Positions 1 through 50,580 of a DNA stretch of 50,580 nt are shown here, in pieces (position 1 is the first letter of the stretch; every line of letters begins with the position of its first letter). The stretch is from Thermodesulfobacteriota bacterium (GTDB lineage Bacteria > Desulfobacterota > Desulfobacteria > Desulfobacterales > JAUWMJ01): NCBI GenBank assembly GCA_034189135.1, contig JAXHVO010000068.1:1-50580 (forward strand). Reading direction: 5' to 3'. The position numbers and the translations under genes were made by a program. The notes beneath the pieces are model-generated. The model worked only from the letters and a program-made list of their open reading frames with translations, had not been told where the DNA came from and did not search any database.

Positions 1-453
1 TTGGATTTTGGTCACAGAATCAGCGCTGTTACCTTTAATCCAAAAGGAGCATTTTTTAAATACTCAGCATAGCTTTTGCCATTCTCCCCAGCTTAGCTGG
101 GGGTTTAGCTCTGTAATTATCCGCGCTGTGCCGGGCATTGTCAGTGTCACCTACAACATCGCCCCGAAACCCCCTTCAACGATCGAAGCGGTCTGACGAT
201 AATGAAAGCTTCAGCAGCCTGAAATGCACGGGAGAGCTTAGGGGACAGCCTTGATTTTATCCAGATATTCCCAGGCCTAAAAATGGTTGCGACATCGTCG
301 CATAAGATGATGTCACAAGCTCGGCGATAGTTGGTCATTTCTTAATTTATCTGGAAATATTGGATTCCAAGCGAACACCACATGTGGCGCGCTCCATGAG
401 CTCTAAAAACCAACACTATCTATGGCGAGCTTCCCTGGGTAACTATCATTAAG
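1..453. other. no gene recognised
   Basis: I see no credible coding region here. Short open frames exist on both strands (for example 147-338 on the minus strand), but none has a recognisable domain or a ribosome binding site. The stretch holds one compact GC hairpin near 86-102 and then runs into the large palindromic repeat that starts near 454. It may contain the 3' region of a gene lying to the left of the window. Confidence 0.5.
86..103. terminator. GC hairpin, possible terminator
   Basis: CCCCAGC-TTA-GCTGGGG forms a perfect 7-bp stem with a 3-base loop, followed by GTTTAG. The T run is short, so intrinsic termination is only possible, not shown. It could end a transcript arriving from left of the window. 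Confidence 0.35.
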
Positions 454-684
454 CATATATAGTAATTCTCATAAGTATGTTTCGTTTTAAATGAGGAAAC
501 TGTCTGAGTGTATTAGAGATTGTCAAGAAAGAACTTAAGTACAATATGCTCAATTTATTGAAATAGTTCTATTACTAAAATAAATTATCATAAAGTCAGT
601 CTGTTCTTTCTTTACGATCTCTTATATACGAGTTTTTCATCGTTTAAAACGGAATATATTTATGAGAAACAGTATAACTCTTGA
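454..684. repeat. large imperfect intergenic palindrome
   Basis: The left half (about 456-536) is an imperfect inverted copy of the right half (about 602-684). Matching blocks are TTCTCATAA against its complement near 661-669, CGTTTTAAA (483-491) against TTTAAAACG (643-651), and AGAGATtGTcAAGAAAGAAC (515-534) against the complement of 604-623. The centre is AT-rich. A shortened version in which the left arm is joined directly to the right arm lies at 9307-9371, just upstream of lutC. This copy ends shortly before azlC, so it may contribute to that gene's promoter or leader. Confidence 0.6.
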
Positions 685-759
685 AATAAATATCGCCGGT
701 TTGATAAATTGGCGCTGACTCAAAACGCACCACTCTCATTTAGCGTTCGGAATATTATT

Positions 760-1497
760 ATGAAAGACAGAACCAGACGTACAGAATTTTGGTCCGGGGC
801 ACGCGATAGCTTACCCCTTATAATCGGGGCCATACCATTTGGTATTATTTTTGGTACCCTGTCCGGCGGTGCAGGGCTGTCCGCGGCTGGGGCCATGGGG
901 ATGTCGGTGTTTGTTTTTGCCGGCTCGGCACAATTTATCGCTATGGGGTTGGTGGGTGCCGGAACGATTTGGCCCATAATCGTGCTGACGACATTTGTGG
1001 TTAATTTCAGGCATCTGCTTTATACGGCGACCCTTTTACCCTACCTTCGGCACCTGCCGTCACGTTGGCAAGTGCCTCTGGCTTTTGGCTTAACGGACGA
1101 GACTTTCGCTGTGGCCGTGCGGCGCTGGCAGCAGGAAGATACGAGCCCCCATAAGCATTGGTATCAGTTCGGGTCCATGTTTTTCATGTATGCCAACTGG
1201 AATGTATGCACCTTGCTTGGTCTGGAGGCAGGGCGCATGTTGCAGGGAATCGGGGGGTGGGGGCTGGATTTTGCCATGGTGGCCGCCTTTGTCGGCATGG
1301 TTATTCCCTATCTAAAGGATAAACCCAGCTACTGCGTGGTATTGGTGTCCGGCTTGAGCGCCCTTGCTTTTAACGGACTGCCACATAAACTGGGCTTGAT
1401 AATTGCATCGGTTCTGGGTATGGCTGCCGGTGTGCTTGCGGAATTGTTCATCGCTAGACGGTTGCAGTGCACCGCCATGGCCGACGGGGAGGAGTAA
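760..1497 (+). CDS. azlC: AzlC family amino-acid permease
   Basis: Large subunit of an AzlCD-type branched-chain amino-acid exporter in the inner membrane. The protein is about 245 aa, the usual size for AzlC, with several hydrophobic segments and the family-typical stretches [10 protein letters not shown] near the N-terminus and [16 protein letters not shown] around residue 85. The frame is open further upstream to a TTG at 709, but I prefer the ATG at 760 because it gives the family length and a basic N-terminus ([10 protein letters not shown]). The Shine-Dalgarno sequence is weak for either start. azlD follows one base after the stop codon, so the pair is probably translated together. The substrate is inferred from the family only. 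Confidence 0.85.
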
Positions 1498-1498
1498 T

Positions 1499-1825
1499 AT
1501 GGAAACCGTTTATTTAATTGCCGGCATGTTTTTTGTCACTTTTTCCACTCGCTATGGGCTCCTTCCGCTGTCTGGCTATATCCGGTTTTCTCCCGGCATG
1601 CAGCGTGCCCTGAGCTATGTACCGCCGGCGGTGCTGACCGCCATTATTGTGCCGATGGCACTCATCCCCGACGGGCAAACGCTGCAGGTATCAATTGCCA
1701 ACCCTTACCTTGTTGGCACAGTTTTTACAGGGCTCATCGGCTGGTTCAGCAAAAATTTGATGATAACCATTGTCGGCGGGATGGCTGTTTTTGGGATGTG
1801 CCAGTGGTTATTGACTCTTTTTTAA
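1499..1825 (+). CDS. azlD: AzlD family small transporter subunit
   Basis: Small partner of AzlC, 108 aa with about four hydrophobic segments, expected to form the export complex for branched-chain amino acids in the inner membrane. The N-terminal TRYGLLPLSG region and the PPAVLTAIIVP segment are typical of AzlD. It starts one base after the azlC stop; GGGGAGGAG at the end of azlC acts as its ribosome binding site. The frame is also open upstream inside azlC (from 1403), but that extension is not AzlD-like. Confidence 0.85.
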   Translation: METVYLIAGMFFVTFSTRYGLLPLSGYIRFSPGMQRALSYVPPAVLTAIIVPMALIPDGQTLQVSIANPYLVGTVFTGLIGWFSKNLMITIVGGMAVFGMCQWLLTLF

Positions 1826-1847
1826 TAGAAGCGTGACAATGTTTGCA

Positions 1848-1959
1848 GACAAATCTACAGATCCTGCTGCCAAGACCCAAAGCACCTGGTTTCAATAGAG
1901 CGAGTTTGCCGGAACTCACCTTGGAATCAATGAGGGTACCTTTAGTCCGCAGATTTGTC
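1848..1959. repeat. inverted repeat downstream of azlD
   Basis: GACAAATCTACAGA (1848-1861) is nearly the reverse complement of TCCGCAGATTTGTC (1946-1959), 12 of 14 positions. The roughly 85-base interior contains further weak self-complementarity (CCTGG near 1889, CCTTGG near 1919). There is no trailing T run, so it is not a classical terminator. Its origin is unknown. Confidence 0.4.
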
Positions 1960-2029
1960 AAAAGGCTCGCGCCGGAATATTCGATATAAAATCATTTAAC
2001 CATTGTTCATATGCAAAGGGACAACGCAA

Positions 2030-2502
2030 TTGAGTAAAAATCAATTCAACACCACACCGGAACAGAGGTATTTGGAAGACTACGTGGAAGGGGCCGTACA
2101 TGAGTTCGGTCCTATTGAAATTTCCGAAGATGAGATCGTCCAGTTCGGTAAAAAATTTGATCCGCAACTTTTTCACACAGATCCAACTGCGGCTAAGGAA
2201 ACCGTTTACGGCGGTCTCATCGCCAGTGGTTGGCACACGTGCAGCCTGTTCATGCGATTATTTGTGGAACACTACTTGCCAGGACCTGCCAGCATGGGGA
2301 GCCCCGGGGTAGATGAACTGCGCTGGCTTAAACCGGTACGCCCCGGTGATAAGCTTACCTTGCGCATAACTGTGCACAAAGTAAAACCTTCCCTCAGTAA
2401 ACCTGATCGCGGTGTGTTGTTCTCCTTTTGCGAGATGCTTAATCAAGAGTTGTGGCGACAATGATGGCCTTGAATTTGATTAGGTATCGAAACAGGGGTT
2501 GA
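2030..2502 (+). pseudogene. MaoC-like hydratase, frameshifted at the 3' end
   Basis: MaoC/hot-dog fold enoyl-CoA hydratase family, acting on acyl-CoA or related thioesters in the cytoplasm. The recognisable core is EISEDEIVQFGKKFDPQLFH (catalytic Asp and His of the family), then VYGGLIASGWHT and DELRWLKPVRPGDKL. A TTG at 2030 with AAAGGGA 8 bases upstream is the best start; the frame is also open from TTG 2003. The main frame stops at 2464 with the atypical ending LNQELWRQ. Switching frame at about 2449 restores a family-like C-terminus, VVATMMALNLIRYRNRG, ending at the TGA at 2500-2502. A small indel near 2445 therefore appears to have disrupted the gene, unless it is a sequencing error. Confidence 0.65.
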
Positions 2503-2929
2503 AAGAAAACCGTCTATGGTACCCTGTTAGCTGTCTATAAAAAGGACATGGCCAAAAGACAGGTGTCTGCCATATCACCAGTCTAAATATTCTTGACATT
2601 ACATGGTATTCCATAATATTTAAACTTTAATATTGTGCTCACATGAAGCTCAATCTCACTTCACCAATTTCATTTCTTATCTCTTTTAGACACTTTCTAC
2701 CTATCGTTGAGTCAATGCTAAACTTCCGAATGCTCTTGCCCCTGAAAGATACTGGTTTTTCTCAAATATAATCTATCAATTTTGGTAAAGATTAATATGG
2801 AGAACCCACTTAAAATTACCAGCCTTGCTTTTGACAGGTTATAGATGCTCCGGCAGGAGCTAAGAAAATCATTTCTTTCCAAAGATTTTTATCTGATGCC
2901 CACCCCAGTCTTGACGGGAGATTTCAAGA
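2503..2929. other. intergenic, possible promoter
   Basis: No gene seen. TTGACA at 2593-2598 is followed after 15 bases by TAATAT (2614-2619), a slightly short-spaced sigma-70-like promoter. It is enclosed by TAAATATT and AATATTTA, which could form an operator-like dyad. It would drive the cyclase gene that starts at 2930 with a leader of about 300 bases. Confidence 0.35.
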
Positions 2930-3649
2930 ATGAAGTGCCCAAAATGCCAGACAGATAATAAAGAAGCGGCCATATTTTGTCGCAAATGCGGGGAAAAATT
3001 TTCGCTCAACTGTACAAAATGTGGTGCTGAAAATCTTCCTGGCGATAACTTCTGTGATCAGTGCGGCTATAACCTAACTGTTCCTTCTGAATCGATCCCC
3101 AAAGATCTTTCCTTTGACGAAAAGATAGACAAAATTCAGCGCTACCTCCCCAAAGGCCTTACAGAGAAAATCCTCTCCCAGAGGAATAAAATCGAAGGCG
3201 AACGCAAGCAGGTCACGGTGATGTTCTGCGATATGGAGGGGTTCACCGGCCTGGTTGAGAAACTAGGCTCTGAAGACGCTTATGGCATCATGGACCGGAT
3301 CTATGAGATCCTCATCCATAAGGTCCACACTTACGAGGGCACGGTCAATGAGATGACCGGCGACGGGATTATGGCCCTGTTTGGAGCCCCCATCGCTTTG
3401 GAGGAGTCACCTCAGCGGGCCATCCGGTCCGCCATAGCCATCCACCGGGAGATGTCCAAATTCAGCGACAAACTAAAGCAGGAGAAACCAGGCATCACAC
3501 AACTCAAAATGCGGATCGGTATTCACACCGGTCCGGTGGTGGTAGGCACCCTGGGCAATGACCTCCGCGTGGAGTTCAAGGCCGTGGGAGATACGGTAAA
3601 TCTGGCTTCCAGGATGGAAGGGCTGCAGAGCCGGGGACCAGCTACGTGA
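2930..3649 (+). CDS. zinc-ribbon + class III nucleotide cyclase (N-terminal part of a split gene)
   Basis: The first part is a double zinc ribbon with four CxxC pairs in residues 4-46 (CPKC, CRKC, CTKC, CDQC). A class III adenylate/guanylate cyclase domain follows from about residue 95: VTVMFCDMEGFTG carries the first metal Asp, TGDGIMALFGAP the second, and EFKAVGDTVNLASRMEG the substrate-recognition end. The product would make cyclic nucleotide in the cytoplasm. The ATG at 2930 has GGGAG 9 bases upstream. The frame ends prematurely in GLQSRGPAT. The family continuation EPGTSYVTGETFK is encoded in the next frame, so a single missing base near 3625/3626 (CTGCAGAG where CTGGCAGAG is expected) splits one gene of about 1,120 codons. 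Confidence 0.85.
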   Translation: MKCPKCQTDNKEAAIFCRKCGEKFSLNCTKCGAENLPGDNFCDQCGYNLTVPSESIPKDLSFDEKIDKIQRYLPKGLTEKILSQRNKIEGERKQVTVMFCDMEGFTGLVEKLGSEDAYGIMDRIYEILIHKVHTYEGTVNEMTGDGIMALFGAPIALEESPQRAIRSAIAIHREMSKFSDKLKQEKPGITQLKMRIGIHTGPVVVGTLGNDLRVEFKAVGDTVNLASRMEGLQSRGPAT

Positions 3650-6300
3650 CTGGAGAGACATTCAAGCTTGCGGAGGGATTTTTCCGGTTTGAAGCTTTGG
3701 GGAAACGGGATGTCAAGGGCAAGAAAGAGTCTATCAATGTGTATAGAGCGATCGCTCCAAGCACAAGAAGGACACGATTTGATGTCAGTACAGAGAGAGG
3801 CCTTACGCCTTTTGTTGGAAGGAAGCGCGAGCTTGAACTTCTATTAGATAGTTTTGAACGTGCAAAGACCGGTCGAGGCCAAGCCTTTTCTATAGTGTCA
3901 GAGGCTGGAATGGGGAAATCCAGGCTCCTCTATGAGTTCAGAAAGTCTGTAGCCAATGAAGACGTAACCTTTTTAGAAGGCAAATGTCTTTCTTATAGCA
4001 GGGGGGTTGGTTATCATCTTGTGATAGACCTTTTGAAAGCAAACTTTGATATTCTGAAAGGCGATGGGGATGCGGAGATTAGGGCAAAAGTTAAAAGAGG
4101 CCTAAAAACATTGGGATTAGATGAATCCTTGACTCTGCCGTATTTCTTGGAACTCTTGTCTGTCAAAAACAGCGGTATCGATAAGGTACCTATGAGCTCT
4201 GAGGCGAAAAAAAATCGAATTATGGAGGCAGTAAAGCAAATTGTTCTTAAAGGCTCTGAAATCAGACTTCTGATTCTAGCCTTTGAAGATTTGCATTGGG
4301 CTGACAAGACTTCAGAGGATATATTAAAATATATTTTGGAGAGCATACCGGGGGTAAGAGTACTAATGCTATTCACCTACCGACCCGAATTTGTGCACAC
4401 CTGGGGAGGCAGGTCCTATCATAATCAAATCACTTTGAATCGGCTCTCCAACCGTGAAAGCCTTGTGATGGTGGCCCATATTTTGGGCACAGAGGAGATC
4501 GACAGTGACCTTGAGGATCTGATTTTAGATAAGACGGAAGGTGTCCCTTTCTTCATTGAGGAATTTGTGGAGTCCCTCAAGGCGCTAAGGGTAATTGAAA
4601 GAAAGGACAGTAAATATCATCTGGCAAAAGACATACAAAATGTGGCCATTCCTTCAACTATACAAGATGTCATCATGGCAAGAGTTGACTCACTGCCAGA
4701 GGGTACGAAAGAACTACTTCAGACGGGGTCCGTCATCGAAAGGGAGTTCAGTTACGAATTAATAAAACAGGTTACGGGTATACCCGAACAAGAATTACTC
4801 TCTCAGCTTTCACTCTTAAAAGACTTAGAACTTCTTTACGAGAGAGGCATATATCCGCAATCGACCTACATCTTCAAACATGCTCTCACCCAGGAGGTGG
4901 TCTATGATTCCATATTGACCAAGCGGAAGAAAGTCTATCATAAAAAAATCGCCAGGGCCATTGAAGAGTTGTATAAAGACACTATCAAGCATTATTATGT
5001 GATGCTAGCCGAGCACTTCACTGATGGTGAAAACTATGAGAAAGGAGCAACGTATTCAAAATTAACAAGCAAGAGGGCAGAAAGGACAGGATCATTGAAT
5101 GAAGCGATTAACTATGCACTCAAGCGGGTTTCGTGTCTTGAGAAGCTGCCCAGAACTGATAGTCTCATAAATGAAATCATTCATCTCAGAACAATCCTCG
5201 GACTTTTCATGATCGATATGCTTCACTTCAAGAAGGCACAAGAAATTATCGCGCCAATCGTTGAACTTACTCTAAAAGGTAGTAATAATAAAAGGATAGC
5301 TCAAATACTCACCATAATTGGCACACGCGAGTTTGTTGTAGAGGAAAATTTCCCAAAGGCATTTGGGCACTTAGAGGAAGCCTTAAGAATTTCAAAAAAA
5401 ACAGAAGGCATAGGTACTCTGGCTGTAGCCAGTTATTGGCTCGGGTGCGCTCAAGCTTACAATTGCGACTTTGAGGAGGCAGGTGTCAATATCGGTAGAT
5501 CGGAGAAAATCCAAAGGGAGACGAAAATTCCCTGGCGAGAAGCAGCTCTTAAAAACCTTTTAAGTTTTCTCGTCTATTATAATCAGGGAAGAATTGACCT
5601 TGCTCATGAAACAAACCGCCAAGCTCTTAGGATAGCTGATGAAAGCGGCGATATTTATTCAAAGACGTTCGCCTATTGTTGCCAAGGAGTTTCATGCTTT
5701 GATAGAGGCTCTTTTCAACAGGCGTTGGAATTTCTTTCTTTAGGTAGAGAGTTCAGTAAAAAACTTGGTCAGTACTGGTGGGAACCAGGGTCCAACCATT
5801 TCTTAGGCGAAGTCTACTTCGAAACCGGACAATACCAAAAGGCGAAAGATCATTATCATAAGGCAGTTACCCTTTTTGACCAGTATGGTAATTGGCCGTC
5901 CGCTAATATATTGAGTAAAATAGGTTTGGTGAGAGCTCAAATATTGAACAGCGAAAAGGACTTCAAAATAGAAACTCTTTACCGCTATATTTCTGCTGCT
6001 AAGACAAAAGTGTATAAAGGAGAGATTAGGCGATATATGGGTGAGATCTTGTTGAATATAGACGATCATCACATATCTGAAGCGGAGGACTGGATTAAAA
6101 AGGCCATAGAAGCGAACAGCAGGAATGGTATGAGGTGGCATTTAGCAAAGAGCCGGGTGCTGTATGCCGAATTTTTTAAACGAAAAGGCGACACTTCGAA
6201 AGCCGGGAAACAACTCTCTGCAGCAATTAAAATCTTCAAAGAATGTGGTGCTGATGGGTGGGTGGAAAAGTATGAAAAGGAACTGGCTTCATTACCATAA
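3646..6300 (+). CDS. AAA-type ATPase + TPR regulator (C-terminal part of the split cyclase gene)
   Basis: Continuation of the cyclase gene after the frameshift. The real reading frame can be followed from about 3626, and the ATG-equivalent at 3646 is not a convincing independent start because it has no ribosome binding site. After the end of the cyclase domain (LAEGFFRFEALG) comes the linker motif TPFVGRKRELELLLDSF. An AAA/NACHT-like ATPase follows with P-loop SEAGMGKSRLL and Walker B LLILAFEDLHWAD. The C-terminal half is helical with TPR-like repeats (for example AFGHLEEALRISKKTEG and EVYFETGQYQKAKDHYHKAV). Such cyclase-ATPase-TPR proteins are large cytoplasmic signalling proteins in proteobacteria. 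If translated from the intact upstream frame it would be one protein of about 1,120 aa. As written the C-terminal half is probably not made. Confidence 0.8.
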   Translation: MTGETFKLAEGFFRFEALGKRDVKGKKESINVYRAIAPSTRRTRFDVSTERGLTPFVGRKRELELLLDSFERAKTGRGQAFSIVSEAGMGKSRLLYEFRKSVANEDVTFLEGKCLSYSRGVGYHLVIDLLKANFDILKGDGDAEIRAKVKRGLKTLGLDESLTLPYFLELLSVKNSGIDKVPMSSEAKKNRIMEAVKQIVLKGSEIRLLILAFEDLHWADKTSEDILKYILESIPGVRVLMLFTYRPEFVHTWGGRSYHNQITLNRLSNRESLVMVAHILGTEEIDSDLEDLILDKTEGVPFFIEEFVESLKALRVIERKDSKYHLAKDIQNVAIPSTIQDVIMARVDSLPEGTKELLQTGSVIEREFSYELIKQVTGIPEQELLSQLSLLKDLELLYERGIYPQSTYIFKHALTQEVVYDSILTKRKKVYHKKIARAIEELYKDTIKHYYVMLAEHFTDGENYEKGATYSKLTSKRAERTGSLNEAINYALKRVSCLEKLPRTDSLINEIIHLRTILGLFMIDMLHFKKAQEIIAPIVELTLKGSNNKRIAQILTIIGTREFVVEENFPKAFGHLEEALRISKKTEGIGTLAVASYWLGCAQAYNCDFEEAGVNIGRSEKIQRETKIPWREAALKNLLSFLVYYNQGRIDLAHETNRQALRIADESGDIYSKTFAYCCQGVSCFDRGSFQQALEFLSLGREFSKKLGQYWWEPGSNHFLGEVYFETGQYQKAKDHYHKAVTLFDQYGNWPSANILSKIGLVRAQILNSEKDFKIETLYRYISAAKTKVYKGEIRRYMGEILLNIDDHHISEAEDWIKKAIEANSRNGMRWHLAKSRVLYAEFFKRKGDTSKAGKQLSAAIKIFKECGADGWVEKYEKELASLP

Positions 6301-6578
6301 TCCTCAAAAATTTCTTTTAAATCTAAAACTCAATATCTTGTGTTTTAAGTGATTCCAATAAAAGTGCTGATTTGCTATTATCTATTATGAAAATGAACTG
6401 TCAAAAGTATTGACATCAATCCTGTGGGAGGCTTGGGACGCCTTTCAAATTTAAAGTCTCCAAGATGATTCAAAGATAAGCTATTCGCACAGCATGAATC
6501 AAAAATAGATGCACCGCACACTTTTCATGTCAATTTGGCTGTCAAGTGTATCTTGCTCATCCAATATTTGATTTATCC

Positions 6579-8738
6579 TTATTTTTTCCCTTCGGCCAAA
6601 ACTTCTGCAATATGTTTGACTTGAATTTTGCTTCTACGTTTGTCCATTCCGCCACGAAGCTGTATCACACAGCCTGGACAATCTGTTACCAGAAGCTGGG
6701 CATCGGTGTCTTCTATGGTATCCAGCTTTTTTTTGAGGATTGCCGAGGATATTTCAGGAAAGTCGACTGAATAGGAGCCGCCGAACCCGCAGCAAACATC
6801 TTCGTCTTTGGACCGTACATATTCATAGCCGGCTAGTTCAATAAGTTTGCGGGGCTCCTCGACAACATGCAAACCCCTGCAAAGATGGCAGGGGGAATGA
6901 TAGGCGACTTTTTTGTGGATTCCCTCAAATTCTTCAGCAGAAACGTTTAATACGTTTACCATAAAGGAACTGAAATCAATAATTTTATCTGCGAATAACT
7001 TTAAGCTGGCCAGTGTATCAGGATCCTCCTTAAATATCTTGGGATAATTGTGCTTGAGGTGAGAGGCACAGGAAGCACACAGGGTAAGAATGTAATCGTA
7101 ATCTCGAGGCTGCATGGCCTTTATATTCTGAAGAGCCACTTCTTTGGCTGTTTCTTCTTCCGCCATCATTAAGGCAGGTAATCCACAGCAGGTTTGTTCC
7201 ATAGGAAATTCCACCTGGACATCATGGCCTTTAAGTAATTTAAACAGCGCTTTGGCCTGTTCAGGATAAATGAAATCGATGGCGCACCCGGCGAAAAAAC
7301 CGATGGTATATTTAGGCTGGACCACTTGAGGACGCAACTGTTTCCATTGATCTCTGAACGAAGTTTTGGCAATCACCGGCAGGCTGCGAAATCCGTGTTC
7401 CTTTTCAAAAAAATGCGGAAGGTGCCGGATCATCGGCTTATTTTTGGCAAGCGGCTTTTGTGCAAGATAGGCATGGCGCAGTATAAAATGAAAAAGTTTT
7501 CGGTTTTTCATGACCTTGGCCAGCAGTAAATTTTTAACCGGTGTTTTTCCTTCCTGATCCAATACCGCTCGATAGGTCTTTTTAATAAGATGAGGAAGAT
7601 CAATATCCACCGGGCATACTTCTTTACAGGCCTGGCAGTTAATGCAGTTTCGTACAATCGCCCGGTCGTTTTCCTTGCCGTGGTAAAAAAGGGTTAGAAT
7701 TAGACCGATAGCCCCGATGTAAACATGACCATATTTATGTCCCCCCACCTTGCTGTAGACAGGGCAGACGTTGGCGCAAGCCCCGCAGCGGATACACCTG
7801 AGGGCTTCCACAAAAACAGTGTCCTTGGCCAGAGCCAGTCGCCCATTGTCCAGAAAAACAATATGCATTTTCTTACGGTTCGACGGCGCAGAACTGCATT
7901 CGGTGGCACCCTTGATCCAGGTAACATAAGAGGTAATCGCCTGGCCGGTTGCATTCCTAGGAAGAACCTTGAGGATTCGTAACATCGATTTCAAGTCAGG
8001 AATCAACTTGTCATAGCCTACCAGCGCGACATGAACCTTTGGTAATGTGGTTACCAGGCGCATATTCCCTTCATTGGTCACCAGCCCGAGCGTTCCTGAT
8101 TCAGCAATGGCAAAATTGGCTCCGCTGATCCCCATATCCGCCTCTAAAAAGGCCAGTCTAAGCTCTTGCCGGGCAACTTTCACCAGCTTATCGATATTTT
8201 TTGAGTCTTGTTTTTTTTGGGTCACCTCTTCGAACAGGTCGCCCACCTGATATCGGGAAAGGTGGATGGCTGGCATAACCATATGGGACGGTCCCTCGTG
8301 TCGCAATTGGATAATTCTTTCTCCCAGGTCGGTTTCCGTCACAGTAAAGCCTTCTTTTTCCAAATAGTCGTTAAGAAAGGTTTCTTCGGCGGTCATCGAT
8401 TTGGCCTTAATGATCTTTCTTACGTTATTTTCTTTGCCAATATCAGCAATAATCTCATTGGCTTCACGGGCATCTTGGGCAACATGAACCTTGGCTCCGG
8501 CCGCTTCTGCATTTACTTTGAATTCTTCAAAAAGGTCCATAAGACGAGGCAGGACCGCATCTTTTCCCGCAGCAATTTCCTTTTTGATCCCTTCAAAATC
8601 GATACCTTGATAGACGGTGGGGCGGTTTTTCCGGTATACTGTATTGAAAGTGTCTAATGCGGTTCGCAGGAACTGATCTCCCAAAGCTTCCTTGAGTTGC
8701 TGTTTGTACGATTTCGTATCCTGGGCTGTTTTGATCAT
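6579..8738 (-). CDS. L-lactate oxidation iron-sulfur protein, LutB-LutA (LldF-LldE) fusion
   Basis: 719-aa fusion that with LutC should oxidise L-lactate to pyruvate on the cytoplasmic side of the membrane. Residues about 1-300 form a LUD domain of LutB/LldF type (AIAESGTLGLVTNEGN). Then come two [4Fe-4S] motifs, CIRCGACANVCP (about 314) and CINCQACKEVCP (about 366). The last 240 residues carry two CCG domains of LutA/LldE type: GCAIDFIYPEQ with QTCCGLP, and SPCHLCRGL with DVCCGFGGSY. In Bacillus these are separate proteins; a fused form is known from Desulfovibrio-type sulfate reducers. lutC lies 5 bases upstream, so the two form an operon transcribed leftward. All cysteines expected for the clusters are present. 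Confidence 0.85.
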   Translation of the reverse strand: MIKTAQDTKSYKQQLKEALGDQFLRTALDTFNTVYRKNRPTVYQGIDFEGIKKEIAAGKDAVLPRLMDLFEEFKVNAEAAGAKVHVAQDAREANEIIADIGKENNVRKIIKAKSMTAEETFLNDYLEKEGFTVTETDLGERIIQLRHEGPSHMVMPAIHLSRYQVGDLFEEVTQKKQDSKNIDKLVKVARQELRLAFLEADMGISGANFAIAESGTLGLVTNEGNMRLVTTLPKVHVALVGYDKLIPDLKSMLRILKVLPRNATGQAITSYVTWIKGATECSSAPSNRKKMHIVFLDNGRLALAKDTVFVEALRCIRCGACANVCPVYSKVGGHKYGHVYIGAIGLILTLFYHGKENDRAIVRNCINCQACKEVCPVDIDLPHLIKKTYRAVLDQEGKTPVKNLLLAKVMKNRKLFHFILRHAYLAQKPLAKNKPMIRHLPHFFEKEHGFRSLPVIAKTSFRDQWKQLRPQVVQPKYTIGFFAGCAIDFIYPEQAKALFKLLKGHDVQVEFPMEQTCCGLPALMMAEEETAKEVALQNIKAMQPRDYDYILTLCASCASHLKHNYPKIFKEDPDTLASLKLFADKIIDFSSFMVNVLNVSAEEFEGIHKKVAYHSPCHLCRGLHVVEEPRKLIELAGYEYVRSKDEDVCCGFGGSYSVDFPEISSAILKKKLDTIEDTDAQLLVTDCPGCVIQLRGGMDKRRSKIQVKHIAEVLAEGKK

Positions 8739-8743
8739 CCCTG

Positions 8744-9295
8744 CTATTCCTCCATAATAAGAAGGTGCAATTCCTGGGGACCGTGGACACCGATAGCCAG
8801 CACCCGCTCGATATCTGCCGTTCTGCTGGCACCGGTAATAAAGGCATAATATAGGGAAGCATCTGTTGTTAAGGTGGCATTCATCTCGCTTTCAATGCTG
8901 GCGCTGTCCGGCTTGATTTTTGAAGCCGGCAACACGGCCACGTGGATTTCGGCAAGCATGGTAGCGATCCGAACATCCTCTGCTGTTGAATCAAGTACAA
9001 GCGTGCCGGTTTCAGCGATACCCCAGTCAACAGGGGTAAGAGAGGTGTGGATCTCATTGGCATGCGGCCTTAAGGGAAATTTTAGTAATTTAAGCCCTGC
9101 CGTTTGACACTGTTTTTTTAAAAGGTCTCTCTCTTGAGTCTCTAGTCCGGTGGCAGCAATTGTTTTGCCTTCCTGTTTCTGTGTTAAATCAACGGTGTAA
9201 TGAAAAGCGTCTTCTATACGATTAATTTTTGCGACAACGGTCTGGACGGCTTCGGCTTTTTCTTTCATTCGTTGAATGATATCTGTGTGTTGCAT
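8744..9295 (-). CDS. lutC: LutC/LldG-type LUD domain protein
   Basis: 183-aa LUD-domain protein, first gene of the lactate oxidation operon and partner of the downstream LutB-LutA fusion. The diagnostic region is TPVDWGIAETGTLVLDSTAED with AEIHVAVLPASKI after it. The start is the ATG at 9295, preceded on the minus strand by GGAGGTCCC, so the Shine-Dalgarno lies unusually close (about 4 bases). A shortened palindromic repeat (9307-9371) abuts the ribosome binding site and so forms most of the immediate 5' leader. Confidence 0.85.
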   Translation of the reverse strand: MQHTDIIQRMKEKAEAVQTVVAKINRIEDAFHYTVDLTQKQEGKTIAATGLETQERDLLKKQCQTAGLKLLKFPLRPHANEIHTSLTPVDWGIAETGTLVLDSTAEDVRIATMLAEIHVAVLPASKIKPDSASIESEMNATLTTDASLYYAFITGASRTADIERVLAIGVHGPQELHLLIMEE

Positions 9296-9306
9296 GGGAC
9301 CTCCGC

Positions 9307-9371
9307 ATGAGAAAACTGTCTGAGTGTATTAGAGATCGTTTAAAACGGAATATATTCTTTAGAAACAAACA
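9307..9371. repeat. shortened copy of the 454-684 palindrome
   Basis: 9307-9336 matches 491-520 with one difference, and 9337-9357 matches 641-661. The left and right arms of the 454-684 element are thus joined with about 120 central bases missing. It lies within 12 bases of the lutC start codon and forms its 5' leader on the minus strand. Confidence 0.7.
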
Positions 9372-9392
9372 GTCGTTTTTCCATCTTAGCTC

Positions 9393-9633
9393 GGTTCGAC
9401 CGGGGAATTGCCTATGGGCCCGTTACAATACTTAATAAATAAGATCAGTGACTTACACGCCCCCTATCTTCTCAGTTAAACCCATACAGGCAGAGGCGAT
9501 CAACGCTGCCGTGGGATTTTGTTCTTTGGGGCTGGCTCAAAACCAAGTGAAGCGAGATAGCTGCCGTACGCTCATTTCCAGATAGGATTGTTAAGTATTG
9601 TAACGGGCCCATAGGCAATTCCCCGGTCGAACC
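9393..9633. repeat. 241-bp element with perfect 43-bp inverted arms, copy 1
   Basis: 9393-9435 is the exact reverse complement of 9591-9633, a perfect 43-bp stem. The interior segment 9455-9541 is about 90 percent identical to 22474-22560 in copy 2. The arms of the two copies have different sequences in their middle part yet each pair stays complementary. It lies between lutC and the acyl-CoA dehydrogenase gene. A minus-strand open frame (9472-9720) across it has no domain and is interrupted relative to copy 2. The remaining intergenic DNA to 9860 shows nothing else. Confidence 0.85.
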
Positions 9634-9860
9634 TTTGGTCTCAGGCTTCGTTGTGTCCAGTCGGGCAAGAAAATTTATAAGAAACAGTAAAAAAGCCAAT
9701 ATTCTCAAAATTGCTATCATTTAATCGGCTTACTTCCCGGTTACTCTGAAAATTAAACCTAAACTGAGGGCCGCCGCTTCAAGCCTTGGCCAGCTTCATT
9801 GTCATTTCGGCACCTATTCTCCGTTTTCCACGGTATATCACACCTTGTAACCTTTAGAGC

Positions 9861-11561
9861 CTACTCACTCATTTGGTAGGTATCTTTCAATACATAAACA
9901 AAATCGTTCCATACCCTGGAAAAACGCTTTTCATCAGCGACCGGCTTCTTGATCATTTTCATGCAATATTCCATCTGCTGACTGGTGCTGCTCGTCTTGG
10001 AATAAAGCTGGAGGGCAAATTTGGAAAAATCCCTGACCATGAAATCAAACATCTGGTCCAGAAGATCATCTTCAACATTGTCAAGCTTTGCCTTTTCAAT
10101 CAGTAGCTGTCCGTAAGCAACCAGAGTAAAAAGCTCCCCCAGTGTCAGCAGAAAATCGATATCCTTTGCCTGGTCTTTATCGGGCGTGGCTTTTAGGAGA
10201 AATTCCTTGAGAACTTCTATCTGTGATTTGAATACGTTTACATTGGGAAGTTCGATGCTGTTATAGGCAAGATTGTAATCGTGGAAACGGATACCCCCCA
10301 GCCCCTTTGTAGGACCCTGGTTAAAAAGAAATTGGTCATTGCTCAGGTCATCCCGTTTCGCTATCGCCGTAAATTCATCAGGATTAAAAAAGTAGTTTGC
10401 CATGAATTTAATGATGAGCGACATATTTACATGAACGGTCCCCTCCAGTTTGGGGAGCGCCCGGATATCTCTTGCCGCCGATTCAAAATACATATCCTTT
10501 TCAAAGCCTTTGGCGGCGATGACATCCCAGATCAGATTGATGACTTCCTCACCCTGGGTGGTGACCTTCATCTTTACCATGGGGTTGTAAAGCAGGTATC
10601 GTCTGTCATCTTTTGCTGCACTTCGCATATAATCCGAAGCCCTTAAAGCAAACAGCTTCATTGCTGCCAGGCGGGTATATGCATCCACGAATAATCCTCT
10701 AATGTGGGGAAAATCTGTCACCTGTTTATTGTAAAGCCTGCGATGGGCCGCATGGGTGATGGCTTCATAGAATGCATGGGTGCAGATACCGATTGATGCC
10801 CATCCAAGATTATACTTGCAGATATTGATGGTGTTAAGACACGAATCCCATGCCTCCCGGCCCACGGTAAGGATATCTTCCTCTGTGATGGGATAGGAAT
10901 GAAGCCCAAATTCAGCCACATAATTTTGTGAATTGGTGACGTTTTTAACCAGATCAAACTTTTCATGCTGTGAATCGACCACAAAAAAGACATACTCATC
11001 GGTTTCTGAATTTTTCCCGAATACGGAGACCAGGGCAGCCTCATTGGCATTTCCGATATAGTACTTTCCGCCGTCCGCCATGTATTTTCCTTCACCCAGC
11101 GGGGTCAGCATCATATCTGTTGAATAGATATCGGCACCATGTTCTTTTTCAGAAAGACCGAAGGCGAATATACCGCCATCTTTCAACAATTGCGCAGTTT
11201 TCTGCTTTACCGCCTCATTTTTTCCCATCCAGATGGGACCCAATCCCAGCATGGAGACCTGCCAGGTGTACCAGTAGCTCAACCCGTAAAAACCGAGAAT
11301 CTCATTAAAATAGCAGATACGGAAGGTATCCCACCGGGAATCTTCGTCCCCGTATCCGGCCGGCGTCATAAGAGTTGCAAAAATCTTTTCCTTTTTTACA
11401 AACTCTATAAAATCGGCATACCATATGCGCTCATGGTCGTCTTCTTTAAGTTTTTTCTTTCCTTTGTTTTCAAAAAACGCGATGGTTTTCAGCATAATCT
11501 CCGTTGATCTTTCATCGAGATGCTCATACTTCTGCATCTTGGGGTTTAAAAGAATCATCAT
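9861..11561 (-). CDS. acyl-CoA dehydrogenase family protein
   Basis: 566-aa flavoprotein of the acyl-CoA dehydrogenase superfamily, larger than the usual 380 aa and closer to the long (about 560-600 aa) subgroup. The central FAD/substrate region is recognisable in GGIFAFGLSEKEHGADIYST, which matches the AxxLTEPxAGSD-type motif. The C-terminal helical domain includes AKGFEKDMYFESAARDIRAL and LEGTVHVN. The substrate cannot be told from sequence. The start ATG at 11561 has AAGGAGA upstream on the minus strand. It stands alone, divergent from the USP-HDAC gene, with its own candidate promoter at 11711-11740. Confidence 0.8.
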   Translation of the reverse strand: MMILLNPKMQKYEHLDERSTEIMLKTIAFFENKGKKKLKEDDHERIWYADFIEFVKKEKIFATLMTPAGYGDEDSRWDTFRICYFNEILGFYGLSYWYTWQVSMLGLGPIWMGKNEAVKQKTAQLLKDGGIFAFGLSEKEHGADIYSTDMMLTPLGEGKYMADGGKYYIGNANEAALVSVFGKNSETDEYVFFVVDSQHEKFDLVKNVTNSQNYVAEFGLHSYPITEEDILTVGREAWDSCLNTINICKYNLGWASIGICTHAFYEAITHAAHRRLYNKQVTDFPHIRGLFVDAYTRLAAMKLFALRASDYMRSAAKDDRRYLLYNPMVKMKVTTQGEEVINLIWDVIAAKGFEKDMYFESAARDIRALPKLEGTVHVNMSLIIKFMANYFFNPDEFTAIAKRDDLSNDQFLFNQGPTKGLGGIRFHDYNLAYNSIELPNVNVFKSQIEVLKEFLLKATPDKDQAKDIDFLLTLGELFTLVAYGQLLIEKAKLDNVEDDLLDQMFDFMVRDFSKFALQLYSKTSSTSQQMEYCMKMIKKPVADEKRFSRVWNDFVYVLKDTYQMSE

Positions 11562-11710
11562 TTTCTCCTTGCACTAGTAATCAACTATAATTTGTTTTGT
11601 TTTCATCCGTGGTAACTGCTGATAAATTCTGGTTTCATCAAACATGGGTTTAAAATGCGCTTTTCTCTCACAGTCTTCAGCCTATCCACCTGGGTAGTTA
11701 CGCTAAAGGC

Positions 11711-11740
11711 AATATAAGCAATTTGTGCAATATAAATCAA
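11711..11740 (-). promoter_or_regulatory. sigma-70-like promoter for the acyl-CoA dehydrogenase
   Basis: Read on the minus strand, TTGATT and TATATT are separated by 18 bases. This lies about 150 bases upstream of the start codon at 11561. The stretch also contains a direct repeat of GCAATATAA (11710-11718 and 11727-11735), which could bind a regulator. A pattern match only. Confidence 0.4.
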
Positions 11741-11858
11741 GAATAGATATACTGCACACGTTTAACGTCATTTTCTTTATTAAATTTTAAACCGGAGAAA
11801 TGTCCTCTTACCACGGATTCGGGCGGAATTAACCGACGTTACCGAACATCGTTACAAC

Positions 11859-11887
11859 TTGACATATAACTTTCAATTTTCTATATT
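11859..11887 (+). promoter_or_regulatory. sigma-70-like promoter for the USP-HDAC operon
   Basis: TTGACA (11859-11864), a 17-base spacer and TATATT (11882-11887), close to the consensus. It is oriented toward the gene starting at 12066, leaving a leader of about 170 bases. The rest of the 11562-12065 gap shows no gene. Confidence 0.55.
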
Positions 11888-12065
11888 TCTTTTACCAAAA
11901 AGGAGTTCTTATCTATTCCAGCGCTTGCTATATTCATCATATGACTGTATTTCCCGGCTTGAGATCTAAGGCAAAAGCTCCCTCCACTGAAGCTGTTTCC
12001 TCTTTGGCAAACTGATTTAAAGATCTCACGGTTTGAAGCAGGGTTCCCACAAGAGGGCCGAACCA

Positions 12066-14066
12066 ATGAGTATCCGGCTGGATAAAATACTTTGTGCCAC
12101 CGATTTTTCACCCTTTTCCACGGTTGCATTGCGTTACGGAATTAACCTGGCCCTTCGATTCGATTCCCATCTGTTAGTATCCCACACCATTTGCTTTCCG
12201 CGTAATCAAATATACGGCACTGCTTCATCTGCACGGGGCAGTGAGCAGGAAGAGCAGGAAAAATACGCTTTAAAAAAAATCAATCAGTTTATGCGAAACC
12301 AGAGACTAAGCTGGGAACCCCTGGTGACGCACGGTGAACCTGTAGATGAAACCACCCGTTTGACCGATGAGAAGGATGTAGATCTGATTGTTGCAGCCAG
12401 TCATGGGCTTTCCGGGTGGAAACGGCTTGTGATCGGAACGGTGATTGAGCGGATGGCCCGCAGGCTTACCAGACCCCTCCTGGTGACCCGGGTGGCTGAA
12501 AAAATGCTCCCCAAAGAAAACCTTTTACAAACACCGCTTAAAATCAAAAAAATTTTAACGGCTTGCGATTTTTCATCCGAATCACCAGAGGTTATCGAAT
12601 ACGCCCTGAATTTCGCTCATAAATTTAATGCCAGACTGTACCTTTTGCATGCCATTGAAGCGCCAATGGATGAGGACATTGTGAATCCAACTGATGCACC
12701 CTATGGAGAGGTACAGCAATTTTTAGAAGATGAATTACGTAACAAACTGGCAAATCTCGTCTCTGAAAAAGATGCCAAAGCCTGTGACCTGAAAACCGTT
12801 CTAGTTCACGGACTCCCCGTTGAAGGACTCTGTTCATATGCAACCGAAAACCAAGTTGATCTGATTGTTTTAGGTGTTCGTCATCGTGGCGCTTTGGGAA
12901 AAATGATAATCGGCTCTACCACCGAGGCTGTGCTCCGCTGTGCGCCGTGTTCTGTGTTGGCGGTACCGCCGACCGTTTTCCCTGGCCGAAAGGCAGATGG
13001 AAACACCAGAAATAAAAAAAGACTGAAAACCGGAATTGTGAAGGATAAAAGATACTTAAACCATTTAACAGGAGAGGGTCATCTTGAAAGTCACCAAAGA
13101 CTGGAAGCGATCTATACCATGCTTGACGAACCGGATATGGACGGGTATTTTGTCTCCCTTGATCCAAGGCCCGCTGAAAGGGAAGAGCTCCTTCTGCTGC
13201 ATTCCCCGGAGTATATCGACAAAATTGCTTCCACGGCAGGCAAAGACGCTTTTTCCTTAACACCTGATACCCATACCTCACCGGGGTCTTATGAAGCGGC
13301 CCTTTTTGCTGCCGGAGGATTATTTGAAGCCATTTCCAGAGTGGTTTCAGGTGAATTGACAAATGCCTTTGCCCTGATCCGGCCTCCCGGTCACCATGCC
13401 GAAAGGAGCCGCGGTATCGGATACTGCCTGTTTAACAATGTGGCCTTAGGCGCCATGTTTGCACATCAATATTTAGGGCTTAAACGAATTCTTATTGTCG
13501 ATTTTGACGTCCACCACGGAAACGGAACCCAGCATTTTTTCGAGCAAAACCCCCGGGTTCTATTTTTTTCCACCCATCAGTATCCTCATTTTCCCGGCAC
13601 CGGTTCTTTTACCGAAACCGGGCTTGGAAGGGGGGAAGGCTATACGGTAAACGTCCCCCTTGGCAAAGGCTATGGAGACGGTGAATTTATCGCTATATAT
13701 GAAAAACTGCTCAGACCCATTGCCCTGGAATTTCAACCGGAACTCATCCTCGTTTCTGCCGGTTTTGATATCCATAAAAGCGATCCCATGGGTAAAATGA
13801 AAATCACCACCAAGGGTTTTGCCGGACTGACCCGGTCTATCATGACAACAGCAGACATCTGCTGCGACGGAAAACTGGTTTTTTCCCTTGAGGGAGGATA
13901 TCACCTAAAAACCATTGGTAAATGTGTAAAGGAGGTTTTAAATGAGCTGGCAGGGCATACGCTTTGCCCAATACCGGAACTGAAAGGCAGGGATAGCCGG
14001 AAAAAATTCGATTACGTTTTCAAGCGTTGCAAGCATGTGCATGAACAGTTCTGGAAAAACCTGTAG
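12066..14066 (+). CDS. fusion of two universal stress protein domains with a histone-deacetylase-type enzyme
   Basis: Cytoplasmic 666-aa protein. Residues about 3-145 are a USP domain (ILCATDFSPFSTVALRYGIN; VDLIVAASHGLSGWKRLVIG). Residues about 160-300 are a second one (ILTACDFSSESPEVIEYALN; VDLIVLGVRHRGALGKMIIG), with the G-2x-G-9x-GS/T-like nucleotide motif best kept in the second. Residues about 325-640 are a class II/AcuC-like deacetylase with all active-site signatures: RPPGHHAERSRGIGYC, DFDVHHGNGTQ (zinc Asp and His), SAGFDIHKSDP (second zinc Asp) and EGGYH (catalytic Tyr). It should remove acetyl groups from lysines or small amines, perhaps under control of nucleotide bound by the USP part. 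I prefer the ATG at 12066 (GAGGG 8 bases upstream) over a TTG at 12033. The next gene follows after 9 bases. Confidence 0.85.
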   Translation: MSIRLDKILCATDFSPFSTVALRYGINLALRFDSHLLVSHTICFPRNQIYGTASSARGSEQEEQEKYALKKINQFMRNQRLSWEPLVTHGEPVDETTRLTDEKDVDLIVAASHGLSGWKRLVIGTVIERMARRLTRPLLVTRVAEKMLPKENLLQTPLKIKKILTACDFSSESPEVIEYALNFAHKFNARLYLLHAIEAPMDEDIVNPTDAPYGEVQQFLEDELRNKLANLVSEKDAKACDLKTVLVHGLPVEGLCSYATENQVDLIVLGVRHRGALGKMIIGSTTEAVLRCAPCSVLAVPPTVFPGRKADGNTRNKKRLKTGIVKDKRYLNHLTGEGHLESHQRLEAIYTMLDEPDMDGYFVSLDPRPAEREELLLLHSPEYIDKIASTAGKDAFSLTPDTHTSPGSYEAALFAAGGLFEAISRVVSGELTNAFALIRPPGHHAERSRGIGYCLFNNVALGAMFAHQYLGLKRILIVDFDVHHGNGTQHFFEQNPRVLFFSTHQYPHFPGTGSFTETGLGRGEGYTVNVPLGKGYGDGEFIAIYEKLLRPIALEFQPELILVSAGFDIHKSDPMGKMKITTKGFAGLTRSIMTTADICCDGKLVFSLEGGYHLKTIGKCVKEVLNELAGHTLCPIPELKGRDSRKKFDYVFKRCKHVHEQFWKNL

Positions 14067-14075
14067 GGGGATCTC

Positions 14076-14477
14076 ATGAATAAAATTAAGATCATGGAGT
14101 CATCGGTAGCAAAATGGAACCGGATTATCGACGGTAAAGGTTCGGATGGGGGGGTGCTCGACTGTCCCCCATGCAGAATTTTCTACATGCTTTTGTGTAT
14201 CGGATGTCCCATTGCCGAATATACCGGGAAAAAATTTTGTAAGGGATCCCCATATATTCCCTGGTACTGGCACCAGAATAACGTCCATGCCAAGATTAAA
14301 AAAAAGGTTTACTGTCCTGAGTGCCTCCGCCTGGCGACCGATATGAGAGATTTTATGATAGAAATAGTCGAAAGCCTGAAAGAAAAAGAAGAGGGAAAGG
14401 CAATCATATCAGGAAAAAACAAAAGTTCTGTTGGAACTGACTCGATGGAAAAGAAAAATTGTGAGATTAACAAGTGA
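14076..14477 (+). CDS. small cysteine-rich protein, probably metal-binding
   Basis: 133 aa, function unknown. Cysteines are arranged C30-x2-C33-x7-C41-x2-C44-x10-C55-x24-C80-x2-C83, suggesting one or two bound zinc ions or an Fe-S site. Context motifs are DCPPCRIF, CIGCPIAEYTG, GSPYIPWYW and YCPEC; I have the impression of a recurring bacterial family of this pattern but cannot name it. The C-terminal 40 residues are charged and probably disordered. It starts 9 bases after the USP-HDAC gene behind AGGGGGATCTC. It ends with a 4-base overlap with the following membrane-protein gene, so all three are translationally coupled. Confidence 0.75.
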   Translation: MNKIKIMESSVAKWNRIIDGKGSDGGVLDCPPCRIFYMLLCIGCPIAEYTGKKFCKGSPYIPWYWHQNNVHAKIKKKVYCPECLRLATDMRDFMIEIVESLKEKEEGKAIISGKNKSSVGTDSMEKKNCEINK

Positions 14478-16492
14478 CCGATAGTCTATTGGGTGTAATG
14501 GCGGCAGCTGCAGTTACCGTTGAAATTGGATTGTTGCTTTTGGCCGGGTTCGCCATGTTTAAAAGCTGGGGACATACTTTTGCCGAAGCGGCTGCTTATG
14601 CCTTAATACTTACACTTATGCTGCCGTCATTCCTGCTGCAGGTTGCTTTTTTGGCTGGAAACCCAACCATTTCCATGGGGGCAGAGGCTGCAGTCACTAT
14701 ACTGGCTGCCATTGCAGCCTACCGGTTGCGTCGATATGTCAGCCAGGCCTGGTTTACCATACGGACCTTTGTCTCAGGACATCCGGTTGCAAGCACCGTT
14801 CTTTTAATCTGCTTTGGCTATCTCGCCACCCAGGCATTTCTTCTTCCACCTGCGGGTGTTTACTGGGAAAACCTGGGACAGGTCCTCAGGTTCCAACAAC
14901 AGGACACCCTTTTTGCTAACGAAAATCAGGCACTTTTTCCGGTCAATATTCTTCTTCTTCCCCATCTTTTTCTACGTTTTCATACGGATATGGGGATCGG
15001 TGTTTTGGGCATAATGGCTTATCTTTCCATTGGCTTTTCCACTTATGCCCTTGCCCGACGTTATTCATGGCCCCCAACGGCTTTTACCGTCACCATGCTT
15101 GTAATGAGTTTTCCCAGGTTTGTATATATGGCAACCTCTCCAGGGTACGAAATCATTCCCGCAGCTGTTGCTGTTTTCTGTCTTCTGGCCATTTATCGCG
15201 TGGTAGAACAGCCAAATATAAAGGATCTGCTTTTTTTATTTCTCAGTATCCTGTTTTGTATCTCGGGAAAATGGATGTGTCTGGCCTTCACCGCCATTAT
15301 TTTGCCGCTCTCACTGATCCTGCTTTTCCGCCGCCATGGCGCTTTGGCATGGTGGAAACTGATTAAAGCTCATCAATGGTCCGCACTGTTAACCTTGCTT
15401 CCGGCCGCGATCTTTTCCCAAAGCTGGCTTTTTTTATACAATTGGGTTTACCGGGGAAGATGGTTGGCCAAGGAAAGCACGTCGGATTTTGCATATAACA
15501 CCGATGGCCTTTTGGGAGCGCTGGCAAATATGATTCGCTACTTCATTGAAAGCGCTCATTTTACCAGACCGATAAATCATATCTGTCAATGGATGGTTCA
15601 TTTCAGTATGGCGGACAGTTTTCAAAAAATTTACGATTTTTTATTTGCACCCCTTTGGGGAAACATCGGAGCAGCAGCTTCTTTTAAAATAGCCTGGGTG
15701 CCTGCCGAGACTTTATCATGGTTCGGCCCTTTCGCTTTTTTGCTGGTCATACCCGCTGTTATTTATGCATTGGTGCGCGGGCCAAGGCGACTGAAATCAA
15801 CGGCAATTGCACTGGTTGGCTATCTATTCCTGCTGGTGTTGATCCCGGCCTGGAATTCCGAAAATGTACGTTTTTTCAGCATATTATACGCATGCGGTGG
15901 TTTTTGCATCGCGTTTTTCCTTCCCCCCTGGCGATTTACCAAACGCGGCAAAAAGGGCCTGCAAATTGCAAGCGCCTTGCTTATGGTATATGCATGTTCC
16001 TGCAATATGCTGAAGCCGATTGTCGGGATTGAGCCTGTACGTATTGGCATGATCAATTTAGCTGCCGGTAATTATCTGGATTCCGCTCAATTTTTTCATG
16101 AAGCCGCAGAAAAAAGTGTGTGGGTGAGCAACGACTGGGGACGTGACCGTTTTGCGGCGGCAAAACATCTTTTTGGGGATAACCGGGTGGCCGAATGTGC
16201 CGGCCTCTTCGCTAGGGGATCGAAAGTCGGGGCCTGCTACAAAAACCCTTCTTTAATATATCCCTTTATGCTGGCCTGCAAGGATGTCGACTTTTTTCTG
16301 TTGCCTTCACAAAAAGTAGCCGCTGAAAACAAAGTTGCGCTTTACCAGCCGGATTATCTTCTTGGCATTGATACTGACCTGCCGTTTCGCCCGGTCGGAT
16401 CCCGCCCATTAAAGACCTGGCCATCGGGAAAGGCGGATTCAGCCTTAAAAGGTGTCTTGATTCAGCTAAGCAGAAATGATCATGAAACCTAA
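14474..16492 (+). CDS. polytopic membrane protein, GT-C glycosyltransferase-like
   Basis: 672-aa integral membrane protein with roughly a dozen hydrophobic helices, including the N-terminal segment and clusters near residues 40-60, 100-115, 165-190, 240-290 and 420-520. A soluble C-terminal tail of about 130 residues follows. A long hydrophilic loop after the third or fourth helix (YWENLGQVLRFQQQDTLFAN) resembles the first periplasmic loop of GT-C enzymes such as ArnT/PMT-like proteins, but no clear catalytic DD/DE motif is visible. The GTG start at 14474 overlaps the upstream stop (GTGA). Its function is not known; lipid-linked sugar transfer is a guess. Confidence 0.65.
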   Translation: MTDSLLGVMAAAAVTVEIGLLLLAGFAMFKSWGHTFAEAAAYALILTLMLPSFLLQVAFLAGNPTISMGAEAAVTILAAIAAYRLRRYVSQAWFTIRTFVSGHPVASTVLLICFGYLATQAFLLPPAGVYWENLGQVLRFQQQDTLFANENQALFPVNILLLPHLFLRFHTDMGIGVLGIMAYLSIGFSTYALARRYSWPPTAFTVTMLVMSFPRFVYMATSPGYEIIPAAVAVFCLLAIYRVVEQPNIKDLLFLFLSILFCISGKWMCLAFTAIILPLSLILLFRRHGALAWWKLIKAHQWSALLTLLPAAIFSQSWLFLYNWVYRGRWLAKESTSDFAYNTDGLLGALANMIRYFIESAHFTRPINHICQWMVHFSMADSFQKIYDFLFAPLWGNIGAAASFKIAWVPAETLSWFGPFAFLLVIPAVIYALVRGPRRLKSTAIALVGYLFLLVLIPAWNSENVRFFSILYACGGFCIAFFLPPWRFTKRGKKGLQIASALLMVYACSCNMLKPIVGIEPVRIGMINLAAGNYLDSAQFFHEAAEKSVWVSNDWGRDRFAAAKHLFGDNRVAECAGLFARGSKVGACYKNPSLIYPFMLACKDVDFFLLPSQKVAAENKVALYQPDYLLGIDTDLPFRPVGSRPLKTWPSGKADSALKGVLIQLSRNDHET

Positions 16493-16662
16493 AGCAAGCT
16501 GTTTTTTATTCAAAATCATACTCAACCGTTCGATTTTACGTTATTTTCTGCTTAAGGGAAATCTTAATCTGCTTTTTAGCCGTGTGACGGATTTCACACT
16601 GATACTGTGATATATATCATTGCGCTTACCATTGTTCCAATATATACTGTAACCAAATTAGA
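16493..16662. other. intergenic part of the 16493-16879 gap
   Basis: No gene seen between the membrane-protein gene and the envelope operon; the gap of 387 bases carries a strong promoter at 16663-16691 and then a leader of about 185 bases with no recognised riboswitch. Confidence 0.5.
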
Positions 16663-16691
16663 TTGACACCCAGGTCTTATTTAAATATACT
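16663..16691 (+). promoter_or_regulatory. strong sigma-70-like promoter for the envelope operon
   Basis: TTGACA (16663-16668), an exact 17-base spacer and TATACT (16686-16691). It is directed at the lpoB-like gene whose ATG is at 16880, implying a 5' leader of about 180 bases. Confidence 0.6.
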
Positions 16692-16879
16692 TTTCAGGAC
16701 CGAACGGTGGAAAACAATTTAAAACCACCATCAACCGTGAAATTCAAACTCAGGATGCGTTCAACCAACACTGACACAAAAAAATATTTTACTATGATTC
16801 GCATTGCGTCTTTGTATTTGGCGGATGTAGAGCCTCAGGCACAAACAACTCACATGGAAATGGTGTGTAAGGAGGAAAA

Positions 16880-17491
16880 ATGAAGCGTCATCAACCTGCA
16901 ATAATAATTCTATTATTGGCCATCACTGTTTTAATGGCAGGGTGTGCCTCATCACCGGTCATTGAGCGCAAAGCAGTAGATACGACCATTGACCTTAGCG
17001 GACGATGGAATGATGCCGATTCAAGAATGGTATCTGAAGAAATGATCAAGGATTGCCTTGGTCGGCCGTGGCTTCAACGATTCAAGATTAAACATGGGGG
17101 AGAACCCACGGTTATTGTTGGTCGTGTTAAAAACCGAAGCCATGAGCATATCAATGTGCAAACCTTTGTTAAAGATCTGGAAAGAGCTTTGATCAATTCA
17201 GGGCAGGTTCGGTTCGTGGCATCCAAGGGAGAAAGAGCCGGGATACGCGAAGAACGAAAGGATATGGCCAAACATGCATCGGATGAAACCATGAAAGGCC
17301 CGGGCCAGGAAACAGGTGCGGATTTCATGCTCATAGGAGTGATCAATACCATTCGAGATGATATCGGTAAAAAAGCGGTCATGTTTTATCAGACCAATCT
17401 TGAACTGATCGATCTGGCATCCAATGTTAAAGTATGGATCGGAGAAAAGAAAATTAAAAAGCTGATTAAAAAGAAAAGTGTGAAATGGTAG
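16880..17491 (+). CDS. LpoB-like outer-membrane lipoprotein (PBP activator family)
   Basis: 203-aa lipoprotein. The signal peptide ends in the lipobox LMAGC, with the acylated Cys at about residue 22. The mature part resembles the LpoB/PF13036 family: TIDLSGRWNDADSRMVSEEM at the start, then VIVGRVKNRSHEHINV and ADFMLIGVINTI. In E. coli LpoB reaches through peptidoglycan to activate the synthase PBP1B; here the partner is not in the window. Start ATG 16880 with AAGGAGG 6 bases upstream. First gene of a five-gene operon; the next begins after 9 bases. Lys-rich C-terminus. Confidence 0.8.
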   Translation: MKRHQPAIIILLLAITVLMAGCASSPVIERKAVDTTIDLSGRWNDADSRMVSEEMIKDCLGRPWLQRFKIKHGGEPTVIVGRVKNRSHEHINVQTFVKDLERALINSGQVRFVASKGERAGIREERKDMAKHASDETMKGPGQETGADFMLIGVINTIRDDIGKKAVMFYQTNLELIDLASNVKVWIGEKKIKKLIKKKSVKW

Positions 17492-17500
17492 GATGCGAAC

Positions 17501-18874
17501 ATGAGTATATCGACACCAACGACCAAAAAAGCATTTTTATCTCTTTTGCTGCTGTTGTGCGCCGGGACCGTGATTTTTTCATGTGCCCCTAAGGTCAAGC
17601 ATTATCCGGTAATCAATCAGCACCTTTCCAATCAGAATTATGAACAGGCGCTAAAGGTGATTAAGGACCATAAAGGGGATTACCCTAAGCGAAATGCCGC
17701 TCTTTACTATATGGAAGAGGGAATTCTGGCCCATTTTGCTTTGCGGTATAAGGAAAGCAATGAAAGTCTTTCCCGGGCGGAACAGATTATGGACGAGCTG
17801 TATACCCGGTCCATTTCAAAGCAAACAGCGTCATTTTTTATCAATGACAACACGATCCCCTACCGGGGAGAAGACTTTGAGAGTGCGATGGTCAATCTTT
17901 TCATGGCCTTAAACTATGTTGGCCTGGGTCTTAGGGATGAGGCCCTGGTGGAGGCCAGAAAGGTAGATAACAAGTTAAATATTATTAACAGTCGGTACCC
18001 GGAAGATAAAAAAAATGTTTACAAGGAAGACGCTTTTATTCGATTTCTCATGGGCGTCCTGTACGAAGCCGACAGTGAGGATAACGACGCATTTATATCT
18101 TACCGTAAATCGGAAGAAATATACCGGACCGACTATCAGCAAAATTATGGTGTTTTACCCCCGGTTTTATTAATTGAAAACCTGCTTTCTTCCGCCAAGG
18201 CAATGGATTTTGAAGTTGAGCTGGCGGAAATACAAACACAATATTCAAATGTCGCTTTTATGCCTCCGGCCCAAAAAAGAGAAATGGCCGAAATCTACCT
18301 GATTCATTATAACGGTCTGGGCCCGGAAAAAGTCGAAAGACGCTGGGTCGTCCCGCTGCCGGACGCATATGTTGTCAAAATAGCCTACCCAAAGTTTAAA
18401 AAAAGAAATTATCAGATTGTCCGGGGAGTAACCACATTGAAAAATATCACCTCCGGGATGTCTTACGAGTTTTCCACTATCTTAATGGAACATATTGGGT
18501 CCATTGCGGTTAAGAACCTGGACAATCGCACCGGCAGGATCAAAGCCAAGGCCATTGCCAGGGCAACCACCAAATACCTTGCAACCAAAGCTTCATCCAG
18601 GGCAGCCAAGAGGGAAGGAGGTGCCCTTGCCGGTCTGTTGGTTCAGGTGGCCGGCAATGTAGCCAGTGCGGCCACTGAACAGGCGGATACCCGTCACTGG
18701 AGACTGTTGCCTGCTGAAATCAGGGTAGGCAAACTAGCGGTTCCGCCCGGAGAGTATGAGGGAAAAATTAATTTCGTCAATGCATCCGGCAGCATAATCT
18801 CTTCAAGAAAAATCGAACCTTTTACCGTTGACAGGGGAGAAAAGAGATTTATGACCCACCGGACACTGAATTAA
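17501..18874 (+). CDS. COG3014-like lipoprotein with TPR-type repeats
   Basis: 457 aa. A hydrophobic signal segment ends at FSCAPK, consistent with a lipoprotein Cys at about residue 28. Residues 40-240 have a helical, TPR-like arrangement (NQNYEQALKVIKDHKGDYPK; DFESAMVNLFMALNYVGLGL). The C-terminal third is beta-rich with small-residue segments (GALAGLLVQVAGNVASAATE). I assign it to the COG3014 family, which commonly sits beside LpoB and LPP20-like proteins. It probably stays on the periplasmic face of the outer membrane. Located 9 bases after lpoB and 24 bases before the next gene. Confidence 0.7.
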   Translation: MSISTPTTKKAFLSLLLLLCAGTVIFSCAPKVKHYPVINQHLSNQNYEQALKVIKDHKGDYPKRNAALYYMEEGILAHFALRYKESNESLSRAEQIMDELYTRSISKQTASFFINDNTIPYRGEDFESAMVNLFMALNYVGLGLRDEALVEARKVDNKLNIINSRYPEDKKNVYKEDAFIRFLMGVLYEADSEDNDAFISYRKSEEIYRTDYQQNYGVLPPVLLIENLLSSAKAMDFEVELAEIQTQYSNVAFMPPAQKREMAEIYLIHYNGLGPEKVERRWVVPLPDAYVVKIAYPKFKKRNYQIVRGVTTLKNITSGMSYEFSTILMEHIGSIAVKNLDNRTGRIKAKAIARATTKYLATKASSRAAKREGGALAGLLVQVAGNVASAATEQADTRHWRLLPAEIRVGKLAVPPGEYEGKINFVNASGSIISSRKIEPFTVDRGEKRFMTHRTLN

Positions 18875-18898
18875 TGGTTTAGATTTTAAGTTAACACA

Positions 18899-20140
18899 AT
18901 GGGGATGGATATGAATCGATCATACGTACAATTGAAAATTTTAATGCTGTTGCTAGCCGCTTTTGTTCTGATATTAGCGGGCTGCGCTGCTCAAAAAAAG
19001 CAGACCAGGATTCCGACGGAAGAAATACAAAACAGAGCCAACCGGTCATTTGATGACTTATCTGCCCATGAAACCGGACAAAGAAGACCATCTGCTGGTA
19101 AAGAAGAAAGATATGAGCGTTCATCACCGCCGGCTGAAATAAAAGCCAAACCGTCTGCGGTTCGCGCCCGCAAAGGAAAACGGCCGGACTGGGTGGACGG
19201 AGAAAGCAGCGAATACCCTTCTTCTTTTTATATGACCGGTGTCGGCTATGCCCCGGATCGACAAACCGCGGAGAATAAAGCCAGGGCGGAAATATCTAAA
19301 ATCTTCTACAGTGAGATCGATGCAACCAACCGTGCATATGAAGAATATTTACAAACCACCTACAGGGGGAAGTCAAAGACAAGACAAAGTATCAGTCTTG
19401 AAGACATCACCCAAGTATCCACCCAGAAAGTACTTTCCGGAGTATCCATCGCCCAGGTTTACCTGCAAAGCCGGCCGGAAAAACTTTTCTATGCCCTTGC
19501 CATATTGGACAGGGAACAAACCAAAAGAATACTCAGCCAAAAAATTGACCAGCTTGACCAGGATATCCAAAAGCTTCTGACCGATAGCCGGCGGGAAAAA
19601 GATAAATTGATCCAGATAAAATATCTTAACGCCTGTATCGAAAAACATATTATCAGGCAGGCATATAATACCGAGCTTCGTATTGTGACCCGAACCGGAG
19701 AGGGAATACCGCCGAAGATCAGCTTCAGCGAAATGAAAAATCAACTGACCGATATTTTACTCAGGGACTTTTTAATTGTGTTAACTGTCAAAGGGACCCG
19801 ATCTTCGGATATCAAGGAAGCTCTGGTTGAAGCCCTGAATAAAAAGGGATTCTCCGTATCCGATGATATCTCCAGAGCGAGTGTAGCCGTCCGCGGCAAG
19901 GTAAATATCAGGCCCTTTGAACAAGGCTCTTCAGAATGGAAATTTGTGCGGTGGCAGGCCTATTTCGATCTGGTTGATCGGCAGGGTGGCGCCGTATTCG
20001 GCAGCATTAAAAAAACAGGAAAGGAAGGTCACTTGAATCTTGCCCAGGCGGAAGAACGCGCGGTGCGAAAGATAAGGAAAACCCTTGCAACTGATATTGC
20101 TGATGATATAACCAAGTATATTTATTCTCAGGGTAAATAA
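18899..20140 (+). CDS. LPP20-like lipoprotein
   Basis: 413 aa lipoprotein with lipobox LAGCAA. Three ATGs occur in frame at 18899, 18905 and 18911; the last gives a tidier n-region (MNRSYVQLK), so the true start may be 18911. After a charged low-complexity stretch, an LPP20-like domain begins at PDWVDGESSEYPSSFYMTGV and continues GYAPDRQTAENKARAEISKI, the usual helix after a VGxA start. A second domain from about residue 255 resembles TolB/FlgT-like modules (VTVKGTR; KKGFSVSDDISRASVAVRGK). Third gene of the envelope operon. Confidence 0.75.
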   Translation: MGMDMNRSYVQLKILMLLLAAFVLILAGCAAQKKQTRIPTEEIQNRANRSFDDLSAHETGQRRPSAGKEERYERSSPPAEIKAKPSAVRARKGKRPDWVDGESSEYPSSFYMTGVGYAPDRQTAENKARAEISKIFYSEIDATNRAYEEYLQTTYRGKSKTRQSISLEDITQVSTQKVLSGVSIAQVYLQSRPEKLFYALAILDREQTKRILSQKIDQLDQDIQKLLTDSRREKDKLIQIKYLNACIEKHIIRQAYNTELRIVTRTGEGIPPKISFSEMKNQLTDILLRDFLIVLTVKGTRSSDIKEALVEALNKKGFSVSDDISRASVAVRGKVNIRPFEQGSSEWKFVRWQAYFDLVDRQGGAVFGSIKKTGKEGHLNLAQAEERAVRKIRKTLATDIADDITKYIYSQGK

Positions 20141-20167
20141 CATACCATAGAAAGGAGGTGAAAGGCG

Positions 20168-21289
20168 ATGAACAAATCTAAATCGAGTTGTCAACTATTA
20201 CTAGCTGTTATTACTGCTTTGTTTGTGATTGTAAGCGCTCAGGCTTATGCCTTTACACCCAAGGAGATTTATCAAAAAACTGGTCCCGGAGTGGTGCTTA
20301 TCCTGGCATCAGAAGGCTCGAGGATGGGCAGTGTGGGCACAGGGTCAATCATAAGGGAAGACGGTCTGATCATCACCAACGCTCATGTTTTTCTCAGATC
20401 GGGTTCTTCAAAAAAGCTGAAATCTGATATTGCGATCTTTCTAAAACCGGACAGGGTGACCGGAAACCATAAAAAAGATCTCTCTAAAAAGTACCGAGGC
20501 AGGATGGTATCATGCAATATACCGCTGGATCTTGCTCTGGTTAAAATAGTGGATATTAATATACCGCTTACCAGAGTTGATTTTGCCGATGCTGAAAGTG
20601 TGGGTATCGGTGATCAGGTTTATGCCATCGGGCACCCTGAACAAGGTGGTCTGTGGAGTTTAACCACCGGTGTGATCAGCGCGTTCCGGGCAAATTATGG
20701 CGGAGTACCCGGCAAAGATCTTTTCCAGACGGATGCCAGTATCAATCGTGGCAATTCAGGTGGTCCTCTGCTAGATGAAGAGGGAGTGATGGTGGGGATC
20801 AATTCCATGATTGCCAGAAAAGCAACCGACGGATTAACGATTACCGATGTTAATTTTTCCATCAAGTCAAGTGTGGCAATTAAGTGGTTAAACAGCTTGG
20901 GCTACCACTTTTCTGCAAAAAGACAGACCGTTGCAGCTGTGCCAACGCCTGTTAAGGAAAAAGTCGTTCAGCCAAAAGAGACAACGCCCACCCCCGAGGC
21001 CGAGCCGGTTAAAGAAAAGCCGCGCAAGGAAGAAACGGCTAAACCGGTTCAACCTAAGCCAAAAGTAGTTCAGCCGGTCACACCAAAAGAAAAACCGGCT
21101 CAACCGAAGCCAAAGACCGTTCAACCCGCAAAACCTAAGGATCGGCCGGAAAAATTCGGCGCCGATAAAATACTAACCAGGAAAAAACCTTATAAATTGA
21201 CCGGCCTGCTGAGGGACATGCAGGAAATGGAAGACATGATGGATGATATGAAGGGGAAAGTCAGAAAGTTCAAAAAAAACAAATACTAA
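20168..21289 (+). CDS. secreted trypsin-like (S1C/HtrA-type) serine protease without PDZ domain
   Basis: 373 aa. A signal peptide ends near AQAYA (about residue 28). The protease domain covers residues about 30-245 with a complete triad: His in ITNAHVF, Asp in PLDLALVK and Ser in NRGNSGGPLL. No PDZ domain follows; instead there is a Pro/Lys/Gln/Glu-rich repetitive linker (about 255-325, repeats of VQPK and AKP type). The last 45 residues are Met/Asp/Lys-rich (LRDMQEMEDMMDDMKGK). The linker could span the cell wall or bind peptidoglycan. Start ATG 20168 behind AAAGGAGGTG. Likely a periplasmic quality-control or processing enzyme for the neighbouring lipoproteins (inference). Confidence 0.85.
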   Translation: MNKSKSSCQLLLAVITALFVIVSAQAYAFTPKEIYQKTGPGVVLILASEGSRMGSVGTGSIIREDGLIITNAHVFLRSGSSKKLKSDIAIFLKPDRVTGNHKKDLSKKYRGRMVSCNIPLDLALVKIVDINIPLTRVDFADAESVGIGDQVYAIGHPEQGGLWSLTTGVISAFRANYGGVPGKDLFQTDASINRGNSGGPLLDEEGVMVGINSMIARKATDGLTITDVNFSIKSSVAIKWLNSLGYHFSAKRQTVAAVPTPVKEKVVQPKETTPTPEAEPVKEKPRKEETAKPVQPKPKVVQPVTPKEKPAQPKPKTVQPAKPKDRPEKFGADKILTRKKPYKLTGLLRDMQEMEDMMDDMKGKVRKFKKNKY

Positions 21290-21299
21290 GGAGGTAACC

Positions 21300-21875
21300 A
21301 TGAAAACAAAACAACTGTTTGTACTTTTTATTACTTTGTCAATGGGAATTCTGCTGATCGCTGGCTGTACATCAACTCCTCAACCCAGTGCCGACACCGC
21401 TTCACAGGGACCTGCCTGGGTGATGAAGGGAAGCGGTGCCTTTGATGTGGCCAAAGGAAAAGTTTTTTATGGGGTTGGTGCAGCCTCCGGCATCAGAAAC
21501 AAAGCTCTTTTACGGCAAACCTCAGATAACAGAGCCCGTGCTGAAATCGCCAAGACCATGGAAACTTACGTGGCAACCCTGGCAAAAGACTATATGGCCT
21601 CCACAACTGCCGGTGATATGTCTAAATCTTCGGAAGAACAGCATGTGGAAACCGCTTTGAAGACATTTTCCAAAACCACCCTTCATGGTGCAACCATCGT
21701 CGACCGATGGATGGATGCTTCGGACGGAACCATGTACTCGCTTTGCGAGCTTGATCTTTTTTCTTTCAAAGACGCCTTGGAAAAAAGCAAGGAGCTCGAC
21801 AAACAGGTTCAAGACTATGTAAGGGATAATGCTGAAAAATTGCACGGCGAGATGGAAGAGTTAGAAAATAAATAA
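21300..21875 (+). CDS. LPP20-like lipoprotein, last gene of the envelope operon
   Basis: 191 aa lipoprotein with lipobox LIAGCTS. The mature part opens with GPAWVMKGSGAFDVAKGKVF and YGVGAASGIRNKALLRQTSD, the LPP20-like pattern (PxWV... YGVGxA ... helix with RARAEIAKTM). A C-terminal helix is rich in Glu/Lys (ELDKQVQDYVRDNAEKLHGE). Start 21300 behind AAGGAGGTAACC, 10 bases after the protease gene. It resembles the middle part of the 18899 protein, so the operon carries two related modules. Confidence 0.8.
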   Translation: MKTKQLFVLFITLSMGILLIAGCTSTPQPSADTASQGPAWVMKGSGAFDVAKGKVFYGVGAASGIRNKALLRQTSDNRARAEIAKTMETYVATLAKDYMASTTAGDMSKSSEEQHVETALKTFSKTTLHGATIVDRWMDASDGTMYSLCELDLFSFKDALEKSKELDKQVQDYVRDNAEKLHGEMEELENK

Positions 21876-21885
21876 ACATTTGACT

Positions 21886-21924
21886 CCAGGCCACCCATCG
21901 TGTTGCTGCGATCCGGTGGCCTGG
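21886..21924 (+). terminator. strong hairpin after the envelope operon
   Basis: CCAGGCCACC pairs with GGTGGCCTGG, and inside it ATCG pairs with CGAT, leaving a small loop. It begins 10 bases after the stop codon of the last lipoprotein gene. There is no T run after the stem, so it may stabilise the 3' end of the mRNA rather than terminate alone. Confidence 0.55.
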
Positions 21925-21977
21925 AAACATGAACAGGTGCTCGCCTCATTTCTTACCTGAAACAATCCAAAAATATA

Positions 21978-22327
21978 TTATAACTCAAGTTTCGCACCCC
22001 GGTTTGGCGGAAAGTAATGCCCTGACGGCAGGTAACATATAAAATCAGATGTGAATCGAAACGGTTATATTTTTTTCTGTAAGGGGATATGTGGGTCATC
22101 TATTACCCCTTTTCGCAGTGTCCGGATAGTTGGGATAGACCGTCCCTTTTTTATTGTTTAGCAACGGATAGACTGTATCCCAACTATCCGGACACGCTGC
22201 AACTGATTCAATTCATATCCCCTGGAAGAAAATAATATAACTGTCTCGATTCACACCCTTAACACCAATGGGCGCTTTAACAATTCCGGCTCCACCGTTG
22301 ATAAGGAGTACGAAACTTGAGTTATAA
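21978..22327. repeat. 350-bp nested palindrome
   Basis: Ends: 21978-21997 is the reverse complement of 22308-22327 with one mismatch (TTATAACTCAAGTTTCG outermost). Middle: 22051-22091 pairs with 22214-22254 at about 85 percent. Core: TGTCCGGATAGTTGGGATA (22119-22137) pairs with its complement at 22176-22194, around a loop of about 38 bases holding a T run and TTTAGCAACGG. The whole element could fold into one long hairpin with internal bulges. No coding region lies within it. It differs from the other palindromes in the window. Confidence 0.8.
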
Positions 22328-22410
22328 ATTAAGGTTCTTCTTCAATTACAAAATTTTTCACTGCAAAAATGATACTTAAAAGGGGTCGGTAAGTTTTTCG
22401 CACTCTGCTC

Positions 22411-22655
22411 AGTTCGTCCGGAGAAGTGCCCATTTGCCCGTATCGGCCTTAACAAATAAGTCCAGCACTCTGTACACGCCCCCTATCTTCTCAGTTAAAT
22501 CCATACAGGCAGAGACGATCAACGCTGCCATGGAGTTCTGTCCCTTGGGGCTGGATCAAATCGAATCTCAGTCCGCCTCAGGCGGACCGTACGCCAGTTT
22601 CTCGAAATGATTGTTAAGGCCGATACGGGCAAATGGGCACTTCTCGGGACGAACC
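22411..22655. repeat. 245-bp element with 45-bp inverted arms, copy 2
   Basis: 22411-22455 is the reverse complement of 22611-22655 at 43 of 45 positions. The interior 22474-22560 is about 90 percent identical, without gaps, to 9455-9541 in copy 1. This copy additionally contains a small perfect hairpin, GTCCGCC-TCA-GGCGGAC (22571-22587). Read on the minus strand the core and left arm form an open frame of about 45 codons (including MAALIVSACMDLTEKIGG) that is broken in copy 1, so a decayed coding origin is possible. Confidence 0.85.
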
Positions 22656-22802
22656 ACTAACAATCATTAAAACTCAATCGGCTTACAAAAAAAGCCATCG
22701 CTAAGAAACTCCCCGGCTCCTCACTTAAATCACTTTACTTAACCGTTTTTTCCTGCTATTTTTGTCACACTATCAACCAATGTACTGGAGTTATCTTTTA
22801 TT

Positions 22803-23657
22803 TTGCGCAAAATCGGAATCGTAGTAAAAGCAGATAGAAAAGCCGGGAAAAAAGCCGACGAGCTGGAAAAATGGCTGCGTGCCAAAGGAGTTGAAGTTAT
22901 AAGGCAGGAAAGTCTGCCGCCCGGCCGTCAGCATTTCGCCAAACCAGCATCTTTTGCCCCTGTTGATTTGTTTTGTATTTTTGTTCTTGGCGGAGACGGA
23001 ACATTTTTAAGCGCCGTTCGATGGATTGGGGACCAGGATATTCCCATTCTGGGGGTTAAATTTGGCGAGGTCGGTTTTTTGGCAGAAACAGTGGAAGAAA
23101 GTCTTTTTCACGTCGCCCAATCGATTTTAAATAATGATTTTACCACCAACCCCAGAATGCGGCTTTTGGTGAGTGTGATCCGGGCGGAACAGAAAATTGC
23201 CGAAGAAACCGTGCTTAACGATGTGGTGGTAAACAAAGGAACCCTGGCCAGGCTGGCACACATAAAAACCTATATTGACGATCACTATCTGACGACTTAT
23301 CGGGCGGACGGACTGATTGTATCAACGCCCACCGGCTCAACCGCGTATTCGCTGGCTGCCGGCGGCCCTGTGATTCATCCTTTGGTCCCCGGAATCGTCA
23401 TGACACCGATTTGTCCCTTTACCCTGACCAACCGCCCTTTGATCATTCCCGACTCAGCAACAATCACCATCAGGCTGGAAAAAAAATCTTCGGATATTAT
23501 GCTGACGTTTGACGGCCAGGAAGGTATCAGAATCACTGAGCAAGATACGGTTATCATCCAAAAAAGCCTGCGACCCATCCGCATGATCACCATACCGGAT
23601 CAGCATTATTTTGATGTGTTAAAAGAAAAGTTGCGCTGGAGCGGAGGGCGGGTTTAA
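22803..23657 (+). CDS. nadK: NAD kinase
   Basis: Cytoplasmic ATP-NAD kinase that makes NADP, 284 aa, the normal size. It has [13 protein letters not shown] (GGDGT, about residue 62) and LNDVVVNKG (NAD-binding Asn-Asp/Glu motif, about 138). [20 protein letters not shown] with AAGGP follows at about 167-190. The start is a TTG at 22803 with GGAG about 14 bases upstream; no ATG or GTG gives the conserved N-terminus RKIGIVVK. lsrF follows after 31 bases. Confidence 0.93.
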
Positions 23658-23688
23658 CTGGCAAGAAAAATACGGAAAGGAGATAAAA

Positions 23689-24576
23689 ATGCCGGATATG
23701 GATCAAATGAAAGAAGGAAAAAAGTACTATACCGATGTCCCTCAAAAAACGGAAGGTTTCTTTCTTAAGGGGTCAAATTCGCTTGATTGGGGGATGAAGA
23801 ACAGACTGGCGCGTATCTTTAACCCTGAAACCGGCCGCACGGTCATGCTGGCCGTGGACCATGGCTATTTCCAGGGACCCACCACCGGTTTGGAACGCAT
23901 TGATATCAACATCCTTCCTCTTATCCCTTATGCGGATACACTCATGCTTACCAGAGGAATACTGAGGAGTATTGTACCGGCGTCCATCACAAAATCGATT
24001 GTTCTTCGTGTTTCAGGTGGCACCAGCATTCTCAGCGAACTTTCCAATGAAGAAATTGCGGTGGATATTGAGGAGTCCATACGTCTCAATGTATGCGCCA
24101 TGGCAGTCCAGGTATTCATTGGCGGAGAATATGAAAAACAGTCCATCATCAATATGACAAAAATGGTCGACATGGGAAACCGTTATGGCATCCCCACCCT
24201 TGCAGTAACTGCGGTGGGCACCGACATGGCTCGAGATGCCAGGTATTTCAGGCTCGCCACCAGGATCTGTGCTGAACTGGGAGCGCAATATATCAAATCA
24301 TATTATATTGAGGATGGTTTTGAGACTGTCACCTCTTCATGCCCTGTTCCCATTGTCATGGCTGGAGGCAAAAAAATTCCTGAACTTGATGCGCTAACCA
24401 TGGCCTATAATGCCATACAGCAAGGGGCATGTGGAGTCGATATGGGGCGAAATATTTTCCAGTCTGACTCTCCTGTGTCCATGCTCCAGGCAGTCAAAGC
24501 GGTGGTACACCATAATGAAACACCCCAAAAGGCTTTAGACCTGTATAACACCTTAAAAAACCAGGAGTCTGCATAG
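23689..24576 (+). CDS. lsrF: LsrF-type thiolase/aldolase (3-hydroxy-5-phosphonooxypentane-2,4-dione thiolase)
   Basis: 295 aa, class I aldolase TIM barrel. It is strikingly similar to E. coli LsrF along its whole length from memory: [47 protein letters not shown]. The Schiff-base lysine aligns exactly (Lys203 in [13 protein letters not shown]). In E. coli the enzyme cleaves the phosphorylated AI-2 isomer to acetyl-CoA and dihydroxyacetone phosphate. No lsrK, lsrG or transporter genes are in the window, so the substrate here may be different. Start 23689 behind AAAGGAGATAAAA; the following aldolase/dehydrogenase gene suggests a shared sugar-phosphate or C5 pathway. Confidence 0.85.
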
Positions 24577-24588
24577 AAAAAGGTGGCC

Positions 24589-24765
24589 GTTCAAAGGTTC
24601 AACGTTCAACGTTTAAGGTTATGGTCAAGGACAAAATTAAAGGCCCTAAGTATCGTAAAAAATTTGATTTTCCAAGACGTTATCGATGTAACGACAGTTT
24701 TCAAAATGGTGCCCTAAGACAAAATGCAACCTCTGAACCCTGAACTTTTGAACTCCTGAACGTTT
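24589..24765. repeat. period-7 GTTCAA tracts in inverted orientation
   Basis: 24589-24620 holds tandem units of the type GTTCAAAG GTTCAAC GTTCAAC GTTTAAG. 24728-24765 holds similar units on the opposite strand (GAACCCTGAACTTTTGAAC). Between them CGTTATCGATGTAACG is a palindrome (24678-24693), and GGCCCTAAG near 24641 is echoed by TGCCCTAAG near 24711. The whole gap between lsrF and the next gene is occupied by this structure. Confidence 0.55.
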
Positions 24766-24789
24766 ACAAAGAATAATAGGACCCAAACT

Positions 24790-26901
24790 GTGATAAGTGC
24801 CTTTAATGAAACTGATGCCAAGCAATTGGCGGAACATTATGCCGACATCCCTGAAGGATTGGCTCTTCGGATTTACACTTCCCGACTGATTGGACAAAAT
24901 CCTCAGTTGGTGCTTCACGGAGGTGGCAACACCTCGGTTAAATTAATTCAAAAAAATGTTTTTGCAGAAAAGCAGGAAATTCTTTATGTTAAGGGAAGTG
25001 GTGTCGATCTGGCATCCATTGATGTGCACGGGTTTTCCGGTTTGGACCTGACTCTTCTTCGAAAGCTGAGGAATTTGAATCAGCTCTCGGACGAAGAAAT
25101 GGAAAACCAGCTGGAAGTTCGAAAGGTTAACTCGTCCTTGCCAAACCCTTCTGTTGAAGCACTTCTCCACGCTTTTCTCCCGCATAAATACATTGACCAT
25201 ACTCACGCCGATAGCGTGCTTGTGTTAACCAATCAGAAACATGGAACAACTTTGATAAAAAAAGCGCTGGGGCCCAAAGTTGCCGTTCTTCCCTATACCT
25301 TGTCCGGTCTTCCTCTGGCAAAAGAGGTGGCGTCTCAGTACGAAAAAGATACTGATATAGAGGCCGTTGTCATATTAAATCACGGAATTTTCACTTTTGG
25401 CGAGGATGCCAAAACCTCCTATGAAAGAATGATTGATTATGTGAACAAAGCGGAAGCGTTTGTTAACAAAGAAATACAGGGCAAAGCTTTGATGACTCCC
25501 TGCAGCGATATTACATCCATAGAAAATATGGACACCGCAATTGCCCGTGTCGCCCAAACAGTGAGGGGTGTCTGCGCCCACCAGGCCTCTGATGGAAGCC
25601 TGCGTCGATTTTACGTTGAAACCCGAAATGAACCGGATCTGTTAAAAATTTCTCTTGCCCGGGAATCGAAGACCATTTGCACTTCCGGTGTCCTCACCCC
25701 TGATCATGCCATCCGCACCAAAAACCGGATGGTATTTATCGAGCATGTTCCGGACCATGACCATGATCTTAAAAATATAATCACGCAAAAGGTGGAAAGT
25801 TTCAAACAGCATTATCATTCCTATTTTAATAAGCAGCTCAAGGAAAAGGGACTTGATCGAAAGCAGCTTGACCCATATCCCCGTGTTTTTCTTATCGCAG
25901 GATTGGGATTGATGGGCCTCGGATTTACCCGTAAGGATGCCCGTATCGCTGCGGATATCGCCGAGCACACCGTTCGTGCTAAACTCAATGCCGGTGCGCT
26001 GGATGAATATATCCCTATTTTGGATTCCCATATTTTTGACATGGAATACTGGAGCCTGCAGCAGAAGAAATTGCATTTGTCCCTCTCCAGCCCCCTGCTC
26101 CAGGGGCAGGTGGCGGTGATTACAGGTGGGGGTGGTGCCATTGGGTTCGGCATCGCTGATCGATTGCTGGCCAACGGTGCGGTGGTGGTACTGTCCGATA
26201 TTGACCAACCCCGTTTGAAAAAAGTTCGCTCCATTCTGATAGAAAAATACAGCAATAGCCAGGTGGAAGTGGTTCCCTTTGATGTGACCCAGTACTTTTC
26301 AGTGGAAAAAGCCTTTGAGAAAATCAGTCGCAGACTCGGCGGGATCGATTTGGTGATACCCAACGCAGGTATCGCTCATGTGGCCAGAATTGAAGATCTT
26401 GATCCGGATAAATTGGATCAGGTGATGGCCGTCAATCTAAAGGGAACATTCACCACCATCAAAGCCTCTGTACCGATTTTTAAAAGACAGGGAACCGGAG
26501 GAAATATCGTGGTAATCAGTTCAAAAAATGTTTTTGATCCTGGTGCGGCCTTCGGAGCTTACAGCGCCTCAAAAGCAGGCGCCCATCAAATCTCAAAAAT
26601 CGCCGCGCTTGAACTGGCAGAAATTGGGGTCCGGGTCAATATGATCAATCCTGATGCCGTATTTGGCGATGAAAAAATATCATCCAAACTCTGGGATCTT
26701 ATCGGACCCGACAGAATGAAGTGTCGAGGGCTTGACTGCCAGGGATTAAAAGAGTACTATCACAACAGAAATCTGCTGAAGGCGAGTGTGCTCGCAGAGC
26801 ATGTCGGTAATGCAGTTGTTTTTTTTGCCGGTAACCAAACCCCCACTACCGGCGCATCACTCCCCGTAGACGGAGGAATTCCTGCTGCCTTCCCCAGGTG
26901 A
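24790..26901 (+). CDS. bifunctional class II aldolase / short-chain dehydrogenase
   Basis: 703-aa fusion of the RhaD-like aldolase/alcohol dehydrogenase type (COG3347-like). The N-terminal part is a class II aldolase/adducin domain with the zinc histidines in YIDHTHADSV and VVILNHGIFTFGEDA. From about residue 437 an SDR domain begins with GQVAVITGGGGAIGFGIA (glycine-rich NAD(P) loop). It continues with DLVIPNAGIAHVA and VISSKNVFDPGAAFGAYSAS plus the active-site Tyr and Lys in YSASKAG. It would cleave a sugar phosphate and reduce or oxidise the aldehyde product. The start is a GTG at 24790; AGGA lies about 10 bases upstream. Its pairing with lsrF implies one pathway (inference). Confidence 0.85.
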   Translation: MISAFNETDAKQLAEHYADIPEGLALRIYTSRLIGQNPQLVLHGGGNTSVKLIQKNVFAEKQEILYVKGSGVDLASIDVHGFSGLDLTLLRKLRNLNQLSDEEMENQLEVRKVNSSLPNPSVEALLHAFLPHKYIDHTHADSVLVLTNQKHGTTLIKKALGPKVAVLPYTLSGLPLAKEVASQYEKDTDIEAVVILNHGIFTFGEDAKTSYERMIDYVNKAEAFVNKEIQGKALMTPCSDITSIENMDTAIARVAQTVRGVCAHQASDGSLRRFYVETRNEPDLLKISLARESKTICTSGVLTPDHAIRTKNRMVFIEHVPDHDHDLKNIITQKVESFKQHYHSYFNKQLKEKGLDRKQLDPYPRVFLIAGLGLMGLGFTRKDARIAADIAEHTVRAKLNAGALDEYIPILDSHIFDMEYWSLQQKKLHLSLSSPLLQGQVAVITGGGGAIGFGIADRLLANGAVVVLSDIDQPRLKKVRSILIEKYSNSQVEVVPFDVTQYFSVEKAFEKISRRLGGIDLVIPNAGIAHVARIEDLDPDKLDQVMAVNLKGTFTTIKASVPIFKRQGTGGNIVVISSKNVFDPGAAFGAYSASKAGAHQISKIAALELAEIGVRVNMINPDAVFGDEKISSKLWDLIGPDRMKCRGLDCQGLKEYYHNRNLLKASVLAEHVGNAVVFFAGNQTPTTGASLPVDGGIPAAFPR

Positions 26902-26990
26902 ATGTTGTTGCTGCCATAATATTGACTTATTACTCATTTACAGTATAAAAGGTAAACGTGATTTTTACCCGCAACCCGAACAGTGAAATA

Positions 26991-27869
26991 ATGAAAAAGT
27001 TACCGGCTTTCATCCTATTTTTATTGTTTTTATTTTTGTGTCATGCCACCTCAGCGCTCAGTGAAAAAAGTAAAGCGGTGGTACAATATAGACAAAACGG
27101 CCATATTAACTGGACCACAGGAATGGTTCAGGCAAAAGGGGTGGCAACGCCATTAAAAAAGAGTTCCGGCAATGCATCTGTTTCCAGCATGAAACTCCTG
27201 TCTGATTCAAAGAATAACGCCAGACACAACATGATGAAAACCATAAATACAGTCAGGATCAATTCGCTACAAAAAGCAAAAAATTGCGCCACCATTAAAA
27301 ATTCAATCGCAAAACAACTGGAAGAAATCATTTACAAGGCCCGCGAAAATGAAAAAATGAGAAAATACCTGTCGGATGGAACCGTTGAGGTTTATTTACA
27401 ATTGAGTTTGTATGGTGGTTTTGCCCAGCTTTTTCTACCTCAGGAAATTAAACAGATCGAATCGATTAAGCAGGTGTCCGTCGCGGGAAAAAATTCTTCC
27501 TCACCACCATCCAAAACTCCCGATTTAAAGTCTTACACCGGTCTGGTGGTTGATGCCACGGGCATATCGGTAAATCCTGCCATGGCCCCCAGACTGCTGG
27601 ATGAAGACGGGAAGGAGGTTTATGGCGCGGCATTTGCCAGTCGGGAATTTGCGGTACAAAAGGGTATGAGCGGTTACACCAGGGATTTAAAAACCAGCAA
27701 AACAGATCCCAGGGTGGGAAATAATCCATTATGCGTCAAAGGATTAAGAACCACAGGCCCCGGGAACTGTGATATAGTCATCAGCAACGCGGACGCTTCC
27801 ACCCTCAGGCACTCTTCCCAACATCTCGCATTTTTGAAAAAATGCCGGGTAATCATCGTTCTGGATTAA
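26991..27869 (+). CDS. secreted protein, LPP20/FlgT-like C-terminal domain
   Basis: 292 aa with a clear signal peptide (MKKLPAFILFLLFLFLCHAT). A GTG at 26958 preceded by AAAAGG is an alternative start that would add 11 residues. The first half is helical and basic. The second half contains YTGLVVDATGISVNPAMAPR and LLDEDGKEVYGAAFASREFA, a pattern I associate with periplasmic proteins related to LPP20/FlgT-like families, but this is an inference. It is probably periplasmic. A gap of 211 bases with short CCCGTAAC/CGCAAC repeats separates it from the convergent sahH. Confidence 0.6.
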   Translation: MKKLPAFILFLLFLFLCHATSALSEKSKAVVQYRQNGHINWTTGMVQAKGVATPLKKSSGNASVSSMKLLSDSKNNARHNMMKTINTVRINSLQKAKNCATIKNSIAKQLEEIIYKARENEKMRKYLSDGTVEVYLQLSLYGGFAQLFLPQEIKQIESIKQVSVAGKNSSSPPSKTPDLKSYTGLVVDATGISVNPAMAPRLLDEDGKEVYGAAFASREFAVQKGMSGYTRDLKTSKTDPRVGNNPLCVKGLRTTGPGNCDIVISNADASTLRHSSQHLAFLKKCRVIIVLD

Positions 27870-28079
27870 TCCGTCAACGTCACTCACCCGCTTTAGTCAA
27901 CCACATCTTCTTTTTGTGTCATGCGGTATTGTTGCGGGTAAACGGTTGCTCATTTGGTGTTATCCATCGGAACATTCATCTGGAAAAAACCCGTAACTCG
28001 CAACCCGTAACACTTGTGTGATAAGCAACTAATAAGTTTAAAAAATGACATTAAAAAAGCTATAAGTGTCATTGTAAGA

Positions 28080-29534
28080 TTAGTACCTGTAGTGATCCGG
28101 CTTAAAAGGCCCATTTATCGGCACACCCAGATAATCTGCCTGGAACTGGTTCAGTTTTGTCAGCTTGACACCGAGTTTGCCAAGGTGCAGCCTGGCGACT
28201 TCTTCATCCAGTTCTTTGGGGAGTGTGTAAACCTCTTTTTCATGATTCTTGGCTGCAAGCTGCATCTGGGCCATGCATTGATTGGTGAAACTGTTGCTCA
28301 TAACAAAACTGGGGTGCCCGGTGGCACAGCCCAGGTTCACCAGCCTTCCTTCCGCCAGAATAATCAGAGAACGCCCTGATTTAAGCCTCCACCGGTCAAC
28401 CTGGGGTTTAATCGTCTCTTTGGTGCATTGCGGATTATCGGTAAGATATGACATCTCAATTTCATTGTCAAAATGACCGATATTGCAGATGATTGCTTCG
28501 TTTTTCATTTTTTCCATATGCTTACCGGTGATCACATGGTAACATCCTGTGGCGGTCACAAAAATGTCCCCCATGGGGGCCGCATCTTCCATGGTTACGA
28601 TCTCATACCCCTCCATAGACGCCTGAAGGGCACATATTGGATCGACTTCGGTAATTAATACCCGCGCGCCGAATCCCCGCATGGACTGGGCACACCCTTT
28701 TCCCACATCACCGTAACCGCAAATCACCACTATCTTACCTGCAATCATAATATCCGTTGCACGCTTAAGGCCGTCAGCCAGTGATTCCCGGCATCCATAA
28801 AGATTATCGAATTTTGATTTCGTGACCGAGTCGTTCACGTTGATGGCAGGAAAAAGAAGATCTCCGCTTTTTGCCAGATGATACAGGCGGTGAACGCCGG
28901 TGGTGGTCTCCTCTGAAACACCGCGAATTTTTGCTGCTATATTGGTCCAGAATTTGGGATCACGCTGGTAACTGACTTTCAGGCGCGCTATCAGACATTT
29001 CATGTCAGGGCTGTCGTACTCTTTGTCCAGCAATGCCGGGTCTTTTTCAACAGCCGCACCCTGATGAACGAAGAGAGTGGCATCACCTCCGTCGTCGACG
29101 ATAAGATCCGGACCGGTGCCGTCGGGCCATGTCAAGGCCTGTTCCGTACACCACCAGAATTCTTCCAGGGTTTCTCCTTTCCAGGCATAGACAGCAGCCA
29201 GTCCTTCTTTTGCAACTGCAGCGGCCGCATGATCCTGGGTTGAAAAGATATTGCATGTGGCCCAACGAATATCTGCGCCCAGTACTTTTAGTGTTTTGAT
29301 CAGCATGGCGGTCTGGATAGTCATATGAAGACTTCCCATCACCTTCAACCCTTTGAGCGGTTTTTCAGGGCCATATTTTTCCCGAACCGCCATCAGGCCG
29401 GGCATTTCATTTTCTGCAAGAGCCATTTCTTTGAAACCGAGCTCCGCCTGTGAAATATCGGCCACTTTATACGGGAGTGAAGGATCAACTTCCAACAAAC
29501 CGTTGGAAATTTCCTTTGTTTTTGCTAACGACAT
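28080..29534 (-). CDS. ahcY: adenosylhomocysteinase
   Basis: 484 aa. It hydrolyses S-adenosylhomocysteine to adenosine and homocysteine in the cytoplasm, with bound NAD. The signatures are [33 protein letters not shown], the NAD loop [25 protein letters not shown] and the C-terminus PFKPDHYRY, in which the conserved Lys and Tyr are present. The start ATG at 29534 has GGAG 8 bases upstream on the minus strand. It lies directly after metK in the same direction, separated by a 142-bp palindromic repeat. The two make a methyl-cycle pair. No SAH riboswitch is seen. Confidence 0.95.
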
Positions 29535-29560
29535 TTTTTGTTCTCCTTAATTCAATTATA

Positions 29561-29702
29561 GAGGCCGTTTCAAAATGTTCAATTTTGTTCGAGATCAAGG
29601 AAGGCGAAAATTTTAACCGCAGGAATACATGAAGTATTTCGAGGATTAAAATTTGAGCCTGACGCAGATATCTGACAAAAGGGGACGTTTTGAAATTGGC
29701 TC
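29561..29702. repeat. 142-bp palindromic element between metK and ahcY
   Basis: The ends GAGGCCGTTTCAAAATG and CGTTTTGAAATTGGCTC are imperfect inverted repeats. The centre carries the small hairpin GGAATAC-ATGAA-GTATTTC (29622-29640), flanked by AAAATTTTAACC and GGATTAAAATTTGAG. Its right end stops exactly at the metK stop codon. It shares its architecture, though not its arm sequence, with 46617-46760. Confidence 0.65.
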
Positions 29703-30872
29703 TTACAGTCCTGCCTTTTCTCTCATCTCATCGGCCTTGTTGGTCTTTTCCCAGGTAAACTCCGGTTCATTTCGACCAAAATGTCCGTAAGCCGAAGTTT
29801 TTCGGTAAATCGGCCGTAACAGGTCAAGATAGTCGATTATTGCAGCAGGCCTTAGGTCAAAGACCTCTCTGATTATCTCTTTCACGCGAATCTTGGGAAT
29901 CACACCGGTTCCCATAAGATCAACCATCACCGAAACCGGCTCCGGCACACCGATGGCATAAGCAACCTGCACCTCGCATTTCTTTGCCAGGCTGGCGGCA
30001 ACGACATTTTTCGCAATATGTCTGCCCATATACGATGCGCTGCGGTCCACCTTTGACGGATCTTTTCCGGAAAAGCATCCGCCGCCGTGGCTTCCCTGCC
30101 CGCCGTAGGTGTCAACGATAATTTTACGGCCGGTAACTCCGCAATCTCCCATGGGACCGCCGATCACGAACTTTCCGGTTGCATTTATAAAGTAACGGGT
30201 GTCACCGTCAATCATATCCTGAGGGATCACCTTTTTGATTACCTCTTCTATGATGGCCTCTTTTAACTCTTCATAGGTCACATCCGGTTTATGTTGGGCA
30301 GCGATAATAACCGCATCCACGCGTTTGGGCGTACCGTTTTCGTATTCGATGGTGACCTGGGATTTGCCGTCAGGCCTTAAAAAATCAAGCACGCCGTTTT
30401 TTCGCACCACAGCCAGACGCTGGCATAACTTGTGGGCATACATGACGGGCATCGGCATCAGTTCAGGTGTTTCATCAGAGGCAAACCCAAACATGAGGCC
30501 CTGGTCTCCTGCACCCTGCTCCTTGAACAGGCCTTCTCCGGTATTTACTCCCTGAGCGATGTCCGGTGACTGATGGTCGATACTGGTAACGACCGAACAT
30601 GTTTGCCAGTCAAAACCCATTTTGGATGAATGGTACCCGATATCACGGATGGTATCGCGAACCACCTGGGGCATATCAACATAACAATCCGTGGTTATTT
30701 CACCGGCAATAAAGGCAAGGCCGGTGGTCACCAGAGTTTCACAGGCCACCCTGCATTTTGTGTCCTTTTCCATAATTGCATCAAGTATTGAATCGGATAT
30801 CGCGTCTGCGACTTTGTCCGGATGTCCTTCTGTAACGGATTCAGAGGTAAAAAAGAATTGCTCGTTTCCCAT
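29703..30872 (-). CDS. metK: S-adenosylmethionine synthetase
   Basis: 389 aa. It makes SAM from methionine and ATP. N-terminal [20 protein letters not shown] with the catalytic His, [20 protein letters not shown] (ATP site), then [20 protein letters not shown] and [19 protein letters not shown] are all intact. The C-terminus ending AGL is normal. Start ATG at 30872 with AGGAG upstream on the minus strand. It is followed by ahcY and preceded, 74 bases away, by panC. The short gap leaves no room for a SAM riboswitch, so expression may depend on panC read-through. Confidence 0.95.
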
Positions 30873-30946
30873 AAAAGTCTCCTTTGTTTTTGTCTTATCG
30901 GCATCATATCGGTATGACTTTATCGAAATGATGTGGATGGTTTTTT

Positions 30947-31795
30947 TTAATTCGGATTAAGTATCATATTATCTATTAAGCGAGTTTTGCCTACGGTTAC
31001 CGCCAGGGCCATGAGTACCGGTTTGTCGATGGTTTGAACCGCTTCAAGGCATTCGGGATCACATATTGAAATATAATCTATTTGGGTCTCAGGGTAGGAA
31101 GTGATCAACTTGGTTGCAGTCTGTATGAGCTCCTCGGCATCTTTCACTCCGTCTTTCAGTATATTTTTAGCTTTGACCAGGGATTTGTAAAGAGTCAATG
31201 CAGATGGCCGCTGTTCCGCGGTTAGATAGTTGTTCCTTGAGCTCATGGCAAGGCCATCGGGTTCTCTTACTGTCGGACCGGCGACGATTTTGATATCAAA
31301 ATTCAAATCTTGAACCATTCGCCGAATAACCATAAGCTGTTGGTAATCCTTTTCACCAAAAATGGCCACATGGGGTTTAACCATGTTGAACAGCTTGGCC
31401 ACAACCGTTGCCACCCCTTTAAAAAATACGGGTCTTGAGAGTCCGCAAAGATGATTGGGGAGTTTTTCCAGTTCTATATATGTCTGGAATCCTTCCAGGT
31501 ACAACTCCTGCCGGTCCGGGGTAAAAACAACATCCACCCCCTCTTTTTCTGCAAGCTGAAGATCCCTTTCAACATCCCGGGGGTAGGCTTCAAAATCTTC
31601 CTGGGGACCGAACTGGGTAGGGTTGACAAAAATACTTATGACCAAGTCATCATTTAACTCTCTCCCTTTTCTCATCAGGGAAAGATGTCCTTCATGGAAA
31701 AAACCCATGGTGGGAACAAATGCAATGGTTTTGCCCTGGCGCCTGATTTGATCTGAGCGTTTTTGTATCTCTTCTGCTTTGTGTATGATCCTAAT
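30947..31795 (-). CDS. panC: pantothenate synthetase with probable ATT start codon
   Basis: 282 aa if started at ATT 31795, essentially the length of E. coli PanC. It condenses pantoate and beta-alanine with ATP. The ATP-binding motif [20 protein letters not shown] begins at about residue 28. The first ATG (31708) lies inside this motif and would remove it. Upstream, the same frame continues coding a family-like N-terminus, [19 protein letters not shown] and GKTIAFV, up to an in-frame TGA (31805-31807), with no ATG, GTG or TTG between. GAGGT sits 6 bases before ATT 31793-31795. The neighbouring ATC (31796-31798) is less likely. Other motifs are [16 protein letters not shown] and MSSRNNYL. Confidence 0.9.
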
Positions 31796-31867
31796 GATTT
31801 TACCTCAACACTCGGTTTGCTTAAACAACTAAACTAAAACAGGAACACATAAATGTCAATATATGAT

Positions 31868-31920
31868 AAAAAAGAGCTATTTTATCAAGTCATAACTGTT
31901 AAGGTAACACAGCTCTTTTT
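31868..31920 (-). terminator. stem with flanking A/T runs after the methyltransferase gene
   Basis: AAAAAGAGCT (31869-31878) and AGCTCTTTTT (31911-31920) are exact complements around a loop of about 32 bases. The T run on either strand allows bidirectional use. It lies downstream of the methyltransferase gene and upstream of panC on the minus strand, so it probably ends the former transcript. Confidence 0.5.
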
Positions 31921-32039
31921 AATCCGTATTCAATTATAATACTTTGGTAAATAATCTCGGAATTTTATTTTGAAGGTTAACTTAAAAGCCCCGTTTGCAA
32001 GGTGTCTGGTAAAATCATCACGGTGTGATACTTCTTAAA

Positions 32040-32807
32040 TCAAGTTGCCTGCAACATGTTTTCAGGAATATTTTTTTGTTTTTGCGCAATCAGCACAAAA
32101 TAATTTAGTGGGGTTCCATCCTGGCAAAATCTGTGACGATAACGTTTTTTGGATTTCATACTAAAAACACCGCTGTCTGTCATATCATTAATCAGCTTCG
32201 CAAAACCTGTTCGATCTTTTTTGCTGCAAAACTCATCCTTTATATTAAAGGCGACCCATCCCGTTTCTGAAATTATATTGTAGGCCTCGGCAAATGCCTC
32301 GGGCGGTATATCGTCGAACCCCAAGGCTGCGACTACCGTCATGCAGTTTGGAGACCACTTTTCGATTTTCTCTCTTGCTACATTAGACAGCCTGGTCAGA
32401 TCTTCAATTAAATAATCTTCGTAAATTTCCGGCCGATCGCGTTCAATTGCTTGGGCGGCTTCTTCGATGATGTCTATTCCGAACACCGCATCGGCACCAA
32501 CTGATTTAAGTTCTTCACCCACCATGCCGTTGCCGGCACCCACATCAAGCACTTTCAAGTCGGAAATATTCATCGGGCTGTTTTCAACCTCTTTTACAAG
32601 TTCGGAGCAAACAACATTGGGCGAGTCGCACTTGTATTTGTCATAAAAAAGATATTCATAAAGCCCGGGGACTTTGTATATCTCGTCATAATCATGAGCC
32701 CTTATCCGCTTTTCCACCCCGTTGTATTCGATAATAAAAGGCTCTTCCCCCTGCCGCACATTTTTAGCTGTCTCAGGTATCCTTAACTTAAAATTATTTT
32801 TTTCCAT
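32040..32807 (-). CDS. class I SAM-dependent methyltransferase
   Basis: 255-aa Rossmann-type methyltransferase. Motif I is LKVLDVGAGNGMVGEELKSV at about residue 84, with the acidic end of beta 2 in GIDIIEEA and motif III-like VAALGFDDIPPEAFAEAYNI. The substrate is unknown. The N-terminal 80 residues are family-specific. Start ATG at 32807 behind AGGAGG on the minus strand. It is divergent from the MarR-type regulator gene at 33231, with a 423-base AT-rich control region between them, so that regulator may control it. Confidence 0.8.
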   Translation of the reverse strand: MEKNNFKLRIPETAKNVRQGEEPFIIEYNGVEKRIRAHDYDEIYKVPGLYEYLFYDKYKCDSPNVVCSELVKEVENSPMNISDLKVLDVGAGNGMVGEELKSVGADAVFGIDIIEEAAQAIERDRPEIYEDYLIEDLTRLSNVAREKIEKWSPNCMTVVAALGFDDIPPEAFAEAYNIISETGWVAFNIKDEFCSKKDRTGFAKLINDMTDSGVFSMKSKKRYRHRFCQDGTPLNYFVLIAQKQKNIPENMLQAT

Positions 32808-33230
32808 TTCTATCCTCCTTTAAATCTAAATGTATAATAAAAGTTTAAATTGTTTATTATAATAAATTATGAATATATAAATTATGAATTCAAAATATTA
32901 CAAAAAAACTTAACCGTTTTCTTCCGGCATTTCATTCTATTCAATCATGCCGTATCCGCTCGAGAATCAGTAAACTTAAGGCTGCAAATATTAACAGGAA
33001 TGATCGGGCAGAAAGTTAAATGAGCAAAACTTTTAAGTGAAAAAATTAAAGACTATAAATTTTTATATGGAATATTTCAATTAAAAATATTTCTTGTTAA
33101 AAATTTTTTTATTCGATATTTATCTTTTTGTCAATTGATTTTTTCAAATTTTTAAATCGCTATTGAATTATCTGGTTGATTTTTTCTGAAAATGGGATAA
33201 ATCTAGGCGGAATATAGGGAGATAGATATC
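32808..33230. other. AT-rich divergent control region
   Basis: No gene. The region is markedly AT-rich, especially 33040-33180, with several T and A runs and partly palindromic segments such as TCAATTGATTT. It should contain the promoters of the methyltransferase and MarR-type genes, but I cannot assign clear -35/-10 pairs. Confidence 0.45.
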
Positions 33231-33758
33231 ATGCTCGAACAAGCCGACTTAAAGATTATCATGCGCCTTCGGCAGATCATTCAGGAGATGTCGCGTCATT
33301 CCAAATACCTTCTGGAAAAATACAAAATTACCATACCACAGCTGATCTGCCTGCAGGAAATTTTTCAACACGGACCGATTTCTTTGAGCGCGTTAACAAA
33401 AATCGTTTTTTTAAACAACAGTACGGTCACCGGCATTGTTGATCGCCTTGAGAACAGAGGCCTTGTTCAACGGACCCGAATCAGCAAAGACCGGCGACAG
33501 GTTCATGCTGAAATTACCCAGGCAGGTATCGAATTTATTGAAAAGTCGCCCCCGCCATTGCGAAAAACTTTTTTTAATCGCCTGGCAGAACTTGACGATG
33601 AAAAGATAACACTCATATTGTGGTCTTTGGAAATGATCGTTGATATGCTTGGCCCGAAAAAAGAACTGTTGAAAGTACCGGTCCCTCCTGCTCATTTTGA
33701 CGAGCCCAAAGCGGAAATTGCGCCTTCAGAGGGAATTACACCATCAGAGGAAATATAG
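33231..33758 (+). CDS. MarR family transcriptional regulator
   Basis: 175 aa. The winged helix is clear: helix-turn-helix around LSALTKIVFLNNSTVTGIVD and the wing GLVQRTRISKDRRQVHAEIT. The last 30 residues (PVPPAHFDEPKAEIAPSEGI) are an acidic, repetitive tail (APSEGITPSEE) not usual in MarR proteins. It is expected to repress nearby genes until a ligand binds; the divergent methyltransferase gene is the obvious candidate. Start ATG 33231 with GGGAG about 9 bases upstream. Confidence 0.85.
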   Translation: MLEQADLKIIMRLRQIIQEMSRHSKYLLEKYKITIPQLICLQEIFQHGPISLSALTKIVFLNNSTVTGIVDRLENRGLVQRTRISKDRRQVHAEITQAGIEFIEKSPPPLRKTFFNRLAELDDEKITLILWSLEMIVDMLGPKKELLKVPVPPAHFDEPKAEIAPSEGITPSEEI

Positions 33759-34012
33759 GCGACACCTGGTGTAATTATCGCTGCACCTTCGGAAAATTAA
33801 ATTGCAAGTCCACCATGAATAAAACCGCAAATAAATTCCTGAAGCGCTCTTAGCCTGCTGTTTTAAAAAAAGTCATCTTGTCTTGCCACCAACGATGTCC
33901 GTCCGGCTGAAATTTATTTGACATATGAACTCCCTTTTTTTATAAATCACCGGGGTAAAAAACCTGTTTTATACCGCTTGCCATAAATATGTTCCGAAAT
34001 ATGGAATTTCGG

Positions 34013-34071
34013 TATAAGTGGTTGTAGAAAAAACGTTTCCATAACGGAACGTTTTTTTGACAACCACTATA
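34013..34071. repeat. 59-bp near-perfect hairpin upstream of a lipoprotein gene
   Basis: The outer stem AAGTGGTTGT pairs with ACAACCACT. The inner stem AAAAAACGTT pairs with AACGTTTTTT, with a 10-base loop around CCATAACGG. Flanking T runs make it terminator-like in both directions. It lies about 43 bases before the ATG at 34114. The rest of the 33759-34113 gap has no gene. Confidence 0.65.
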
Positions 34072-34113
34072 CAAGTTCATTGTTTTCATCTCAATACTGA
34101 AAGGAGTCTTAAA

Positions 34114-34662
34114 ATGAGAAAATACTATTTGATAGGTCTTTTGCTTTCGGTCATGCTTGTTTTTGGTTGTAAGACGACTCAATCAACCTCTTCAAAATCG
34201 GTTTCCAAGCCGGTTGCCCCAAAAAAGTCTGTTTCCATCTATGTTTTAGTGGACCGGGGAATTAAGGCGAACATGAATGCTTTCGTCAAGTCACAGTACA
34301 ATTCTCTCGGTCTGTGGATGGAAAAGGATCTTGTAAATATACTGGAGAAAACTGGATATAAGCCGTACCTGATACAACATAGAAAGGCTTACAAACGCGG
34401 TCCAGGAAAATATCTGCTTAAAGTGACCATTACAAACTTTGGCGGAGGTGCTCCAGGTGTGCGAAGGGGATGGAGATATAGGAGATATGGAGGCGGTGTT
34501 GAAACTTTGGATACCCGTTACCAGTTGTTCGGCAGAAGTTCAAAACCTTTTCTTGCCAAAACCCATGGAACAAGTTCCAGCAGGGGTTGGCGTCGCTGTG
34601 CAAGAAAACTAAACGAAGATACCGTCCAGGCTGTCACTAACCGATTAAACAAAATTAAATAA
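34114..34662 (+). CDS. DUF4410-like lipoprotein
   Basis: 182 aa. Signal peptide with lipobox LVFGCKTT (Cys about residue 19). The mature part has a beta-alpha opening, VSIYVLVDRGIKANMNAF, then LVNILEKTGYKPYLI and KYLLKVTITNFGGGAPGVRR. The Gly/Arg-rich loop RRGWRYRRYGGG is typical of DUF4410-type proteins. Function unknown. The ATG at 34114 has AAGGAG 7 bases upstream; the frame is open upstream to 34057 inside the hairpin, which is not a start. A terminator follows at 34702-34743, so it is monocistronic. Confidence 0.7.
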   Translation: MRKYYLIGLLLSVMLVFGCKTTQSTSSKSVSKPVAPKKSVSIYVLVDRGIKANMNAFVKSQYNSLGLWMEKDLVNILEKTGYKPYLIQHRKAYKRGPGKYLLKVTITNFGGGAPGVRRGWRYRRYGGGVETLDTRYQLFGRSSKPFLAKTHGTSSSRGWRRCARKLNEDTVQAVTNRLNKIK

Positions 34663-34701
34663 TCGTCTAAGTTTCGCACTTTGTTGTTTGTTCAAAGCCA
34701 T

Positions 34702-34743
34702 AGACGGTAAGGAATACACACAAATTGTGTCTCACCGTCTTTT
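34702..34743 (+). terminator. rho-independent terminator
   Basis: AGACGGT (34702-34708) pairs with ACCGTCT (34734-34740), ACACAA pairs with TTGTGT inside it, and TTTT follows. It lies 40 bases after the lipoprotein stop codon. Confidence 0.75.
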
Positions 34744-34786
34744 AACAGCGATGTAAATATAAGATGCAAGGTATAGATAATATTAT

Positions 34787-35242
34787 ATGACCGATTTAAG
34801 CACAACCGGAAAAAATTTTGATTTCTGGCAGAATCATTCCTTTAATTACCTGCAAATGGCTTTTCGCACTGATAAGCGGGAAGTCGTTCATCACCCGGAC
34901 GGTTATGGAAAAAGAACCGGACAATGTGGTGATACGGTTGAAATATTTTTAGCTGTCCGCCATGATAAAATAGATTCGGTATCATTTCAGACAGACGGCT
35001 GTATAAACACCAATGCCTGTGCCAATACAGTGGCATGCCTGGCGGAAGGCAAACATATCGATCAGGCATGGGAAATTTCGCCTGAAACAGTCATTGATTA
35101 TCTCGGCACATTGCCTGCTGAAAAAACCCACTGTGCGGAAGTTGCTGTGGGTGCTTTTTATCTTGCTCTGGCCAATTTACGAGAACTGAAACGAAGTCCC
35201 TGGAAAAAGCATTACCCGCATCAGATGATAAAAAGCAGATGA
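34787..35242 (+). CDS. NifU/IscU-like iron-sulfur scaffold protein
   Basis: 151 aa. The N-terminal NifU/IscU fold is recognised by GQCGDTVEIFLAV (first Cys), DGCINTNACANTVACLAEGK (second Cys plus extra cysteines) and KTHCAEVAVGA (third ligand). It assembles or carries Fe-S clusters in the cytoplasm. The CINTNACAN stretch replaces the usual GCAxSxAS, so it is a divergent form, possibly specialised. The Shine-Dalgarno is weak. It sits upstream of the FeS-rich dsr operon, which may be its client. Confidence 0.75.
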   Translation: MTDLSTTGKNFDFWQNHSFNYLQMAFRTDKREVVHHPDGYGKRTGQCGDTVEIFLAVRHDKIDSVSFQTDGCINTNACANTVACLAEGKHIDQAWEISPETVIDYLGTLPAEKTHCAEVAVGAFYLALANLRELKRSPWKKHYPHQMIKSR

Positions 35243-35304
35243 AACCATTGCAAAACATTCCCCATTTTACAACAACGCGGGAAAACAAATTTTTTCATTT
35301 ATTC

Positions 35305-35333
35305 TTGACATGAATTTGCAAGTTGTTTATAGC
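35305..35333 (+). promoter_or_regulatory. sigma-70-like promoter for the rsbRD-dsrMKJOP operon
   Basis: TTGACA (35305-35310), a 17-base spacer and TATAGC (35328-35333). It lies about 105 bases before the ATG at 35440, in the gap after the NifU-like gene. Confidence 0.5.
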
Positions 35334-35439
35334 TTTCACTTCAAAGAAGGTACTTTGATACTAACATAGGCTAAAGACTGACATCCGGTAGTTTACTCTT
35401 CAACGGGCACCAACAGGCAGTTTAGGAATCGCGATAGGA

Positions 35440-35976
35440 ATGGGGCTGAAAGATTTATTAGAAAAGAAAAAATCCACCATTACCAAAGACTGGTTTGAAG
35501 CGGTTGCTGCCACGTATGCGCCTGACGCAGCTGATTTTTTTAAAAGACAGAAAGATCCCTTTGCCAATCCTGTAGGAAATACCATCTTTAACAGTATAAA
35601 AAAACTGTTTGACGAGCTTCTATCGCAGATGAATCGCGAAGAAATAAAGTCCTGTCTGGACCCCCTCGTCCGGATTAGAGCTGTTCAGGATTTTTCCCCC
35701 TCAGAAGCCACCTCATTTATCCTATCTTTAAAGAAAGTGATTATTACACATTTAAAAAAAGAACTTCGTGATACACAAATTTTTAATGAATTTTTGCAAT
35801 TTGAAGAAAAAATTGACACCTTGTGCCTGATCGCCTTTAATATCTATGTTGAATGTAGAGAAAAAATTTATGAATTAAAGGTAACTACGGAAAGAAATAA
35901 AATATACAGTGCGTTTGCACGAGCGGGTTTAATAGATGATGCTCCGGAAAATAATCCTAATCTTAAAGCGTTATAA
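35440..35976 (+). CDS. RsbRD N-terminal domain protein
   Basis: 178 aa, all-helical. The N-terminus LLEKKKSTITKDWFEAVAAT followed by DPFANPVGNTI matches the RsbRD N-terminal sensor-type domain. No STAS domain is attached, unlike Bacillus RsbR proteins. This gene is commonly found just ahead of dsrMKJOP in sulfate reducers, so it may sense conditions for, or assist, the membrane complex. The Shine-Dalgarno is poorly placed: AGGA lies directly before the ATG. dsrM starts 77 bases downstream. Confidence 0.75.
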   Translation: MGLKDLLEKKKSTITKDWFEAVAATYAPDAADFFKRQKDPFANPVGNTIFNSIKKLFDELLSQMNREEIKSCLDPLVRIRAVQDFSPSEATSFILSLKKVIITHLKKELRDTQIFNEFLQFEEKIDTLCLIAFNIYVECREKIYELKVTTERNKIYSAFARAGLIDDAPENNPNLKAL

Positions 35977-36053
35977 TAATACAGTCACCTGGCAGCAAAA
36001 TATTACATGATTTATTGTATGTTGTCACGGAACCCTAAGTGAGGTAACATTAT

Positions 36054-37127
36054 ATGAATGTAAAATACCTTTATTCCCTCATTGCTGTCGTTGTTCTTTT
36101 CCTGATTTCCTACATTGGTGTTGAAGCGCTGGGTCTTCATATCCTTTTTGGAATCGTCATTCCCTATGTGGCCATTATCATATTTATTGCCGGGTTCATT
36201 TACCGGGTGATGGCGTGGACACGTTCGGCGGTTCCTTTTAAAATTCCCACCACCTGTGGTCAGCAGAAAACACTTCCCTGGATCAAGCCAAACAGTGTTG
36301 ACAACCCGACCACTACCGGAGGCGTGGTGATTCGAATGATACTGGAGATTCTGTTTTTCCGGTCTTTGTTCAGGAATACCCGGATGAAGCTAAAAGAGGG
36401 ATCCAAACTGTCCTACCAGCTGGAAATCTTTTTATGGCTGGGGGCTCTGGCATTTCACTGGTCATTTCTTACCGTGATCGTTCGGCATCTTCGCTTTTTT
36501 ACCGAGCCGGTTCCTTTTTTAATACAGTTGCTGGAAAGACTGGACGGTTTTTTCCGCATAGAAATTCTATATGATGTCTATAAATGGGGCCTGCCCGGTG
36601 TATATCTGTCCGGCCTTGTGCTGCTGGCAGCAGTGACCTATCTGTTTTTAAGAAGGGTTTTCATTCCCCAGGTCAGATATATCTCCCTTGCCGCAGATTT
36701 TTTCCCGCTTTTTTTAATTTTCGGCATTGCGTTAACCGGTATCCTGATGCGTTATTTTTCCAAGGTAAATATTGTAGAAATAAAAGAATTTGCCATGGGT
36801 CTGATAACCTTTCGGTTTACCATCCCGGAAGGAGTCGGGGGCGTTTTTTATGTCCATCTGTTTTTTGTCAGTATTCTGTTGGCATACTTTCCCTTCAGCA
36901 AGCTCATGCACCTGGGAGGAATATTTTTAAGTCCGACCAGAAACCTGACCACCGACACCCGCGCCAGAAGGCATGTCAACCCATGGAATTATCCGGTTCC
37001 TACCCATACTTACGAAGAATATGAAGACGAATTCAGGGAAAAAATGGTAGAAGCCGGACTGCCGGTGGACAAACAGCCTGTTGCAAAAACACCGGAAGAA
37101 CCACAGGAACAAGAAGAAAAGGAGTAG
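36054..37127 (+). CDS. dsrM: DsrM, haem b membrane subunit
   Basis: 357 aa, NarI-like integral membrane cytochrome b. It takes electrons from menaquinol and passes them to DsrK in the DsrMKJOP complex. An N-terminal TM pair is followed by WLGALAFHWSFLTVIVRHLR and later VHLFFVSILLAYFPFSKLMH, both with histidines suited to haem b ligation. The C-terminal 50 residues are hydrophilic and acidic. Start ATG 36054 behind GAGGTAAC. dsrK follows after 3 bases. Confidence 0.95.
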   Translation: MNVKYLYSLIAVVVLFLISYIGVEALGLHILFGIVIPYVAIIIFIAGFIYRVMAWTRSAVPFKIPTTCGQQKTLPWIKPNSVDNPTTTGGVVIRMILEILFFRSLFRNTRMKLKEGSKLSYQLEIFLWLGALAFHWSFLTVIVRHLRFFTEPVPFLIQLLERLDGFFRIEILYDVYKWGLPGVYLSGLVLLAAVTYLFLRRVFIPQVRYISLAADFFPLFLIFGIALTGILMRYFSKVNIVEIKEFAMGLITFRFTIPEGVGGVFYVHLFFVSILLAYFPFSKLMHLGGIFLSPTRNLTTDTRARRHVNPWNYPVPTHTYEEYEDEFREKMVEAGLPVDKQPVAKTPEEPQEQEEKE

Positions 37128-37130
37128 TTT

Positions 37131-38771
37131 ATGGCAGATGTTCCAACACCAGAAGAAATGTTAAAGATGGACCACCGTCCTTCTCAAACAGGATGGATGG
37201 AAACTCCCGTTAATATAAGAAAAGGCATTGCATGCTACGCCTCAAACCCTAAAAGTGTGGAGTATGTCGGGCTTCCCTACCCCAGAACCTGGAGCTGTTT
37301 CGAGGAAGACTGGCAACTGCCGGAAAACTGGAAAGAAATTATTTTCGAAGGGTTTAGAGAACGTCTGGAACGGTTTCGCTCTTTTAAAGTGTTCATGGAT
37401 ATTTGTGTCCGCTGCGGAGCCTGTGCCGACAAATGCCATTTCTTTATCGGAACGGGCGATCCTAAAAACATGCCGGTTTTAAGAGCCGAACTGTTGCGTT
37501 CCGTCTATCGTAATGACTTTACCACCGCGGGAAAAATTCTTGGCAAGGTGGCCGGGGCAAGGCCGCTTACACTGGCGGTATTAAAGGAATGGTGGTATTA
37601 TTTCTTCCAGTGCACCGAATGTCGAAGGTGCTCGGTTTTTTGCCCCTATGGGATAGACACTGCCGAGATAACCATTATGGGTAGGGAACTTCTCAATCTC
37701 ATCGGACTGAATATCGACTGGATTGCCACCCCGGTGGCCAACTGCTACCGGACGGGAAATCACCTTGGAATACAGCCCCACGCGTATAAGGATATGCTGG
37801 ACTTTTTTACCGATGAAATCGAGGACATCACCGGAATCAGGGTGAACCCCTCATTCAATAAAAAAGGTGCGGACATCCTGTTTATTACCCCGTCCGGCGA
37901 TGTGTTTGCCGATCCGGGGACCTTCACCTGCATGGGATACATGATGATATTTCATTATTTACAGGAGAAGTACGGTTTTGACATCACCTGGAGCACCTAT
38001 GCATCCGAAGGCGGGAACTTCGGCTTTTTCACCTCCCACGAGACCATGAAGCGACTCAATGCCAAGATGTATGCAGAAGCCAAAAGACTCGGAGTAAAAT
38101 GGATTCTCGGAGGTGAATGCGGCCACATGTGGCGGGTGATTAACCAGTATATGGATACATTGAACGGTCCGGCCGATTTTCTGGAAGAGCCGGTTTCCCC
38201 CATAACCGGAACCAAGTTTGAAAACGCCAAATCCACCAAGATGGTGCATATTATGGAGTTTCTCGCTGATCTTATCAAGCATGATAAACTCGATCTCGAT
38301 CCCAGCAGAAATGATCACATCAAGGTCACCTATCACGATTCCTGCAATCCTGCCAGGGGCATGGGACTTTTGGAAGAGCCAAGATATGTGATTAACCACG
38401 TATGCAACCATTTTTATGAAATGCCTCAAAATACAATCCGGGAACAAACCTTCTGCTGCGGCAGCGGAGCAGGCTTGAATGCAGGTGAAGATATGGAACT
38501 GAGAATGGCCGGAGGGCTTCCCAGGGCCAACGCCGTCAAATATGTTCATGAAAAATTCGGTGTAAATATGCTTTCATGTATCTGCGCCATCGACCGGGCG
38601 GTACTTCCTGACCTCATGTCTTACTGGGTTCCGGAAGTCGATGTCACCGGTATTTGCGAAATGGTGGCCAATGCACTGAACATGCCCGGACAAAAAGAAA
38701 GAACACTTGACCTGCGCGGGGAAGAACTGCCGGGAATAGAGGGTGATACGGAGGGTGATGCTGATGAATGA
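37131..38771 (+). CDS. dsrK: DsrK, HdrD-like iron-sulfur subunit
   Basis: 546-aa cytoplasmic catalytic subunit related to heterodisulfide reductase HdrD, thought to reduce the DsrC trisulfide. Two [4Fe-4S] sites: CVRCGACADKCHFF and CTECRRCSVFCPYG. The CCG-type domain has YHDSCNPARGMGLLEEPR and FCCGSGAGLNAGEDMELRM, the noncubane-cluster motif. The family length is 540-560 aa. Start ATG 37131 behind AAGGAG; it overlaps dsrJ by 8 bases. Confidence 0.96.
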   Translation: MADVPTPEEMLKMDHRPSQTGWMETPVNIRKGIACYASNPKSVEYVGLPYPRTWSCFEEDWQLPENWKEIIFEGFRERLERFRSFKVFMDICVRCGACADKCHFFIGTGDPKNMPVLRAELLRSVYRNDFTTAGKILGKVAGARPLTLAVLKEWWYYFFQCTECRRCSVFCPYGIDTAEITIMGRELLNLIGLNIDWIATPVANCYRTGNHLGIQPHAYKDMLDFFTDEIEDITGIRVNPSFNKKGADILFITPSGDVFADPGTFTCMGYMMIFHYLQEKYGFDITWSTYASEGGNFGFFTSHETMKRLNAKMYAEAKRLGVKWILGGECGHMWRVINQYMDTLNGPADFLEEPVSPITGTKFENAKSTKMVHIMEFLADLIKHDKLDLDPSRNDHIKVTYHDSCNPARGMGLLEEPRYVINHVCNHFYEMPQNTIREQTFCCGSGAGLNAGEDMELRMAGGLPRANAVKYVHEKFGVNMLSCICAIDRAVLPDLMSYWVPEVDVTGICEMVANALNMPGQKERTLDLRGEELPGIEGDTEGDADE

Positions 38772-39153
38772 TAAAAAAATTATCATTGCGGGTTTAATTA
38801 TTTTTATCGCAATTATACTGTTTCCTTTCTGGTATGGTCTGCTGAAGGCCGCCCCTGCACCTGAACTTAAATTGACCGATAAGGCCAAGGCGGCCAAAGA
38901 GTGCGTTCGCCCCACTGATTATATGAAAGCAGAACATATGCAGCTGCTTGATGAATGGAGACATTCGGTGGTAAGAAATGCCGAGAGAGTGTATGTCAAC
39001 AGCAGCGGAAAGGAATTTAACATGAGTCTGTCAAATACCTGTCTTGATTGTCACTCAAACAAGGCAGACTTTTGTGATAAGTGCCACGATTATGCTTCGG
39101 TAGATCCTTATTGCTGGGATTGCCATATTGATAACCCGAAGGAGAAAAAGTGA
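38764..39153 (+). CDS. dsrJ: DsrJ, triheme cytochrome c
   Basis: 129 aa, anchored by one N-terminal helix (KIIIAGLIIFIAIILFPFWY) with the rest in the periplasm. Three haem c motifs: CLDCH, CDKCH and CWDCH, all in the last 40 residues. It is the periplasmic cytochrome of DsrMKJOP. I chose ATG 38764, with GGAGGG 8 bases upstream, over the in-frame ATG at 38743 inside dsrK. Confidence 0.95.
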   Translation: MNDKKIIIAGLIIFIAIILFPFWYGLLKAAPAPELKLTDKAKAAKECVRPTDYMKAEHMQLLDEWRHSVVRNAERVYVNSSGKEFNMSLSNTCLDCHSNKADFCDKCHDYASVDPYCWDCHIDNPKEKK

Positions 39154-39944
39154 TGGAAAGCAGCAAAAGACGCTTTTTGCAAATAGCAGGTATTTCAGCC
39201 CTTGGTTTGGGGGCAAAGCCTGTTCTGGATGCATTTGCCAAAGAAGAACACGGCGATAAACCCGAGGTTCAAATTAAAAAAGGGGACAAGGCCTTAAAAG
39301 CCAAACAGTGGGCCATGGTCATCGATACCCGGAAACTCGATTCGGCAGAGGCTCTTGAGCCGATCATTGATGCCTGTCATAAAATTCATAATGTTCCCAC
39401 CAAGCTGGAGAATAAGGGACATGAGGTGAAATGGATCTGGGAGGAAGAATACAAGCACGCTTTTCCGGGAAAAACCAATCGGTTCCTTGATGATAAGATA
39501 AAGCAGACGCCTTTTCTGGTCCTTTGCAATCACTGTGAAGACCCGCCCTGTTGCCGCGCCTGCCCCACCAAAGCCACGTTTAAAAGAGAGAGTGACGGGA
39601 TCGTGCTGATGGATTTTCACCGCTGCATCGGCTGCAGATTTTGTATGGCGGCCTGTCCCTTCGGTGCACGAAGTTTCAATTTCAGAGATCCACGCCCTTT
39701 CATTGAAGAAACCAACAAGGAGTTCCCCACCCGAATGAAAGGGGTGGTGGAAAAGTGCAACTTCTGTGCGGAGCGCCTGGCGGTTGGCAAAATGCCTGCC
39801 TGTGTGGAGGCATCCAACGGCGCCATCGCTTTCGGGGATCTGTACGATCCTGAGTCTGAAGTCAGAAAACTGTTAAAAACAAACTACACAATCCGACGTA
39901 AGCAGGGCCTGGGTACCGAGCCTTCTGTTTACTACATAGTGTGA
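39153..39944 (+). CDS. dsrO: DsrO, periplasmic ferredoxin-like subunit
   Basis: 263 aa. The twin-arginine signal SSKRRFLQIAGISALGLGA directs export of a folded FeS protein. Four-cluster ferredoxin-type cysteines: LCNHCEDPPCCRACPTKA, CIGCRFCMAACPFGAR, KCNFCAERL and PACVEA. It links DsrJ with DsrP. The ATG at 39153 overlaps the dsrJ stop by one base; GGAG lies 8 bases upstream. A GTG at 39150 is a less likely start. Confidence 0.95.
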   Translation: MESSKRRFLQIAGISALGLGAKPVLDAFAKEEHGDKPEVQIKKGDKALKAKQWAMVIDTRKLDSAEALEPIIDACHKIHNVPTKLENKGHEVKWIWEEEYKHAFPGKTNRFLDDKIKQTPFLVLCNHCEDPPCCRACPTKATFKRESDGIVLMDFHRCIGCRFCMAACPFGARSFNFRDPRPFIEETNKEFPTRMKGVVEKCNFCAERLAVGKMPACVEASNGAIAFGDLYDPESEVRKLLKTNYTIRRKQGLGTEPSVYYIV

Positions 39945-39951
39945 GGTCGTT

Positions 39952-41109
39952 ATGCTTGAATTAGCAATCAAAGGCAGCAAAAAATATTATGGGTGGTTGG
40001 CGGTTCTGCTTGTTATAATCGGGGTTGGATTTCTCGTTTATCTGAAGCAGCTCGATTTTGGCCTGGGCATTACCGGTATGACCCGGGATGTATCCTGGGG
40101 ATTTTATATCGCCCAGTTTACCTTCTTGGTTGGTGTGGCCGCAGGGGGTGTGATGGTGGTTTTGCCATACTATCTGCATGATTATAAGGCCTTTGGAAAG
40201 GTGACCATTTTGGGCGAGTTTCTCGCCATTGCCTCCGTGGTGATGTGCCTGTTATTTATTATCGTCGACCTTGGCCAGCCCATGAGGCTTTTTAACGTTC
40301 CGCTTTATCCCACGCCGAATTCCGTTCTTTTCTGGGATATGATCGTATTGAATGTATATCTTTTCTTAAATATTATTATCGGCTGGAATGTGCTGGAAGC
40401 CGAGAGGAATAATGTTCACTACCAGGCATGGCTCAAACCGCTGATATATATTTCCATCCCCTGGGCGGTGAGCATCCATACGGTTACCGCCTATCTTTAC
40501 TGCGGTCTTCCGGGCAGAGGATTCTGGATGACAGCTATTTTAGCTCCCAGGTTTCTTTCTTCCGCCTTTGCAGCCGGTCCGGCACTATTGATTCTGTTAT
40601 GCCTGATTATCCGAAGGGTGACCAATTACGACCCGGGGAAGGAACAGATTCAGTCTCTGGCCAAGATCGTGGCCTATGCAATTTCAATTAATGTGTTTTT
40701 CTTTCTCTGCGAAATTTTTACTGTCTTTTATGCCAACATTCCCGAGCATACCGATCATATTAAATACCTTTTTGTCGGTCTTCACGGACACGGTGTGCTG
40801 GTGCCCTGGATGTGGACCTCCATGGTTTTGATGGTGATCAGTATTATTTTGCTGGTGAATCCAATCACGCGTAAAAACGAAAGCATTCTGATTGTCGCCT
40901 GCATCACCACTTTTGTCGGCACCTGGATCGACAAAGGGCTTGGCATGATCTCCGGCGGTTTTGTACCCAGCCCCTTACACCATGTGAATGAATATGTTCC
41001 GACCATACCTGAAGTTCTGATCGCACTCGGTGTCTGGGCCACCGGATTTTTGGTGTTAACCCTCCTGTTTAAAATCGCGGTTTCAGTAAAGGAAGAAGTT
41101 CGCGCATAA
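39952..41109 (+). CDS. dsrP: DsrP, NrfD-like membrane subunit
   Basis: 385-aa polytopic protein of the NrfD/PsrC family with about ten TM helices, which exchanges electrons between the quinone pool and DsrO. Typical stretches are GMTRDVSWGFYIAQFTFLVG near the N-terminus and SVLFWDMIVLNVYLFLNI in the middle. Start ATG 39952, with GAGGT overlapping the dsrO stop. A strong terminator at 41134-41169 closes the operon. Confidence 0.95.
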   Translation: MLELAIKGSKKYYGWLAVLLVIIGVGFLVYLKQLDFGLGITGMTRDVSWGFYIAQFTFLVGVAAGGVMVVLPYYLHDYKAFGKVTILGEFLAIASVVMCLLFIIVDLGQPMRLFNVPLYPTPNSVLFWDMIVLNVYLFLNIIIGWNVLEAERNNVHYQAWLKPLIYISIPWAVSIHTVTAYLYCGLPGRGFWMTAILAPRFLSSAFAAGPALLILLCLIIRRVTNYDPGKEQIQSLAKIVAYAISINVFFFLCEIFTVFYANIPEHTDHIKYLFVGLHGHGVLVPWMWTSMVLMVISIILLVNPITRKNESILIVACITTFVGTWIDKGLGMISGGFVPSPLHHVNEYVPTIPEVLIALGVWATGFLVLTLLFKIAVSVKEEVRA

Positions 41110-41133
41110 TCGAAACTGCTAAATAAATTTTCC

Positions 41134-41169
41134 AAGGGCTCAAATTTTCGGTTTGAGCCCTTTTTTTTT
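41134..41169 (+). terminator. rho-independent terminator of the dsr operon
   Basis: AAGGGCTCAAA pairs with TTTGAGCCCTT around a 6-base loop and continues into a run of nine T. It is 25 bases after the dsrP stop codon. Confidence 0.9.
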
Positions 41170-41281
41170 CTGTAATAAATTAGCCTTGTTAAAAGATTTA
41201 ATACGGAGTTTCACGCAGAGACACTGAATATTAATTTTTAATCTCTGTGAAATTTCCTGGCATATCCATGGTAACCATATA

Positions 41282-42190
41282 ATGGTTGAACAAAAAATTA
41301 CCAACCTCAAGCTGCCACTCTCCGGCGCTCTTTTTACCGCCTTTATCTGCATCCTGTTCGGATCCAATGCGGTGGCGATAAAGATGACCCTTGAAGGAAT
41401 AGGTGTTTTCACCTCAGCCGGGATGCGATTCGGCGTGGCATCGCTGGTAATTAGTCTATGGGCTCTGTCCACACGTAAGCCTTTTGTCATAAGAAAAGGA
41501 CAATTCTACCCCATGCTCATTATTGGCATGATATTTTTTGTTCAACTGTCCCTTTTTTATTTTGGCATCAGCAGAACCAATGCCTCCCGGGCCACACTGT
41601 TTGTCAACCTGCAGCCTTTTTTCCTTCTGGTTTTGGCACATTATTTCATTGCTGAAGATGCCATATCAACAAGAAAGCTGTTGGGCATTCTGGTGGGTTT
41701 TTCCGGGGTGGCTTTTGTATTCCTGGAAAAGAAGGGAATCACTGCGGATTTTCAAACCGGTGACCTGATCGTTTTATGTGCCGCTTTTCTGTGGGCCTGC
41801 AATGGGATTTATACCAAAAGAATTATCGCAAACTTTGAACCGTTTCATCTCGTGCTATATCCAATGATGATCGCCACCCCGCTGTTTTTTCTGGCAGGCT
41901 TTCTCTTCGATGGCAGCATGATATCGGAAATAAACCCGAGGGTGACTTTATCGTTATTATATCAGGCTGTTGTAACCGGATCCTTTGGTTTTATCGCCTG
42001 GATTACCATGCTAAAAAAATACGGTGCCGTCGCTTTGCATTCTTTTATTTTCATTATGCCGGTGGCGGGTGTGCTGCTGGGTGGACTTGTTTTGCGAGAA
42101 CCGATCACTGCAAAAATTATGCTGGCACTGCTGCTTATCGTTTCGGGAATCTTTATCGTGAATCTAAAATGGGTTCATGCACCCACATAA
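41282..42190 (+). CDS. EamA/DMT family transporter
   Basis: 302 aa, about ten TM helices arranged as two EamA repeats. The first repeat shows CILFGSNAVAIKMTLEGIGV and LFYFGISRTNASRATLFVNL; the second ends with GVLLGGLVLREPITAKIMLA. It is an exporter of small metabolites in the inner membrane; the substrate is unknown. The Shine-Dalgarno is weak. No operon partner. Confidence 0.85.
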   Translation: MVEQKITNLKLPLSGALFTAFICILFGSNAVAIKMTLEGIGVFTSAGMRFGVASLVISLWALSTRKPFVIRKGQFYPMLIIGMIFFVQLSLFYFGISRTNASRATLFVNLQPFFLLVLAHYFIAEDAISTRKLLGILVGFSGVAFVFLEKKGITADFQTGDLIVLCAAFLWACNGIYTKRIIANFEPFHLVLYPMMIATPLFFLAGFLFDGSMISEINPRVTLSLLYQAVVTGSFGFIAWITMLKKYGAVALHSFIFIMPVAGVLLGGLVLREPITAKIMLALLLIVSGIFIVNLKWVHAPT

Positions 42191-42549
42191 CCATTTCACA
42201 CCTTTGAGTTAAGATCGTTATCATTATGGCAAAATCAAATTGGTTTGAATGTTCAGTGTTTTCCGACCAAAGCGACTGCCTGTGCATGCTTCCCTGAAGA
42301 ATAAGCAATGACCCCACCTGCTTTATCTGCTTTCGAAAGTTGAGAGATGCTGTTGAATGCCCAGTGAAATTTGATGGCCCCAATTCTATGGAGATTCTCA
42401 CATTTAAAATAGACTTAAACCCCAACCGCCCGGTTGAGTGTCCGTGAAGCCATATAAATTCAGTGTCATCTATTCGGTTTTTACCGCAGCTTTTGTTGGA
42501 CGCATTTTCCTTTGTGTGTCTCTACCAGCAACATAATGTCTGCGATTTT
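42191..42549. other. no gene recognised
   Basis: This part of the 42191-43155 gap holds no convincing gene on either strand. It precedes the pRiA4b-type remnant. Nothing else was recognised here. Confidence 0.4.
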
Positions 42550-42783
42550 TTATTCATCATCATCGTAATCTGGATATTGTGGCGGAGATTCTCCAACTGA
42601 CTTGATTAGTTTAATATGTTTTTTATTAGATTTTAATTCATCAATATTTTGTACATAGATTCGATGCCACCAATCACCCCCAAAATCAAATAGATAGTGA
42701 AAAACATCATTTTCATTTAAGCCGGCATCACCAATTCGAGTCTTTGTTGTCGATGCAGAGGTGACTAATGCGTTAATTTGTCG
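42550..42783 (-). pseudogene. 3' remnant of a plasmid pRiA4b ORF-3-like gene
   Basis: Read leftward, 77 codons remain open between an in-frame TAA (42784-42786) and the stop TAA at 42550-42552. They encode FHYLFDFGGDWWHRIYVQNI and KLIKSVGESPPQYPDYDDDE. This is the characteristic C-terminus of the pRiA4b ORF-3 family (FDFGDDWWHxI ... VGESPPQYPDYDE). There is no start codon and the N-terminal half is missing, so it is a decayed fragment. Confidence 0.7.
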
Positions 42784-43015
42784 TTAGACGGATATGATTT
42801 TACAACAATCAACATTAAGATTTTCTTGACTCGACATGCACCAATAATGATATCATTAATGTTGTTCAACCTGAGTAACTCTCAGAGACTGTCGAAAAAA
42901 ACTAAATTTACGATTTTGATGTTTGTAACCTAGTGATTTTCTGTCCAGGCTCGGGATCGACAATTATGGCGGCAAAGGCAAACCGGCTGGCTGCCACCTT
43001 GTTTTACTGGCGTAA

Positions 43016-43147
43016 AATGGAAGGAAGGTTCCGATCAGACTGGATGCCACAACCGTTTATTCCGGGGAAAAAGAAGTGACCACCATCGTCTGCTTTCGTG
43101 ACCTCAGCGAGAAAATCCTCCCGAGAGTCATAACCTTGAAAGGATAG
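43016..43147 (+). pseudogene. 3' remnant of a PAS-domain gene
   Basis: 43 codons after an in-frame TAA (43013-43015) encode NGRKVPIRLDATTVYSG, then EVTTIVCFRDLSEKI, ending at TAG 43145-43147. The pattern NGRxVPxRL(S/D)A ... G(F)FRDL(T/S)E is the C-terminal strand-strand region of PAS domains. It ends 8 bases before the DUF342 gene. It was probably the end of an upstream sensor gene that has been lost. Confidence 0.55.
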
Positions 43148-43155
43148 CAAGCAGT

Positions 43156-45354
43156 ATGGCTCGACATCTCAAACTCTACAACCAACAGTTTGGTGATACC
43201 GCCGCGCGGATAGGATTGATTAGCCAGGCGCAATTGAATGAAGCACGGAGGCACCAGAAAGAATTACAGGAAAAAACAAAAAACGATGTATCCCTGGGAC
43301 AAGTATTGCTGCAGCTCGGGCATATTACTGAAGAGCAACGAGCTGCCATTATAGCAATGCTGGCTCTGTCAGAAGACAACCAGAAAAGCGGTGAAAGCAA
43401 GGCTCTGCGTGAGAAAGCCAAGATACTGTTTAGGGAACTGGGGCTTTACAACCAGCGCTTCGGAGATCTTGCCATGAAGCTGGGATTCATTTCTGAGGGC
43501 CAGCTTAAAAAATCTTTAGAAATTCAAAGGAAGGTACAAGAAAAAATAAAGAACGACGTCCCCCTCAGCCGGGTTTTGGAAGAACTTAAATATCTCTCAG
43601 AGGAGCAAAAGGCGGCAATACTTGCAGTGCAGGGCCTGACTGTGGAAACTGCGCCCGGTAGCGAAAAAGCCAAATCAGGTGTCGAAGGATTCGGACCTGG
43701 TGCCGAAAATGGTGAATCCGACGATGAACAAATCTTACCCGGCAAACAGGAACCCAAAGAAGATGAAGAACAGGTTAAGATTCATGAATATTTTTTGGTG
43801 GATGTTAGTGAAGATAAGTTGACTGCCAGGTTGATGCCGAACGCCCGGGATCATGAGGAACTGGTTTTTGAAGATGTGCTCAAGTTGATTGAAGCGGAAG
43901 GGATTAAACATGGTCTTGTTGAGAAGGCTGTGATCCTAAGCTTTTTTAAAGATGAATCTGAAGAACCTAAAACACTGACAATAGCTAAGGGCTATCCTGC
44001 TGGAGAAGGAAAAGATCCGGAGATTGTGTATCACTTTGAAACCAACCCGCTCACAGCCGGTAAGTTGATGGAAGATGGAACTATCGACTGGAAAGATCGA
44101 GGGGAAATACCCCAGGTCGATGAAGGAAATCTTCTCGTGGAGATAATACCCGGTATTAATGGTACGGTTGGGATGGATGTGTTCGGGAATGAAATTCCTG
44201 CGCTACCGATCGCGAAAGTAAGTCTGAAAGCCGGTAAAGGGGTGAAAAAATCCAAGGACGGTAATCGTTTTTTTGCCGGTGCCAAAGGGACCCCGCAACT
44301 GTCTCGAAATGATACACTGATTGTTTCTCCGGTACTCAACATACCAGGCGATATAGGCGTCGAAACCGGACACGTTGAATTTAATGGGCATATTGAAGTG
44401 GAAGGCACCGTTCAAAGCGGTTACCGGGTGAGGGGTGAGAGTTTCAGAGCCCAGAGTATCGACAATGCAGAACTCCATGTCAGTGGAGACGTTGTGGTGA
44501 CCGGCGGGATTTTCAACTCAAAGATCAACTGCGAGGGCAATTTGAATGCCGTGCATGTGCACAATTCCGACATCAATTCCGGCGGTGACCTCGTTGTTGA
44601 AACGGAAATTACTGAATCCAGGATTGAATTATATGGGATTTGCAAGGTGGAGAACGGCACCATTATATCTTCCGAAATTGCCGCCCGGGAGGGAATTATC
44701 GCTAAGAACGTAGGGACCGCCGTGTCAAAACCCTCTGACCTGAATGTCGGGGTTGACCACATACTGCGCCGGAAAATTTCGGGGCTCAAAAAATTGTTTT
44801 CAAAAACGGGCCGGAGAAAGAAGGACCTCACGCCCCAAATCGAAACCCTGAAGGCCCAGTCCGACCAGATAAACGGAGAACTCGGGGAGGTCGCCCAGAA
44901 ACAAGACCGATACATGGTGCAGTTGAGGCAATTAAAAGAAAAATTCAAGGATCATGAAAGCATTGATGAAGGACTGAAAGCTAAATATGAAAAGGCGATC
45001 GCAGAACTTGAAGCAGAACGCAGCGCAATAGACACAGTCGTGGAAGAGCTGATGAAGAAAGACAGCGAAATCGAAACTACCATTGCGGACCTTGAAGAGG
45101 AGGCGACTGAACTTGCTGAAGACTTGACGGAACTCGAAGAAAAAATTGAGATGCTACGGGAAAAGCGGGAAACAGAAAAGGGGAAACCGGTTGTGAAGGT
45201 TTCCGGGGATCTTTTTCACGGCACTAAAATTTCAGGTCCTAAATCAAAGCTCACCTTCAAGGACGATTGTGCCCATGTCAACATTTTTGAAACCAATAAA
45301 ACTAAAGAGGGTCAATCTACCCGGTGGCATATGAAAATCAACCCCCTGCGGTGA
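43156..45354 (+). CDS. DUF342/FapA-type protein with tandem N-terminal repeats
   Basis: 732 aa, no signal peptide. Residues 5-71 and 94-160 are tandem copies of a helical unit (LYNQxFGDxAxxxGxIS then QEKxKNDVxLxxVL), reminiscent of the N-terminal domain of type II secretion/MshE-like ATPases. An acidic linker (about 170-205) leads to the FapA/DUF342 region at about 210-520: EIIPGINGTVGMDVFGNEIP and beta-helix repeats such as VEFNGHIEVEGTVQSGYRVR. About residues 535-680 form a long coiled coil (EIETTIADLEEEATELAEDL). A final beta segment (VKVSGDLFHGTKISGPKSKL) completes the FapA fold. Role unknown; possibly cytoplasmic and linked to signalling, given the lost PAS gene upstream. Confidence 0.8.
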   Translation: MARHLKLYNQQFGDTAARIGLISQAQLNEARRHQKELQEKTKNDVSLGQVLLQLGHITEEQRAAIIAMLALSEDNQKSGESKALREKAKILFRELGLYNQRFGDLAMKLGFISEGQLKKSLEIQRKVQEKIKNDVPLSRVLEELKYLSEEQKAAILAVQGLTVETAPGSEKAKSGVEGFGPGAENGESDDEQILPGKQEPKEDEEQVKIHEYFLVDVSEDKLTARLMPNARDHEELVFEDVLKLIEAEGIKHGLVEKAVILSFFKDESEEPKTLTIAKGYPAGEGKDPEIVYHFETNPLTAGKLMEDGTIDWKDRGEIPQVDEGNLLVEIIPGINGTVGMDVFGNEIPALPIAKVSLKAGKGVKKSKDGNRFFAGAKGTPQLSRNDTLIVSPVLNIPGDIGVETGHVEFNGHIEVEGTVQSGYRVRGESFRAQSIDNAELHVSGDVVVTGGIFNSKINCEGNLNAVHVHNSDINSGGDLVVETEITESRIELYGICKVENGTIISSEIAAREGIIAKNVGTAVSKPSDLNVGVDHILRRKISGLKKLFSKTGRRKKDLTPQIETLKAQSDQINGELGEVAQKQDRYMVQLRQLKEKFKDHESIDEGLKAKYEKAIAELEAERSAIDTVVEELMKKDSEIETTIADLEEEATELAEDLTELEEKIEMLREKRETEKGKPVVKVSGDLFHGTKISGPKSKLTFKDDCAHVNIFETNKTKEGQSTRWHMKINPLR

Positions 45355-45506
45355 AACATACGTAAGCTCTAAAACCCTATAGGGCATAAACTGTTTCTAT
45401 ATGCCGGGATCATCGACCACCATGAGCAGACATTGATGATTGCCACCTAAGCAAACATCAATCTCAGTGGTAACTGTCAGGGTGAAGCGGTTGCGGCTGT
45501 TTTTAA

Positions 45507-45872
45507 TTATTCACCCGCCCGATGAACTGTATCAGGAGAAAATGCCGGCAAACAAACAGCTATATATTCGGCACCGCCCGCATTTGGTGTGCTATATTTA
45601 ACCCATTCATTTTTATTAACAATAATAGCTTCACCCGCATGTACATCCAACTCGCCCGATTCAGTTTTTACCCTCAACATTCCTTTTAGAACCACTGTAT
45701 ACTCGGTAAATTCCGGCTGCTGCCCAGGCTCTACCCAACCTTGGGGACTGACCATGCGAGCGATACTCAAGGCTGTGGTATCGGAGTTAACCAACCCAAT
45801 ATATTCTTCAATTCTCTTGGGTTTGTTGCCGGCTGCTTCAATAACTGTTGGCTTATTTATTTTTATTGGCAT
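45507..45872 (-). CDS. cupin domain protein
   Basis: 121-aa single cupin. The beta barrel is visible in EPGQQPEFTEYTVVLKGMLR (motif 1 region, with Glu where His is more usual) and ELDVHAGEAIIVNKNEWVKY (motif 2 region). The metal-binding histidines are largely replaced, so a catalytic role is uncertain; it may bind a small ligand. No Shine-Dalgarno is evident. It stands between the DUF342 gene and the endonuclease-V-like gene. Confidence 0.7.
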   Translation of the reverse strand: MPIKINKPTVIEAAGNKPKRIEEYIGLVNSDTTALSIARMVSPQGWVEPGQQPEFTEYTVVLKGMLRVKTESGELDVHAGEAIIVNKNEWVKYSTPNAGGAEYIAVCLPAFSPDTVHRAGE

Positions 45873-45938
45873 GTGTGTAAATTTTTAACGGCACGCTTCA
45901 GTGACGCAAGTCTCTTTTTCGCGTCTGTTTGCCGACGC

Positions 45939-46433
45939 TTAGGTGGACTTTTCAACGTTATGCTGAGGCCCTAAAACCCAGTAAGGGATATTTCTTTTAG
46001 TCCATTTCGCAAAAGACATCTTCTCTGCCAGGTAAAAATGTCTGTATGCCTTAATTGCATCTCCAGGAACTTTATATTTTTCGGGCATGGCTTGAGCAAA
46101 TTCGGTCAAGCCCAGATTTTCGTAGTCATAATTCGAAATTTCCCGAAGAACAGACATTGATTTGTGGTCTGTTTCTTTTTCAAATCTGAATCGGTATTCA
46201 TTATTAAGTGCGGCTGCAAGATTTTGCAGCCAGGAAAAATTGTCGAATGACTTTTCTACCCAAAGCACACATGGATGTTTTATGTGGGTCGACTTGTATG
46301 GTGTAGAAAACCCTTTTTTATTTAACGCCGTGCATAACATCTGCACGCTCTCAAGTATCATTTTCACCACGTGTTGGTCACAATGATACTCTGCGCATTT
46401 TTCAATATTTTCATCCAGAATAAATATATTCAT
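45939..46433 (-). CDS. pyrimidine dimer DNA glycosylase/endonuclease V-like protein
   Basis: 164 aa from the Met at 46433 (MNIFILDENIEKCAEYHCDQ). This N-terminus, KHPCVLWVEKSFDNFSWL, FAQAMPEKYKVPGD and AYRHFYLAEKMSFAKW match a family annotated as pyrimidine dimer DNA glycosylase-like; catalytic function is not proven. The frame is open upstream through MFLLVNFAQ (Met at 46460, with AAAGG before it) to 46544, where the first 17 residues are a transposase remnant. Translation could therefore start at 46460. Confidence 0.7.
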   Translation of the reverse strand: MNIFILDENIEKCAEYHCDQHVVKMILESVQMLCTALNKKGFSTPYKSTHIKHPCVLWVEKSFDNFSWLQNLAAALNNEYRFRFEKETDHKSMSVLREISNYDYENLGLTEFAQAMPEKYKVPGDAIKAYRHFYLAEKMSFAKWTKRNIPYWVLGPQHNVEKST

Positions 46434-46490
46434 TTGAGCGAAGTTCACCAATAGAAACATGTACCTTTCAGCCAGCTTTTTAGAAAGTAC

Positions 46491-46541
46491 CTTAATATGG
46501 TGCAACAGGCCAGAGGCATCTAATCTTGCTAACCTTGGCAT
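46491..46541 (-). pseudogene. N-terminal remnant of a REP-associated (Y1/IS200-like) transposase
   Basis: Only 17 codons, MPRLARLDASGLLHHIK, remain. This is the near-invariant N-terminus of RAYT/TnpREP proteins (MPRxxRxxxPGxxxHxxxR). The frame then runs directly into the endonuclease-V-like gene without any transposase sequence, so a deletion has fused the two. A palindromic element of the kind often tied to such transposases lies 76 bases upstream (46617-46760). Confidence 0.55.
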
Positions 46542-46616
46542 CACCTATAATTTTCTTTTTTATATTAATCTTCAAGCACTTTCTGCGCGAATGTCCCCTA
46601 TTTTGAACTTTTAAAC

Positions 46617-46760
46617 TAGAACCTATCTCAAAAATAAGGTTCGGGTTCAGGGCAAGGCGTGGATCGGTGAAAAAGCGGAGCATACACGCAGTATGTGAGC
46701 ATTTTGAACCGTTCCACAACGCCGCCATGGACACTAAGATTGTTTTTGAGATCGGTTCTA
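46617..46760. repeat. 144-bp palindromic element near the transposase remnant
   Basis: Ends TAGAACCTATCTCAAAAA and TTTTTGAGATCGGTTCTA are inverted repeats with one mismatch. The centre has GCGGAGCATACACGCAGTAT with hairpin CATAC-ACGCA-GTATG, and AAGGCGTGG (46657-46665) pairs with CCACAACGCC further on. It is of the same architecture as 29561-29702. GAATGTCCC motifs flank it on both sides (46590 and 46763). Confidence 0.7.
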
Positions 46761-46805
46761 ATGAATGTCCCTGACCCTAATAGCCTTGAACATTAAATGT
46801 TTCAA

Positions 46806-47165
46806 CTACTTGAGTTTTTCGACATTAAGCAACTGAATCTCTCCCTCTGGGCTGAGGGCAATATTAATATTATTTTCTGTTTTAATTTTGACCGCCAGTG
46901 CATATTTTTCAATCGTTATGACATCTCCATCCTTCAGATACGAAGTAGCAATCCTTCCTTTATTGAGAAATGTCCCGTTGGTGCTTTTCAGATCTTCAAT
47001 TAAGTAGTTACCCTGATTCTGAATAATCTGTGCATGTTGTCTGGAGACAGCAGGACTATCAATATGAATATCATTGCTTTCAAGCCTGCCGATAGTGATT
47101 TTATCTTTATCGGTTTCAAATGCTTTCAGCACTTTTTGGTTTAACTTCAGCAGTATTTTGATCAT
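46806..47165 (-). CDS. FHA domain protein
   Basis: 119-aa stand-alone forkhead-associated domain: ITIGRLESNDIHIDSPAVSR (GR...S core) then HAQIIQNQGNYLIEDLKSTN and GTFLN. All phosphothreonine-contact residues (Gly-Arg, Ser-Arg-x-His, Asn-Gly) are present. It would bind a phosphorylated partner in the cytoplasm; no kinase gene is in the window. Start ATG at 47165 behind AGAGGT on the minus strand. Confidence 0.85.
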   Translation of the reverse strand: MIKILLKLNQKVLKAFETDKDKITIGRLESNDIHIDSPAVSRQHAQIIQNQGNYLIEDLKSTNGTFLNKGRIATSYLKDGDVITIEKYALAVKIKTENNINIALSPEGEIQLLNVEKLK

Positions 47166-47245
47166 CGATGACCTCTATGGCTATGCGCTTTGAAAAATGG
47201 TAATTCTTGCTGCTGAGCGCCTCGAACCCTAAATTAGTCGACTTG

Positions 47246-47274
47246 TCAATATATCAGGGAAAGTCCCGAAACCC
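47246..47274. repeat. 29-base tail repeat, copy A
   Basis: TCAATATATCAGGGAAAGTC followed by CCGAAACCC matches 50236-50264 at 25 of 29 positions. It lies 43 bases beyond the 3' end of the nitroreductase gene; copy B covers the end of the truncated dehydrogenase frame. Confidence 0.65.
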
Positions 47275-47317
47275 GCCAGATATCTATGCCATGAAAGTCC
47301 TTTACACCGGCGCATGG

Positions 47318-48055
47318 TCATTTCATGGTAAAGCCACGGGATTTCAGAAATCCACGCATGTGGGGACGGGATTCTTTACCCACCAGAGCCTTCATCTCCT
47401 GGGTCCAGCAGCTATCTTTGGTGCCACCCGTACGGGTTCTGTAATAATTCCGTAGTTGTTCATCATACGCCATGATACCCTCCGTGTCATCTGAGTTTTG
47501 ATAACGATCTTCCTTCAGTACCACGGGGAGGGGCAAGCGGGGTTTGACTTCAGGGTCCTGGGCCGGATATCCGAGACAAAACCCGAAAACAGGATATACC
47601 TGATCCGGCAGATTCAGAAGCGCAACGACCCTCTCCGGATCATTGCGGATACCGCCGATGTAGCAGATGCCCAAACCTGTTGATTCGGCGGCGACGGCAC
47701 AGTTCTGGGCAAACAGGGCCACATCAATGGTGGCAATGATGAAGTGTTCGGTCATCCCAGTTATAAAGTCACCGCTCTGCATCTCACAGGCCCGTCGGGA
47801 TCGGTTGAGATCGGCACAGAACACCAGAAAAGCCCCGGCGGTGGTCACATATTCCTGATCCCCGGACAACCGGGCAATTTCACGCCGCGTTTCCGCTTTC
47901 CGCACACGGATCACCGTGGTGGCCTGGAGGTTGCTGGAGGTAGCTGCAGATTGGCCACACCGAATAATTTCATCAATCATACCATCATCCACCGGTTGAT
48001 CGGTGAATTTTCGGATGGAGCGGTGGGACCGGAGTAATTGCATCACTGGATTCAT
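47318..48055 (-). CDS. NfsA-type nitroreductase
   Basis: 245-aa FMN-dependent oxygen-insensitive NAD(P)H nitroreductase/flavin reductase family. N-terminal RSHRSIRKFTDQPVDDGMID with the FMN-binding HRSxRxF motif, TSSNLQATTVIRVR, and ESTGLGICYIGGIRNDPERV are typical of NfsA; PVFGFCLGYP follows. The start ATG at 48055 directly follows the stop codon of a short leader frame (TAAATG). Its Shine-Dalgarno (AGAGGA) lies inside that frame, so translation is probably coupled. Confidence 0.85.
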   Translation of the reverse strand: MNPVMQLLRSHRSIRKFTDQPVDDGMIDEIIRCGQSAATSSNLQATTVIRVRKAETRREIARLSGDQEYVTTAGAFLVFCADLNRSRRACEMQSGDFITGMTEHFIIATIDVALFAQNCAVAAESTGLGICYIGGIRNDPERVVALLNLPDQVYPVFGFCLGYPAQDPEVKPRLPLPVVLKEDRYQNSDDTEGIMAYDEQLRNYYRTRTGGTKDSCWTQEMKALVGKESRPHMRGFLKSRGFTMK

Positions 48056-48097
48056 TTAGTCCTCTTTCAGGTAACTGATTAAACGCAATGATTGCAT
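48056..48097 (-). CDS. 13-codon leader, remnant of a secreted-protein start
   Basis: ATG behind AGGAGAG on the minus strand encodes MQSLRLISYLKED and ends in TAA abutting the nitroreductase ATG. The first eight residues match the start of the protein at 50446 ([10 protein letters not shown]), so this is the beginning of a duplicated PQQ-dehydrogenase-like gene whose body has been replaced. Confidence 0.55.
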   Translation of the reverse strand: MQSLRLISYLKED

Positions 48098-48214
48098 ATT
48101 TCTCTCCTCTTTAAGATGGGCCTTGACGCTGGGAGGAAATCGAAGTCTTCGCTATCTGGGTCACTCACAGACACGATAGCCTCCTTTATCCTTTCCAACA
48201 ATCGTAAGCACTGT
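48068..48214. repeat. 147-bp leader repeat, copy A
   Basis: Very similar to 50417-50562 across about 146 bases, with short indels around 48130 and 48165. The repeat covers the 5' leader, Shine-Dalgarno and first codons of the gene to its left. Shared blocks include CTGGGAGGAAATCGAAGTCT (48129-48148) and the following TCGCTATCTGGGT. Confidence 0.8.
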
Positions 48215-48654
48215 CACTATTTTTCAACAGGAACGATCGTCTTTCTCTGACGCATGGATATTAAATCCTTCTTTTAGAGTTTGATGTTCCCCTCAAAAAG
48301 TGGACTATTATTTGTATTAGCTTGTCTGTTGCTCAAATTCAACCCTTCAATCAAAATCATAATTCCTCCAAGCGGAATCAAATAATACTAAAAAATTATT
48401 ATGTTATTTATCAGCTTATTATATCAAAGTATTGTCTAAAGTATTTCACAATTTTGGCGATAAATTAAATAATGGAGTTGTGTTATTGGTAAAATATCCC
48501 AAGCTAGTGAGTATAACAATCCTAAACAAACCAGTATATTGGGGATGTTAATTCAAGAACTAAGAAGCGGGGAACTGATGGATAATTATAATATCTGGAA
48601 AGAAGATGCATATTCAATGCACCATCGCACATAAGTTTAAATTCGGAGGTAGAA
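48215..48654. other. AT-rich intergenic region
   Basis: No gene recognised. The sequence is AT-rich around 48370-48480. It must contain the promoter of the secreted-protein gene at 48655, but no clear -35/-10 pair stands out. Confidence 0.4.
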
Positions 48655-50172
48655 ATGAAAAAATTATATGAATTTATGTTTTGTTTTTTATTTGCTTTGA
48701 TTTTTATTGTCCCTGCAAAAGCTGCTCAACCAGTTGATACTCCCAAACTCGTTAAAGAACTTGGATTCCAATCAACAATGGAATTGAGAATGTCCATACC
48801 GAACGTCCCGCAGTCTGATTTTGAAAAAGAAACCATATTGAAAAATTCTGTCTATAAAAAGTATACGGACCTATATGAAAAGATTAAACACGTCACGATT
48901 AATAATTATCAACCCAAAACCTGGGAAGGTAAAGATGCAGCGAAAACCTTAGTTGAGTTTAGAAAAGCCATAGAAAAGTATTTGGCGAAATACAAGGAGC
49001 TAAAAAAAGATCATAAGCCCAAGAAAGATCTTCAAGAAATTTTAGATAGATATCAACTTGGAACCAATGCTTTAAACATCAGAAGTTTTGTTGATTCTAT
49101 TGTAAATCCTTCTCGCTCCATGCTTAAAGATTCTATTCTTACAAGAAAAATCGTTAATCTCCACAATGAATTAGTTCGGATTGACCCCAATGAGTTCGAT
49201 CTTTCAAATCCGATGATAAAAGACAGCGTAATTATTCTATATAACCAATTTTTAGATATAGCTAAGAATTTTGTTAAGACTAGAAAGGACCTAATTGCTC
49301 AAGAAAAAAAACAGGCAGAAGAAAAAGCTGCAAAGATCGCAGCAGAAAAAGAGCGGATAGCTAAACGGAATGCCAAACTCAAAGAAGAAACTGCCAGAAA
49401 AAAACATGAAAGTTTATCTGCATCTGTGGAAAAGAAAAATGTTACAAAAACATCAGATGCACCCTCCAAGATATTAAAAGAGGAAAGAGCTGAACCAGTT
49501 AAGATTAAACAGTCTACGGTAAATAAGATCACCAACAAGTATTCTCGTGTGAAAGGCGGTTGGAAATTCTTAAAATGGGGAATGATTCCAGATGAAGTTG
49601 AAATTTTACTGAAGCATAATTATTTTATCCCGCTTCAAGGCAAACTAAAAACGTACAGACAACCATCACATGTCTGGTTTGACAACGGTCTTAAATACGA
49701 TTTTCAGAACAACACTCATGTTATTGGCGCTCCAAATTCAATTAACATGTATCGATATTTCAAAATTAATGAAGGATTTACGGGCAATACTTTAGAATGG
49801 AACAATGCCAAACTACCATATGAGAGATCTTTAACTATCTTTTTTTATCAAGAAAAGCTTTTTGGTGTTAAAATTCAGTATTACAACTCATATGATGATG
49901 CCTTAATTATTGTTACGGGATACAAAGAGAAATTTGGAGGGAAAATATTAAAATACAACAAAGATACTCGCGATAATGTGATTTATTTTCTGGACAAGAA
50001 AAATCTAAGTATAATTGGTACGAAATCAGTGACCTCTGGCGATAGGAATTCTACTATCATTGTTATGGTAAATCCCGGCATTCCACCTAAAATGATAAAA
50101 GACGAAATTAATCGACAAAAAATTCAAACTGATAAGCAACATAATAAAATAAAAAGCAATTTGTTTGAATAA
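48655..50172 (+). CDS. secreted protein with coiled coil, function unknown
   Basis: 505 aa. The signal peptide ends near VPAKA (about residue 23). Residues 30-200 are helical; about 210-255 is a highly charged Lys/Glu/Ala coiled coil (QAEEKAAKIAAEKERIAKRN). The C-terminal 200 residues form a globular domain with YSRVKGGWKFLKWGMIPDEV, then FYQEKLFGVKIQYYNSYDDA and VTGYKEKFGG. The KWGM...EV and later FGVxIxY...Y..KFGG arrangement resembles small periplasmic modules that recur in delta-proteobacterial proteins; I cannot name the family. Strong Shine-Dalgarno (GGAGG). No operon partner. Confidence 0.65.
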   Translation: MKKLYEFMFCFLFALIFIVPAKAAQPVDTPKLVKELGFQSTMELRMSIPNVPQSDFEKETILKNSVYKKYTDLYEKIKHVTINNYQPKTWEGKDAAKTLVEFRKAIEKYLAKYKELKKDHKPKKDLQEILDRYQLGTNALNIRSFVDSIVNPSRSMLKDSILTRKIVNLHNELVRIDPNEFDLSNPMIKDSVIILYNQFLDIAKNFVKTRKDLIAQEKKQAEEKAAKIAAEKERIAKRNAKLKEETARKKHESLSASVEKKNVTKTSDAPSKILKEERAEPVKIKQSTVNKITNKYSRVKGGWKFLKWGMIPDEVEILLKHNYFIPLQGKLKTYRQPSHVWFDNGLKYDFQNNTHVIGAPNSINMYRYFKINEGFTGNTLEWNNAKLPYERSLTIFFYQEKLFGVKIQYYNSYDDALIIVTGYKEKFGGKILKYNKDTRDNVIYFLDKKNLSIIGTKSVTSGDRNSTIIVMVNPGIPPKMIKDEINRQKIQTDKQHNKIKSNLFE

Positions 50173-50218
50173 TTAATATTTACAATCATCATAACGAACT
50201 TATAAACTTTCCTGAAAT

Positions 50219-50446
50219 CTAAATCGTTAGAATTATCAATATATCAAGGAGGCTCCCGAAACCCAGGAAGTCTCCATCCGGTAGAAAGGTCATGGCCCAG
50301 GGTTCATTGAATACTCCAAAGCTCTCGGCCAACAGCCTTGAACCTGCATTACCGTAAATTATCTTATCAGCGGACTCGGCGTAGGTGTTGCAGAAAAACA
50401 GGAGCAATACCAGGGCCAGGCAACTTATTAAACGCAATGATCGCAT
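50219..50446 (-). pseudogene. truncated PQQ-type sugar dehydrogenase (Asd/YliI-like)
   Basis: 75 codons. Signal peptide [20 protein letters not shown], then [19 protein letters not shown], the unmistakable start of the soluble aldose dehydrogenase beta-propeller ([17 protein letters not shown]). After GD the sequence changes abruptly to [11 protein letters not shown], encoded by the tail repeat (50236-50264), and stops. More than 300 family residues are missing, so the gene is a deleted remnant with an intact 5' end. Confidence 0.75.
50236..50264. repeat. 29-base tail repeat, copy B
   Basis: TCAATATATCAAGGAGGCTC followed by CCGAAACCC, 25 of 29 positions identical to 47246-47274. It marks the junction where the dehydrogenase body has been lost. 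Confidence 0.65.
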
Positions 50447-50562
50447 ATTTTTCTCCACTTTCAGATGGGCCCTGAACGCTGGGAGGAAATCGAAGTCTTC
50501 GCTATCTGGGTACGCACCGGTACGATAGTCTCCTTTATCCTTTCCAACAATCGTAAGCACTG
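50417..50562. repeat. 146-bp leader repeat, copy B
   Basis: Copy of 48068-48214. It contains the ribosome binding site and first codons of the truncated dehydrogenase gene. Read on the plus strand, [12 protein letters not shown] (about 50478-50513) is reminiscent of a LysR-type regulator N-terminus, so a divergent regulator may once have started here; this is weak. Confidence 0.7.
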
Positions 50563-50580
50563 AGAAGCACATCATCGACT

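Follow-up and report, generated by a model that had tools for sequence, protein, structure and literature searches.

What occupies the long palindrome between the gene for an LPP20-like lipoprotein, which ends at 21875, and the NAD kinase open reading frame (ORF), which starts at 22803, in the window, that is, the whole 50,580-nucleotide stretch of Desulfobacterales DNA analyzed here? An earlier note, made from the letters alone, had described positions 21978-22327 as a nested palindrome, and the window letters bear this out. The palindrome does comprise three nested pairs of arms: an outer one (21978-22000/22305-22327, 91% pairing identity), a middle one (22050-22091/22214-22255, 86%), and an inner one (22118-22137/22176-22195, 100%, with 38 nt between the arms). 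The outer arms do pair, but the outermost six bases on each side (TTATAA, 21978..21983 and 22322..22327, no strand) are a target-site duplication (TSD) outside the element, and they were taken into the stem because TTATAA is itself palindromic. What they enclose is a 338-bp sequence on the + strand (21984..22321), hereafter element A, with terminal inverted repeats at 21984..22000 (CTCAAGTTTCGCACCCC, +) and 22305..22321 (ending in CGAAACTTGAG, +). Its + strand folds at -134.8 kcal/mol (z -10.3; dinucleotide shuffles give -82.2 ± 5.1). Owing to the near-symmetry of the element, its - strand folds as well (-150.7 kcal/mol, z -12.3). Beside it, just 3' of the lipoprotein gene (21884-21925), lies a perfect short hairpin, CCAGGCCACC..GGTGGCCTGG, without a T-run.

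The palindrome is a small transposon without an enzyme of its own (MITE), with ends CTCAAGTTTCGCAC. Element A is short, it has terminal inverted repeats, a flanking duplication, and multiple dispersed copies, and it contains no transposase ORF; the window ORF check found no ORF of at least 80 aa inside it or anywhere between 21876 and 22802. A decayed head-to-head gene duplication was rejected on the absence of ORFs and the many dispersed copies. Besides fragments, about 22 good copies (85-97% identity) were counted in the genome that the window comes from (G000; 4.63 Mb in 140 contigs, 95.5% complete); G002, of the same genus, has copies at about 77%, 12 of which were located. Barring a few point changes, intact copies all begin with CTCAAGTTTCGCACC and finish with its complement. 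Exact direct repeats flank 18 of 27 copies (6 bp in 12 and 7 bp in 6), whereas shuffling left and right flanks among copies yields means of 2.9 and 0.3, respectively. The repeated, foldable element that the earlier note had implied is therefore real, with copies elsewhere, target-site duplications, and arms that still pair in other copies and genera. An empty site in G001 or G002, sought via the downstream gene, gave no ortholog match. Three copies (L095:2852-3107, the end of L379, and the start of L380) are interrupted at the same TATAA site, at element position ~259, by elements with CCCyAAwTGAGCG ends, marking a hot spot within the core stem.

The same note had taken this palindrome together with a neighboring palindromic element as one almost wholly self-complementary stretch (21886-22655), but the two do not form a single structure. 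The neighbor, element B (22380..22722, +), represents a different family of MITEs, which has its own ends (AAGGGGTCGG/CCGGCTCCTC), about 18 copies in the genome, an internal 44-bp inverted repeat, and its own TSD, ACTTAA, at 22374-22379 and 22723-22728. In one B copy (L096:2213-2388, contig C128 of G000) we observed a truncated element A, and so A moved after B.

A mobile element lacking a transposase requires one supplied in trans. The 16-mer end of element A is present in 69 of 389 genomes of the order, while its reversed pattern has no match in the genomes listed. These ends are shared with autonomous IS4-family elements of other genera of the order (L132, L133, and L135); in G341, G307, and G237, two such ends face each other in inverted orientation at a distance of about 1.6 kb, and between them lies a transposase that matches NCBIfam NF049925 ("IS4 family transposase") at 323-328 bits (cut-off 250), the only family to score above its cut-off. 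The autonomous element measures 1596 bp, the L132 transposase gene has its stop codon within the right end, and the YREK motif reads YIKRWPIEVCFKECK (spacing Y-2-R-3-E-6-K). In the ISPepr1 subgroup of the IS4 family, elements are 1500-1600 bp long, end in the consensus YT-AA-YTT---A, and use AT-rich targets with 7-8 bp direct repeats (PMC2266710). The end CTCAAGTTTCGCA matches this consensus exactly, and the length of the relatives' autonomous element, its YREK motif, and its AT-rich targets agree with ISPepr1, although the duplications here are 6-7 bp instead of 7-8, and the window element has no transposase and an interior unrelated to the insertion sequence (PMC2266710). These features fit an ISPepr1-like member of the IS4 family as the putative helper, which would recognize the CTCAAGTTTCGCAC ends in trans and duplicate 6-7 bp of AT-rich target. 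Neither a terminal-repeat search nor an NF049925 profile search found an autonomous copy in G000; since this assembly is in 140 contigs, a collapsed insertion sequence could be missing from it. A solo end in contig C51 (L084:3023) was rejected as an autonomous copy, the adjoining GGDEF gene being a diguanylate cyclase.

Within element A, the inner hairpin forms a module conserved in its own right, which, like the TTATAA duplication, the earlier note had not foreseen. This core (22051..22257, +; ~207 nt; models R1 and R2) folds with a z of -12.0 against dinucleotide shuffles. It consists of a lower helix, a 3x3 internal loop, a helix AGGcGATAT/ATATcGCCT, a large asymmetric loop, an apical helix (GTGrCCyGATATTTrkGAT), and a variable loop of ~45 nt. 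In the window copy, the lower helices, internal loop included, take up 22051..22091 (5' arm, +) and 22214..22255 (3' arm, +), and the apical helix takes up 22118..22137 (GTGTCCGGATAGTTGGGATA, +) and 22176..22195 (+). Its internal loop reads GTA, where most relatives have GGA, opposite GGA, and one apical pair has changed on both sides, from U-A to G-C, relative to most other copies (alignment columns 148/217). Helix 3 and the apical helix contain blocks of conserved sequence. Our first idea of a universal GGA/GGA loop was rejected, as some lineages pair this loop fully. In the A lineage, TATAAA lies immediately upstream of the core (22038-22043).

It is the core, and not the whole of element A, that diverged relatives in further families match. 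Of the 389 genomes surveyed in the order, mostly metagenome assemblies, where repeats break contigs, the core model matches 39, from 22 genera; among 297 genomes drawn from the whole phylum, it matches one further genome only. When 84,980 genomes were scanned for a pattern, confirmed matches came only from records labeled Desulfobacterales, Desulfobacteraceae, or Deltaproteobacteria and from one Proteobacteria-labeled MAG, and matches outside Desulfobacterota (Bacteroidota, Photobacterium, Psychromonas, and Wolfebacteria) were unconfirmed by the core model. Plasmids and phages gave no match. No Rfam family matched at the gathering threshold, and a permissive search returned weak matches at chance level only.

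Base-pair covariation of the core exceeds its controls. In alignment A1 (27 copies from G000 and G002), nine pairs show two-sided changes; in alignment A2 (20 cores, MAFFT), 96.6% of cells are paired and 21 of 41 pairs show two-sided changes, counts that the relatedness of the copies inflates and that do not represent independent events. The A2 covariation score is 0.303, compared with 0.115 for shuffled and 0.04-0.08 for slid partners, and 0 of 500 shuffles reach the score of the core. Alignment A3 (32 cores) scores 0.363 versus 0.121 when shuffled, although it comprises mostly further copies aligned to the model and is thus biased toward it.

The core resides in MITEs of at least three unrelated end types: CTCAAG (TSD of 6-7 bp), CAGGGTAAACGC (TSD of 9 bp), and AACTTCTCAATAAGTT (TSD of 8 bp). 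Core elements with CTCAAGTTTCGCAC ends and 6-7 bp duplications occur in G000, G002, G009, G103, and others (L264 has 7 bp). The second type has CAGGGTAAACGCATTTGGAAA ends forming a perfect 21-bp inverted repeat and the 9-bp duplication TGATTATAT (L247 of G001; also L331 of G002), and the third has GTAACTTCTCAATAAGTT ends and an 8-bp duplication (L246 of G301; also G283 and G055). Possibly, AGTTATACGA ends with a 5-bp duplication in G171 constitute a further type. Two core-bearing end types coexist in single genomes, CTCAAG with CAGGG in G001 and G002 and CTCAAG with AACTTC in G283, and elements with the same ends but different, coreless interiors exist as well. In a tree built from 47 cores, whose deep branches are weak and in which "end not identified" was counted as its own group, end type changes 10 times (minimum, 4); well-supported branches give at least two origins each for CTCAAG and CAGGG. 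On contig C130 of G002, a CTCAAG element is nested within a CAGGG element. Such nested insertion is a plausible route for core exchange between transposon ends and offers a concrete way for cargo to switch transposon family. For the CAGGG and AACTTC ends, a search for helpers met only ordinary genes among the neighboring ORFs and turned up no full-length element with paired ends. In G000, CAGGGTAACCGCATTTGGTTTTTTAAGGAT ends lie about 120 bases from the ends of contigs C105, C132, and C134 (L333, L334, and L335) and, judged by position, similarly near the ends of several other contigs; they probably belong to a collapsed multicopy insertion sequence, a helper candidate for the CAGGG MITEs.

Stems are also kept where copies stay in place. 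Within G000, distinct changes per site number 0.35 in core stems and 0.77 at unpaired core positions. Among same-site copies in G029, G088, and G124 (family f28, with ends not settled), 4-6% of stem positions differ, compared with 20-30% of unpaired positions. For one genome pair at that site, 3 of 82 stem and 34 of 115 loop positions have changed (p 2e-6); at a second orthologous site, the counts are 1 of 82 and 15 of 119 (p 0.003). As these orthologous fixed copies show, the stems stay constrained even after the element has ceased to move. In G088 (contig C43, L236:544-963), two tandem cores stand in the same orientation, 11 bases apart.

Which molecule would be active? Across distinct cases, with pairs found from either strand, G-U outnumbers A-C by 13:3 in G000, 12:8 in G002, 7:4 in A2, and 18:7 in A3, an asymmetry that is modest, depends partly on how the alignments were made, and cannot separate RNA from single-stranded DNA. 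The excess modestly favors one folded strand, probably RNA. The orientation of 34 copies to neighboring genes looks random, with no bias in transcript direction, so the copies cannot generally depend on read-through from one side. No promoter-like site was recognized in the window copy. On balance, we rate RNA as a likelier candidate than DNA. The pattern suggests that the core is a putative functional RNA or DNA hairpin not described before.

Overall, we consider it very probable that element A is a MITE mobilized by an ISPepr1-type transposase acting in trans and that its hairpin is a selected module taken over by several end types. The ~207-nt core would be kept by selection on its fold and would have been acquired by unrelated transposon ends at least partly via nested insertion; its active form would be a folded single strand, most likely transcribed RNA, that may benefit the element or the host. 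More tentatively, and at somewhat less than even chances, the core may represent a new structured noncoding RNA class (or single-stranded DNA hairpin) of Desulfobacterales that travels in MITEs belonging to several unrelated transposase families and is also retained at fixed places in the chromosome, so that cargo and vehicle would be independent of each other. A hairpin acting at the DNA level seems rather unlikely: extruded or lagging-strand single-stranded DNA, or paired protein-binding sites, might be recognized by a host or mobile protein and aid transposition or the replication-linked spread of any carrier. Random orientation, the folding of both strands, the presence of the core in MITEs of several transposon types, and the conserved blocks in helix 3 and the apical helix would all suit this explanation, and G-T pairs are better tolerated than A-C in DNA too. 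However, a cruciform predicts equal G-U and A-C, contrary to the asymmetry seen, and a pure mobility aid would not need the constraint found in fixed orthologous copies.

Foldbacks near insertion sequence ends are known to block read-through, and other MITEs with the same ends are strongly foldable too; the core might then do no more than insulate, as any long foldback could, by stopping transcription or translation from reading into or out of the element. We find this improbable, because a generic foldback does not need helix sequences, an internal loop, and an apical architecture conserved across 22 genera. We give similarly little credence to a functionless core, an old MITE interior that would owe its lasting symmetry to a mechanical process and its spread among end types to chance nesting. 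Nested insertion is indeed seen directly, the copies are multicopy and related, so that covariation events are not independent, and template-switching repair of quasi-palindromes could keep the arms complementary. Such repair should nevertheless erase conserved internal-loop mismatches, whereas the noncomplementary 3x3 loop persists across many lineages; moreover, slid controls drop to background and the stems of fixed copies change far less than their loops.

The inside of a MITE is usually viewed as decayed filler. In the present case, one such interior keeps its structure across 22 or more genera even as the flanking transposon ends vary, and its stems persist in copies that have ceased to move. 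Should the core prove to be a functional hairpin of RNA or DNA, MITEs would serve as its vehicles, and the order would have a structured element family present in no RNA database. Bacterial MITEs with structured transcripts, some of them transcribed and processed, include NEMIS/Correia, ERIC/RU-1, and CIR (PMC2229807). Element A is likewise small, intergenic, and foldable, with terminal repeats and duplications; in contrast to these families, each described with a single end type, its core spans several end types and shows deep covariation (PMC2229807). Hairpins of Borrelia plasmid repeats also keep their pairing through compensatory changes, but they lack bounding transposon ends, are much shorter, and belong to another lineage (PMC2674063). 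The size and covariation of the core resemble those of structured noncoding RNAs in Rfam, without a match at the gathering threshold. A limited search of the open-access literature, which is weak evidence, found no report of one structured interior common to MITEs with different ends. MITEs are known, but as far as we found, a structure-selected core passing between transposon families has not been described. A second, coreless MITE interior of ~294 bp, with CTCAAG ends and strongly foldable, occurs in G000 (L082:1565-1858, L085:1594-1888, and L087:5330-5624) and also in G214 (L148 and L149), which belongs to a distant family of the order.
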